This document shows, piece after piece, positions 1-64,000 of a stretch of 64,000 nt of DNA (position 1 is the first letter of the stretch; each line of letters begins with the position of its first letter). Below the pieces are notes generated by a model. It did no database searches. It was not told the origin of the DNA and saw only the letters and a program-made list of their open reading frames with translations. The stretch spans positions 36,103,394 to 36,167,393 of the forward strand of contig OZ038383.1 in assembly GCA_964036045.1 (NCBI GenBank), written 5' to 3'. Source of the DNA: Eutreptiella sp. 'Long Island Sound 2002' (Eukaryota > Euglenozoa > Euglenophyceae > Eutreptiales > Eutreptiaceae). Made by a program: the position numbers and the translations under genes.

Positions 1-703
1 AAAGGCAGTCAGCAGGCTCAACATATCATGGAGGGCATAGCAGCACAGGGTTGCAGTGGAAGTGATGCTCACATATCTAGCTCCTGTGTAGAGCCTTGAC
101 AAGCGAGTATGCACAGCGTGTTTGTATCCAGGGACCAGCATGGAAAAATTGGGCAGAAGCAGAGTGGACATAAATTGGGCTTGGGGTGCACTACGCGCAC
201 ACGTACCACCGTAAACCCCCAAACCCAGGGTGCCGTAAAGAATGCACTCTTTTTAAAAACATGCGCACGACAGGGCTCTCACCCCCTGGACCGCAAATGT
301 ACAGTCATTGAAAATTGTATGACGCCAGTGCCGTAAACATTGACGAATCTCGGTCAAATTTTGCATTTTCTCTTCACCGAGTTGTATCTGAAAAACACAG
401 TACCAGCAACAGTTTAAACTAGTAGCGCAGAATCTGGACCTTGTTCAGATATGCTACGACGGGTCATTGGCAACCCTAGGGGAATGTGTAAAGCCAACCC
501 ACAAAAAGACAGATTGCTAAGTTGCATGTTCAAAAAAAAATCAAAAGACATCTCCCAAATTGGACAACTGCAAGGGGAAATATTGATCAAATGAGACCCA
601 AACACTCTGTCAATGCTGCCATTTTTTTGTAATGGTTGGTGTAGAGATTCACCCTCAATGTCACATCTCCCTGCAAAAATGTTTACGGTGCTGGCGCCGT
701 AAA
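1..703. other. No gene supported
   Basis: I see no convincing coding sequence here. Short GTAAAC/GGCGCC palindrome-like motifs occur near 318-328 and 680-702 and recur through the first 6.5 kb of the window. Short open frames in this interval have no recognisable domain. Confidence 0.5.
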
Positions 704-815
704 AAAATTCTATTGCCTTCGGCAGTGCACCTCGAAGAGAGGCTGACAGTCAGCCAATCAGTCAGTTAGACAGGCCAGCAGTCAGTCAGACAGAAACACA
801 CACTTTGGGTTTTTT

Positions 816-1564
816 GGGGGAGTCTTTGCACTGCGCGCTACTTTTAGACTATGTTCCCCCCGAAGAGCCCCCAAGCAAACCCCTTGGAAACGCCCTTAGA
901 ATTAGGTGACCCAAACTGCCCTAGCTCAAGAAAGCTGCAAACTACCTTCCCTTCACATAACACACATCATGCACAACTGGAAAAGCCATGAACAGCGCAT
1001 TGGTCGCCACCCTCAAGAACACACAACTGTCTTTCTGTTCCACCTGTCTCCGAATCAAAAATTGCTGCAAATGCAAGAGTACACGCACGTACTCATGCAA
1101 CTCCGTACCGGATCCCCTCCATATGTTCCTTACGATGCCCCGGTGCCACATGCGTGCAAACAAATGCTCAATGCGTGCCCTATAGAAACCATGAACATCG
1201 TTGTACTCCTTTTGCCGCTCGGTCAACGTCTTTCGACCGATAAATGGCCATGCCACATGGAGGCGCCCCTTGTATGCACCATCCATGGAGCCAATCTCAT
1301 AATCCATACAATGTCCCTTCACTTTCCTCAATAGCACCGGAAGGTTGGGGCCCAAAAGAGGGCGGAAATGCTACGTCACCCTTGCATTCTCGGGGGTCCC
1401 CAAACAAAGGGGGACAAAATCAGAAGTCAAAACCTCCGCTAGGGGTCACCATGATGCCCCTAGGGGCCCCTAGTCTCTCAAAGTATGGGTCTCTAGTACG
1501 GCCAGACGCCCAAATAGTTGCACTGCGCGCTACACTGCGCGCGCACTGCGCTTGAGGCGCCCCC
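816..1564 (-). mobile_element. Harbinger-like insertion inside repeat R1
   Basis: Compared with copy 2 of R1 at 12.74 kb, which is the empty site, copy 1 carries 749 extra bases. They begin with GGGGGAGTC and end with CGCCCCC, giving imperfect inverted ends that continue into GCACTGCGCGC-type sequence. The insertion is bordered by TTT at 813-815 and 1565-1567, compatible with a 3-bp target duplication, although the target is a T-run so the exact boundary is soft. G-rich ends, a 3-bp duplication and the internal transposase fragment together fit the PIF/Harbinger superfamily. Confidence 0.6.
942..1355 (-). pseudogene. PIF/Harbinger-type transposase, C-terminal fragment
   Basis: A 137-residue minus-strand reading frame contains LTERQKEYNDVHGFYRARIE followed by HLFARMWHRGIVRNIWRGSG. 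This matches the end of DDE_Tnp_4 (HARBI1-like) transposases, where the last catalytic acidic residue lies in an R-x-x-x-E-x-x-F-x-x-x-W context; the Glu of RARIEHLF is the candidate. The N-terminal half, with the first two catalytic Asp residues, is absent, so the protein cannot be active. A second, independent fragment of the same family (RNTWRGNGT) lies on the plus strand at about 45.09 kb. Residues such as FLIRRQV are shared between the two, which supports a real family. The family call is inference from remembered motifs, not a search. Confidence 0.65.
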
Positions 1565-1621
1565 TTTGTCAGGGGCAGACACGGGTCCAAGCAGTGGGGA
1601 GAAAAATCATTCTCAGGATTA

Positions 1622-1690
1622 GCAGTGGCCAAATGGTAATGCAGGCGGCCGTAGACCTGTTGGTCGGCGGTTCGAACCCCGGTGCGGCCA
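1622..1690 (+). other. tRNA-like segment of R1 (forward)
   Basis: The segment has an A-box-like TGGCCAAATGG and a B-box-like GGTTCGAACCC at the expected spacing. I cannot fold a clean cloverleaf with a good anticodon stem, so it is more likely a tRNA-derived repeat head than a functional tRNA gene. Confidence 0.4.
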
Positions 1691-1714
1691 ATACGGCAGC
1701 GGCGCCGCAGGCGA

Positions 1715-1790
1715 CAGTGGATCGACCAGGATTCGAACCGCCGACTTAAAATTCTGCGGCCGGGTGTGTTACCATTCGACCGACGGTGGA
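1715..1790 (-). other. tRNA-like segment of R1 (reverse)
   Basis: Read on the minus strand this contains GGTCGAATGGTAA and GGCGGTTCGAATCC, closely resembling the forward tRNA-like segment 25 bp away. The two thus form a head-to-head pair. The anticodon arm does not pair well. The degraded equivalent in R1 copy 2 lies at about 12801-12950. Confidence 0.4.
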
Positions 1791-2078
1791 TGTGACATCA
1801 GTGTGTCTCCCATTGCTTGGAGCCTTCTCAGCGAAAACTTTTGACCCCCCCCCCCCCCCCACGCCCCCACCCCCCCCAAAACAGTGTTATCCAGTTTTAG
1901 GGGATAGAGGCCTCGGAATCAAAAAATCCATTGGGGGATTGTCTTATTGGGCAAAATAATGATTTTGCAAGGGGTTGGACATCCAATATCATGTGTTGGG
2001 GTATGCTACGCGAATGACCCCAAAAAAGGGGGGTATACGACGCCCGCGCCTGCGCTTGATCTAACAACCTCTCTTCGA

Positions 2079-2500
2079 GGTGATTTGTCTCCGTGGTGAT
2101 TGGAAACCAATGCTATGACCAAATGCTTCTCCGTTTGAAGGAGAAGCGCAGAGATGGACAAAGGGGGGGGGGGGGTTGCACAGTCCATTGTTGCTAAGTG
2201 TGATGCCCGTCATAACCTATGGCAGCTAGACATAGACACACCATCGAAGAACCCCAATGGGCTTGGGGGGATCATTCTGTAGTGGGTACGGCGCCAACGC
2301 CGTAAATGTTTACGGCGTCGGCGCTATAAAACGGCGCTATAAAATGAGAGGGGGCAATTTCTGATGGTTGTAAACCACCCCCCCCCCGTTTTGACCGACC
2401 CCCCCCCCCCACTACAACGAACCCCCCCATATACACCGAACCCTGGGACCTGAGACAGCGTGCACTCGAATACACCGGACCATTGCACACAAATTGCACC
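2079..2500. other. No gene; palindromic GGCGCC/TTTACGGC motif and C-runs
   Basis: The interval holds the motif GGCGCCAACGCCGTAAATG with a mirrored partner at about 2288-2345, then C-runs at about 2380-2410. The sequence ACAACGAACCCCCCC near 2412-2427 recurs beyond the far end of the next gene at about 3697-3712 and may mark the margins of that element. Confidence 0.4.
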
Positions 2501-3652
2501 TCACAAGACGTTGTGTCTGTTCACTGTGGATTGTGATTTGGACGGAAGAATGAAGCAATGGAAAGCTTGCTTCTTTTTGGGCTGTGCAACAGGCTCAGAG
2601 GTGGCAGGTGGCTTTGCAGCAGCCAAAATTGTTGCCTGGAGCGTCTGGATCACATCATCCTTTTTGGCATACTTATAATCACTGGGCATGGTAAACAGCT
2701 TCATAAGCCTGGTGTGTTCAGTGTGAATACAGCCAAACTGCACAAACTTTTGAAATATAGTGGGCTCCAAAGCCTTCATGGTGAGCTCGTGTGCCTCTGC
2801 TACAAGCAAAGAAACAGCAATATGTTTTGCACTTGCACTACGTTTTCGTGTGTTGCCGTGAGCAGTTTGGGCATACACTTTCCTGTAGTTTGTCTTACAA
2901 AGAAATATCCAAAATGCATCCAGCCATTTGATATACCTGCTGGGACACGTGCAGGAATAAGTTTCCTGCTGTTGTTGTTTTCCTCCAATTGTTGATAAAT
3001 TGCTTTGCGGCCAGCCCATGACAATCTTTTTCGGTCGAGGGTTGTTGTGCCGGCTGATGCCAGGCGGCGACATTCCTCACAGATGGCATTCTCAGCCTTT
3101 TTCCACTCTGATTGAAAACACTTGCTGAGCTGCCGGTGAGGTAAAAGGTACTGGTTCCCATTTGCCTCCTTCAATTTCACCAGAGCATTGAGTTTGTGAC
3201 CAAAAGACCAGGGCCGCCTCCCCTTTTGGGGTTTTGCTGCCCTTTTGGGGTTTTGCTCGGGGTGTATGCCAACGTTGGCCGAGATCTTTTTTCGATTTCT
3301 TTGCTGAAGGTTCGGCATATGAGGGATCTGAGGCATCGATGGACGCATTTGCAGCCTTAGATGCTTCAGCAAGTCGTTGTAACAATTGTTCGTCAGATAG
3401 CTGCGATACATGTAGCATATCAAAATCAACATGATCGGCATCAGCCCCACCATCTACACCGGCAGGGTGATCATCACGTTCTCCGTGACCACAGGCAGCA
3501 TCCCGCAGGACATCCACTTCAACATCGGGGTCAATAGAACTGCAGTCATCATCATCACTGCTCGAAACATAGTTTTCATTGACAAAATCATGCAAAACAG
3601 CATTGATTCTCTGAGCCATCTTCTGTTTGGAAGAGGGCTCAGATGGGGGCAC
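2501..3652 (-). pseudogene. Pogo/Tigger-like gene with helix-turn-helix domain, frameshifted
   Basis: Three overlapping minus-strand frames form one decayed gene. The first (3652-3092) starts MPPSEPSSKQKM and has an acidic stretch SSDDDD and a lysine-rich AKKSKK. The second carries RRPWSFGHKLNALVKLKE, then KKAENAICEE, then RKRLSWAGRKAIYQQLEE. This order matches the N-terminal DNA-binding (brinker/CENP-B type) domain of pogo-superfamily transposases, which ends in a G-R-K-x-x-x-P/Q-x-L-E-E block. The third frame (to 2501) has HELTMKALEPTIFQ and ends in RHNVL. The first shift coincides with a tandem duplication of CCCTTTTGGGGTTTTGCTG at about 3220-3258, which duplicates the codons for AKPQKG. 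No DDE catalytic domain is visible downstream, so this is either a DNA-binding-only derivative or a truncated transposase. Confidence 0.5.
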
Positions 3653-4876
3653 CGTAACACACGCTTTTTACTGCAGTTCACTGTAGGACCCAAATACAAC
3701 GAACCCCCCCACTACGAACCACGCGACAAAAAGCACCATCGCAAAAGTTATACCGAACGGTCCAATGTATACGAGGGGGGGGGGTTTAGTGACAAGCAGC
3801 CCCGCCAAGTTCAGCTGGACTGCACACACGATTGCAGCACACATGGGCCAGGGACATGCTGGTCACATTTGTCATTGGTGCTGATGACGCGCGAAATACC
3901 CCATTGTCGCGACAATCGTCGGAAACAAGAGATTCAGGAAGGTGGTGCACGGCACTGAGATTGGGGGGCTCCCCGATTGGAAGAATTCCTGGCTCTTATA
4001 GCCCGTTTCAAACCACCCATGAACAAGTTCAACTATTGGATCCCATTAGGCTGGTGTGGAAACCTTTTGAGATCACCCCCATATTTTCATGACCCCTGCA
4101 TATGGCAGCTTGTACAATTTGCAGTCTTAACATGTCACTGTGTTTAGATGCACCCGGACTTTCTCTGGCCGGTGCGGGTGAAGGGCACCACCATAAAAAC
4201 CCCATTGTCACCATAATCGTCACAATTTACGGCGCCAGCGCCGGCGCCGTAAACATTTACAGTGTTGGCGCCGTAAATGTGTACACACTACAGAATGATT
4301 CCCCCCTGCCCATTGATGATGTTCACTGGTGTGTCCCATTAGGCTTGTGTGGAAAGCTTTTGAGTTCACCCCTGTAAGAGGACTATGCAAGTTCCTCCCA
4401 ATTTGTTCATCTTTGCTCTTCTCCGCCAAACAAGGATCCAAGGAGGGGTGGAGTGGACAGTGTTGTAAACGTTTGCGGTGATGGCGCCGTAAACGTTTAC
4501 ATGTGAAAAATGTAGCCCGTGTACAAAAAAAATTGTCAAGTCTTCTAATTTTTTTGCGGCAAATGTGTGTATTTTTTTTGGCGGTAAGACGTGTAAATTA
4601 TAAAGAAAAATTCAACTATTTTTTTTGCGGTAAATGCGTGTAATTATTTTTTTTGCGGTAAGTCATGTAAATTCTAAAAAAAAATTGAAAAATTGAAGGA
4701 TGCAATTAAGTGCAATTGCCGGTTCCGTATGGCACCCCATAGCGACCATAACGATGGGACACCGAGTCCACACAGCACCTAGTATTCTGTGTGGCCACCA
4801 ATTAGTTGGGACTCAGCCAATATAACATAATATCACATGGTGTTATTGGCACTAGAAACAAAATCAGAAAGAAAAG
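3653..4876. other. No gene; GGCGCCGTAAAC motifs and A/T-rich repeats
   Basis: GGCGCCGTAAAC-type motifs appear at about 4227-4290 and 4465-4500. From about 4525 to 4700 there are loose repeats of a T-run followed by GCGGTAA or GCGGCAA, the same family as at 6.1-6.4 kb. No reading frame here shows a recognisable domain. Confidence 0.4.
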
Positions 4877-5460
4877 AGTCCTGAAGTCGGGTAACCCCAT
4901 ACCCTATTTTGAGGTCGCTCAGTCCGAATATCATGGTGGTTTCACGCAACTTGGCAGTACGTTGAAAATGCACTCGGTAGGAATCTGCAAAACTCGTTAA
5001 GATATGCCCAAACCATGACGTAGCACCCACAAATTCGGAACAAGCGACCTCAAAATAGGGGGGTAGTATACTTTGATTTCAAGATGGGTCCACAATGTCG
5101 AACTTCTATGGTGGAACGCCTAAAAAATAGGTGTACTTTCAGGTATGCTCAGGAGGATATCACCAGTAAAATCACAAGTGGAAAGCCTAGGTACCCCTAT
5201 TTTTAGGCGTCCCAACATCGAAGTTCAACATTGTGGACTCATCCTGACATCAAAGTATATCTGTTGAGGTCGCTTGTTCCGAATTTGTGGGTGCCACGTC
5301 ACGGTTTGGGCATATCTTAACGAGTTTTGCATATTCCTAGCGAGCGTGTTTTTCGATGTAAACGGTGATTTTCTCTGAAATACCACCAAGTTGTGTGAAA
5401 CCACCATAACATTCGGACTGAGCAACCTCAAAATAGGGTATGGGGTTACCCGACTTCAAA
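4877..5460. mobile_element. Fold-back (long inverted repeat) element
   Basis: The left arm begins TGAAGTCGGGTAACCCCATA and the right arm ends with its complement TATGGGGTTACCCGACTTCA. Further paired blocks are AACTCGTTAAGATATGCCCA with its complement near 5312, and GGAACAAGCGACCTCAAAAT with a near-complement near 5267. The arms are about 265 bp each, imperfect, around a central region near 5130-5190. There is no transposase inside. A MITE or fold-back transposon fits; transcripts would form a long hairpin. Confidence 0.7.
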
Positions 5461-6084
5461 ATTTTAGGCTGGGTTGCGGTATTTCCACAAGGGGGTCAAA
5501 ACGCCCCCTTGTAGCCTGTTCCTAAAACATCCCCGGTCTGGAGTGGGGTAATTCCTTGGGAAAATTTTGCACAAGGGTGACATTACCCCCTATTTTGGGG
5601 TCGGAGAGCATGATTTTGATGGTGCTTTTGCCCAATTTTGCACCAAAATCTCCCGAGGACCCCCCCCCCCAACTCGTTAGGTTCCCGGAAAACTCGGTAG
5701 AACCCCCCCCCCACACACACCGGTAAATTCGGACGGCACCACGCGATCGGGCAACCTCAAGATAGGGGGGTCGTATACTTGCCTTCCAAAGGGGTGGGGG
5801 TGGCCAGAATATTCTCCTTGATCCCCAAAACCACACCTTCAGCTTGGGTGTTGGGGGGGAGGGGGGTCAGGAGGGCAAGGAAGCTTAAGAACGCCCTCCA
5901 AATCATCACCAGGCGGTTCAATCTTCAGAGCAGAGGACAAAATCAGAGTTGGACCACAAATTGGTCCAGTGGCTACATAAACCCTACCGTCGGGGGGGTC
6001 CCCAACGCTTCAGAGCGGGGGACAAAATCAGAAGTGGCCCATCAGTGGGTCCATGGGCACTGTGGCTACATGCATGCATTTTTT
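5461..6084. other. No gene; fragments related to the fold-back element
   Basis: Phrases such as CCCTATTTTGGGGTC and GGGCAACCTCAAGATAGGGG echo the arms of the neighbouring fold-back element, suggesting older related copies. C-runs lie at about 5660 and 5705. No gene is supported. Confidence 0.35.
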
Positions 6085-6385
6085 TTGTTTTGAACAAAAT
6101 TGGAATTAAAATGTTTTGCCGTAAGCGCGTGTACAAAAAAATGTCATGTCGTGTAATTATTTTTTTTGCGGTAAACGCATGTAAACAAAATTGTCAAGTG
6201 GTGTAATTTTCATTTTTTTTGTGGTAAACGTGTGTGCAAAAAAATCGTCAAATTATGTAATTTACTTTTTTTGCGGTAATGTGTGTAACGGGTTTACACA
6301 ACTTACCTCAAAAAAAATTACACGACGTGACGATTCTTTTGTTACACGCTATTGCCGCAAAAAAAAAATTACACATATTACAACA
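6085..6385. repeat. A/T-rich tandem repeat TTTTTTTGCGGTAA
   Basis: Units of roughly 50-60 bp contain a T-run followed by GCGGTAA, a GTGTGTAA-like step and AAAAAATTGTCAAGT-like sequence. Around 6300-6385 the unit appears in the opposite orientation (TTGCCGCAAAAAAAA), so the block is partly palindromic. A related block lies at about 4525-4700. Confidence 0.6.
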
Positions 6386-9300
6386 TACACCGCTTGCATT
6401 AGAATGGTGCCAAAACGCCTACCATCCCCCTTTTGGCAATCCCCAAACTTAATGGAAATATCCGTGGTGTTTACGGCACTTTTCACACCTGCGCCCCCCA
6501 CGTTTACGGCGCCACGCATGCGCACAGTGCACCCCAAGTTGGGGGATCATGAATCCCAAGCAGTGCCTTCATGCAGCAGTCAGAACTGAGACCTGGGTAT
6601 GCAACCCTGACAGGCACCATATTGTCCAACACATACAATGCAGGGAGTATTTAGGACAAGGGGGGGCAGCCTGCTCCAATTCTAGACCCCAACCGGTTGC
6701 GAAAACGTTCAGGGTTCTGGAGGGGGGGGGGGGGTTGGTGGATCGGCCGCCGGGGTCCCCAGGGGGGGGGGGGGGGCAGTGGGTACCGCAACATACATAC
6801 CTCAAAATGATCCCCATGACGCGCTGGTCATTTTGAACATACACAACTGGGGATAAAAAAATTTTCAGAAAAAGATTTGCCCATTAGCTCAGGCTCCCAT
6901 CAGCCCAAGTCCAACCCGGAGGTCAGGTCGGGTGTCAAAATTTCTTCTGCGTTTTTCACCCATTTTTGAATCCTCCACACAATTTTGAGTATTTGGAGTA
7001 TAGACACATAGGGTTTTAAAAAAATACCACCTTAGGAAGGCACAAAAAAAAAAATCGGCGCCTTTGGCACCGACACTTTCCCCCAAAATCTCAAATTGGA
7101 GAAAGACGGATTCGCAAACTTTGGGGGGTCTGGAGGGGGGGGGGGGGGGGGATGGAATTCGAACAGGCCGCCCCGCTTGATATAGGACCACCCTTTGTGC
7201 AAATGTATGATCCAAAATTGCCTTGCATAGCTGTTCTTGTGTGGATGTGATACTGCACTTCAGCAGGTCCTGAGGTCATCTGCAAAGATCGTGGTAATTG
7301 TGAGGTGTAGGTCATGGGAAAAAATCATCAACTATTCACAAACTGCTGCTCAGCAGGTATAGCAGCAAGTATGGGGTAGAGATGCGCACGGCAGCTCAAT
7401 GTATATTGTCTGTGTGTATCATGGGCTTGGGATAGGAGTCAACATGCCAATATTTGTGGTGCGCAGCGTGCATGCTTCTGAGCATGCGTGCATGCACTTT
7501 TGCTTGCACCTGCGTGTAAACAACATACAAGACAATACCTTAGCGACCTCGTGTCCTATGGGGAAAAGAAAATACGAACGACTCTGGCCGAACATTCTCA
7601 ATGCTGGGGGACTGGTATCGATTGCCATCCAGAAAGGAGTCGTGCTTTACATGCACAGACCCCACTTGGTCCCCAACACAAATTGATTGAAATCTTGGAT
7701 AGTGGTCTCCCTGCAAAAATGGCCACAAGCAGTGGAGAGGGAACGACTGCAAAGGGCACAGATAACCTTCGCTGCACCGATACGACAGTAACATCCCAAG
7801 AACAGCTAGTTTTCCAAGCACTCTCCACCCTACATCAAATGTACAAATTCCCCAAAACCCCAGCGGCGTAGGGAATGTGCAAAAATGTCCTTGAAGCTGT
7901 GGTGTCAGCAGGCGCTAGCGTCAACAACACAGGGCATAGAGAAGGAAAGCAATACGTGGCATATGGATTGGTTGCACAGCATCCCATTCGGACTTGCTCA
8001 AAGATTCCGAAAATTGTGGCCATAAACTCAACGTTGAGGGATGTGCTTGCCACCAGGTTCACCCCAGCAAACCGCGTATTACCTGATGTGCCTGCAAAAC
8101 CAGAAATTGCGGGAGCCTGTTTCTCAGGCAGCAAGAAAGATGTCATGTGTTGACATGTACTCCTGTTGTCACCAAGCGATCAACCAAACCTGTTCCAAAT
8201 TGGCCCCGGTTAGCCTAAATCACAATTTTTCAGGCAACCCATGATGGTCTGAAAACTGCCCAGTCTTTGCCACGCACCTCTGGTGTCTTCATTTTGGCTG
8301 CCCACCTGCGCCAGAGTTTATTTTCTCGCCCACCCTGCTGGTAATCTGTTTCGCCTGCACAACGGTGCCAGAATTTTTTTTGGCCACTCTCCTTCGCCGC
8401 AATTTCTTCTGGGCACATGTGTAGGTGTATTCACAGTGCATGGGAGGGGATGAAAGAAAACCTCGTGACTAACAGGCAAACATGTACTGCCCACCACTGA
8501 CTGCAGCTTCTTGTCACAGATATTGGAGGGAGTTCACGCACAGCGTGCACGTCATGTTTCTTGTGTGGCTTGCACATTGATCAAGGTCGTTCGTGTCATT
8601 TCGGAGTCGGGAAGGAAAGGGCAGTTGTGTGGGTGTGCAGAACGTTGGCATCCTACTGCCGACATGCCTCACATACAGCCGTGAAGTTCGGAGGGTTCTC
8701 CCCACCACTGTAATATGAGTGGGGCTTGGGTGGCTTGTTATGCACACATTTTTGTTTGGCCCCTTACCGCTCAGACAGCATGTGCACGGGGTCTGCACAC
8801 ACACCGCCCTCTGTGAGAGCACCTACATCCATCCCTTCAAAAGCAACTGACAAATGACGCCCAAGCTGCAGGATTGGGTGACGAAACACTCAGTCATGTT
8901 CGGGCAGTAACTGACGGCAGTTGGACAGCTGTTTTGGGCACTCCCTAAGGGTTCTTTTTTGTGCCAGAAAAAAAAGACACGAAGGAGCAACCTGATTACA
9001 GGCGGCAAGAACGAATGTTTGTCGTCAAATGCCATGTCCACAGGGCCAACCCCCAACACCAAATGAAACGATGCAGATGAGGGTGCAACATCAGGATTTG
9101 GTTGTGATGATGCAACCTATGCTGCGCCTGACCCTCTGCCCCAAACCCTCACCAAGAGCCTGCCTCGTGGTATGACGCAGACCTCGGAGGTAACATCCGC
9201 AAAAAGCTGGGGCAGCTTTCAGCAGAGCAGCACATGAAGAAAATTCCAGCAGGAATGGTTGGGGCGGTGTGATGATTGTCTGGAAGGACTGGAGATTGTT

Positions 9301-10319
9301 GTTCAAAGCAACTGCTTCCTGCAATGACGGCTGCGACGCTGAAGTTGGCACCGCGAGGATGTCAAGGAATTCTGGATGTGGAAATGGAGGGCAGGGAATC
9401 CCTTCGAAGCTCAGGTCTCAAGTAACAGGAGTAACAGGACCCACATGAAGGCTTTTGATGGTCCAGTAGGCTATGCCTCACACAAACTCACCATTGCCAT
9501 GCATACATGGGTGAATGGCATGCTTCTTCTGGTGTTAAAAACATTTATAACAATCTGGATGATACTACGCTGGAAAAAAAAAAAGATGGGCTGCGTTCAG
9601 CATTTTCGCCAATGTGATGCACAACAGCTTACTGGCATCCACAATGCATCTTTTGTATCATTTCTTGCCCAGGCTATATTCTGAACAGTTTATATTAATC
9701 TTTGCACAGGCTACTCCAATCAGATTCTGGATATCCATGCAGAAGTCATCCCATCCCAGGGGGCATGTATTACCCCCCCCCCAAGCCCCGTGGTTGCATG
9801 CAGTAGGGATGGGCACCTTGCAGCGCAGCAGATGCCCCATCCCCCATCATGCAGTGCAGGCAGCACTCAGTGCAGCAAAAAGCACTTACTCCTCCTTTTC
9901 CTCTGTGCAGCAAGAGTGTCATCCTTCAGTGCAGCTTTGCGCAAGGGGCATGCATGAGCAGCTCTGTGGCGCGGGCCCCTGTGAGACTGGACTGATCATC
10001 TTCCATACAAGTGCCAACTTGTTCACCCCACACACATACACACCATCCATCTGCCTAAAATGGAAGGCCCAGTAGGTTTCTGAGAGGGGCCCTACATGAG
10101 GAACCAGCCATGAAGGCCACTACACAGCCCTTTGCCTCGGATGGGAACCAATTTTTGGCCACCGGGGGAACTGATACGCAGGTTCCTGGCCCGCAAAGGC
10201 TTTCACAGGGGTGCATGAAAATTAAAATCAAGGTGATTGTACGGCTGCAAAACATGTCAATTTGCATCCTAGCGTGGGTATACAATCACAACGTTCCCAC
10301 TTCCACCCCTCAAAGGGGG
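6386..10319. other. Nearly 4 kb without a supportable gene
   Basis: Several open frames of 60-150 codons exist on both strands but show no known domain. The least unlikely coding candidates are minus-strand stretches at about 8230-8418 and 8823-9351, which could be exons of an unrecognised gene; I cannot join them. Long G-runs lie at about 6721-6734, 6762-6776 and 7137-7151. Near 6470-6520 a GTTTACGGCGCC motif of the kind seen at 2.3 and 4.2 kb recurs. Confidence 0.4.
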
Positions 10320-10570
10320 TGCCACATGGGCCCGGGGGGGGGGGGCCTTGGTTCTGGACGCCAACTAGCCCCCCAACTAACTGTTGGCCGGAGGCCCCTT
10401 GGGGGGGGGGGGGGGGGGGATTGGAGGGGGGGTTCAGGGAGGGGCGAAGGGGGGGGGGTCTAGGAGGGGCTGGGGGGGGGGGCTCCGGGAGGGTCGTTTG
10501 GGGGGGGGGGGTCCAGGTGGGGCAATTTGGGGTGATGGGGGGGGAGTGGTCCAGGTGGGGCCATTTGGCT
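10320..10570 (+). repeat. G-rich low-complexity tract
   Basis: The plus strand is dominated by runs of 8-19 G separated by short spacers. Many four-run combinations could form G-quadruplexes on the plus strand. Long glycine- or proline-rich open frames across it are artefacts of composition. Confidence 0.8.
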
Positions 10571-10844
10571 CAATCATAGTCGGTAACAGATACTGGATGC
10601 CCCCGCCCAGGCAATTCCAGCCAATGTTCCAAGTGTCAACAAGCAATCAAATTGCTATGCTACATCCAGTTGCTAAGATACAACTTGATATGGACACAAT
10701 AGGACCTGCAGAGCAACTCATGAGGACCTTCGCGTACCTGACAACATAGCCGGCGAAATGGACAAACACATACACATAGTCACCCTGGTATCCCACCGGC
10801 AGGAATTAGGAAAAAGCTGCAAAAAGAAAGAGAGCTGCCGGCGC

Positions 10845-10930
10845 CATTGTCTACACGCCGGGCATCGAACCTACGCCCTCCGGGACGAAGCCCCCGTGCA
10901 CTCCCGGTATACTGAGCTACCGATGCGGTT
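10845..10930 (-). other. tRNA-like sequence
   Basis: On the minus strand, CATCGGTAGCTCAGTATACC resembles a tRNA 5' half with an A box and GTAGGTTCGATGCCCGG resembles the T arm with a B box. A D-stem GCTC/GAGT is possible. The anticodon arm (CGGGG/TCCCG) leaves a six-base loop, so this is probably a tRNA-derived repeat or a dead tRNA rather than an active gene. Confidence 0.35.
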
Positions 10931-11194
10931 AAATAACCGATATCCAACTCACCACCCTACACTGCAAATTCCACATCGCTAGTGTTAGTGGCCTAGCGCC
11001 GTCGGTATACCAAGAGCAGCAGCTCTTCATGAGCTGGCGGGCGCCGTCGCCTCCACGGTTCGCGACGGGCCGCGATGACGGAGCGCACTACGGGGCCGGT
11101 CCCCCGTGCACTTTCAGGTATGCTCGCACCTTACCACTCACGTTCGGCCCAAAAGCTTTAAACAACCACTGGGGCGGCGGGACGTTCGGCGATT

Positions 11195-11290
11195 CCCTGC
11201 CATCCCCGGGGTTCGAACCACCCTCCGTGGAATTGAAGAGTTGTGCACGACCAACTATGCTACACTGTCTACGCATCACAGGGCAAGGAA
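11195..11290 (-). other. tRNA-like sequence
   Basis: The minus strand carries TAGCATAGTTGGTCGTGCA followed by GGGTGGTTCGAACCCCGG. The spacing and the B-box GGTTCGAACCC fit a tRNA-derived element. I could not draw a convincing anticodon stem. Confidence 0.35.
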
Positions 11291-11299
11291 TAAGCCTCA

Positions 11300-12654
11300 C
11301 AAAGGCATCGTGTACCTGTCAAAATTTCCGGCAAAAACAGGCAAGCCGCCCTACTTACTATAGGAGGTCGAGGGGCTGCGGGTAGCGCCTCACCGAAAAG
11401 ACACTCTACGCGCTGGAGAGCGAGGTTGTCTCCCTGGGGGGTGCCCCTCTCACTGCATGAGGTAGTTGCTTGGTGCAGCAGGGGTGGGACAACCACAGTG
11501 GGGCGCGGCCCCCTTCGCCTTCTTGGCCCCCCGGGCCCTGCACACAGGCCCCTTTGCCCTACAACTCGGACGGCTCACACGGCCCGCAACCCGAGTACAC
11601 ATATTGGGGTTTTAACCAATCTTTGCTGCCATCAAAGGCGGCATCTAGCATTGTGCACGCTGTGAGCACGTACGGTTGTGGGCGTGGGGGTGGGGGTGGG
11701 GAGGGCGGGGCAAGAGCACATCTACTAATAGCACTTCGTTCGTTCATACCATGCTGCTGTAGCCTGATTTGGTATCCACCCACCATGAGGCATTCACTTA
11801 CACTCACCATCCCTACTCCTTGATCCCTTGATACCGTGAGCGACATACTGCAGACAGCCCATCACCACCAAAAGCAACGCGCGTGCATGGTGGAGCAAAA
11901 AGGAGGTTGGTAGACTAGTGGTAGTTGCAAACCAATTGCAATCCCAACTATAAGGCAATGGTGTACCGCTCCATGAATGTGCTACGCCACATATCGTGAG
12001 GGAGACTGCAGAGAGCCATATGCAAAAAAGAGATGGCAACACCAACATATGCTTCATGGAAACAAGCATAAGCTTAGGCACATGCACACAAACAAGAATA
12101 GCAAAATATCAGCTTCATGGGGGGAAAGTAGTTGTTCTTTTTTTTCTTTTTTTCAAAAAGCGTCCATCGACCATGCTCGGACAAGCCACCAAAATACATG
12201 CATCGCCCATCCCCACTGGCGTCCCAGGGGTTAGTGGCGCCACCGGGAATCCGCGGATTCAGTTTTCGGGGGAGGTAGGGTTGGGGCGGTGACCTGCCCA
12301 AAAAAAAAAAAGAAAGGAAAGCCCTATTTAGTGCGTTGCCACCTTGTAGGGACTTTGGGGGGGGGGGGGGGGTGTCATTGCATTTTTCGTTTCAGTGCCA
12401 AGGTAGGAGAGGGACGCAATCAGTTTTGAAAACGGGGCATGCTGTACGGGAACAACAACTATGATATGTCTGGTGAACGTTGGTATGTCTAGTCATAAAA
12501 AGAAAAATAAAACTTCACACCGGGTCCACCTACCTACCATTTCCAGGCTCCATGTGGCAGCCTCATTGGTGCAGGAGTTGGACCCGACATCGGAGGCACC
12601 GTTGGAGGAGAAAATCCACCCCAAAAAACTGAGCTCCTATGGACTATGGAAACA
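11300..12654. other. No gene supported
   Basis: Open frames here have no recognisable features. A G-run of about 14 lies at 12357-12372. From about 12655 the second copy of repeat R1 begins. Confidence 0.4.
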
Positions 12655-13235
12655 AATTCTATTGCCTTCGGCAGTGCACCTCGAAGAGAGGCTGTCAGTC
12701 AGTTAGACAGGCCAGCAGTCAGTCAGACAGAAACACACACTTTGGGGTTTTTGTCAGTGGCAGGCACGTGTCCAAGCAGTGGGGAGAACAACTAGAATTG
12801 GCAGTGGCCGAATGGTAATGCAGGCGATCGCAGACTGTTTCGTGCCCAGGTGCGGTCAATACGGCAGCGGCGCCGCCAACGGCGTCCGCCCACTAGGAGC
12901 CGACCGAAAAATCTGCGGCTAGGTGCGTTACCATTCGACCGACGGTGGATGTGACACAAACAAATGTGTCTCCCATTGCTTGGAGCCTTCTCAGCGAAAA
13001 CTTTTGACCCCCCCCCCACCCCTTCCTCTCAAAAAAGTGATATCCGGTTTTAGGGGATAGAGGCCTCAGAATCAAAAAATCCATTGGGGGATTGTCTTAT
13101 TGGGCAAAATAATGATTTTACAAGGGGTTGGACATCAAATATCATGTGTTGGGGTATGCTACGCGAATGACCCCAAAAAAGGGGGGTATACGACGCCCGC
13201 GCCTGCGCTTGATCTAACAACCTCTCTTTGAGTTG
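12655..13235 (+). repeat. Dispersed repeat R1, copy 2 (empty site)
   Basis: This copy matches 704-815 joined directly to about 1565-2078, without the 749-bp insertion of copy 1. The junction reads TTTGGGGTTTTTGTCAG, showing the pre-insertion state of the Harbinger-like element. The tRNA-like pair is present but degraded, with part of the forward half missing. Similarity ends shortly after CTAACAACCTCTCTTTGAG. Confidence 0.7.
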
Positions 13236-15782
13236 ATTTCCAGCTGTGTTCTGCCATGCTACATGGCACCGTAACATACCCAACGTGGAAAAAAAGGTAG
13301 GAAATACCATCAGCATCGCATGATACAACGATAGTTTGTGGTAGCCTGTGGGCTATATGAGTTGCCTCGGACTCACTTGGGGGCGCACGTGGAGGAGGCT
13401 TGGGGCTGGCATGGGGAGCAGGTTTGCGAGTTTGCGGGCAACGCTACAAGACAATGAAGCAACATTGCCTACGTGCAGAAGAAGCCGCGTCAACCGGCAC
13501 GGGTGCATTGTGGTTCTTCTTTTTCACCTTTTGAGGCACCCAATTCAGACCCCCTCCAACCAACCATGAAAAAAATGGCCATGACCCGCGCACCGCTATC
13601 TCTCAAACCTCGGGGGGGGGGGGGGGGTTCGCACAGAAACCCCCCCCCCGGGCCGACAACGGCCGTCGCACGTGGCCGGGCTAGGTTTCAAAATCTGTCA
13701 AAAATGGCCCCAAAATTCCCTCTAGGGTCAATTTGGGGGCCGAGCATGTCTGTGGAAGGGGCCATTGCATTGAAACCAACCTACATGATGGACAAATACC
13801 TTTCACCACTATCTTGTGCGTTTTGCACCCAACTAGGGGGTTCAACGACCTCCTTTTGGGCCCGAAACACGGCAAAATTGACCTTCAAAAACAACTCTTT
13901 TGAATTCCTGTTTGTGTTCCACCTTCCTGTGCGGTGTTTGACTGCTATGGGTTGCATTGGGTACCCTTGTAGTGGAAAATATTGCTGAAAAGGATCATTT
14001 GCAAGCTATCTCCACGCTGTCGATCCTTCAATGCCCCATTGACACCACAAAGTGCAAAGCACACGGCGCATGTGCTAGGGTAGGGTTACCGGGGCCAAAA
14101 GTGATCCAAAATAATTTTTCCAAAGGTGTCCACTCGGGGTGCTCAAACAAGTGGTTTAAGGCCTTTTTTGAGCCATCTTTGTTCTATCCTAGCCCATGCA
14201 CGTTCCCCAAGTGCCTTGAACTAGGCAATTTTGGGACTGACCTGGTGGTCGTGGTAAGTTCGCGGCAAAGGAGGGTTTGTGTGCACCGCTCTGGTGTGCG
14301 GCACGTGTGGTGTAGGGGGTGGTAGGGGTGTTCATGTGTTCCCGAGCGGCCTAGTTCATGTAAGCTATAGTCTATGGCTATCCCTTCGGGGGTGCGATGG
14401 GCCATGTGGGTGTAGTGGTGAACAACTACCAGGGTGTGGTTGTGGGCTTACAGGCTACTGTGGGGTGTGCCGTCCCTTGGTGGAACTGGAGGGCTAGCCA
14501 AGCGCAATCGGCAGGGCTTGTGCGGGGCCGTGGGTTGGGTGTGGTGTAGAAGTGGCCACGGCGTTGTTGGTGCGTTTGGATCGTAGGTCTAGCATGTGAG
14601 GGGTGCTTGTTGCGCATTGTGCGGGACCGTAGGCAAGTTCTGGGTGTCACTTGGTGTTTCGGGATCCGCCATTTCCTGCCTTGGTGGGTGACGGTGGTGT
14701 ATGCGGGCTTGGCATGGTTCCGGGCTAGTAGGAGGGTCAAGGGGGGAACGGGGCCCGTGGCGGGAGAGGCTGGCTCCTGCATGGAGCCCTTTGCCCTGGG
14801 GGTGGGTTATGGGGGAGTGGTTTGGGGTGGTGTTTTTGGAATTCTTGGTAGGCGGCGCGCATGTCATTCTGGCTTGGGTGGTTGTTGTTTGTGTCCCGGG
14901 CCACCTGGGTGAGGTATTGGTGGAAGGCCCGGTGATGCCGGCCATGGAGATGTAGAGAGTGTGTGTGGTGTGCTCCACATGCCTCAAGAACACGCATTTG
15001 GTGGAGGGATACTTACACCACTGTGATGGTGGTTCCTACCAACTCGATGGTGCCCACCGTGCCTACATGATCGCGGTTGAAGTCGCTCCAGTGGACAGCC
15101 AGGGGTCCCGTCTCGGGACAATAGTGGTTGGTGAGGATTGCGTGTGGGGCTTGGGGATGAGGAGTTCTATTTGGTTCTAGGTGCGGATGCGTGTTCGGGA
15201 GGGGATGCCGGTTTGTTTGAATATCCACTGTGGGCACACGTTGGGTGCTTGCTATGTTGTTTTGAGTCGGATGGCTACCTCCGAGATTTCGGGGGAGTGG
15301 TTGTGGGTCATGCGGTGTAGTAGGAGGGTGTTGTGCCTGGTGTGCGCCACTTTCACCTCGTCACCACAGTCTTGGGGGATGGGGGGAGAATGTATGGGGG
15401 GGGGGGGGGGTTCTCTCAAGTGACCGAGGAGGGGTTTGGGGGCGAGCATAGGGTCGGGGTCGGGGGGGGGGGGTGGGGGGGGCATGTCTCTCACGCGAGG
15501 AGAGCGAGCGAGGAAGGGTTGCGAAGGGGGGGGGGGGGTTAGGGGGGGATGGCGGCATGATTCGTTCTTGGTCTCCCTCAACATGCTTCCTTTTTCAGCC
15601 CCTTTTACTCCCGGTCAAAATATTCAGTCTTAAATAGGATAACCAAGATGGTGTTAACCATCTGGGGTTTATCACCCTCTTTAGTGTCTAGGGTGGACCC
15701 ACATGATTTGGCAAGCAACAACAGTGATCAGGGCAACTGCATACCAGCTGCGACCCTAGTGAGAACCATACACGGTAGCATT
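13236..15782. other. No gene supported; G/C homopolymer runs
   Basis: The interval holds long G or C runs at about 13611-13650, 15398-15410, 15460-15480 and 15527-15538. A stretch at about 14150-14240 (GTGCTCAAACAAGTGG and AGCCCATG) resembles the repeat inserted in the LINE at 54.40-54.83 kb. Low-complexity frames between 14.4 and 15.4 kb on the minus strand, rich in His, Pro and Thr, have no recognisable domain. Confidence 0.4.
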
Positions 15783-16953
15783 CTATAGCAACATATGGTG
15801 GACATGCATGCATCCCTTTTTACGTAGAGCATCGTTGACAAAATTTTCCTTGTGACACCCTTGGAGCCAATGAAATAATGGCCCTTGTCCTGCGAGACCA
15901 TTTCCAAGCCCCCCAGTGTGGGGAGCTCCTGTGAGCCCCCCCCCCCCCCCCCAAATGCCCAAAGAGAAAGCCCAACTTCGCTTGCACATTTCGTCATTCC
16001 CAGACCATGAAGTTTGGGAGTCCTCTCCCAGTTGTGGAAATGCCACCACTGGAAACGGGGGAGTGGCCATCCGCAAACGCGTGTTCCCTAGTCCAGCTTC
16101 ACCTTCAGTCCAACCCACGCCAGGTATCACAGCAAGCCAGGAGTATGCATGGTAAAAACGCTGCACAACAAACATCATGAACCAGATGCAGCGTGTACCA
16201 CCCAGCGGGTAAATGCATGTACAACAGACGGCACCTAATGGCCTTGTAAAACCTCCTCTTGGAACGCTGCACTGCCTCTGACCCAGAAGCCCACATCCAT
16301 CCCAGCAGTCACCCATGACCACCCTTGAAGTTGGTACACCACAGTTGTCAACTTGGACTCTTCAACCCTGAAAAGGGTGGCCTCATTTCAGCCAAAAAGC
16401 GCAAGCAAACTGACATACCAGTTGTAGTTGGAGGATTGATGCCAAGAGAAACCTTTGCCAGCTCCCAGTTGGAGCGGTGCTTAATGCAGATATCATACAC
16501 CCCAACTTCTTGGAGCACAAAAGTAATGGCTCTGCAGCAGAAGGCAATGTGGTAAGCGCAAGACAGGCCAACAAACCCAGTAACCACAGGTCTACAGAAC
16601 CCCAACGATAAGGCATGGTGTGCAAACCACTGGATGATTGTCCTTGCGCTGTCGGTTTGCGGCTGTACAGTGCAACATAATTTGGTCAGGCGTAGTGGAA
16701 TAGGGTTTTGATTTCCCATTACTTTGGACGGTCTTGGTGAGCAGGCAAGAATGGCCTTTGAAGGATGAGCCGATGTATGCACCAGAATGGTCAAACCAGT
16801 TTCATGGTTCGCACTGGTGCTACCAATGTGGCAGGAATTAGTATGATCCTGGATGCACGCTGTCTGTTGCGAAGTGCAACACCCACACCACATATGTACA
16901 TACGTGCAACACCATACAGCGTGGTGACACAGATAACACACTAACCACCACAT
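15783..16953 (-). other. Possible decayed coding region, unrecognised
   Basis: Two long minus-strand frames, 201 codons (16953-16348) and 179 codons (16322-15783), follow one another with a short gap. The stretch VGVYDICIKHRSNWELAKVS and the following SVCLRFLAEMRPPF read like real protein. I recognise no family, see no start context I trust, and the second frame runs through a C-run at about 15940 that probably shifts it. It could be exons of a host gene or an old transposon. Confidence 0.25.
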
Positions 16954-17004
16954 GCATACACATCACACAGCCCAGGAGATGTCAGCACAAAGCAGGTGTC
17001 AAGA

Positions 17005-17345
17005 GGCGTCTGCAAAGGACCTCTTTGGCCCGTGAGCACTGCGTGGGGCCCCAGATCGCCTTGGCCACGGCGCTGTCTGCCGACGACAGGGTGCGTCTCA
17101 GTATTACCAAGGGCAAAGGCTGATTAAAGTCCCGGACGCCGTGCGACAGGTTAAGCGAGGGGGTGACGGGTTAAGCGAGAGGGTTATGGGTCAGGGCTGG
17201 CCAACCCCCCCCGTCCCCCCCACCCACCCTTAGGGTCAGGGCACGATGGAAGGACTGAAGCCCCATTGTCCGGTATCTTTCCCTTCTGCCCTCCCATGGC
17301 ACTGACCCGGGCTCCCAGCGCGCCCTGTGGACGCCGAATCCGCGC
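17005..17345 (+). repeat. Direct repeat R2, copy 1
   Basis: A segment containing GGACCTCTTTGGCCCGTGAG, AAGGGCAAAGGCTGATTAAAG and TGGACGCCGAATCCGCGCC recurs at 20255-20590 and partly at 20780-21015. It flanks the LINE fragments at 17.8-20.1 kb on both sides. It might be LINE untranslated sequence or an independent repeat. Confidence 0.6.
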
Positions 17346-17819
17346 CCTCCCCCTCCCCCGCGCGGCACGGGGGAGGGGGGGGGGGGGGATAAAGTCGTTC
17401 AACGCATGTGAAATCGCGGAAAAAGCGTCGCACATGGGGAGGCATAGGTCTCCTACCACCGCAGGGGGGAGGGGGGGCTCAACTGCCCGCGCAGGCCCAT
17501 CAATCCCGAATCCTGGAGGCTCTCCATCACCCCCCCCCCCCAGCAGGGCACCTGCTGGACCTGGAGGGGGGGGGGGGGGTTCCCTCCCGACCTAGGGCAG
17601 AGTGCGCTGTACCTGGCCACCCCGAGCTTGCGGGGTGGGCGTGTGGCAACCCGTCACCACCGTTGCCGGGACACGTAGGGGCGCTTGGCAAGTGGCCGCA
17701 GCGGTGGCTCTGGGGGTACCAACCACACCCGCAAGGCCCTTGACAAGGCCGCCGCCCCCGCCACTGCCACTGGATGCCACACGTGGCCCCGTGCACAGCA
17801 GTGTGCGACTCCACGCCGT

Positions 17820-20115
17820 GCTAGTCGACATTGTTCACACTACGGCTGTTGATGGATGGGGCACTGATAGTAGGGCACCGGCCGGCTATCGGCTGCACCA
17901 CAATCTCATACGGACGCGTCACAGCCCCTCCTCCCGGGCGGCACGGCAGGTATCCTACCGGAAAATAGTTCCTGCGGCCGGCCCCAAGGGTCGCCAATCG
18001 GCGTGTCCACAACTCCAAGCAGTGTTGCGGCAACTGCGGCATGCGGCATGTGTGGCCGCATGTCGAGCCGGCACGCAAACACCGGCCGCTCTGTGCGCCC
18101 CATGCAACGGAAGCCCCTCAGTGGCACCCGAGAAGCGGATCCACCAGAATTTGCCCTCTAGCACGGTGCCGCCAGCGAGCAAGAGCTACAGCAAGTCGAC
18201 TGCCTCCCACAGCACGCACGCCCGCTCCCTCTGCGGCAGCACCTGCCGGGCATGGCGATGGCCCGGTCTACTCGGCAACACCCGGTTGCTGTGGGACTCA
18301 AAGTCTAGGGCGAGCTCCGCGTGGGTGACGTGGCCGGTATCCACAAAAGCACCGAGACCCATTGCACTAGGGCCTCCGCAAAGCCACGCTCCCACAGCCA
18401 CCCTGCCAGCGGGCCCTGCGGCAACACCACGGGGTCCCTCGCTGGGACAGGGTGCAGCGGGCCGTCCGCCAGTTGCCAAATTGCTCACACCGGTATCCCA
18501 GACGCGAATACGGGCATTGCCCCCAAGCCGTGGAGGCCGCGTCCCCATTCAGCCGCACCGCGTCCTTCGCCGCCCTGGCAGATAGGACAGCAAGGTACAT
18601 GCTACAAGGGCAGTACAGCAACCGCTCCGCCCGTGCCCCTTCGCCCTCGCAGACCAGGGCCAGTAGCAGCACGCCCGTGGCCCGTAGGCACACCGGCCAT
18701 GCCGCTGGTAACGCCCTGGCCTCTTGCAACACCCCGGGCATCCACCCCTAACGCACCGATTGCCAATGCGGGTAGTCCCACAGTCCTCCGTCTCCGGCGC
18801 TACGTGGGAGAAGGGACACCTGTCCACCTGCAGGATTGCGTGCCCCGTTGCCCTGTGCGCCTTCCACGTGGCCCTGGCAGGGTTTTGCTTAGCCACCCTA
18901 GGGGGGGGGGGGGGTTAATTCAGGGACCCACCCCCCCAGAATTTTGGCATACCCACAGACCGACAAATGTCCCACCCCCCCCCGGGGGGGGGGGGGGGGG
19001 GTCTGACACCCACCCACCCACCCACCCACCCACGTACCCAACTGAGACATGCAATACAGAAGACCAAGTTTTTCACAGAGGTGAACAACCATCATGTCAG
19101 TCTAATTGTCAGCGTTGCCCCCTTCGCATCCAGCACAAACGACAAAGCATCCTAGCCCCTTTATGGGCGTGGGGCATGCACACGTGATATGCAATGACAT
19201 GTAAACACACCATAAATAAACATGTTACACGGAACCTGCAACAGAAGAAAGAAAGAAGTGGCACTGGCTCGATAGACCCAAGGGCCCCCACAAAGTCCCA
19301 CCCCACCCTGGGGGGGGGGGGGGACACCCACCCACCCTGAAATTCTGCCAGACCCACCCACCCACCCCCCCCCGGGGTAGGGTAGGACGGACACTAAGCA
19401 AAACCCTGGGCCCCGGGCCACCGCCACCCCACCAGCAGGCCGTGCGGCGGCACCACGGGTCCCTACTTGGGACTGGGCGTAGCGGGCCGTCCGCCGTTGC
19501 TCCAACCCATCTCCCAAGCGCAGCGAATATGGGTTGGAAGCCGCGTCCCCATTCAGCCGTGCCGCTTCCTCTGCCGCCTTGCGCCATCGCCGACCACGGC
19601 CAGCAACAGCACGCCCGTGGCCCGTAGGCACACCGGCCATGCCGCCAGCATCGCCGGCGCCGGTAACACCCTAGCCTCCTGCAGCACCCCGGGCATCTAC
19701 CCGTGACGTGCCAATTGCCAATGCGGGCAGTCCCATAATCCTCCGTCTGCGGCGCTCCGCGGGAGAAGGGACACTTGTCCACCTGCAGGATGCCGTGCCC
19801 TGTTGTCCTGCGCGCCGCCCACGTGGCCCCGGGCAGCAGCCCGCGGAGGATGCTGCACTCCCCTTCCGTGGAAGCCACTTGCAAGCCTGCCTAGCATGCT
19901 TGACGGTGCACTCACCCGCCCAGGCCTCCGAAAGTATTGGGCCGTCATTGGTTCAGCTCCCGGAACGCCCAGTAGCGCTGGCTGTGACGCACGCGGTGGC
20001 ACAACTGCCGGCACCAGGTGCAGGGACGTTGCCTGCCCCGGCACATCCCAGTGCCACCACCCTTGGCGCCTCTGCTAGCCTAGCTAGTGGGCGGCTTGCA
20101 GGGCCGTGCCCATGA
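17820..20115 (-). pseudogene. LINE family 1, C-terminal fragments, rearranged
   Basis: Minus-strand pieces match the C-terminal part of the LINE at 53.4-58.1 kb and of the plus-strand fragment at 25.2-26.0 kb. Recognisable blocks are CSILRGLLPGATWAARR with GHGILQVDKCPFS (about 19.85-19.75 kb), AELALDFESHSNRVLPS (about 18.33-18.25 kb) and PQHCLELWTRRLATLGA (about 18.05-18.0 kb). The segment at about 18370-18870 is repeated in direct orientation at about 19410-19850, and a hAT-type MITE (18878-19408) lies exactly between them. No continuous frame survives. A 327-codon plus-strand frame across 17602-18585 is an antisense shadow. Confidence 0.6.
18878..19408. mobile_element. hAT-type MITE, copy A
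   Basis: Both ends read CAGGGTTTTGCTTAG inward, giving 15-bp terminal inverted repeats. The flanks are GGCCCTGG (18870-18877) and GGCCCCGG (19409-19416), an 8-bp target duplication with one mismatch. CAGGG ends and 8-bp duplications are typical of the hAT superfamily. The 531-bp interior is noncoding and has G-runs and CCCA/GGGT repeats like copy B at 27465-28047. It inserted into LINE-derived sequence. Confidence 0.75.
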
Positions 20116-20254
20116 GCCCCGTGGAGGGCAGGGATTCCTGGCACTTGAGCGTCGCGTACACAATGGTCTGAGCGGTTCCTGGCGTGCGCGTCTGTCGGGC
20201 GAGACAAAGCAGGCGCTAGTACTACACGCGCCACAGGGGCGAGACATAGAAGCC

Positions 20255-20590
20255 CATGGCCAAGAGGCCCCAAAGGACCTCTTTGGCTCGTGAGCACTGG
20301 ATGGGCCCCTAGATCGCCTTGGGCACCGTGGTGTCCGCCGACGATAGTGTGCGTCTCACTACTACCAAGGGCAAAGGCCCATTAAAGGCACTATTAACGA
20401 GGGCAAAGGCCAGGGAAAGTCCTAGATGCTGTGCAACAGGTTAAGCAAGGGGTCCCCCGCCGCCCCCGCCCAACCCTGGGGTCGCGGCGCGACGGAAGGA
20501 CTAAGGCCCCATCGTCAAGCATCTTCCCCGTCTGCCCTCCCATGGCCCCAACTCGGGCTCATGGAGCGCCCTGTGAACACCGCACTATTA
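20255..20590 (+). repeat. Direct repeat R2, copy 2
   Basis: This matches 17005-17345, including GGACCTCTTTGGCTCGTGAG, AGATCGCCTTGG and TGCCCTCCCATGGC. Shorter, internally repeated pieces follow: TATTAACGAGGGCAAAGGC, TATTAACAAGGGCAAGGGC and TACTAAAGAGGGCAAAGGC. Confidence 0.6.
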
Positions 20591-20779
20591 ACAAGGGCAA
20601 GGGCCGATTCCTGGACGCTGTGCGACAGGTCAAGCGGGGGCGTTATGGGTTAGGGACTAGCTGTGCCGCCCCCCCCCCCCCCGCCCCCCACCCACCCCGA
20701 ACGGCGCAATGGAAGGACTGGGCTATTAACGAGGGTTGGCGACTTTTAATGTCCTGACTGCTCTTGTGACGGGAGGCTG

Positions 20780-21015
20780 CACTACTAAAGAGGGCAAAGG
20801 CCGATTAAAGTCTTGGGCGCCGTGTGACGGGTTAGGCAAGTGGGGTATGGGTCAGAGGCTCGTGTAGCCGTCCCCCCCTTGCTCCCGCCCTCCCCTTGGT
20901 GTCGCACCGCGATGGAAAAACTAGCGCCTTGCGGTCAGGTATCTTCCCCCTCCGCACGCCCATGCCCCCGGCCTGGGTCCCCTGAGCACCCTGTGGACGC
21001 CGAATCCGCGCCTAA
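20780..21015 (+). repeat. Direct repeat R2, copy 3 (partial)
   Basis: This piece carries GGGCAAAGGCCGATTAAAG and ends in GTGGACGCCGAATCCGCGCC, as in copy 1. A G-run at about 21041-21057 follows. From there to 21357 I see no gene. Confidence 0.5.
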
Positions 21016-21357
21016 TCTCTGTGAGGCCATCTCCTCATCAAGGGGGGGGGGGGGGGGCTTATGTTGTTGCCCTGCCGCGGCCAATGTGTTGGGCACGGAA
21101 ACGCGGGGGACTCTGCGTGACTACCCTTCATAGTTATGAGCCCTGCTATCCCCCAGTGGTACCCCTTGGGTTGGGGGGTCACCCCTGTAATGGATTATGA
21201 TTCGTGCGGACCATTCACGTCCAGCGGATATCCACGGGTGTAACGTGGGGTCCCCGCGTTGAGTGGCCTAGCACACATGCGGCCGTTGCCCGGTGCGTCA
21301 GTGTCATTAGGGATGGTCATGCCGCTCAAGTTGGCTGACTAGGGTAGTCCCGTACCC

Positions 21358-24300
21358 TCAGTTTGGAGAATTTCGTCTACCACCCAACGCATCCACCGGT
21401 AGCCGGCCAGTTCTAGAGATAGTCGTGAAACACCGACAATATGTATTTCCGCCCTGTATCATGGAGTTGTGAGGTACAATGCCACGGATAACGAAAGGCT
21501 GGGTTGAGGGCACCGTGAAGTCTCGTTCGCCATGGGGGTGAGAGCTGCGAAGAAACCCTAACAAGACCTAGGAGTGACAAACGTAAGGAGACGCGAGGCA
21601 AACATAGCACAGGGCAAAGCAAACGCCATTCAAGATTATAACGTAGCCCACGTTGACTTTTTGTGCAAGTCCACTTCGAAGAGGGCCACCGTGATGTCCG
21701 CATAATTGTGACGGGGCGGGATATGCACAAGGGCGAGAGCGCGTTGCATGACAAGACAGAGTGTTGCCTGCCTGTGACTAACACGCCAATTGGAGACCAG
21801 CCACAGGCTTAGGTATCGACTCAGGTAACCATACTCAAGAGACCAGACTAGCTGACCGTGGGAGAAGGGGGGGTGAAGCGGGGTGGGGAAGATCAAAGAT
21901 GCATTCATGGATACCCGTGAAGCAAGGGGGTGGGGTGCGACCCTGTAGCAAAGTGGTGGGGAACCCGTAAAGAGAAGTCGCCGAGGGATCATTGGTGACC
22001 GCTCCCCCAGTAATGAAGCGAGGCATGGAAAATGACATTCCAAAAACAACAACGATCCATTGTAGTATCGCAGGGTGTGGCCACTATATGGCTCGGGGGG
22101 CGGCGTAGGACCAAGATGCACGCGGGCACTTGGGTTGAGGTGAAGCCCGGAGAGAAATAAATGTTCATTCCCGTAGCTGTGGGCACGGTGGTCAGGCAAG
22201 GAAGGTACAACAGGCAAGCGATGTCGGGTATGAATGGCAACCACGGAAACGTAGCACAAAACCTACCATATGTCGTAGGGCACGACGTGTGATACCTCTA
22301 CTGAGCAACAACCTCTCATCTGCAGGTGCAACCTCACCCGTAAACCCCAGATAGGCATTTGGGTACGCCAATGGACCGGCGATGGCGGAAGGGCCAATCG
22401 CAGTGCCAAACAAACAATTTCCATAGAAAATGAGAATACACGATGGTGATACACAATTGATAGACCAACACTGTGCAAAGTCTGAAATAGGCAAAGCAAG
22501 TTATGGCAACTCGAAAGAAGTCCAAAAGCGGACAATCCGGGGTGTAATGACGTGGTGTTACCGTGGCCCCGCACATGCAGCACGTGGCAAGCTTGTGGGG
22601 TTTATACAGACCCTGTCTTATTGCTACAATGCATAGATGGACATCCCATTTGATGTAACCCAACATGACAACTCGTTCATACAGAACCAGAGAGGGCGAT
22701 GGAGGGGGGTAGGTTACATCTAGAGCCGAATGTATGCAAGGAGGGATTTTCTTATCCAAAAGAGCGTGCAAATCCTGCACTTGTTGACCACGATGCATGA
22801 AAAGGACTGGGAGCTGCCGGAGTTCCGATATCCACCCATAGCAAGGGACTTGACCTAGACCCTCTTCTCGCGCTAGGCTATTTGCTGCATCCATCACATG
22901 GTCCAAAACTATGCCGGTGAGGTGTGTGTGCAAGTGTTGGGAAGGGGTTGTGGGTTGAATTCAGAGGCGGCAGGCAGTGAGAAGAGAGGTGACCATGGGG
23001 GAGGTGCTGTCGTTTCAAGACCCGAGTGCAGTAATGTAAGATTTGGAGTCTGTGAGGGACCACCTATCACCGCGAAGATACCATCAAGCATGAGCCCGAG
23101 ATTGCAGGACCACCTAGGCTACATTTAGCTCGGCTTGATATGACTTATCACACTAGATGGGGATGGGGATGCAATGTAAGGTGTAATGCCCCGTGGCTAC
23201 ATCAAGGACAACCACAACCCCTCCAGATTGACATCCCGTCGGGAACTAGGAGGCGTCCGCCATGAACACGGCATCCGAAGGGGCCATAGAAAAGTCCGGA
23301 AAATGGGGTTGTAGAGAAAGAGCAGGTATGTCTTCCGATAAGGGTATGGGAAAATCCGTGGGGCGGACACGGATAGATGGGTCCTGGGAGTGATAGGGGA
23401 TAGCCATCTAGCCATCCATAAGTGGGCATCTTCCACTTGCCACCGGGGGTCGCCAAATACAGGGGGCAGTTGACAAATGGCAAATGTAAGTCATGACGCG
23501 GGATGTGACCTTTGATGGACAATCGGTGACATCCAATCACGAACAAGGAGTGGAGCCCTGCGACACGAGGCCATGAGTTTGCGAAGGTCCTATTTGGGGA
23601 AGACATGTGGCAGTGCATGCCCGCCCAAGAGACGGATATAGTCGCCATCTGCCGGCATACATAGGGGCATGCCCGAGAAATGAATGTGTTGCCGGTCGAA
23701 AATGACTTGTTTGCCTCGTATGTTGGTGCCAAAACCAATGGTTTTTTGGTGGTGTCAGAGAACAGATTCGTGAGATTTCCAGCCACAGGCAGGCGGAAAG
23801 CAACTTGTTGAATATCCTGACGCGATGTGCTGATCCACGATGAGTCATCTATCCACCCCAAGTTTCTCAAGGGTGCAGACTGCGAGACTAGCTGTACCCT
23901 TAACTCATTTACCAAACAATACACAAGAGCAAAAATGGGGTTGCCCTGACCCATGCCTACCTCACACATGGCACGGAATAAGCGGACACCCATGGTGTCC
24001 TCCCATGTGCAAAGTAAGATATTGAACCGCATACAGAATGAGTTGAGTGAGGGTGGGATGTACACTTGCAGAGAGGAGAACCGAGCGCAAAATGTCATGA
24101 CTAACCAATCCAAACGCATGCAGAACATTGTCCAGGACCATGTAGGCCCAAAGACCGCTCCACCACCTTTGTTGAACCCAGTTGAAAACAATGTGCAAAA
24201 GGTCCACAACCAAGGTAGATCGCTGCATAGCCATCCCCCATGCGGGCTCTTTTTCGGCAAAAGAGTAAAATCCCCATAATGGAGGGCTTCCGCTTTATAA

Positions 24301-24365
24301 CCTTACAAAAAGAGGTTGTAAAAATTTGCCAGAATGGACAGGTGCTCATCATTGAGGAGAGAGAC
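21358..24365 (-). pseudogene. LINE family 2, reverse transcriptase and CCHC region, frameshifted
   Basis: Read on the minus strand, reverse transcriptase motifs occur in order but in different frames. Motif A appears as HAFGLVSHDILRSVLL (about 24.13 kb; KAFDSVSH-like in intact LINEs), motif B as GMGQGNPIFALVYCLVNE (about 23.95 kb), and motif C as GWIDDSSWIS (about 23.86 kb), where IDD replaces the usual ADD. A thumb-like block FLGHAPMYAGR follows near 23.66 kb. A CCHC-type motif, CCMCGATVTPRHYTPDCP (about 22.58 kb), matches the zinc knuckle near the end of many LINE proteins. Upstream endonuclease sequence is not visible. Intact frames are up to 352 codons (24260-23202), but indels break the protein, so it is dead. 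Its RT is unlike that of the LINE at 53-58 kb. Confidence 0.7.
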
Positions 24366-24773
24366 CATGGAGTATTCAAGAAGATCACGATATGCGGTTG
24401 TCCTAGATGCATCGGACAGGGCCACACGCAGAGCGTGGAGAGGTACCGATGGAGTGTGGAAGGGGACTTCGAGGGATTGCCATTGCGTCATAAGGCCGAC
24501 CTGTGAAGGCGTCAGATGGGTGAGGGGCTTCAAGTGACCATGACGCAATTGGTCCAAAACCACTCCCACCATGGAGTATTCAAGAAGATCACGATATGGG
24601 GTTGTCTTAGATGCATCGGACAGGGCCAGGCGCAGAGCGTGGAGAGGTACCGATGGAGTGTGGAAGGGGACTTCGAGGGATTGCCATTGCATTATACGGC
24701 AGACCTGTGAATGCGTCAGATGGGTGAGGGGCTTCAAGTGACCATGACGCAATTGGTCCAGGACCACACCCGC
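24366..24773. repeat. 204-bp tandem duplication
   Basis: CATGGAGTATTCAAGAAGAT begins both units, at 24366 and 24570, and about 204 bp repeat with few differences. On the minus strand the duplication is a multiple of three and stays in one open frame (motif GHLKPLTHLT twice), so it probably arose within the LINE family 2 coding region. A G-run at 24781-24800 follows. Confidence 0.8.
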
Positions 24774-24889
24774 ATGTAGGTGGGGGGGGGGGGGGGGGGG
24801 ATAGACAAACAAACAACGTACTTGGGGTCCAGGGCTTGTGAATATGGTTTACAATGAAGTACCAGATAAGATGAACCACAAGGTGGTGA

Positions 24890-25242
24890 CAATGCATCTC
24901 CGACAAGGGGCAGTCCAACAATCCTCCGTTTGCGACGCTTCGCGGGTGGTCGGAGCGTGGTATCCACTAAACCATTGAGGCCCAGTGCACTAGGGCCTCC
25001 GCGAAGCCACGCGCCCACAGCCACCCCGCCAGCGGGCCGTGCGGCAACACCACGGGTCCCTCGCTGGGACTAGGCGTAGCGGGCCGTCCGCCACTTGCTC
25101 CAACCCGTCTCCCAAGCGCGAATATGGGCTATGCCCCCGTGCCGGGCCAAAGACCGTGGAAGCATTGGTCGTGGACGGGGGAGCAAGATGAGGAGTGGAG
25201 TCAGACGCGTCAAGGCCGGGACAGCCCTGCAAGCCGCCCACT
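24890..25242 (+). repeat. LINE family 1 segment, same orientation as 18.35 kb
   Basis: GCACTAGGGCCTCCGCGAAG and GCAACACCACGGGTCCCTCG match 18370-18530 in the same orientation. It directly precedes a LINE piece in the opposite orientation, so this junction is a rearrangement point. Confidence 0.55.
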
Positions 25243-26000
25243 AGCTAGGCTGGCAGGGTGGTGGCACTGGGATGTGCCGGGGCAGGCAACGTCCCTGCAC
25301 CTGGTGCTGGCAGACGAGGGGCAGTTGTGCCACCGCGTGCGTCACAGCCAGCGCTATTGGGCGTTCCGGGAGCTGAACCAATGACGGCCCAATACTTTCG
25401 GAGGCCTGGGCGGGTGAGTGCACCCTCAAGCGTGCTAGGCAGGCTTGCAAGTGGCTTCCACGGAAGGGGAGTGCAGCATCCTCCGCGGGCTGCTGCCCGG
25501 GGCCACGTGGACGGCGCGCAGGGCAACAGGGCACGGCATCCTGCAGGTGGACAGGTGTCCCTTCTCCATCACCGTCACCGACGCGCAGCTCGCCCTAGAC
25601 TTTGAGTCCCATAGCAACCGAGCGTTGCCGAGCAAACCGGGCCATCGCCACGCTCGGCAAGTGCTGCCGCCGACGGAACGCGCACGCTTGTTGCAAGAGG
25701 CAGTCGACTTGCTGCGGCCTTTGCTCGCCGGCGGCACCTTGTTGCAGGCCAATTTTTTGGGGTTGTGCACCTCTGTGTGGGGCTTCCGCAGCATGGGCTG
25801 CACTGAGTGCCCAATGGTTGTTGGCCAGCTCAACGTGCAGCAACACATGCCGCAGCTATAGCAACACTGCTTGGAGCGGTGGGAGCGGCGGTGGGCGATT
25901 CTTGGGGCTGAGCGCTAGGACTACTTTCTGGCGAGAGATCTGCCGTGCTGCCCGGGAGGTGGACCCTTGGTACACGCTAGAAGACCCAATCTCGTTCTAG
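25243..26000 (+). pseudogene. LINE family 1, C-terminal fragment (inverted copy)
   Basis: Plus-strand frames give CSILRGLLPGATWTARR, GHGILQVDRCPFS, then AQLALDFESHSNRALPSKPG, then HMPQL and QHCLERWERRWAILGAER. These are the same blocks, in the same order, as on the minus strand at 20.1-17.8 kb and at 54-53.4 kb. The first about 320 bp are nearly identical, inverted, to 19765-20115. The pair brackets the LINE family 2 remnant. Several frame changes and a TAG near the end show it is dead. Confidence 0.65.
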
Positions 26001-26009
26001 CCTGGATGG

Positions 26010-26267
26010 CGCTAGAAGGCTAGAACGGAAAAAAGTGGTGGTCAGCCCCCCCCTGGCGGTACGTGGTGGGTACTATGAGGATAGTAACTTGTACCCCCCT
26101 ATCCGTACTAGGAAGCCCATGGTTTTTTTCACAATTTCACTTTTTTCACCTGAATTTGAAGTAAAAAAATTTTTCGTTCTAGCGGCATTCTAGAGACGTT
26201 CTAGCGAGCGCCGCTAGAACGTCGCTAGAACGCCGCTAGAACGCTTCGCCAGAAGGTCGCTAGAACG
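26010..26267. repeat. CTAGAACG repeat cluster
   Basis: GCTAGAACG-type words occur repeatedly at 26010-26025 and 26176-26267, some as CGTTCTAGCG and then as CGCTAGAACG, so the cluster can fold on itself (for example CGTTCTAGCGAGCG facing CGCCGCTAGAACG). It ends at a TATA-like box. Confidence 0.7.
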
Positions 26268-26280
26268 ATATATATATAAA
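26268..26280 (+). promoter_or_regulatory. TATA-like box
   Basis: ATATATATATAAA lies directly after the CTAGAACG cluster and about 40 bp upstream of an ATG at 26320. The arrangement is promoter-like, but this is inferred from spacing and composition only. Confidence 0.35.
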
Positions 26281-26319
26281 TGCTCCGCCACTCCTGAAAG
26301 AGAAGGTGCCCAGGCTACC

Positions 26320-26493
26320 ATGGCTAGCCGTGGCCAATCACAGGGTTGCGATGCTCGACCTGACTCACGGAGCGCCGGGATCCCCCCCGACCCCCCAGTA
26401 AGCCCGGTTAGCCCCCCACCCCACCCCATAGGTCACTTGGAAGGTCACTTGGCGGGCCGGTGCGGGTCACTTGGTGGTGGGTTAGCCCGATGA
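26320..26493 (+). CDS. Short open frame downstream of TATA-like box
   Basis: The frame starts ATG GCT AGC, encodes 57 residues beginning MASRGQSQGCDARPDSRS, becomes proline-rich (PPDPPVSPVSPPPHP) and stops with TGA. I recognise no family. Its position after a TATA-like box is the only reason to list it; it may be a first exon, a short peptide or chance. AGGTCACTTGG-like words repeat three times inside it. Confidence 0.2.
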   Translation: MASRGQSQGCDARPDSRSAGIPPDPPVSPVSPPPHPIGHLEGHLAGRCGSLGGGLAR

Positions 26494-26557
26494 GCCCGGT
26501 TAGCTTGATTAGCCCCGCTGCCCCCAAGCCCCCCTTTCGCGAGTTGCGACACGCAGG

Positions 26558-26818
26558 CTACCCCTCGTGCGTGTTGGGGGGTTGCCGGGGCGTATCCTTG
26601 CTCCCGGCACCCCCCTCCTCACCCCCCGTGTCCCCTTCCTTCTCACCGCCCTTGTCACCCCCCTCCTCATCCCCCTTGTCACCCCCCTCCCCCTTGTCGT
26701 CGCCCTGGTGCCCCTTGTCATCCCCGTCATCCCCGTCGTCCCCCTCCTTCAAGGCCTCCCGGAGGTGGGCCTCTGCCTCCTCCCGGGTGCAGGAGCTTCC
26801 CCGGCCTCGAACCACCAC
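26558..26818 (-). CDS. Acidic low-complexity open frame
   Basis: Eighty-six residues start MVVRGRGSSCTREEAEAHLR, a potential short amphipathic helix, and continue as Asp/Gly/Lys/Glu repeats (GDDGDDGDDKGHQ). The repeat comes from CCCCTTGTC-type minisatellite DNA. It could be a disordered protein segment or a compositional accident; no domain is recognised. Confidence 0.2.
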   Translation of the reverse strand: MVVRGRGSSCTREEAEAHLREALKEGDDGDDGDDKGHQGDDKGEGGDKGDEEGGDKGGEKEGDTGGEEGGAGSKDTPRQPPNTHEG

Positions 26819-26993
26819 AGCATGTGGTCTTCGTCCTCTTGGACCCCTTTCGTATCTCTGTTAGAGTGTCTGTGTGTGTGTGCGTGCATTTATCAAATTG
26901 CTTCATACTTGCTAGAAAAGGTATTTGTGACATTTGCCCGTGCAGCCCGTGCCGCCCGTGCAGGTGGTAACTTCAAATATGAGTTAGTATAGC

Positions 26994-27464
26994 GCCCGCT
27001 TCCCCTCCCTTTTTCGCTATGGCGTCGCAGTGGCCACAAGCCAAGGAGATGTGTGGCCAGTGTCTTACCAAACAAGGCACCAACACTTTCACGGGTGTGT
27101 TGTGGATCCTACCACACCTTGTTTGGGTGCTGTTCCCCCAAACATACACATAGGCACCCCAGTGGGTTGCCTGTACCCTAAACCCAAAAGGGGGGTGGGG
27201 GCAGCAGCAGCACTACCCATCCTTCACACCCCTGGGCCTGTCATGAAATGTGCATGTGTGTTCTCTCGCCCCAAAGCTCCCCTGTTACCATGCCTACCAG
27301 AAAAGCTCTTGATGCACGGATTCTAGCTCAGTCCATGCAGGCTGTGTTCAAGGGTACTGCAGTCAGCTGCGCTGCATTCCCTCCTGTTGCCTTCCCGTAA
27401 CTGCTGAGGCAATGTGTCTTCTGCAGTGGAGGAATGGCAAAATGGTTGCACTGGGCCTCACGCA
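26994..27464. other. No gene supported
   Basis: Open frames here show no recognisable domain and overlap on both strands. Confidence 0.35.
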
Positions 27465-28047
27465 CAGGGCTCCTTTTAGGGGGGGGGGGGTCCAACGGGG
27501 TGGGTGGGTGGGTGGGTCTGGCTGCCCCCGCCCCCCGGGGTTGCCCAGTTTTAGAGGTGCTGAAATGAATTTTTTGGTGAAATCGTGAGACCCAACATGA
27601 AAACATAGATGGCATCCCATGTGTGATGTAAAAAGGCTGGCCAGTCCATGTAAAAAACTGACCATCTGCTGTCACTGCTACAAAGCGATCAAGTCCTGCG
27701 TATAGCCTGACGTTCCACCTGCCACTGTACCTGTCGGCGAATAGAACTGCGATTGTCCCTACCGCGTTGTGTCCAGTTTCTGTGAACCATGGAAGGGAAG
27801 TGTCAGGCAGGTGGTACAGGGACCCAAAATACAACAAACAAACAGAGCAAGCAATGAGTACAGAGTACAAGTATGGCGACTACAGGGATCAACTACGCCC
27901 AAAGGCGCTGAAGCAAAATTTTGGCCCAATGTTTTAAGGAGGGAGGGGGGTGGGTCGGGGGGGGGGGGTCTAGGTGGGTGGGTGGGTGGTGTGAGACCCC
28001 AGGACCCCATCCCCCCTGGGGGTGCCGACTTGTTAAAAGGAGCCCTG
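27465..28047. mobile_element. hAT-type MITE, copy B
   Basis: The ends are CAGGGCTCCTTTTA and its complement, giving 14-bp terminal inverted repeats. The perfect 8-bp target duplication CTCACGCA flanks it (27457-27464 and 28048-28055). The interior is noncoding with G-runs and GGGTGGGTGGGT tracts at both ends. Ends and interior style match copy A at 18878-19408, whose TIR is CAGGGTTTTGCTTAG. An 8-bp duplication with CAGGG ends is diagnostic enough for a hAT-type non-autonomous element. Confidence 0.85.
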
Positions 28048-28359
28048 CTCACGCAGCTTATTGTACACACCCACGTTACGCCCCGCTGAACGCCCCACTG
28101 AACGCCTGCAGTGGAAACAGGGAACAAGGAGGGAACTCCATCACCATAGCTCTGTCGGGCGAGCACCAGGGCTGTTCTCAGGGACCCATTTTGTTGCCGG
28201 TTGCCAGTTGCAGACCAACTGCGGTTAAGCGCCAACTGCCAGCAATTAATGGCCAACATTTAGTTCAGTGAGCATCGACTGCTGTCAGTTGAAAACCTTT
28301 TGTGATGGGGTATTGGTACGTGCCATTGTTGAACAAAAAGGTGCGACAACGGCTGGGTC

Positions 28360-29154
28360 ATCTAGCTCTGCACCACATCGCATCAATGCCGACAAAATGT
28401 AGCCTCAGGGGTTGCCAATCAGGTGTGCTCTTGCTTGGAAGCACTGCGCTGTCCTTGTGGAGACAGTGTAACTCGTCGTCCACCGTGTCTGCCCGATGTG
28501 ACTTCTGTGCACCATTGATATGAGCACCAGCAGATGGGGGGCAATCTACTTGGATTTGGGAGAGCACATAGGCAACAAATTGGCACTGGTCACTGCCATG
28601 ATTCATTTGTTGCAGAGGGCGATGGCTGGTCACTCCATTGGAGTGCAGTGTTGTAGCGCCTGTGGAGGGATGTGAAATTGATCCGAAAAAGACACCTCGC
28701 TGTGTGTGCGGCATGTAAAATTAGCCCTGTGGCCCATGTGCACACGTTTGCAGCAGTGCCTGTTTTCATGCACACTTGGTGCACTGTCTGAGGTGTACAT
28801 GTGGGTGTGGGTGCTAACTATTAGAATCATGAGGAGGTACCTGGTGGCCGGATTGATTTCTCCTGGCTGCGTCCCCAGTGCTGTGCCACGGCAAGTTTTA
28901 TCGGCCGGCAAGGCAGCGACCTTCGCTATGTAGGGGGCTGAAATGAAGAGACGCGATGTAAGTGGGCAGCCAAACGGCATTTCAGGAATCCAGGCATCTC
29001 TCAGGACTACGCCACCCCTTTTCAACACTTGCTGAAAGATGGGAGATGTATGAAGATGACTGACATTAAGAAGCATCCCAGCTGTGCAGCATGTGACATG
29101 GGCTGAACACGCCATACAACGGCAAACTACTGGATTCTGTCCATCGTCCACCAT
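28360..29154 (-). other. Possible decayed coding region, unrecognised
   Basis: A 174-codon minus-strand frame (29154-28630) contains NPVVCRCMACSAHVTCC and QVLKRGGVVLRDAWIPEMPF; a second (28714-28358) continues in another frame. The Cys spacing is suggestive of a zinc site but fits no family I can name. Start and exon structure are not resolved. Confidence 0.25.
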
Positions 29155-31640
29155 CTGCCAACTACATCCACGGCGTCAGAACGGATGGCTTTAAAATGGT
29201 TGTTGCTGATTTGACGAAGAACAGGGACATCAAAACGGTTCTCCATTTTGGTTGAATCACGGATCGTGAATAAGGCGTCGGCGTGTCCCTTTGTTTGGTT
29301 AGGGTTGGGGTTCGCATTAACGTCACACGTATGGGGCGTTGGTAGAATGAACTGAACAGCGGGCTAGCTGAATAAGCGGCCGACCAGTCGGCCGGCGGTT
29401 GGGGGGAGCTCCCGGAATAAGACGGACAGCCGGCTGGCCGCTAGTCTGCCGAGCCCCCCCCCCCCCCCCCCCCCGGTCCATCAAAGACCACGTCTGGCTT
29501 GTTTTGGTGAGCTGCTGTCCAAAAGTCCGAACGCGCCTAGATGCTGATGCAGAGAGCTTTCAGACAAAAGATGCCGTCTATTCCTGATATTTGCTGCAAC
29601 TCATCGCTGAGGGGAGAAAGGGCCTTCACTTGGATGTTCACAGCCCAGGCGAAGTGCTAGGTGCAAGGGGGGGTGTCAGCTGGATGTACCAGCTGAAGCT
29701 CACGTTTTTGCAGACACTCGTGTTTCAAGTTTGGCATGGGAATTTTCCAGTTGGCATCCTCTTTACTGGTTCATGTACCCTCTTTGTTCAAGGGAACATT
29801 ACTCACTCAACGGCGCTTCTCGCATTGAAAGTGTTGCTTCTCAGCTTGAAAGTGTTGCTGTGCCCACGCGTAAATGACGTCAGTGGACCAATTTTGGGGA
29901 AGGAGGCCTTCAGCCCCTATACACATCTATAACATGCCGACAGTGTCTACAACAAGCACACTGCATCCACTTGGGGCGATAGTGCTAGAGACTACAGACC
30001 GACTGAATTGTTGGTATGGGGGGTTATTAGAAAGAACGACCGGCTCGGCGACCGGCTACTTGTCCACTGAGCTGGTACATCCGCTGAACCCTTGTCTAGT
30101 TTATTCCATTCAGCTAGTGCTCGGCTGCGGCATTGGAAATTGGGCAGCCACTGGTTGAAGACTAGCCATTTTAGCCCTACAATCAAGACCTCCCCCCTTG
30201 TTGATGGTAATTGACCCCGAGATACGCTCAATGGTCTGTTGCGCTTCCCGCGTCCCAAAGACGTGGTGCTCTTGCTCCGGCACAAGGTGATTGTAGTACC
30301 ACAAACCCTGGAAGTAGAGTATCTGTTCTTGGTCCACTGTCTCATAGCCATTCATGAGGGTCTCCAAGACCTTTGAGGGGCCCACCACCACCACAGGTAT
30401 CAATATTCCAATCTTTGTCGTTGGATCACACCACACGGCAGACTTGTGCATGCACTCCACGGCGGAAAGGCCATCTAACCTTCCTGGAGAGATGCAAGTA
30501 TTCATCCTCCCATTCCTCTAGGCTTCCGGTGATCCTCCTTCCCTTGCTGCTTCATAGCCATGTTGTACGCCAGGCTCTTGTACTATGAGACCAAACATGA
30601 TTCACGATTTACACAACGTCAGAGTAAACACCTTGATGCAAGTGTTTCGGTTTGCAACCATGCCGTTGTCAGCAATTGTAGTGGCGAACGTATTGTTCTT
30701 TTAATGCACCAAAAGATTCTATAGACGCCCAATGTTCCACCAACATGCTTGCGCAGCTTCAGAAACTTCATTTGTGATGTCACATCCTTCCATTGGCTCT
30801 ATCCACCAGAGCAGGTAATTGCAGTCCTCGGCATCCATGTAGGTCCCATACCATACCGGTACATTGCCACACCAAAGAACTCATTCCACCTGACGCCTTT
30901 CCTCACTTGCTTCAGTTCCGGTTTGTTCAGCCGTTTGACCTCTCGCGGAATACTTGTCATCTGTTGCATAGATGATAGCAGCAACACACCACAAAGGTGA
31001 AGCACGTGTAGTGGTTGACTGCCGGGGTTCTCTACATTAGGGGAAAGATTTTCAGTAACGAATTCGGGTACATTTATAACGGCGCCACTGTACATCGTGA
31101 CACGCGGAAATGCAATTTAGAAATTTTGGATTGCACAACCCTTCCACACTAAATACCAAATACCAAATGCGTCCAAAAATCTTCTTGCACTTTTCTAGGT
31201 CCTTCATATCGTCTTCTGTGGTTGTCACATTTAGCAGTACGCCGGAAGCGTTTACAACGCTGAACAATTCATCCGGGTCAAAGCACTTCTACTTCCTCTT
31301 TTCCGTATGCATTCCCGCTCGGCGGTGAAAAAAATCCACAATGTTTGAGATGGCTGCCTCTTGGGTCGCATGTTGTTGCCGTTGGTGTCAGCTAGCTAGT
31401 AGTTAACAGATGTGCACCTTAGTGTTGTGCGTGACCACAACTAGGCGCACCCTTTTCATGGTATCCTTCAACCTCCGCTTCTGCAACTGCTGAAAGCGGA
31501 TCTTGAGACTCTTGTCGATGTGGTGGCCTCCAAGTACCAAGTAGGTGGTATATGAAAGTGTGGGGGAGTATATAGTGGTAGCAATATGATTACATCACAT
31601 TGAATCGGCCCTAACCGACCGCTCTAGATCTACGGAAGTG
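29155..31640 (-). other. Possible decayed gene, unrecognised
   Basis: Minus-strand fragments read like protein in several frames: MKDLEKCKKIFGRIWYLVFS (about 31.2 kb), REVKRLNKPELKQVRKGVRW (about 30.94 kb) and LYFQGLWYYNHLVPEQEHHV (about 30.3 kb). Stops and frame changes separate them. The pieces may be one old transposon or host gene. I could not assign a family. A C-run of about 19 lies at 29456-29474. Confidence 0.25.
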
Positions 31641-32144
31641 TCATAAAAGTGTGTGTCGGTAAAATCCAAAAAATGGTACCGAAAAACGGGGTGGCGAAAC
31701 GCAGAGCTGATGGTGGTAATTTTTTAAGCATTTCAAATTGAAGAAACTTTGTTTTGGAGCAAAGGCCTTGCACTGGCACAACCATTGCGAAAAACACCAA
31801 AATGGTGAGATTTTAAAACAATTCTGCAATCTACCACGTGCAATTCTTGTTACCCCTTCTCATAGGCATGGTCACCGTTGTTTTCGACAACAATTTATTG
31901 CATCATGATCACTTTCATCTCAATACCAAACTACATGTACAACAAAAGTAGCTACAAGTGACTGTCAATGGAGCAGTCGTACAACCGCCTATAGAGGAGT
32001 AATAAATTGCGAAATCAGAATTCTTAATTCTTAAGAATAATGTGCCATGTCGCATTAATCCGTGATACTCTTGAGTTCAACTATGGCACTAGGTTGTTCC
32101 ATCAAACCGTCCATGCTCTGAGCACCCGATCGTGTGAAATAACT

Positions 32145-32495
32145 CTATGCCACGTAGTCTACCAAAGACGACGAGCCTTCAGGAGCGGTAGGATGGGAAG
32201 GGTTAGTGGGTGTGGGATTAGCAGATTCTGTCAAAGCCTTTGCTCTCCGGTCATGAGCATACTGCACAATCACAACCATCACTTGTGGCCCCTCGGCCTT
32301 CCCCTTCCAGGTGCCACCCCTTGCAATATCTAGCCACTCAAGGAGGCTGCAGAACGTCAACACATGCACTATGGATTCTTGTCCCATGGTAGCTTGCACA
32401 CATACACCGGCAAGATCACCTGCCGCTGCACGAATACCGGCTTCAGAAAGAGGGCAGTACTCCCGCCCAAGGGTGCCCGCCCAAGCCCAATTCAC
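32145..32495 (-). CDS. Open frame of 116 codons, unrecognised
   Basis: The frame includes LSEAGIRAAAGDLAGVCVQA and EWLDIARGGTWKGKAEGPQV, which look protein-like, and ends in a Pro/Ser/Thr-rich tail. It abuts the tandem array, and the array unit contains related sequence (ACCAATTGTCAACC). No function can be named. Confidence 0.25.
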   Translation of the reverse strand: MNWAWAGTLGREYCPLSEAGIRAAAGDLAGVCVQATMGQESIVHVLTFCSLLEWLDIARGGTWKGKAEGPQVMVVIVQYAHDRRAKALTESANPTPTNPSHPTAPEGSSSLVDYVA

Positions 32496-33218
32496 GACCT
32501 ACAAGGTTACCAATTGTCAACCTGTCAATTTTTTTGGCACCCCCGAAAAAGTGCGTACATATGCCCCTCAAAATGATCGCAACGAAAAATAAAACACGCG
32601 ACTTTTCGATTTTTGGGTCGCCGATAATGGTTTTGGTGAAATATCACCGTTTTAAGCAGCTTTTCAACCAGTGTACGCCGAATAGGGGCTGAATTTTGTC
32701 CCGGCTGCTATGCGCGGATTTGGCCTTCGTTGTTGCCCCTTAAAATGATCGGCTCGTGCCAAAACGTCGGGAAATCAACTTTGTTTGCCGAATGTGGTGG
32801 CGTTTTGTGGTTTTGCAGCAGTTTTGTGCGTTTTCCGGGTAGTTTTGTAGCGAAATGGGGCCAAATTGTTTCTAAAAGCACAAGTTCAACCCGTTTGAGG
32901 GTATCAGTGCATCCCGATGCATAGTTTGCAAGAAGAACCACTTGCTAGGCTCGGTTTCTATGGGGCTTGCCTCACAAAAACCGAGACTAGCCGGCGTGAA
33001 ACTGGTTTTCATATGGTTTTTTTTGGCTTAAAAACCCATCTGTATGGATTGTACGTCGCTGCACAATGGTGGCACAAGTACCGTATGGTATGCATACCCC
33101 CAAAAAAAATTTTGCCATATTTTTTGCCATATTTGGCATGTATACTTGCTGCCCATCTGACAAGGCTTTTTCGCCAATGGGGCAACCATAGTGGGCAAGA
33201 TGCATGAGGCGGCACCCG

Positions 33219-33265
33219 CTAGGCTCCGTTTTTGTGGGGCTTGGCCCCCAAAAACGGAGCCTAGC
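33219..33265. repeat. Array hairpin, type 1 arms
   Basis: GCTAGGCTCCGTTTTTGTGG faces CCCCCAAAAACGGAGCCTAGC-type sequence, a nearly perfect stem of about 20 bp with a very short loop. Equivalent hairpins lie at 32944-32991, 35880-35927, 36595-36642, 37330-37376 and 38055-38100 (interrupted). Confidence 0.8.
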
Positions 33266-33948
33266 GGACGGCGTTGGCGCCGTTGTTCCCATGTTTTCAT
33301 GGTTTTCTCCTTCTCCACTTCTGAATGGTCTTTTTGCCTTCGTGTTCTTTGTCCTCCCCGTTGTCATCTGAACCGTTGCCGTGCGACCCCACCTCGTGCA
33401 ACTTTCCCCCGCTTGTTCAATTTGGGCCCCCCGGCCCGCCTTGCCACGTGCGCGGAGAGGGGGAGGGGCCCCCTCCGCACAAGTCAGAGGCCACCCCCAA
33501 CCCCCTATAATAGGGAACACCCTGACGTCGGTTCTATCACCCCTACACCCTTGCCCCTCAAAATGACCGCCTCAATGAGAAAACTCAAAAAATCACCTTC
33601 GTTTGCTCCGTTTATGCCCGTTTTGAAGAGTTAGCATGCCCGTTTTGAAGAGTTAGCAGGGTTTTAAGCAGTTTTTGAACTAGTCTCCATGAAAACGAGG
33701 CTGAATTTTGCACGCGTTGCTATGCGCTGATTTGACCAATTTGCCCCTTAAAATGACCAGCTCGCCACGAAACGTTAGGAAATAAACTTTGTTTGTTGAA
33801 TTTGGTGCCGTTTTGCGGATTTACTGTCATTTTTGTGGTTTTTGGAGCAGTTTTTGGCTATTTTTTTGACCGATTTGGGAATTACCCGGATGGATACATT
33901 GACACAAAATGAGAATCTCCCGGCTATTAAGGACATTGAACACGCCTT

Positions 33949-33996
33949 GCTAGGCTTGGTTGATGAGGGGTGTGCCCCTCATCAACCAAGCCTAGC
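33949..33996. repeat. Array hairpin, type 2 arms
   Basis: GCTAGGCTTGGTTGATGAGG pairs with CCTCATCAACCAAGCCTAGC, a perfect stem at the same unit position as the type 1 hairpins but with a different arm sequence. A second copy lies at 34674-34721. Both arms have changed together. Confidence 0.85.
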
Positions 33997-36900
33997 ATGT
34001 GGCCGAACGGCCACATGAATTTTATGTATGTTTTGCGCGTATTTTTTTGTGACATTTCACGCATTGCATTTGTGCCGTACAGGGCATGCTTTACGGGGAT
34101 GCTATTTGTTGTAGTTTCCCACACTCTAGATCACCGCCTTCATCCCCTAGTTCAATTTGGGCCCCCCGGCCCGCCTTGCCACGTGCTCGGAGAGGGGGAG
34201 GGCCCCCCTCCGCACAAGTCACAGGCCACCCCCAACCCCCTATAATAGGGAACACCTTGACGTCAAAATTCCGGTTCTATCACCCCTACACCCTTGCCCC
34301 TCAAAATGACCGCCTCAATGAAAAAACTCAGAAAATCACCTTCGTTTCCTCCGTTTATGCCCGTTTCGAACAGTTAGCAGGGTTTTAAGCAGTTTTTCAA
34401 CCAGTCTCCATGGAAACAGGGCTGAATTTTGCACACGTTGCTACGCGCTGATTTGACCCGTGTTATAGCCCCTTAAAATGACCGGCCCGCAACGAAACGT
34501 TGGAAAATAAACTTTTTTTGTTGAATTTGGTGCCGTTTTGCAGATTTACTGTCATTTTTGTGGTTTTTGGAGCAGTTTTTGGCTATTTTTTTGACCGATT
34601 TGGGAATTACTCGGATGGATACATTGACACAAAATGAGAATCTCTCGGCTACTAAAGACATCAAACATGGCTTGCTAGGCTTGGTTGATGAGCAGTGTGC
34701 CCCTCATCAACCAAGCCTAGCATGTGGCCGAACGGCCACATGAGTTTTATGTATGTTTTGCGTGTGTCTTTTGGTTACATTTCACGCAGTACATTTGTGC
34801 CGTCAACGGCATGCTTTACGGAGATGCTATCTGCTGTAGTTTCCCACACTCTAGAACACCACCTTCATCCCCTAGTTCATTCTCCCCCGCCGGGGCCGAA
34901 GAGATTGGCTGAGGCGGGGAGGGTGCCCGCCGAAGCTGAATGAACGGACCACTACGTTACCAATTGTCAACCAAGGAAATTTTTTTGGCACCCCCGCAAA
35001 AGTGCGTACATATGCCCCTCAAAATGATCGGAACCGAAAATAAAATATGCGATTTCCAGATTTTTGGCCCAGTGGTAGTCGTTTTGGTGAAATAGCACCG
35101 TTTTAAGGGTTTTTGACGCAGTTTTCTCAAAATCTGCAGCGAGGCACGATAGGGACGGATCTGAAGTTGCACAACTAAATTTTATATGCCCAATAACGAC
35201 ATATGGCCGTTCATATGGTTTTTTTGGCTTAAAAAACCGTATGTATGGATTGTACGTCGCTACACAATGGTGGCAAAAGTACCGTATGGTATGCATACCC
35301 CAAAGAAGAGCGGGCCGTAATTCTCCGCGATCCGCTCTTGTTCATATCCCCCCCCCCCCCCCGGGGGGCTGGCTTCTGTGAGGATCGGGGTGTAGGGCCC
35401 CTGACCCCGCGCGACAAGCACTGCCCATACTCCATGTTCCGCCACCTCCCCCCCCTTGGAGAACAAGCCTTCTCAAAAACCCATGTAGTTGCCCCTTAAA
35501 TGATTGAAATCAAATTCTAAAAACGCAATCTTTCCCTTTTTTTGTGAACCATAGCCGTTTTGGTGAATTAGCGGCGTTTTAAGCGGTTTCTCGGGCAATG
35601 TCCGGAAATTTGAGGCTGAATTTTGTATAATCTGCTCCTTGCCACATTAGCCAATGTTATCGCCCCTTAAAATGACCAGCCCGGGCCAGATGTTCAAAAA
35701 AATCAATCCCGTTGACCAAAATGGGTGCCGTTTTGATGAATTACATCCAATTTTCTGTTTTTTTTGGCCGTTTTTGGCATATTTTTTGCCATCTTTGGCA
35801 TGTATGGTTGCTGCCCATGTAAAAATCCTTTTTCGCTAAACGGGCAAAAATAGTGGGCAAGAGGCATGAGGCAAGACCCGGTAGGCTCCGTTTTTGTGGG
35901 GCTTGGCCCCCAAAAACGGAGCCGAGCGGACGGCGTTTGCGCCGTTGTTCCCATGTTTTCATGGTTTCTCTTTCTCCGCTTTTGAATGTTGTTTTCCCTT
36001 TGTGTTCCTTGTCCTCCCCGTTGTCATCCGAACCGTTGCTTTGGAACCCCACGTCGTGCAACTTTCCCCCACTTCTTCAAATCCCCGCCCCTGGGGGCTG
36101 GCTTTTGTGGGGGTGGGCCCTTGACCCCGCGCGAGAAGCAGTGTCCATACTCCACGTTACGCCACATCCCCCCCCCCCCCCTTGGAGAACAGCCCTTCTC
36201 AAAGTCCTACCATGTTACCCCTTAAAATGATCGAAATCGAATTCCACGACAGCGACTTTTCCCTTGTTTCGCGGACGATAGTCGTTTTGGTGAAATAGCG
36301 GCGTCTTAAATAGTTTTCCGGGTAGTGTCCGGGAATCTTGCCTGAATTTTGTATTGGCTGCTGCTTGCGAAATCGGCTTGTGTTACAGCCCCTTAAAATG
36401 ACTGGCTCAGGCCAAAACGTCAGAAAATCAAGCGCGTTGGCCAAAAGAGGTGCCATTTACATAATTTGCATCCAATTTGGCAATTTTTTGGCATATTTTT
36501 TGCCATATTTGGCATATATACGTGCTGCCCATCTGACGACCCATTTTTTGCCAAACGAGCAACAATAGTGAGCAAGAGACATGAGGCAGGATCCGCTAGG
36601 GTCCGTTTTTGTGGGGCTTGGCCCCCAAAAACGGAGCCTAGCGGCCGGCGTTTGCGCCGTTGTTCCCATGTTTTCATGGTTTTCTCTTTCTCCGCTTGCG
36701 AATAGTTTTTTTCCCTTTGTGTCCCTTGTCCTCCCCGTTGTCATCCAAACCATTGCCCTCCGACCCCACCTCGTGCAACTTTCCCCCACTTGTTCATACC
36801 CCCCCCCCCCCCCTGGGGGCTGGCTTCTGTGGGGGTCGGGATCTGGGGTCCTTGACCCCAGGCAAGAAGCAGTGTCCATACTCCACGTTACGCCACCCCT

Positions 36901-38100
36901 CCCCTAAAAAAAACAGGCCTTCTCAAAAACTTGCGCAGTTACCGTGTAAAATGATCGAAATGGAAGTCTACGAACGCGTTTTTTCCTTTTTTTCACTAAC
37001 TATAGTCGTTTTGGTGAGTTAGCGGCGTTTTAAGGAGTTTTTCGGGCAATGTCTGGAAATTTGGGGCTGAATTTTGTACTGGCTACTGCTTGCAAAATTG
37101 GCCAAAGATGTTGCCCCTTAAAATGACCGGCTTAGGCCAAAACATGAGAGAAACAATGCCGACGGCGAAAATTTGTGCTGTTTTGATGAGTTCCGTTCAA
37201 TTTTCTTCATTTTCTCGCTGTTTTTCGGCATATTCTTTGATAGTTTGGCATATCTCCTTGCTGCCAATCTGACAAGCCTTTTTCGCCAAACAAGCAACGA
37301 TAGTGGGCAAGAGGCATGGGGCAGGATCCGCTAGGCTCTCCTTTTGTGGGGCTTGGCCCCAAAAAACGGAGCCTAGCGGACGGCGCTTGCGCCGTTGTTC
37401 CCATGTTTTCACGGTTTTCTCTTTCACCGCTTCTGCATATTCTTTTTTCCTTTGTGTTCCTTGTCCTCCCCGTTGTCATCCAAATTGTTGCCCTCCAACC
37501 CCACATTGTGCAACTTTCCCCCACTTGTTCAATCCCCCCCCCCCCCGGAGGGCCCGAAGTGATTTCGCTTCGGCGGGGAGGGTACCCGCCAAAGCGCAAT
37601 TCACGACCGACAAGGGTGTTGATGGCAAATCGCGGTAATGTTTTTTCGCCCCTCCCCAAACGTGTGACATATGCTCCTCAAAATTATTGGCCCGAATTAT
37701 AAAAAAACACAATTTCTCGATTTTTGGGCCATTGATAGTCGTTTTGGTGAAAGAGCACCGTTTTAAGCGGTTTTTCATACCGTCTCTGCCAAATTGGGGC
37801 TGCATTATCTACCAGCTGCTATGCGCGGAGTTGCCCCTTGTTGTTACCCCTTAGAAAGATCGGTTTCTGCCAAAACGTCGGAACATCAATTTTGTTTGCC
37901 AAATTGGGTGCCGTTTTGTGGGTTTACGGTTTTTTTGAGCGTTTTTAGGGCGGCTTTGTAGCAAAATTGTGTCAAATTGTTACTAAAAGCACAATTTCAA
38001 CCCGTTTGAGGGCATCCGTGCGCCTCGATGCATAGTTTGCAAGAAAGAACACTGGCTAGGCTCGGTTTCTGTGGGGCTTGCCCCATAGAAACGGAGACTA

Positions 38101-38129
38101 TATCTTAGGCGGCCCTATACGCACGTAGC
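38101..38129 (+). repeat. Left terminal inverted repeat
   Basis: TATCTTAGGCGGCCC followed by TATACGCACGTAG pairs with the right end, with one one-base indel and one substitution. Confidence 0.85.
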
Positions 38130-38783
38130 AAAATTGCCACAGTTCCCAAATGGGTACCACCCCAAACCGGGGGCTGAAAAACCACTTTGAAAAATTGCAC
38201 AATTGTGCTTTGCAGAGAACACCCCCAAAAACGTGTGAATTGTCCAAAATGACTGTGTGTAGGGGGTACAACATATGCCAGTCAAAAGTCATGTATCCCC
38301 TTCAAATTTGGGCACTGCAGTGTCCATCCAAGGAAAAATAAAATTCTTCCAAATCATCCGCTGCTGCATTTCAAACCATGCCGTAAAATGCAACCTAAAA
38401 AATGAAGCAAGGAGGACGACAGGCAAACACATGCAAAAGTCTGGTTTGCTTTTTGTTACCGCGTCTGCTGACCCAGTCACTGTGATTGTATGCGAAGCGT
38501 CAAGAATGATGCACCACCAGTGGTGCCGACCAACAACGGAGGCGCCGCCAGTGCAGGCAATCCAATAATAAATGACAACAACAATGCCTGCAAAAGAAAT
38601 GGCCCAGCAGGGGTAAAAAAAGGGCGAGTCGCTGAGTTTGGGCACTGCAGCGCCCAAAATTACCAAAACATGAAAAAGGGCACCAGTCTCACACCTGCAT
38701 AGAACAGGACGCGCGACAGTGTGCAAATCGAGGCGAAAAAACTACTGACATGGTCACAGGCAGTGCCAACCGCACAACGCAGT

Positions 38784-41458
38784 CTACTTCTTCTTTGGTG
38801 GAGCCTTCTTACCGTTGGCCTGACCTACTTTGGCGTGAAACATATTGAGGGGGGTACTGTCCTTGGCCTTTTTGGCTGGCCTCTTGGGGGGATCATCAAC
38901 CTCATCCCCACTGTCGTCGGAGGACGGCTTCTTCTTGCTGGGGGTGCTCCTCTTCTTGCTGTCACCACCGACCAGCACGATCTCGTCATCCTCCTCTTCC
39001 TCCACATCGTCCCCCCCCTCCTCATCTTCCCCTTCCCCAGGCCGCTGCACCACAACTGGCATACAGTCCCTAATCCTTGGCATCCAAGCGTCCCAGTTAA
39101 CCAAGTAGACACAGTCCATCTCCTGCACATACGCCGCTAGCTATTCACAGAATTCGTTAAACAAACCCTGGCGCCCAGTGAAGCAAGCTGCCAGACAAGG
39201 GGACTCAGGAAGGCAGGACAGGAGCTGTGCTGGCAATACAGCCGATGCTGTCAAAAGCAGGAGCCAGACTTCATCCTCGGACTGTCTGTCGCGTCGGGGA
39301 ACAATACCAAGCACACGCAGGAGCCAACCAGCCGCTGCCAGACCAATGGTGCTGCCGTATGCACCCTGATCGCAAATGAAAATATTCGGGACCTTCACCC
39401 TAAACTTGTCGGGGACACAGAAGCAAATAGTCCTCTCCTCGAACCGATAGGTCGGGTGACCGACTGCCTGATAAAAAAAAGAGGTCATAATATACTGCCA
39501 GCCTCCACACTCCTCAGAGTCGCGCAATTGATTAACCAGGAACTTAACATCGGCCGCCATTCCACCAATAGCCACAGGTACCAACTTCGCAGCAACCTTC
39601 AGCACCGGGGGATGGATATCGTCCATTTGTTCCTTCGTACACTCAATGAAGACCTGTTGTCAAAAGCACATTTCATTACAGATGGGCACTGCAGTGCCTA
39701 AAGTGACCAGCAATGCGAAATCGATCCGTTTCTTATGCCTAATGGTTGCATACCGCTTTGTACTCCCTCAATGCAATCGTATACGGGATGGCCTTGCCAG
39801 GAACCAACGCGATTGCCTCTGCCCGAGCTCCGGTTGCTTCAGTCCCATCCTGCGGCTTGTTGAGCCAGATAGTTGTTGATTTCTCCCCATCAGTCGTTGT
39901 CACTGCAGTTTCCTTGACAGGCCTCGCCAGCGCAATCCTCAGGTCAGCCCATTCCTCATCCTGCCACAGCGGTGCTTTCTGGATGGTGTCCCAGCTTGGT
40001 AAGGGATTTTCGGCACTCCAGGTCCATTTCCCCAGTGACAATTTGGCGGCCCTCGGCGACTTTGCAAGCAGTTTGCGGACTCTTTGCATTTCATGCACGT
40101 TCACTGTTAGAACAGGAGACCACTGGTACCACTGGGATCGAAACAGCCTTACGTCGTGGGTTCGGGGGGGGGGGGGGGGGTCAACAGCGATCGCGCCAGA
40201 CCCAGCCGCCCCATAAACATACGTCGAGAAGGATGGATGAGCGTGTTGTCCGGGTGAAGGTACAGCATCTCCCACAGGCGGTCCCGCTTCAACAGTCTGG
40301 CCTTGGCATGTAGTCCTGCGATCTTGGCCCCATCTCCACCCATGTACAGCAGTATTTCATCCATCTGGTCGCCATGCAGTCCCGTCAACGTCCGCAGAGT
40401 GTATGGGTTGAGCACTGCAGTGCAAAAATTAGGGTCGCATCGAATTTGGGCACTGCAGTTCCCATGAACACCAAAAGACGACGAAAACAGGTGCTCAGAC
40501 GACATAATACCTTCACCGGCAGTCTTCTCAAAGGTGTCAATAAACTCAGCCATGCGGCCACCACATATCTGCAATAATGAGACCAGCGGTCTCCAATTTT
40601 TCCAGATTGAGTCCTGGCAGGGATACAGTGTTGGACAGGCCACAGGTACGCAAAGGACTGACAACAGTGGTCTCATCCTGCATCTCTCATATCACAGATG
40701 TTTTCTCGCCCAGCCGGCCACACTTCCGCAGAGCCACCAGCAGCATCTCTTTCGCTTTGCCCTTCTGCACTTCAGTCCAAATTCGAGCGGCCACTTGTCC
40801 CATACTCAGCTTGCTCACTGAGTGTTGTACCGTATTGTGATCGCCTCCAATAATCTCTCTGATGTCAACAGGACAGTCGTGTCTGATCTCCTCGCAGTAG
40901 ACGTGTTGTAACCAGTCCGGCAGTGCCCGTGACTTCTCACAGTATTCTCCGTGAAGTCTTTGGAGTGCCGTCAGGATATGAGCCCCGCCCAAGCAGTAGG
41001 GAATTTCAGCTGATAGAAAAATGCACCACAGGGAGATGGTAGATGGGGGATATCAGCGAGATGGGCACTGCAATGCCCAAACGACCAGACTGTGTGAAAA
41101 TTACGACGCGTGTGTGACAGGATGGTAGTGTACCTTCGTTTCGCCATATGAGAATGTTTGAGATAGGCCGGCAGGGTGGATTTGTCCTCAGGCTTGCGAT
41201 CCGCGATAGTACTGAGTCCTCGTCCCTCTCTCTGGTCTGCCCACGCGTGAGGTCGGTGTCAAACTTTATCTTGGTCAGCTGTATCTTGACCAGCTCCTTT
41301 TTGATCCACGTTGTCCGGAATGTTTCCGCTGCCCGGTCTGTCCCCGTCCGCTTCACTGGAGCCTGCCCCGACTGCGCCCGTGTCTTCTCTGCTGTGTGAA
41401 CGGCTTGCGATGCGGTCTGCTGCTCATCCCCTTCCGGCAGTTCGGTATCCGAAGGCAT
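38784..41458 (-). CDS. ORF B: ParB/sulfiredoxin-like domain protein
   Basis: ATG at 41458 begins MPSDTELPEGDEQQTA and follows in-frame stops, so this is a second gene 80 bp after ORF A. Residues about 50-110 read IKKELVKIQLTKIKFDTDL, then RDEDSVLSRIASLRTNPP and RPISNILIW; after intron 41010-41133 comes IPYCLGGAHILTALQRL. This order (beta strand, x-I-x-x-x-x-x-x-R, helix with S-I/L, P-I, then G-G-x-H-x-x-x-A-L) is that of the ParB N-terminal/sulfiredoxin-like fold. The later DHNTVQHSVSKLSMGQ resembles the following N-x-x-x-x-x-S region. The C-terminal half (VPNIFICDQGAYGSTIGLAA; NWDAWMPRIRDC) is unrecognised and ends acidic then basic, GKKAPPKKK. Introns 40415-40510 and 39654-39753 join in frame. 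One in-frame TAG (about 39140) and a C-run frameshift (about 40167-40179) interrupt it; the exon between about 40690 and 40510 is ambiguous. Confidence 0.5.
39654..39753 (-). other. Inferred intron of ORF B containing the palindrome
   Basis: A donor GCG/GTATGC and an acceptor TTTTGACAACAG define exactly 100 nt. Removal joins LREYKA to VFIECTKEQ in frame, and stops lie inside. Palindrome 39684-39699 is central. Confidence 0.7.
40415..40510 (-). other. Inferred intron of ORF B with two palindromes
   Basis: A donor GAAG/GTATTATG and an acceptor GCACTGCAG within palindrome 40410-40425 define 96 nt. The exons join as FEKTAGE and VLNPYTLR in frame. A second palindrome (40448-40463) lies inside. 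Confidence 0.55.
41010..41133 (-). other. Inferred intron of ORF B containing the palindrome
   Basis: A donor AAG/GTACAC and a pyrimidine-rich acceptor TTTTTCTATCAG define 124 nt. Removal joins IWRNE to AEIPYCLGG in frame, and an in-frame TGA lies inside. Palindrome 41063-41078 is in the middle. Confidence 0.6.
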
Positions 41459-41539
41459 AGCTTAGCAAAGGGGCTAACAAAGGGTCACACGACACACTAC
41501 AAAAGGCCACAGGGCTGCAAATTGTTGATTTACAGGCTT

Positions 41540-44500
41540 CTAATGTTGATGACTACTGGCAGTGTTCGACGATTGAACACAGATGGCAGAAATAGCATCA
41601 CAGTCGGATGCACCTGGTAAAAATCGAGGGTCAAACTCATTCAGCTCCGAAAGGACAGCCACGGGGGCGTCGGAATCATCACTTCGAACAGACACTGCTT
41701 CTGGAGGGGGGGGGGTCCGGGTCCCATCCATCATCACCCACAAAATCAGCAGCCCTCAGGTCTGGATCTCCGGCTGCCCCACCAGCAGGGGGGGGGGGGT
41801 CCTCATCACTGTCACTGTCGCCATCAGCATTGGGGGGGGCGGGTATCCGGGCGGGGTCCCTTTGCGCAAAAGCGCGTGCAGGCCGGCGTCGCTTGTACCG
41901 GTCTGGTGTATTACATGCGGGTAACATGTCCTGTGCCTGTGCTACTGTTGTGTCCATATCACCTGGAGGACGCTGTGGCACGTGTCTACCCAGCTCTGTC
42001 ATCACATCAGCATCAACTTTAACAGGTTTAACAAGTGTCTGCAATGTCTTGGCACATAGATCTCGGTAATGCTCTGCAGTGAGCACCGTATCTAGTGCGC
42101 AAGGAAAATCCATCTTGGCAGGATCCCACCTGTCTTGCACGATACTCGACTTCTGACTGGACTAGACCAGGGGGGGTATAACACCAACATCGAATCGCGC
42201 CATCAATCTGGTGAAACGACGATCAACCAGTTGTGGCAGTCCCTTGGGAACATTAACGTACTGCAGGTCCTTTGGGGTCTGGTCTGCAACGGGAGTGAGT
42301 ATAAACAGGTCATGCACCTGTTGCAACGTACAGTTCCCAGGGTGTTGTGCCATTAAGTGCACAACACGGCTTAACAGGGCCTCACACGGTTCCTCACTGT
42401 GTGCCACCCCAGGTAAGCGGGCAAACCACTGGGACCACAACAGCCTAGCAACAACAATGGTGCGCACATATTCAACCTTGTCCTCATAACCTAGGGTGAG
42501 CCTCAGAAGGACGTGTAGACAACGGCTCAACAATGGCCCTGCAGCGTGCTGCTCTCCCTGTGCCGACCAATGACAATCCCTCACTTGCGACCCAATAATA
42601 AACAAGGCTGGAATGTAACCATACAGCAGTGTTACCAACCCTTGCACCTATGTAAGAAGTGTGCTGTGATTAGCGTTACCCGGTCGGTGCAAACCCCTTA
42701 GAGTCTGTAACTTCTGTTCCAAAGGTTGGCGCCACTTATGGGCCAAGTGCAAGAGCACCAGAATCATACGCTCCATATAGATGAGTTTCGGAAAGTTGGG
42801 CACTGCAGTGCCCAAATTGAGTGAACCATAGGAAAAATAGGTAAATAAAGGGAAGAATCTTCTGTAGCACAGGGTTACACAATATTTATATGGGTGCCAT
42901 GTGCCGTACACTACCGGGGTACGTGTAATGAACAGGGGCACGTTGTACCGAGCATAGCTGATGTTGTAAACGAGCTTAAGGACACGGTAGTGAATATTTT
43001 CGTCCACCAACAATGGAAGACGGTGCTGTGTGTGCTGCTGCACCTCCTGGAGCCCGTGAATAATAGAGACAAGGTCGGGGGTAGCGGACACAGTTAGGTC
43101 TGTGAGAAAAAAGGGGGTCCAAGCTGGGCTGGTAACATTATCCCGTCGTATGTCCAAGGGACAACGAACATGTTGAAGGCGGATGGGGTCGTCCATCAAC
43201 CCTTGCAAGCCATCAATGAAGTTTTTATGGCTCTGCACCAACAAGTCTGCAGTGTACCCAATCCTCTGCCGCAAGACCGAGAGGCTAGGAAAAGACGGCA
43301 TAATGTCGACAGGTCGTTTCAAGAGTATGATAGCACTAGCTGTACAATTAAGGGACCGGTTCTCATTACCAGGCACAGGCCGGAAGTTACGTCTATAAAA
43401 ATTATCAAACCATAGAACAGCGGGTTTACCTTCCAAGGTCTGCCAAAGACTGGTGCACGCAGTTGCTCCTTGAACTGCAAAAGAGGGTACATGGTAAGAA
43501 CATTGACCCATGTGAGCCAAACACCTACGTTGCACACGACTCTTGGGTTGAACACCTACAGCCCTCTTGGCACGTGGACGACACCTCTTGTGTAGAACAG
43601 ACCATATATTAAAAATCTCTTGCTCAGCAACACGGAACCGTTGGTCCGGCAGACAATTAACGGTCCGCCTGTCCCTTTGTTGGATGTATTCACCAACAGA
43701 CCGCCTACTTCTCCACTCCAACCGGAGATCTAACACCCACGTACAAAACGCATCGGCACCCTTATCCACACCCACAGCCTTAGATAGATCCTCCTTTGAA
43801 GCATATACCTTCGAACTAAGGAACTACCGGAAGGGAGCCGCATCCATGGACAAAAGTCCTGTTCGCAGGCAGCAAAGGTAAGGAGACAAAGAAAACAGAG
43901 ACACTATCACAAAACAAACCTGATGCGGCATAGACCAAAAGCAGCTAGCGAAGATCCAAACAATGTATCTCCCAATGGACGTGGAACGTTCCAAAGCCTG
44001 GGTACACTCCAAGGTGGCAGTCAGACAACCAGCAATATATTTCCAATGAGCAGAGGATGAGTACCAACGTCCGATGATTCATACGTCCTTTGTCAGGTGT
44101 TACGCAATGGGAACCAATAGGAGTGAAATACGGAGTTTTAAATTTTTTGGACACTGCAGTGCCCAAAAGTCCTGGAAGTCCATTTTCAAGTGCACATTTG
44201 GACAGGAATGGAAGTGATTGGGCAAGGTACGTTGTACGTGGCCTTCCGAGTATAACACCGCGGTGCGATGACCCATGGATAACGGGTATGCCAAGTTTTG
44301 ATGCATGCTGCTGCAGTATGACATCACCTGTGGAGATGACTACAGAGGTGTACTGGAGAACCCACTGAAAAAAGCCATTTCAAATTTTTGGGCACTGCAG
44401 TGCCCAAAAATTTTAAATGATACAATTTTCAGCCCGGAATAGGGGGTGTATACGTACACCTCGTACACCTCTGGAAGCAACAAAAGGCAAGGTTGTTGTA

Positions 44501-44603
44501 TCCCACGATGAAAATCCACGTGGGGTTGGCCGAAAAAATGATATGCTTTTTTGGGGGGCAAAAAACGGATGTTGAAATCGCCATGAATCGTGCCTTTTAG
44601 CAA
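41540..44603 (-). CDS. ORF A: large transposon protein, possible transposase
   Basis: The frame begins just inside the right TIR (GDFNIRFLPPKKAYHFFGQP), continues through intron 44365-44423 into TSVVISTGDVILQQHASKLG, and later has a long open stretch from about 43823. There, GKPAVLWFDNFYRRNFRPVP has an Asp in a WFDNF context like the second catalytic Asp of many RNase H-fold transposases, and LPLLVDENIHYRVLKLVYN supplies further acidic residues; neither assignment is proven. After intron 42803-42880 come a helical region (LLHLAHKWRQPLEQKLQTL) and an acidic tail (GDSDSDEDPPPP). In-frame TAG codons lie at about 43824, 42648 and 42162 and a C-run near 41705 shifts the frame. The exons between about 44230 and 43870 are not resolved. 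It stops at TAG 41540 or splices just before it. No known family was recognised with confidence. Confidence 0.5.
42803..42880 (-). other. Inferred intron of ORF A using the palindrome as acceptor
   Basis: A donor GTGTAA after TATT and an acceptor GGCACTGCAG give a 78-nt intron whose removal joins HPYKY to LPNFPKLIY in frame. The acceptor is the left half of palindrome 42798-42813. Confidence 0.45.
44365..44423 (-). other. Inferred intron of ORF A with perfect 32-bp palindrome
   Basis: GTATCA opens and CTTTTTTCAG closes a 59-nt intron; removing it joins SGLKI to WVLQYTSVV in frame. A perfect 32-bp palindrome centred on GGGCACTGCAGTGCCC (44382-44413) fills over half of it. Confidence 0.65.
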
Positions 44604-44608
44604 CGAAG

Positions 44609-44638
44609 TCTACGTGCGTAAAGGGCCGCCTAAGTATA
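44609..44638 (-). repeat. Right terminal inverted repeat
   Basis: CTACGTGCGTAAAGGGCCGC followed by CTAAGTATA is the complement of the left end. Confidence 0.85.
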
Positions 44639-44640
44639 TA

Positions 44641-45085
44641 GCAGGCGTGAAACTGGTTTAATTAGGTATTTTCACATGTACATTAGTCCACCCATGTATG
44701 TACATCACCCTAGAGGGGGAAATTGTACAACGTTGCACGTGTTTTCCAGTGATGCAAAAGAGGAGATGACAAAACTTTTGCGTCGATGCGGTGCTGAAAA
44801 GATACATTCATCACAAATGTTATTGAGGATCGCGTGCGGCCCCTTGATTTGGGGATACGGACTCACAAACCCTACACCTCGATGTGTGGCCCCTTGAGTT
44901 GGGGATATGGACTCACAATCCACATGCCCTTACGAGACGCTTTAATGTGGTTTTTGCTGCATAATTGTTGTGCTCTTCTTTGTGCATGGCATGAGGTTTA
45001 GGTAAGTGCAGCAACACAGCTTAATAGGACGTTTCATTCAGCGCAATAACACGACAAAGAGGCAATGGGAATATAACAATGTCTG
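44641..45085. other. No gene; end of array flank
   Basis: The first about 20 bp (GCAGGCGTGAAACTGGTTT) continue the array unit, then similarity stops. No gene is supported. Confidence 0.4.
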
Positions 45086-45235
45086 GTGCGCAATACTTGG
45101 AGGGGCAATGGGACCAGCGTTCACAAATCCATCTGCGTGTTGTTGCACCTCACCCAATTTTGTATTCGGCGCCAAGTTCACTACCCCCCTTATGGCCCTT
45201 GGCCTCATGTGCCCCCCCATATATTATTGATGATC
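45086..45235 (+). pseudogene. PIF/Harbinger-type transposase fragment
   Basis: The frame gives RNTWRGNGTSVHKSICVLLH and then TQFCIRRQVHYPPYGPWPHV. The first part aligns with RNIWRGSGTELHEYVRVLLH of the fragment at 942-1355, on the opposite strand. Only the C-terminal end is present. Confidence 0.55.
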
Positions 45236-46235
45236 TTGCTCACGCACCCACACATGTGCGCATGGATTGATGAAATACCGACATATGAATGTGTTGAGTG
45301 CCGTTTTGGTTCTGCCATGTTTAAGTGTAGGAGGGATGTTTGCACAAGTGTGGCACCCTAGGGTTATCTCTCTTTAGGGAGCATTTTGGGAGGTGTGTCA
45401 AAGCCAGTCCCCTACGGGTAAGCACGTTGGAAAAATAGCGTGCAGCGCACGCATGGCGCGGATAGTCCACCATACGTGGAGTGGCCTGGTCACAAGCCAA
45501 TCGTCCGGAACATGCAAGGTGTGTGCCGTCATCAACCGTGCCTGTCCCGCCTCCAACAGGGCGCCGCCGCGGCTTGGAGCGGCAAGGCACGTGCAATATT
45601 TCAGAGTTTGTTGCACCTTGTCGTGCCCAAAAACTTTCCGACCCCCGAGTCCATATCCCCAAAACCAGGGGCCAGCCGCACAGCATTACGGATTGTCGGT
45701 CGTTTTTACAATCCAAGCAAACAACAACAACGACAAAAACACGTCACAATCCCCCATCGCAAAGGGATTGCATAGAATAGCACAACAACGCCATACAATA
45801 CCGCACAATGCCTCATTGTTTGTTCGGTATGATATCCGTCGTACCCACGGGATCTTCAAAGCGATGCACACCACTAAAACGAGCGCCGGGTCCAACAAAA
45901 TCGGGAGCCGCTGGCTGGTTTCGCCCCACACCGACTGCTACCTCGTACCGGGGCTCAACCAGGAGCTTCAAGGGCGGGATCTTCAAAGAGCAACAAACGA
46001 CATTTGTATGGCGCATGGTCTTCAGGGGCGAGGATATTGATGCACGGCCTTGTCCCCCATGTTGCCATCAATTTGTGGGCAACGTTTGGTAAATGTGCCA
46101 TCATCTTGAGGCACAATGCGTGGCCGTTATTTTTCTAACCTACCTATTGATGCACGCCGTTTGAAATCTCAAACAATATTGCAATGGGGACACTTACTCA
46201 AGAAATTGTTCGTTTCGAGCTTTGCAACAGTCTGT
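45236..46235. other. No gene supported
   Basis: A 215-codon plus-strand frame (45393-46040) overlaps other long frames on both strands and shows no domain; I do not call it. Confidence 0.35.
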
Positions 46236-46740
46236 TGTGCCCTTGCGTGCAAAGAAAGGCTTTCGGAGGGAGCACATACTGCCGGAGAATCGAAATTGTG
46301 GGGGTGCAGGGGTGGCCACGGACTCGAGAGATTGTGCAATGGCGAGTTGTCCCCGTTGGTGCAAAGGAGAACCGACGAGAGACTGTGCAGGGGCATGGAG
46401 ATAGGAAAGCGCCCGGCGAGAGCGTGGACTGCCGGAAAATCGAAATTGTGGGGATGCACGGCTTCCAACGGACTTGGGAGATTTTGCAATGGCGACAAGA
46501 GCAGTGCACCATGGCGTGCAATGAGACTGAGCAAAAGCATACAGATAGGAAAGTCCCCGGTGAGAGCGCGGACTGATGAATTGAGATGCATGGGGATACA
46601 GGGGTGCCAACGGACTTGGGAGAATTTGCAATGGCGATAGGCGTTGTGCCCATGGCATGCAAAGAGACCAAGCAAAGGCATGGAGATAGGAAAATCCCGG
46701 GGCGAGAGCGCAAACTATCAAAGAATTGAAACGTTGTCCA
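46236..46740. repeat. Tandem repeat of about 145 bp
   Basis: Words such as TTGCAATGGCGA (near 46332, 46484 and 46626), GAGATAGGAAAG and GGACTTGGGAGA recur three to four times. Open frames on both strands through the block are repetitive for this reason. Confidence 0.7.
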
Positions 46741-47073
46741 TGTGTTCTCCTAGCCCCATGACATCATTCAAATTTTTTGTTGTGGAGCCACACGCATGGA
46801 CCAAAATATTTCGAGCTCACCGTCCAAACATCACACTCTCACGTCATGAAGCGTTCTTAGAAGCGGTACCCCATGTCGTCACAACGGCTTGGTTGGAGGC
46901 ATATGGAGAAAGTTTTGGAGAGGAGATCACCTCAGACGATCTAAGGCATCCCAAGCAACAACAATAGCATGTGCACTGCAGAAATTCGACACCAAACCCT
47001 CCGTCCCCAACTTAAGCCACCGGAATAGCCACCAGAACCACCAATAAATAAAAATGGTATGCTTGCTCGCCAT

Positions 47074-47553
47074 TTAGGAGGTCTCTCTCAATGGTAGATG
47101 GAATTGATGGGTAAGGCAACGGGGGGTTACGTTTGTTGGTCCTTGGGCAAGGCCCGTATAGAAGAAGCAACCCTCGTGCATTTTGATCGAAGTTTGCAAA
47201 ATCACAAGCTCGTAGCACAGCTTTGCAAATTTATTCTCGGCACCACTGTAGACCTGCATCGCTATTGAACTGCAGCAACCGGATGAACTAGCAAGCTTCA
47301 TCTCCTCATCTATGCTAATGGGTATCAACCTCCAGGTGTTCCAATGGTGAGTACAAAACTCAGCCTCGTTGATGTCGACAACTTGATATGGTTGAGTGCA
47401 ACAATCCTTTCCCTCGGTATGGACATGACAACTTGGCGTGAATGTCTTAAATATGCTTGGATAGCTTGGCTTCCAACACGCGTATTGGAGCTGAAGTATT
47501 TGCAAGCAAATGGTTGCTGGCTGCTCTTTTGCAAGCTTTCCGTGCAATATCAA
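47074..47553 (-). CDS. Open frame of 159 codons, unrecognised
   Basis: The frame includes PYQVVDINEAEFCTHHWNTW and EEMKLASSSGCCSSIAMQVY. It could be an exon or a decayed transposon piece. No family is recognised and nothing fixes the start. Confidence 0.25.
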   Translation of the reverse strand: MILHGKLAKEQPATICLQILQLQYACWKPSYPSIFKTFTPSCHVHTEGKDCCTQPYQVVDINEAEFCTHHWNTWRLIPISIDEEMKLASSSGCCSSIAMQVYSGAENKFAKLCYELVILQTSIKMHEGCFFYTGLAQGPTNVTPRCLTHQFHLPLRETS

Positions 47554-47689
47554 ATGGGTCCAACAAGACTACAAGATATTAGTGAGGATCCAGTTCCGCT
47601 TGTTGTCTGCGGACCACTATCACCTTTGTTCTGAAGGGGGGCTTCATGGATGCTTGAATTGTCCATGGAAAACGACGAACCACCTAGAG

Positions 47690-49315
47690 AATTTTGGATG
47701 CTCGGGACGTAGCCTTGATGACCTTGGCACCAGCTGCAAATTGGCGGCGGATGTTCCTGGTACCGGTCATGCACAATTTGAAGGGAGGGGGCGGCCCACT
47801 TGTTAGTGTGCTTGGTCGAGTTTTGCCCTCACAAGGAAGGCATCATCTACCTGTCAAACTGGCAAGTGTGTGCAAGCGCTACGCGCCCCTTCAACTCCCG
47901 ATGCTTAGCCGCCAACAACATCGATCAAGCCAACTACACTTTTACCATGGTAAGCATGACTGGGCGGGAGACACGCACTCTTCTTCCCCAGCTACTCACC
48001 GATGAAATTGACCTCCCACAACTCTTCATGCACTTGTGCTTTCCTTCTGCCACATCATCTATCTTCTTTACGAGGAAAATGATCCTCTCCCTCATGCCGC
48101 ATGGAGCCTTTGGGATTTCTTTCACACGGTTGTTGTGCACGTCGTCCTAGAACACTTGGAGCGCGACTATACCCGTACCCTGCATGGCTTGCGGTATTGT
48201 TGGTCGCTCCCAAAGTTACCTGTGCGCTTCGGTGATGAAGGGGGCGAAGTTGCGTTGAGGGTCGGCAAGCAGTTTGCAAGACTCACCTCCACGTTACCCT
48301 ACTAGAGCACTGCTGACATTCTAACCCATGAGATCTATTTGAAGATGCACAAGAACACGCAAAATCGGCGTGAGAAATTTGAGCGTCATTGGTGGCCTAC
48401 CATTCGCCGTGTTGTCTTTGAGCAGTGCATCGTGCAGTCCAAATTCTGGCACAAAACCATCATGTCCCTGGCTCTCCAATATAATTAAGCACGGGGGTCG
48501 CCAGTGGCACCGCACAAACCCACACAGTCACTTCGCTTCGTCCTTGAACATGCGGTTGATGCCGTTGAGGCCATTTGCATTTGTGGGCTTTGTGTACAAC
48601 ATCCCAAGGTTCGGAATTACGAACATTTCAAGCCGGCATTGTAGATAGCTGGCCGCTGCGGAGTTAGGAGCCACTTACCGCGTACCACAGCCAGAAGGCG
48701 CGCAAAAAATCCCGTGCTCGTAAGCATTACCATGTTGTACGTGCCAGTGCACAAGCTATCAGCAGTAAACCCGAGGCGGATGCTGATCATGAGGAGCTCG
48801 CCGCCATTTCATCAGCTGTAGAGTATGAACCACCCGAGGCAACATCTAAGGAGGAGCGCCGTGTGCAACCTGCTCGCGCATGCAAGGGCCTTTTGATGCT
48901 TGCAGACTCTTCACCACTGTCAGAATCGCCCTCTTCACATTCACACTCGGACACGGAATTGGCCTCCACTACGGACTCCTCATCATCCGCACTGTCGTTG
49001 TCGTTTTCTCATGCACCTGATGACCAAGCTTCATTGCCATGCAACAACATCAATACACGATCCTTGTCCTCGTCCTCAACCCCTGCACCCCTGCACCCCT
49101 GCCAGTGCAAGTTGTTGTTTCAACAGCAATATCAGCCAAAACCAGCTCCCCCCAACCAAGCCTCCTCCAAAGAAGGCAAAGAAGGCGGATACCCCAACAT
49201 CCTCCACCTTGTCCTCCGCTCCGCCAAAGCATCCCGGCAAACACAAATTGCGCATAGCAACTTTTGGTTTGCCGAGGAGGGGGGGGGGGGGGGGGGGCAA
49301 AGGCAGCGGTAGTGG
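47690..49315 (+). pseudogene. Decayed or spliced plus-strand gene, unrecognised
   Basis: Protein-like stretches occur in order on the plus strand: EIDLPQLFMHLCFPS (about 48.02 kb), LYEENDPLPHAAWSLWDFFH (about 48.08 kb), LHGLRYCWSLPKLPVRFGDE (about 48.2 kb), EKFERHWWPTIRRVVFEQCI (about 48.38 kb), HYHVVRASAQAISSKPEADA (about 48.74 kb) and a serine-rich, histidine-containing tail (SESPSSHSHSDTELAST). They lie in different frames with stops between, so the locus is either multi-exon or broken. Charged and low-complexity C-terminal sequence plus a conserved WW block suggest a transposon protein or regulator, but I cannot name one. A G-run at 49281-49298 ends the last frame. Confidence 0.35.
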
Positions 49316-49365
49316 CAGTGACAGTGACAGTTCCTTGAGGTACCGAGTCACCCTCCTCCACCCTC

Positions 49366-49806
49366 TCACCCTCTCACCCTCATATGGGCCTTCCCAAAGC
49401 GTCAATGGAAACACATGGCTTTGGTTGGGGTACGGCTAATCTGAGTGCTGACCCCGCCGCTTTGGAGGAGTACCGTGTGGCTGAACTGTTCCACACATGC
49501 TGGGCTATGCTGGGCACTCTGGGCTGCATCACCTTGGAGTTCCTTGCCCAGTGGCGGTGGCATCTCCCCCCTTGGGGACTCCGCTGTGGGGTTGCGATTG
49601 ACTGATAATCCTGACACTCTCGCCGAGCTGAAGGTGAAGGAGATCAAGAACAACCGTCTCACTTGGTTCTTGTTGTTGGACCACTACGCGAAGGCCGTCA
49701 TGAATGGTGAGAGCCCTGCCAAGCACTGGGCATCCCATGCTACCGATCCCTTTGCGCGCAGCGGTCTAACCGCCGTGTGCGCGTTACAGTCCACTACCAC
49801 CACTAC
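49366..49806 (+). pseudogene. Light-harvesting chlorophyll-binding protein (LHC) pseudogene
   Basis: GFGWGTANLSADPAALEEYR and AELFHTCWAMLGTLGCITLE match the N-terminal region and first membrane helix of LHC proteins, where E-x-x-H-x-R-W-A-M-L-G holds chlorophyll ligands; here the usual Arg is Cys. After a frame change comes DNPDTLAELKVKEIKNNRL, the third helix with its E-x-x-N/H-x-R ligand motif, then SHATDPFARSGLTAVCALQ, a typical C-terminus. The middle of the protein with the second helix is missing. Because no introns separate the retained blocks it may be a retrocopy, although deletion is equally possible. It is the best evidence that the organism is, or descends from, a photosynthetic eukaryote. 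Confidence 0.8.
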
Positions 49807-49880
49807 GTGGGTCCCCGTGGGTGCTAGAGTATATGTATTGTCACTAAATCATCACCCAAACCCATCCCAGGGGCGACAGA
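49807..49880 (+). repeat. Dispersed repeat R3, copy 1
   Basis: GTGGGTGCTAGAGTATATGT and ACCCATCCCAGGGGCGAC match 53262-53325 (GTGGGTGCTCAAGTACCCAT and ATCCATCCCAGGGGCAAC) in the same orientation, about 3.4 kb apart. Confidence 0.55.
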
Positions 49881-50039
49881 ATAGTTTTGTAAAAAATTCT
49901 ATTTTGAAAAAATTCTCAGGCAGAGAACAGCAATTTTGGGGCTTTTGGGGGGACCATGGCCCAGGCTACAGCCAGTACGTTGATCCCCATGGGTGCCAGA
50001 GTGCAGAAGATGTTCCCCTTCTTCCGTAACCATCAGATC

Positions 50040-51436
50040 TTAATCTGCTTGAGCCCTGGACACTGCCTCAGAATCTTCAGTAACCACCACCACCAATTGT
50101 TCTTTGTCCACTGATAAGAACCCTTGGTGTGGGTATCGCAGGTCCCCCTCTGCGCAGAAAAATGAGCACAGAGCCCCGTGGCTAGGGGCACACAACGCAA
50201 TATGAAGCACATGGGCACTACAACAACCTCGAATATTCGAAAAAAGCAACCCCGAAAACGTGAGGGTGATGGCGTCGCCCTGGATGCCTGTGGTGGGCGA
50301 GAAATCGTACCATTCTGTGGTTCCAAGAATGTCGGGATCCGGAACGCCAACTGTCTGCAGAGAGAATTGCGAGAGAGCACAATGTGTGACCGCCTCCCAG
50401 ACAACCATTGTACCCCTTCCCAGAGGGGGGGGGGGGGTCAAAGGTCTGGTATCCATGCTGAAGATCCCTTAGCAGATGCAGAGCTGAATCCCCTGATAGA
50501 TGATGTGGATGTGAAAAAACAAACACCACAAATCAGGTGCTGGAATGGGTAGAAAGTCCCAACATCATGAAATGGTGATATGACGACAAACAAGTGCACA
50601 GTTGACTAGACGCACACACCCAACCTTGCTTCAACTTTGAGACAATGCCTAATGCCTGTTGACACGTCGTGGCGCAGAAGCACACACTGTGCAGGGTAAC
50701 TTTGCAAACCACTGCTCGAGTGCATAGGCTAGCAACCTTGCAGCCACTCTCAAGGGCTTGAAGCCAACCCGAAGAATCACAGCTGGTGCCCAATTGTATG
50801 GACAACACACAATACAAGCGTATTCCACGCCTATCTCTCTTGAATCCCACCATAGCCGAGGCCCTTGTTGCCTCTTTTCTTCGCAGCAGCAATTTACCCT
50901 GACAACAGCCATCGTGATGGCATCATGATAGTGTGTCATCAAAATGAGAAGCAAGGCAGTCGCTGGTCCTTGCGTCTTTCGCATTGGGTTCATGCACTCA
51001 CTTGTCCAATGCCTTGCCCTTGTTTCATCCTGTCTGCAAGCCCAAACCCTGGCCTGATTGCACAGGAGACTCATACCTCAGCAGGACTCGCACAGCCGTC
51101 GTTAGCAGGATCAAAGACTTTGAAATCCAACAGATGCTGATAGTTTGCGTCCCAGCGCTTGAACGTGTACACGGAAATGAATCCGGTGGGTCCGAAATCA
51201 CTGCAGGCTGTACAACAGCGGCAACACAGGAAATACAACAACCAAACAAAATGGGGGGCCAGGGATCGCCTGAGCAAAGATGTGCACCCTATGCGCTCAG
51301 CAATCTGCACTACATGGCAGGGACGGTTGAGTACCATGAGACCTCCCACATGCTCCAACCTGGGCTTGTTGAACAGTGACTTGAGCAGGGACTTTGCAAG
51401 GGAAGGTTGGTGTGCATTTCTAGGCAGGCAGGTCAA
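50040..51436 (-). other. Possible multi-exon minus-strand gene, unrecognised
   Basis: Candidate exons are 51436-51071 (CSDFGPTGFISVYTFKRWDA), 51074-50649 (TMAVVRVNCCCEEKRQQGPR) and 50456-50040 (EWYDFSPTTGIQGDAITLTF). The last phrase resembles an IPT/TIG-like beta-sandwich start, but that is a weak guess. No splice sites were fixed. Confidence 0.25.
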
Positions 51437-51829
51437 TCATTGGTTGCTTCTGTGCATCTGTGCAAATGTCAAGGGATGGGCAACATTTCTGATCCCGAAC
51501 CCGAAATACAAGGTCACGGTCACCTTCTCTTGGTAAATGTGTCCTGTGGAGGGACCCTACGAACACTGCTACAGTGTCAGTGTGTCAGTGAAAGTGGCAC
51601 TAGCAACACCACAGGCACAGGGTGTTTGAAAATAATGTTGCTTCCCTTGGAGGGGCAGGTCTGGCAAATTGTCAACTACCCGGGGCGGGTGGGGGGTTCG
51701 GAATGTGCGATATCTGGAATGGCGAAATTTAGTGCGGAGAAAATTTGTCACCAATTCTTCAATACCACAGCAAACTTTGGTACAAAAATCCCAGACCGTG
51801 GCACAAGAACATGCAGACACCACGACTGT

Positions 51830-52110
51830 TGGCTTCTTGATGCTTGCTGTTATTTCTAGTGGCTTCCAAATGCCTGCTGTTATTTCGTGATGGCCTTTGG
51901 ATGCTTGCGGGTGTTTCTTGGAGACTTCTGGATGCTTGCTGTTATCTCCTTGATGGATTCTGGGTGCTTCTTGCTATTTCTTGGAGGCTTCTGGATGCTT
52001 GCTATGATTTCCTGATACCTTCTGGATGCTTGCTGTTGTTCCCCAGAGGCTTCTCGATGCTTGCAGTTATTTGCTGGAGGCTTCCGGGTGCTTGTTGTGA
52101 TATGTTGGAG
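51830..52110 (+). repeat. Minisatellite of about 31 bp
   Basis: Eight or so units follow the pattern GGCTTCTGGATGCTTGCTGT plus TATTTCTTGGA with substitutions. The open frame through it (motif WRLLDACCYLL) is a by-product. Confidence 0.75.
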
Positions 52111-52699
52111 GGCCCTGATTGCTTGCTGTTTGCTTGCTTTCCTATTGACTTTTGTATACTTGCTGCTCTTTCATGCAACATGCCATTGCACAAGTGTGAC
52201 ACTTTGCATGAAGATGGAGGCGAGTTGAGTGAATCAACTAGTCACATGCATGAGCCTCGGGAACAAGAAACCGTTGCATGCTGTGAATCTGTGAATCTGT
52301 ATCAAAGGAAGGTGACCTGCGTGCTGAAGCTATTAACGTCACATTACAAGGTTCAAGATGATGACAAATCAGATCTTCAATAGTACTACAACTCCCTTTG
52401 ACCAGTAATGACCCTTCCATGTAGCGTCACTTGCAGAAATGAAACCTAGTGTGCCCCCGCATGAGCCTCCACCAACAATACATTGGGCACCGACCGGAAC
52501 AAATTGATTAAAGATTTCAAAACTGGACCACAGATCATGCCCCTAGCACCATACAACACAAAATGTGTCGTCGAATTCTCTTGGAAATTATGGACCAACC
52601 ATAATGTAGAGGTACGCAGGGGTACGCACCCCCCCCCCCCTCCCTTAGGGAGTAAAGCCCAAGGCCAGCAAGCCGGCCTGCCTCCCCGCGTTGAAGAAC

Positions 52700-52858
52700 A
52701 TGGGTTGGCTGGACCGCCGCGATGACGATGATGATGACGTGGGTAGTGAGGATGATGAGAAAGAAGAACTCATTCCCTCAGAAGAACTCAGTCCTGAGTC
52801 CCCTCAGGTGGGTCCGCACATGATGGGCGGCAGCCAACACGGCACCACGAGAGGGTGA
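52700..52858 (+). CDS. Short acidic open frame
   Basis: Fifty-two residues, starting MGWLDRRDDDDDDVGSEDDE and continuing EKEELIPSEELSPESP, end in TGA. The strongly acidic composition with Ser-Glu pairs looks like a disordered protein segment or an exon. No family is recognised. Confidence 0.3.
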   Translation: MGWLDRRDDDDDDVGSEDDEKEELIPSEELSPESPQVGPHMMGGSQHGTTRG

Positions 52859-53261
52859 GCCAAGAAGAGATATAGTCCCGACCCACTCGTCCCTCTCGGC
52901 TGCCACACGCCATAGGTGGGGGGCCTTCATGGGGGGAGGGGGTGGCAGAACTCTCGTCGGCCCCCTCTCCCCGCCCCTCGACCTCTATGTGTGGGCCTAC
53001 AGCGTTAACAGGAGTTGTGCCCTAATTCCAGTGGCCTGCCAAAGGGTCCCTGTAGAGTACACTGCGCAGGCACAAGGGGAATGTGACACCAAGAACACTA
53101 AAAATGACACCCAGTAAGGTTGGCACCAATTCTTAAACACCATGGCAAAATTTGGTGCACATTTGCTCTACCAAATTTTGTCATTCCAAATTCTATTGCC
53201 CGCGGCAAGGCACCTCAAAGAGAGACAAGAGAAGAGCCCAGCTGCCGCAACGCAGGGCACC

Positions 53262-53325
53262 GTGGGTGCTCAAGTACCCATATTGTCACCAAATGATCAC
53301 CAAAATCCATCCCAGGGGCAACCTG
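53262..53325 (+). repeat. Dispersed repeat R3, copy 2
   Basis: This matches 49816-49880. About 70 bp upstream, AAATTCTATTGCCCGCGGCA (about 53189) is the left end of repeat R1. Confidence 0.5.
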
Positions 53326-53399
53326 AGGGTTTCACAAAAAAATCCAACGTTTGAAGATTTTTAGGTGCCACCCTCCCACTGCATTTGCAGAGTTAGGAC

Positions 53400-55540
53400 A
53401 CGCAGCCCTGGGCCCCGCCGCGGCTGCACCGGCGGGCGGGCTGCCGCGGCCTCGCCATCGCGCTCATGCCCCGCATGACCCGCCCGGCAGCACCAGCTAA
53501 TGCAGCACCGCATGCGGCAACATAGGTCGCAGGACAGGGCCCCGTGCTCCAAGCAGCGGGCACCCACCGTGCCACGGCCCTGTCCTAGGCCTCGGTGCAC
53601 CCGAGGGGCCGCCCTACGCTGGGGCACGCCGCGGCCGCTGCGCATGCGGCGGCAATGCTTGCCCCCCTTCGGGGGGCGGGGGTAGTAGCTCATGAGGAAG
53701 CGTTCACTGTTCGCCGCGCCGGGGCACGCAGCCGCTTGAGCCACATCTCTTGGCAATGCGCCGCTAGGTGCAGCAGCTGCAGCCGTCATTTCTTCCCGGG
53801 CCGTGAAGTACGGGCGTGCCCATAGCCTCTTGCAAAGGCGGCTGCCTAGTGGGAAGAGGGAGCGGCACTAGTCTGTTGGCGCCCCTTGCAACATCCATCC
53901 TGCCACCATGTGCCGTTGTACCAATGGCGCCGCGCGGTGCAGCACTTGGGCCCTTTCGCCCAGGGGGAGGCGCGTCCCTCGCAGGGATGCGGGAAGCGCC
54001 CGGCCTATGAAGGCCTCATAGTCCACAACCAGCTTGGGCCACGATACATTGCCCAGACCTAGTTGCCAAGCCAGGGCCTCTACCCACCGAACCCGTTTGT
54101 GGGCGAAGGCTGGCTCCCACCCCGGCCACCTGGGTGGCATGCCCAGCTGCATGCCCAGCGCCAGCGGTGGGGACAGCTATGGCAGCAAAACCCCAGGGAG
54201 GGTACCTTCCTAGCCTCACCACCAAACGCCTACCGCAGTGTTCTACTAAATGCCAGCTCCCCACCGGACACCATGCCACCAGCAACACACGAGGACGCCG
54301 AACACCGCCACTACAAAGGCCGTCCCCGAGGGCACATTCACTTGGAATGAGACCACACTTGGCATCACAGCCCTCACGCACGTGGAGATGCGAGACCTAG
54401 ACCACTTAGGATGCTCAAACAAGTGTTTGTAGCCCATTTTTAGCCCGTGGTGGCGCGTTTTGGCCCATGGAAAATCCCAAAATGCCTTGAAAATGGGCTA
54501 TTTTGGGACCAAAAGGGGGTCAAAAATGGCTCGAATACGCCTTTTCCAAAATTGATACTGGACCATTTGGGATGCCCAAAAAAGTGTTCTTAGCCCGTTT
54601 TGAGCCCGTGGTGACGCGCTTTGCCCATGGGCTGACCTCTGTGGCCCCGTGGCGCAGAGGGCTAAACTAGGTCAAAACGGGCTCAAAATGGGCACAATTC
54701 ATCTGTTTGTGCACCCCAAGCGGTCCGGGATACCGCGTTTTTCACCCATTTTTGATCCCTTTTTTGGACCCGAAAGCGGCCCATCATCAAGGCATGTTGG
54801 GATTTTCCATGGCCCAATGACCGAGAGCCTGCTCCCCGGCCCATCCTGCCCGTCATGGTAGGCGGCCATGCGCTCTGCCAACACGGCCAAAAACATGCGG
54901 TAGAGGCGGTAGAGAAACGTGTCCACCAGGGCCTTGTCAAGGCTCTCCGAGAGTCCGTGGAGGCCGTCTGCAGCCCTCAGCCACACACCTGTGCGGATGT
55001 CCACAGGGCCCCCGTGAGGAGCCCGCGAAGCAGGGAGGTCTCCTTCTCGTTGTACGCCACCCAAAGCGCTGCAAGGCATGCGGCGCCATCCACCCCATCC
55101 CCCAAGCCGCCGAACGTGGCCGGCCGGCGTGCCTCCAGCTGCCGCGCTGCATGGCAGCGGAGCACCTCGTGCACGCCATGTTGGACTGCGCGCATGGGCT
55201 CTTGCACCACGTCTAGGGGCTCTGTCTGCCCCGGCACGTCCCTGCACCAGCAACCCTCCCGGGGGTGGCAGCCCAAGGCCCGCAACGTGTGGAACGCCCG
55301 GCCCACGAGGCTGTCCATTAAGGGCTGGGGCCCGCATTCCCAGATCACGTTCATGAAGACCTCGGTCACACCGGGGCACCGAGCCACCCATGCCAGCCAA
55401 ACGATGCACTCATAGCGCATGTGCATGACCGGGGAAATCCGGTGGCCCGGTGCCAAGACGGAGAAGACGATCTCCTTGGCCTGAGAGAGCCTCGTGGCCC
55501 CCCACACGGACCGGAGGGCAACGGTCTCCAACTTGGCAAG
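53400..55540 (-). pseudogene. LINE C-terminal region
   Basis: LETVALRSVWGATRLSQAKE opens the region after the inversion breakpoint. EKETSLLRGLLTGALWTSAQ follows, then after the inserted repeat KLVVDYEAFIGRALPASLRG and, near 53.7 kb, HCQEMWLKRLRAPARR. The blocks correspond one to one with the fragments at 17.8-20.1 and 25.2-26.0 kb. Confidence 0.6.
54400..54835. repeat. Repeat inserted in the LINE, with inverted parts
   Basis: GCCCATGGAAAATCCCAAAA near 54473 is mirrored by TTGGGATTTTCCATGGCC near 54798, and AGCCCGTTTTGAGCCCGTGG and CAAAACGGGCTCAAAATGGG face each other internally. Related sequence lies near 14.15-14.24 kb. It splits the LINE C-terminal region and is noncoding; a MITE is likely, but I found no clear target duplication. 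Confidence 0.5.
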
Positions 55541-55544
55541 CCTC

Positions 55545-56428
55545 GCCGTCCGTGATGATGAACGGCCTCTTGCAAGGCGCTTGGTGCCCCGTCAACCGCA
55601 AGTATGAGGCGGCGCCGGAGCCGGACCCGGCGGAGTTCCTTGCTAGTATGGCCACCACATACGCCGGGTGCCAATGCTCACCTCACCCCTAGCGGGCCAC
55701 TGCCTGCGCTGTGCACTTGCGCGGATACACCTGTCAACGCTCGTCAACGCTCGGGCTTGATGGTTGGAGCTTGGCAGAGCTGAGAGCTCTCCCGGACGTC
55801 CTCTTGGAGTGGGTGGCTGAGCTGCTCAAGGAGGAGCACCGGGGCAATTGGCCGGCTGGGTGGGCTGAGGGCTACGCCGCCCTCATCCCCAAGGAGGCAC
55901 CGCCGGGGCCGTTGAATACGCGGCCCCTCACAGTCCTCTCCATGATGTACCACCGTTAGCCCGGTGTCTGCCTAGCGGACGCCATCCGCTGGCAGGAGGC
56001 CTGGGCGCACCCGTGCGCCTTTGGCTTCCGCCCGGCGTGTAGTGCTCGATGGCGCGGCGGTTACCCACGTCGTCGGGGTATGGCGACGACAGGTAGTGGC
56101 CCTAGGGTCGGCGCTCCATACCACCACTTCAACCACGGAAGAGTGGCTGCGGGTTACGGGGCAGGATGTCCGCGTGAACAAGTCTTGCTCCTATATCCAG
56201 GGCGAGGAGGGGGCCCCGGCAGTACTCCTTCGCGAGCAGGCGCTGCCGGTACTTCCGCCAACTCGGTGTGGATGTGGCGGTGGGCGGCTCACGGCATACT
56301 GGGCAGGTCCTTAGGAAGCGCCTCGAGGCGGGCCGCGGGGCACTCTGCCGCCTGCCCCACCTACCGGTCTTCGTCCGCCTGGTCCGGGCGGTCAGCACCC
56401 TGGTGACCCCCTTGGCCCTGGCCTTGGC
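55545..56428 (+). pseudogene. LINE reverse transcriptase core, inverted and internally deleted
   Basis: Plus-strand frames read CPVNRKYEAAPEPDPAEFLA, LDGWSLAELRALPDVLLEWV, then YAALIPKEAPPGPLNTRPLT (fingers, with the I-P-K and R-P-L/I-T motifs) and HPCAFGFRP. Soon after (56078-56089) the frame GYGDD, a motif C variant, appears, followed by EEWLRVTGQDVRVNKSCSYI and GVDVAVGGSRHTGQVLRKRL. Sequence from the end of FGFRP to YGDD is far too short, so motifs A and B are deleted. A TAG replaces the expected codon after MMYHR. Confidence 0.65.
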
Positions 56429-57192
56429 CCCCATCCTGCGGGTTCGCCGTGGCCGTGCCATTGGGGTGGGTGAGTAAGGTGACCGGGGGCGCAAAGAACT
56501 CATCGTTCGGCCACCCATACACCGTCGCCCTGGTTCATAGACCGGGCCTCTCCTAGCCACTTGCGCCAATCCCGAAGGCGCATGTCGTCCTCGTGGGCCT
56601 GCAGTGTGCGGACCCTGCTGTGCAGAGCCACCTAGAGGCGGCGCAGCTCCTCTGCCTTTGCTAGGGAGTCCGGGGTGCCCCCGGTGCACACCCGGGAGTA
56701 TTTGGGGCCCAGGGAGTGGACTCAGCTGGTTCAAAAGCGCCCGCCAGGAATCCACGACCTTGCATTGGGGCGGCCCCGGCTTGGGGTCGGGGCGCAACAA
56801 CCACCGGAGGAACGGCCGCAAGGAACCCAGCCCCGCTGGAATGCGGGGCAGTGGGCAGGTGGCGGCCCGCCCACCCCCCCCCCCCCCCCGTAGCCAGGTG
56901 ACCAAGCGAACCTCCTTCAGGAGGCCACCTGTCCCCTGCCCTTTCTCCAGGTGCGCGGGAGCAGCCGGCAGGGGAGCGACGGGTTGATGTCCCCGAGTCA
57001 CACTCCGGGCACAAGAGGGCCAAGAGGACCTCCTCCGCCACCCAAGTCTAGAGGGCCAGAGGCAGTCGGCGTGCTCCATCCCCAACGCTGCATGCCAGTG
57101 GTGCCGCACGGGGTCCACTAGCCGGGACACGAGCCACGCCTCATCTTCGGGTTCCAACGGTAGAGGAGCCACGGGGCGCGGCTGGAAAAAAT

Positions 57193-58125
57193 TCAACATC
57201 CGCTGCCGCGTCCCCTAGAGGTGTAGGTCGAAGCAGACTTGCTAGTGGCCACGGATGCCCCGCATGGAGAGGGAACGCGCCCGCAGCAACAAGGCGCGGG
57301 GCAAGTGCTGACGAGCAGCCTGTCAATGCGGGAGGGCTGCTGCATCCCCGGCCCGAGAACCGAGCAAAGGGGGGGCCAGCCGCCGCTGCCGCTAACTCCG
57401 CGTCCCCGTCGACGAGGCACCGCGCGAGGAGGGGGGGGGGGGGGCTGGTGGAGGCTAACCAGCGAAAGTTCAGGTCCCCGTTGACCACCTAGGGCGACGC
57501 CCGGCGGAGCGCCATGTAGTGAAGGACAAGTTCCCACAACGCGCAGCTCAGCTCCGGCCGGGAGAGGATCCCATAGACGGCTTGCACGTGGAGGGTGTCG
57601 GCCCCCGTGCCCAGGCCGACTGGGACGTGGCACCACCACACAGGGTGCAACAACTCCGTCGCCGTTTCGCTGGCAAGAGCTCTAGCCTAGGCTATCTCAT
57701 GCCGCGCAGGGTGCCCTTGGTGTACTAGGATTCCCACGCTGCTTAGGGGGCAGTGTCATATGCCCCGGCCCCGAGATTCTAGCGACACCCCCGAAAAAGT
57801 TTGCCATCCCACTTCCGGTGCCCGCGTTGCCATGCCGCGTCACAGTGAGGCATGTCTCGGACAAGAGCAGGACGTCTGCCTCCCAAGTGAGGACAGTGTC
57901 CAAGTGCGCGTGGAGCGACGTCACGATGGTGACCACCATGCGCAGTGGTTCCGGGTGGGGGTGGACGTCTCCGCACTTCACCGGCCAGCAGCGCCCCGCG
58001 CACCTCATGCGTACTGCGTCACCCTGCAAAGGAGGGAGGGAGGGGGGGCACCGTGCGCCATTGAAAGAGGGTTTTGGTTTTGCTTTTCCTTTTGGTCGGC
58101 ACCTAGCCCGTAGCTCCACCGTCAC
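57193..58125 (-). pseudogene. LINE apurinic-like endonuclease domain, frameshifted
   Basis: VTSLHAHLDTVLTWEADVLL followed by LSETCLT matches the N-terminal N-x-x-S-L and E-T block of APE-type LINE endonucleases, with the metal-binding Glu. Further along, VVNGDLNFRW matches the G-D-x-N block. These lie in different frames. The C-run at about 57428-57443 is one likely site of the shift. Confidence 0.6.
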
Positions 58126-58149
58126 AAGGTGTCCGAAGGCCTAAGGTAT

Positions 58150-61100
58150 GGGAGTCCAATTATGGCGCCCGGCCGCTGGACTCTGGGCTGAGCTCTTCGC
58201 TGCTCACCCGCTCCAGTAGTGTTCCAACGTTCGAGCCAACGTCCGCCGTTCATTCCCTAGTCGCTGGACTCTGGGCTAAGCTCTTTCGCTGCTCACACAC
58301 TCAAGTAGTGTGACTTTGGGTTTGTGCTAGAGCGGTTGAGCAGTGACAGAGCTCAACCTAGAGCCCACAGACCAAGGGAGAAAACGGCGGACGGCAGTGC
58401 CAGGGTTCGAACCCACGTCCGCAGTTCTCTCCCGTGGCTTCTCGACTTTGAGGTGAGCTGTATCGCTGCTCATCTGCTCCAATTGTGTGGCAGGGTTCGA
58501 ACGTCGGCCGTTCTGTCCCCTGGCCTCTGGAATGTGGGCTCGAGTTCTGTCCTCTAGCCTCCGAAATCTGGGCTGAGTTCCGTCGCTGCTCACTCGCTCC
58601 ATTAATGTGCCAAGGTTCGAACCGACGTCCGCAGTTCTCTCCCGTGGCCTCTCAACTCTAGGGTCAGTTCCGTCGCTGCTCACACGCTGCGGCAGTGTGC
58701 CGTTGGGTTTGAACCGACGTCCGTTGTTCTCTCCCGTGGCTTGTGCACTCTGGGCTCAGGTCTGTCCTAGCTCTGCCACTTCAATAGTGTGGTAGGGTTG
58801 CAACCGATGCCCGCTATTCTCTCCCGTGGCCTCAACTCTGGGCTGAGCTTTGTAGCCCCTCGCCCGTTCCAATAGTGCGCATGGGTTTGAACCGGCGAAC
58901 GCCGTTCTCTCCGTTGGCCTCCGGACTCTCGGCCGATCTCCGTCGCTGCTCACCCGGTCCAATTGTGTGAGAGGGTTCGGACTGATGTCCACCGTTGGCT
59001 CCCCCGGCCTTTGGACTTTGGGGTAAGCTCTATGGCTGCGCACGCACTCTAGTAGTATACCTCGCTTGAAACCGGCGTCCATCGTCCTCTTTGGATTGAG
59101 CTGTGTCGCAACTCACCCGCTGCAATAGTGTGAAAGGGTTCGAACCGACGACTGCCGTTCTCTCCATTGGCCTGTGGACTCTAGGCTTAGCTCTGTTACA
59201 GCTAACCTGATCAATTAGTGTGCCAAGGTTCGAACTAACCTCCGTCGTTCTCTCCTCTGGCCTTTGGACTTTGGGCTCAGCTCTGTCGATGCTGGCCCGC
59301 TCTCCGCTCTAGTAGTGTGCAAGGTTTGAACCAACGTCCGCCATTCTCTCCGGTGGCCTCTGGACTTTGGGCTAAGCTCCGTTGCTACTCACCGGCTCGA
59401 GTAGTGTGCCAAAGTTTGAACGGACGTCCGCCATTCTCTCCCGTGGCCTCTCGACTTTCAGCTGAGCTCTGTCGCTCCTCACCCGCTCTAGTAGTGTGTG
59501 TGGGTTCCAACCAACCATCACCGTTCTCTCCTGTGGCCTTTTGACTCTGGACTACGCTCCGTCGCTGCGCATCCGCTCTACCAGTGTGCCAAGGCTCGAA
59601 CCAATGCCCGTTGAACCCTCCCCAAGTCTCTAGACTCTGGGCTGAGCTCTGTCGCTGCTTACCCACTCCAGCGGTGTGCCTTTGGGTTCGAACCAACGTC
59701 CGCCTTTTTGGCTCTTGGCCTCTGGACTCTTGGCTCTCGTTTCCAACCTAGGCGCATTTTTGGAGCAACGACGGAGCTTAGCCCATAGTCCAGAAGCCGG
59801 GGGAGAGAACGGCAAACGTCGGTTTGAACCGAGGCGTACTAATGGAGCAGGTGAGCAGCGACAAAGCTGAGCCGTAAGTCCCAAGGCGAGGGGAGTGAAC
59901 AGCCAACGCCAGTTCCAACCCTGGCACACTACTAGAGAGGATGAGCAGCGACAAAGCTGAGCCGTAAGTCCAGGGGCGAGGGGAGTGAACTGCCAACGCC
60001 AGTTCCAACCCTGGCACACTACTAGAGAGGATGAGCAGCGACAAAGTTGGGCCGTAAGTCCGAAGGCGAGGGGAGTGAACAGTCAACGTCAGTTCCAACC
60101 CTGGCACACTACTAGAGAGGATGAGTAGCGACAAAGCTGAGCCGTAAGTCCAGAGGCGAGGGGAGTGAACTGCCAACGCCAGTTCGAACCCTGGCACACT
60201 ACTAGAGAGGATGAGCAGCGACAAAGCTGAGCCGTAAGTCCGAAGGCGAGGGGAGTGAACAGTCAACGTCAGTTCCAACCCTGGCACACTACTAGAGGGG
60301 ATGAGCAGCAACAAAGCTGAGCCGTAATTCCAGAGGCGAGGGGAGTGAACTGCCAACGCCAGTTCCAACCCTGGCACACTACTAGAGAGGATGAGCAGCG
60401 ACAAAGTTGGGCCGTAAGTCCCAAGGCGAGGGGAGTGAACAGCCAACGCCAGTTCCAACCCTGGCACACTACTACAGAGGATGAGCAGCGACAAAGCTGA
60501 GCCGTAGATCCAGAGGCGAGGGGAGTGAACAGCCAACGCCAGTTCCAACCCTGGCACACTACTAGAGAGGATGAGCAGCGACAAAGCTGAGCCGTAAGTC
60601 CGAAGGCGAGGGGAGTGAACAGTCAATGTCAGTTCCAACCCTGGCACACTACTAGAGAGGATGAGGACCGACAAAGCTGAGCCGTAAGTCCGGGGGCGAG
60701 GGGAGGGAACAGCCAACGCCAGTTCGAACCCTGGCACACTACTAGAGCGGATGAGCAGCGACAGAGCTGAGCCCAGAGTGCAAGAGCCAGCGGATAGACC
60801 GGCGGACGTCGGTTCCAACCTGTCGCAATATTGGATCACGTGAGTTGTGACAGAACTCAGCCCACAGAGAACGGCGCATGCCGGTTCCAAGGCACACATA
60901 CTACTAGAGTGGGTGAATAGTGGCAGGTGGGAAGCAACAAAGCTCAACCTAGAGTCCAAAAGCTAGTGGAGAGAACGGAGGACGTCGGTTCCAGCCCATG
61001 CATACTACTAGAGGGGGTGAGTAGCAACGGTGCTCAACGCAAAGTCCAGAAGAGTCTAGAGGGCAGCGTCGAGAAAGGCGCACGTCGGTTTGCACCTAGA

Positions 61101-61790
61101 CATGCTATTGGAACGCATGAGCAGCGGCGGAGTTCAGCCCAGATTCTAGATCCTATGGGAGAGAATGATGGACATCGGTTCGAACCCTATCACACGTCGA
61201 GCGTGAGCAACAGTTGAGCTCAGCCCAAAGTCCATAGGTCAGGGAGAGAAAGGAGGGCATTACGCCAAACCTTGCAACACTAATGGAGTGCGTGAGCTAT
61301 GATGGAGCTTAGCCGAAAGTCCACAGGCCACGGCAGAGAGCAGCGGACGTGTCGCTCCTCACTTGCTCCATTAGTGTGCCATGGTTCGAACCAACGTCTG
61401 CCGTTCTGTCCCCTGGCCTCTCGGCTGAGCTTTGTAGTTGCTCACCCCCTCCTGTAGTGAGGCATGGTTCGCACTGATGTCCACTGCTGTCTCCCATGGC
61501 CTCTGGACTCCAGCCTAAGCTGTGTTGCTGCTCCCCCTTTTCAGTGGTGTGCCACGGTTCGAAGCGACAGCCGCCGTTCTCTCCCCCGGCCTCCGGACTC
61601 TAGGCTGAGCTCCGTTGCTGCTCACCCGCTCCAGTAGTGTGCCTAACTTCGAACCGACATCTGCTATTCTGTCCCCCCCTGCTCACTCACTCTATTAATA
61701 TGCCTGGGTTCCAACCGACGTCCGTCAATCTCTCCAATAGCCTCTAGACTCTAAGCTAAGCTTTGTCACTGCTCACCCACCCAAACAATT
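58150..61790. repeat. Minisatellite with GGTTCGAACC-type boxes
   Basis: Units of about 90-120 bp contain GTTCTCTCCCGTGGCCTCT, GGACTCTGGGCTGAGCTCT, CGCTGCTCACCCGCTCC and AGTAGTGTGCCAAGGTTCGA. Orientation is one way from 58.15 to about 59.75 kb, the opposite from 59.76 to about 61.3 kb, and back again to 61.79 kb. GGTTCGAACC is the core of a tRNA B box; it recurs in many units, often with substitutions. Open frames through the array, including a 393-codon one, are by-products. Confidence 0.85.
59851..60770. repeat. Homogeneous 90-bp sub-array with alternating unit types
   Basis: ATGAGCAGCG-type starts fall every 90 bp at 59941, 60031, 60121, 60211, 60301, 60391, 60481, 60571, 60661 and 60751. 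Units alternate between GGGAGTGAACTGCCAACGCC and GGGAGTGAACAGTCAACGTC variants over much of the block, a two-unit (180-bp) higher-order pattern. Ninety is a multiple of three, which keeps a 30-residue repeat open on the minus strand. Confidence 0.85.
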
Positions 61791-62551
61791 GCATGAACCC
61801 ATTGATCCATCAATTTCGATATTGTGCTTCATGAGAGGTGAATTGTGAGTGTGTTTTTGCTTCGCTTTCGAGACATTGTCACATTTGTGCCTGTTGTTGC
61901 ATTTTAGACATGTCATCGTCTTCTCTTTCTTCTCCGCGGAACATTACATGGGCAAACCACACTTTGTATTTGTGGCGAGCGGCTATCAGTTTTGGGCGGT
62001 CCGGACACAAAGCAATTTGTTGCTCAATGTTAAGGCTGCAAACGCCGGGCACACACAGCCTCCCTGCTGAAGCCCAAACACTCATTATCCAAGAAGGGCA
62101 ATAAGCGGGTGGCAGTTTCCGAGGCCAACGCTAAACCGAAATTGGGGTGACATTTTGGCCAGATGTGTAGGATATAGGAGCACAACTGGTAATATTTAAG
62201 CAAAGTACGAGAGCTGGCCAAAATTTCAGCCAGACCTAAATAAATGATAAATAAGAATGCCTAAAAGGTAATGAAACACAAAAGCTGGGAGAAATTTCGG
62301 TTGGCCCTAATAGAATTGTAAATAAGTAAGCTTAGTCTCTTACCCCAACAAGGAGGAGGGACAGAACTATGCACTGGTAAAGTAGACATAAGTGGAACTG
62401 AGAAGGCAATGAAGGCCGTGAGGCAGGCGCGGCCGGAGCCAGGTGCCGGGTCCATACCTGACCATTTGAAGCCTTACTATATCAGGGCACTACTATACCA
62501 AGGGGGGGGTTCAACCTAGTGGAGAACACATTGTCCCCCATGGTCAAGGCC

Positions 62552-62584
62552 ATATTAAGTAGCAAAAGAGGTCTAAGCACACCA
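62552..62584 (+). repeat. 33-bp direct repeat, left copy
   Basis: ATATTAAGTAGCAAAAGAGG and the following TCTAAGCACACCA are identical to 63354-63386, 802 bp away. Confidence 0.8.
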
Positions 62585-63353
62585 GGGGGGGCCCGACAAG
62601 GGGTTGTGCATAGCTACAATGGCAGTGTGGGCCTATCCATCACCACCGAACAATTTAGCCAAATCCATGCAACATTGCAAGAGGGAACAAGTCACCTCGC
62701 TGTCGGGTTGACGGACATGAAACTTTGGCCCAACCCAAAAAAATTAAAAAAGAAGCCACGCCGATTTTCATGGGAGCACCAAAGATGGAAGAAATATCGG
62801 CCAGCTTAAAAAAAAACCTTCAACATGGTACCCTTGGGGTGTCCCACAGTAAGAGGGTGCATAATAAGGTATCCTTATATGAGCCCCCCTTACTATGGAG
62901 CACTTTTTGTGGGAAATGTTGTCTCGCTCCCTATACCCCCCCAACTTAGGTGTGACGAATACATTTTGACCCGCGTCGCATTGTATCAAAACCAAAAAGG
63001 GGGCAAAACCATTACGATCAAGCTAGTATCCGACCCCCTTTCTGTGGGACAGTTGAGGCTACCATAATACACACTGATTAAATTAGTAACACACAAGGTT
63101 GGTCAACATTGCTATGATGCGTTAAATTGCATACACAAAGCAAACAGGTGAAATAGTCTCAATTCGTGCATACAAAGGGGTCCTAGAAGGGCACTTTGTG
63201 ACGCCTAAGACCATGGGAAGCCGCGGCTTGCTTCTTGCCCTTAATGGCGGCTAGTTTCTTATTGGATGGCTTCTTGTTGCTACTGTTAGTGTGTTTGAGA
63301 GTTGCAATTTCCTTACTATCCTACAAAGCTCTTTTCCTGTTCTGTAGATAGAG

Positions 63354-63386
63354 ATATTAAGTAGCAAAAGAGGTCTAAGCACACCA
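63354..63386 (+). repeat. 33-bp direct repeat, right copy
   Basis: This is identical to 62552-62584. The pair may be ends of a solo insertion or a template-switch duplication. Confidence 0.8.
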
Positions 63387-64000
63387 TTTAGGAATCACAA
63401 GTTGCCCGCCCCCACCTGGCGCTATGGCCCATGGAAGTCCATGTTGTAGTGAGGAGAAAAGTATGTGAAAAGGGGTGTTTTTTTTGGGTATCCATACCCC
63501 CCTGGTGGCAACAAGCAAAAACAAGGTGTGTATTTGAAATATATGCCATTATTTGCATTTCTGGCAACACACAAATTTTCAAAATAAACATATTCAATCA
63601 CCAAAATATAGTGTTGTTTTACATTTAGACCACTGCACTCCAGTGCCCGGGGGGGGGGGGGGACTGCCTATTGTTCCTCTGACCCCTTTGTTCCATGGTG
63701 ATCACAGAACCTCCCTATACACCACAGGTTCAGGAACCCCAAACATACGTTTCATCGAAGCACACAGAAAACTATCCCCAAAGCATGTACCTGTATTTCC
63801 TATTCTAACCAACCTGGCCGAAATGTCGGCCAACTCTTCGGAAAACGTCAAAACACATGGTCCTATTTAGCAGACGGGCCTAAGCTGGCCGAAATTTTGG
63901 CCAGGTCCATCGAAACTCGAAATACGATCACTGAAATGGGTACCTATGACAGTAGACAGGAGCAAAGAACACAGGAGCAGCGACATTTCAGCATGGTGTG

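Follow-up and report, generated by a model that had tools for sequence, protein, structure and literature searches.

A multi-copy DNA transposon of Eutreptiella with dispersed palindromes, candidate family-specific binding sites of an element-encoded accessory protein

A transposon with two genes, A and B, and nine palindromes was found in the window, the 64,000-nucleotide stretch of Eutreptiella DNA analysed in this study; both the element and the gene pair had been proposed in the original prediction and proved to be real. In the explanation that we consider best overall, to which we assign a probability of about 0.6, the window holds one degenerate copy of a cut-and-paste DNA transposon that is present in multiple copies in a eukaryotic genome, and gene B encodes an accessory protein that binds the palindromes as sites specific to its family; the binding, the binder, and the effect are what we infer.

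Comparison with other copies placed the element at 38104..44634 (6531 bp), bounded by CTTAGG...CCTAAG, instead of the earlier 38101..44638. Inverted ends had been recognised correctly; over 25 nt, the left repeat (38104..38128, + strand) and the right repeat (44610..44634, − strand) are 96% complementary. The ends read CTTAGGCGGCCC or CTTAGGCGGCTC. The target-site duplication, previously given as TA, was read in the window as the 5-bp TATAT on the left (38099..38103) and on the right (44635..44639). Perfect 5-bp duplications also adjoin CTTAGG...CCTAAG in all 13 other copies in which both ends could be recognised, as counted from 20 loci after 7 without a recognisable end had been left out, and a 5-bp duplication was likewise observed for the element of a sister family (family 2). 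A matching empty site had been claimed at 32980. However, the sequence near 32985 comes from a further repeat unit of the satellite and reads GAGAC-TA-GCC, whereas a 5-bp duplication would predict GAGAC-TATAT-AGC; owing to this mismatch, the site is regarded as paralogous and not as the exact pre-insertion sequence.

Gene A, the DDE transposase gene, consists of one exon (41679..43847, − strand) and has three in-frame TAG stops in the window copy (codons 8, 400, and 562). The homologue P0001, which has 696 aa and represents 288 member sequences, forms a single open frame across these stop positions. The C-terminal end varies by copy, with homopolymer runs shifting the frame, and P0001 stops after 696 residues. 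Both genes had been expected to contain introns; this holds for B, but A is an uninterrupted frame in intact copies. No Pfam match was obtained for gene A. The predicted fold is that of known DDE transposases, and the best PDB matches were the P element, Hermes, Transib, ISCth4, and RAG1. In an alignment of 20 rows, the conserved D144 was present in all 15 rows spanning the position and D282 was invariant. Of the 19 rows that have a residue at position 486, 18 have E486; only P0019, whose tail is unrelated, does not. The features by which a DDE transposase is recognised, namely the RNase H-like fold, the conserved D, D, and E, and inverted ends with a fixed-length duplication, were all found. 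Relatives in public records reach down to about 26% identity. The findings point to a transposase family absent from the curated protein libraries searched (Pfam and NCBIfam).

Gene B also lies on the − strand. Exon 1 (41134..41458) contains the start codon and the first half of a putative ParB/Srx-like stretch and is homologous to exon 1 of family 2; exon 2 (40696..41009) contains the second half of the stretch. Exon 3 (40511..40568) is possibly continuous with exon 4 (40179..40414), which ends in a C/G homopolymer where the window copy changes frame and which P0029 reads through. The continuation beyond the homopolymer (39754..40161) is followed by the last exon (38784..39653), which has one in-frame TAG in the window copy and encodes an acidic part and then a lysine-rich tail. 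Variation was calculated from ten complete copies (the window copy, L019-L025, L027, and L029). Three of the four drawn introns varied by 3.06, 3.15, and 2.6% and the exons by 1.29-2.05%; these three vary more than the exons, and gene B does contain introns. The fourth drawn intron, which holds the palindromes at 40410 and 40448, varied by 1.98%, as an exon would, is open in frame, and may be coding.

The palindrome of this family (family 1) is the 16-mer GGGCACTGCAGTGCCC. Nine copies confined to the element had been reported. Nine sites are indeed present, but only two are exact, six having one mismatch and one (40410) three. With up to three mismatches allowed, the whole window gave ten matches, nine within the element and a tenth at 63633 (three mismatches), whereas shuffled windows gave a mean of 0.63 and at most 3, and none of 100 reached ten. 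Sites at 38310..38325 and 38640..38655 (one mismatch each) lie 3' of gene B. Four are associated with its introns: 39684..39699 in intron 4 (one mismatch), the weak site at 40410..40425 at the boundary of intron 3 and exon 4, 40448..40463 in the possible intron 3 (one mismatch, identical in all ten copies), and 41063..41078 in intron 1 (one mismatch here, exact in nine of ten copies). The site at 42798..42813, exact in all ten copies, is inside the coding sequence of A, and those at 44149..44164 (one mismatch) and 44390..44405 (exact in nine of ten copies) lie 5' of gene A.

The nine palindromes occupy the same places in the ten complete copies, and their variation is half that of the flanks. 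The exceptions are one deletion in site 38640 and a fourth mismatch in site 40410 in three copies. Intact copies without palindromes were looked for and none was found in family 1; ten of the ten complete copies carry the sites. Furthermore, the non-coding 3.4-kb relatives retain palindromes. These observations bear on the reading that the palindromes are by-products of splice signals, codon runs, gene conversion, or hairpin-driven duplication and have no protein partner. The CTGCAG core could serve as a 3' splice site at 40410 in the drawn gene model, and some interior sites of the 3.4-kb elements form the arms of an inverted duplication inside the element. Nevertheless, sites occur in untranslated parts and in non-coding elements and are conserved where the flanks are not, and the corresponding introns of family 2 carry another palindrome; such an origin is disfavoured and considered highly improbable.

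Each end has two sites close by at fixed distances, a pattern shared by the non-coding elements and the internally deleted L043. This arrangement would suit binding by the transposase A itself, with the palindromes as subterminal sites and B doing something else. However, subterminal motifs of transposases are normally limited to the ends, which counts against such binding, and further sites were found well inside the element, in gene B introns of either family and, in family 1, within the coding sequence of A. We consider binding by A unlikely.

Family 2 was represented by 12 loci among 80 scored of 8016 candidates. Its transposase is 36-41% identical to that of family 1 and its gene B 30-38%, with the same exon layout. 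None of the palindromes of family 1 was found in family 2, which has six perfect copies of a different palindrome, ATGAGCCATGGCTCAT, two of them in introns corresponding to those of family 1. The genome (2.28 Gb) has 866 occurrences of the exact 16-mer of family 1 and 0 of the reversed control. The motif may be private to family 1: family 2 has its own palindrome, and the 25 loci fetched for the exact 16-mer all belonged to family 1. These loci covered 49 of the 50 listed places (of the 866), all on contig C1, C1:86756539 being left out. Twelve of the first 20 loci were chosen for two or three exact sites at the family spacing and eight were single or odd, and five were added later; L030 overlaps L039, and the two may represent a single element. 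The different palindrome of family 2 at partly corresponding places suggests that the palindromes are binding sites co-evolving with a protein of the element. Recognition of the palindromes by an element protein, proposed originally from the letters alone, thus gains support from the conservation of the sites, their retention in non-coding elements, and their replacement in the sister family. We infer that the co-evolving binder is probably B.

B had been described as following the ParB/Srx pattern. The order of motifs in exons 1 and 2 agrees with this description, but the label is weak. The spliced N-terminal part matched 0 Pfam families, PF02195 included, and B had 0 NCBIfam and 0 PDB matches. 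When a single-sequence profile of B was compared with ParB, 28 of 200 shuffles reached the score, which is no better than shuffles, and the comparison ranked 142 among the 1619 sequences listed by hmmsearch (2280 given). With a two-family profile in hhalign, 1 of 200 column shuffles reached the score (E 0.048, probability 1.1%). At the place of the GGxR-type motif, family 1 has LGGAH and family 2 IAKQH, the H and the following A being kept. The sequence thus weakly supports B as a ParB-like protein. A reading of B as a genuine member of the ParB/Srx fold, with the palindromes as parS-like centromeres from which it spreads or bridges DNA, would fit the motif order and the two-family score, and algal transposons with ParB-like accessory genes are described in section 5 of PMC12477816. 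We nevertheless find it doubtful: no profile matched and the single-sequence test was at chance level, the GG of the motif is not kept in family 2, no ParA-type gene was seen beside the two genes, and exon 2 folded alone was uninformative (mean pLDDT 51).

We also considered that B may be mainly an anti-silencing factor of the VANC type, which would bind the family motif across the element and remove DNA methylation, thereby restricting expression to the family that encodes it. In the ten copies, C-to-T changes were observed at CTG (75/3270), CAG (56/3270), and CG (89/5700), compared with 141/19860 at CHH and 8/1540 at CCG, an excess as would be expected if the copies were methylated at the former sites. 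Co-evolution of this kind would fit the distinct palindrome of family 2. According to PMC5735166, the short motif of VANC21 has a high density unique to VANDAL21 loci, and its target repeats also occur in introns. However, VANC motifs are dense and in the same orientation, whereas six to nine dispersed palindromes are present here, and B has no library match. We regard this role as possible but rather unlikely to be the main one.

Our preferred reading is that B and the palindromes most likely form a TnpA/VANC-like binding module. A would act on the CTTAGG-ended inverted repeats to give 5-bp duplications, and a B dimer would bind the family-specific palindromes near both ends and through the element body, thereby marking the element's own DNA. 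Once bound, B would most likely aid A by assembling or exposing the two ends, much as TnpA works in En/Spm; a second or alternative outcome may be that host silencing is lifted, the effect of VANC in VANDAL. Protein and site would change together as families diverge. More tentatively, and with less than even confidence, we suggest a superfamily of eukaryotic DDE transposons in which every family is addressed by a separate palindrome of 16-24 bp, and an accessory protein with a ParB/Srx-derived domain recognises this address and co-evolves with it. If true, protein and sites would make up a self-recognition system whose two parts shift jointly from one sister family to the next within a single genome. 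Few cases show how transposons recognise their own copies, or how a binder and its dispersed sites can change together without either failing. Here, one genome holds two sister families with similar ends, genes, and exon layout, yet unrelated palindromes, so that co-evolution is directly testable by protein and site swaps.

Among known systems, TnpA of En/Spm is the product of a second gene, binds repeated 12-bp subterminal motifs, and is needed for transposition and demethylation. The present element resembles it in having a second gene and repeated sites in its own DNA, which the product of that gene would bind. En/Spm (CACTA) elements have CACTA ends, a 3-bp duplication, and sites only at the ends; the present element differs in its CTTAGG ends and 5-bp duplication. 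The modelled A has an RNase H core into which a helical domain is inserted, as have the transposases of the P element, hAT (Hermes), and Transib/RAG1, although no sequence match was found and the CTTAGG ends differ from theirs. hAT and P elements produce 8-bp duplications, unlike the 5 bp in 13 of 13 copies here. Transib and RAG produce 5-bp duplications, as seen here, and have CAC-type ends, unlike the CTTAGGCGGCCC or CTTAGGCGGCTC of the present element. VANDAL elements have MULE ends and 9-bp duplications and differ in both respects; B was compared through Pfam and NCBIfam and gave no match there. In the Arabidopsis VANDAL21/VANC21 system (PMC5735166), an accessory gene is paired with a family-specific short motif, also present in introns, and related families have different targets. 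The present element likewise combines an accessory gene with a putatively family-specific motif, some repeats of which lie in introns, and its sister family has a different palindrome, but the VANC21 motif is 9-bp, directional, and dense, whereas the palindromes are 16-22 bp and dispersed in 6-9 copies. PMC12477816 describes algal transposons whose accessory protein joins a ParB-like part to a DNA methyltransferase, and Sola1-1_Ec32 of Ectocarpus, a 21.5-kb Sola element with a 1104-aa fusion of this kind on the opposite strand; palindromes are not mentioned in its section 5. In contrast to Sola1-1_Ec32, no methyltransferase was found here by Pfam or by eye. The pairing of a DNA transposon with a ParB-like accessory gene, which the present element may share, is already in print for algal transposons (PMC12477816).

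The window belongs to contig C6 of a 2.28-Gb assembly (2205 contigs), and the focal element (family 1) was delimited at 38104-44634, giving 6531 bp with inverted ends (25 nt, 96%). Comparison with other copies placed the ends at CTTAGG...CCTAAG. The TA target duplication of the original prediction was wrong, because a perfect 5-bp duplication was found in all 13 copies with both ends recognised and TATAT flanks the window element on both sides. The empty site proposed near 32985 turned out to be a paralogous unit of the host satellite that received the element. This satellite (725-735-bp units) forms a tandem array at 32470-38100, into which the focal element is inserted, and its units contain a hairpin-forming stretch, CTAGGCTC...GAGCCTAG. 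Elsewhere in the window, two open frames were observed on the minus strand, one at 23202-24302 (366 aa) resembling by eye a reverse-transcriptase fragment and the other at 59778-60962 (394 aa) whose protein is made of short tandem repeats.

The palindromes were compared among ten copies of family 1. The nine sites correspond to TTTGGGCACTGCAGTGCCCAAA with small deviations, and each has its own variant common to most copies, indicating that the sites are long-standing features of the family. Site 40448, for example, reads GGGCACTGCAGTTCCC and site 42798 is exact in 10/10 copies each; site 38640 carries a deletion in one copy, and in three copies four mismatches are present at the weak site 40410. 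Minor alleles occurred in the sites at half the rate of the flanks (14/1430 vs 213/9998; all aligned columns, 1096/65083), with a p of 0.002 that is a guide only, as related copies do not contribute independent cells. Furthermore, the exact 16-mer occurs 866 times genome-wide (reversed control, 0), and family 1 was present at 25/25 loci fetched for it, which cover 49 of the 50 places listed out of these 866.

In non-coding elements of about 3.4 kb, similarity to family 1 is limited to the ends, which in L031 match over 636 bp (91%) and about 490 bp (75%). The non-coding elements at L031, L035, L036 and L037 keep six or seven palindrome sites, not all independent, some interior ones being arms of an internal inverted duplication. 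At the ends, conservation was higher in the sites than in the remaining sequence (61/64 vs 939/1136, p 0.005; in the other comparison, 62/64 vs 910/1136, p 0.0002). The interiors of these four elements are rich in CTGT-like repeats, and the internal inverted duplication is large in L031, L035 and L037. Proteins P0003 and P0006 are open frames fusing gene A and gene B pieces and represent internally deleted copies; additional deletion derivatives were seen at L041, L042 and L043.

A sister family (family 2) was recognised through P0009, a homologue of gene A with 36% identity in one search and 40-41% in another; of the 80 loci scored in the genome that harbours family 1, 12 were P0009 loci (52-100% identity). 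The sole stop-free P0009 locus is part of a 6427-bp element that has the ends CTTAGGTGGCCCT and the duplication TACAA/TACAA. Its gene B has the exon order of family 1 and is 30-38% identical (tblastn E 7e-35, 2e-29, 7e-14 and 3e-9, the search space being that stretch alone). The focal palindrome, at up to 3 mismatches, is absent from the 6427-bp element. ATGAGCCATGGCTCAT is present there six times without mismatch, four of the copies being embedded in a perfect palindrome of 24 bp, and perfect 16-bp palindromes of any other kind were not found. In 200 shuffles, such palindromes averaged 0.12 and never occurred twice in one kind. Judging from homologous exon ends, two ATGAGCCATGGCTCAT sites fall in the counterparts of introns 1 and 4, both of which contain sites in family 1 too; a further two are located 5' of gene A and another 3' of gene B, likewise as in family 1, and the remaining one is probably between the two genes. 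Among the eight family 2 loci read, six had at least one ATGAGCCATGGCTCAT within 3 mismatches and two had none; a focal site was seen in 0/8. Since family 2 lacks the focal word and carries ATGAGCCATGGCTCAT in partly matching places, the comparison indicates that the palindromic form, the length and some of the positions are retained between families and that the sequence is replaced. A near-palindrome, TACAGCAATTGCTGTA, apparently inside the family 2 transposase frame, was also observed once per locus in L047, L049 and L050, and with 2 mismatches in L044, L045, L046 and L051.

Gene B had been predicted to be ParB-like. The motif order was indeed seen in exons spliced by hand. Library, PDB and BLAST searches gave no support for a ParB identity. 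Against a ParB profile built from nine proteins collected in this analysis, the single-sequence score was reached by 28/200 shuffles, and gene B, scored alongside shuffles and window ORFs, came 142nd of the 1619 sequences listed by hmmsearch. When the homologous family 2 stretch was added, the alignment was in register with the ParB boxes and its score was reached by 1/200 column shuffles, but with an E of 0.048 and a probability of 1.1%. This two-family result is at most suggestive of a ParB-like protein. Four proteins were recovered in database searches with gene B, each of them a fragment whose aligned portion was 61-94% identical; no remote relative emerged from these searches. Introns 1, 2 and 4 varied by 2.6-3.15% and exons by 1.29-2.05% in ten copies, and in the tested exons synonymous changes were commonest in the frame adopted, though barely so in exon 4. 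Putative intron 3 may be coding, because its variation is exon-like (1.98%), its frame is open and it is read through in P0029, a gene B homologue representing 123 member sequences. The tail is acidic, then lysine-rich.

The symmetry and length of the sites suggest that they would be bound by a dimeric protein encoded by the element. The gene B protein is favoured as the putative binder, because the sites lie in both body and ends and this accessory gene diverges with them; the gene A protein is the other candidate. Binding may serve synapsis or anti-silencing. In ten complete copies aligned, C-to-T change was raised at CTG (75/3270), CAG (56/3270) and CG (89/5700) and lower at CHH (141/19860) and CCG (8/1540), as would be expected from methylation of the copies at CWG and CG, so the putative binder may have an anti-silencing role. 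TAG and CTA are in excess over expectation in the window. A transposon with family-specific dispersed palindromes exchanged between sister families was not found among the open-access papers that the literature searches listed. One of the two closest functional models is TnpA of En/Spm. The other is VANC of VANDAL (PMC5735166).
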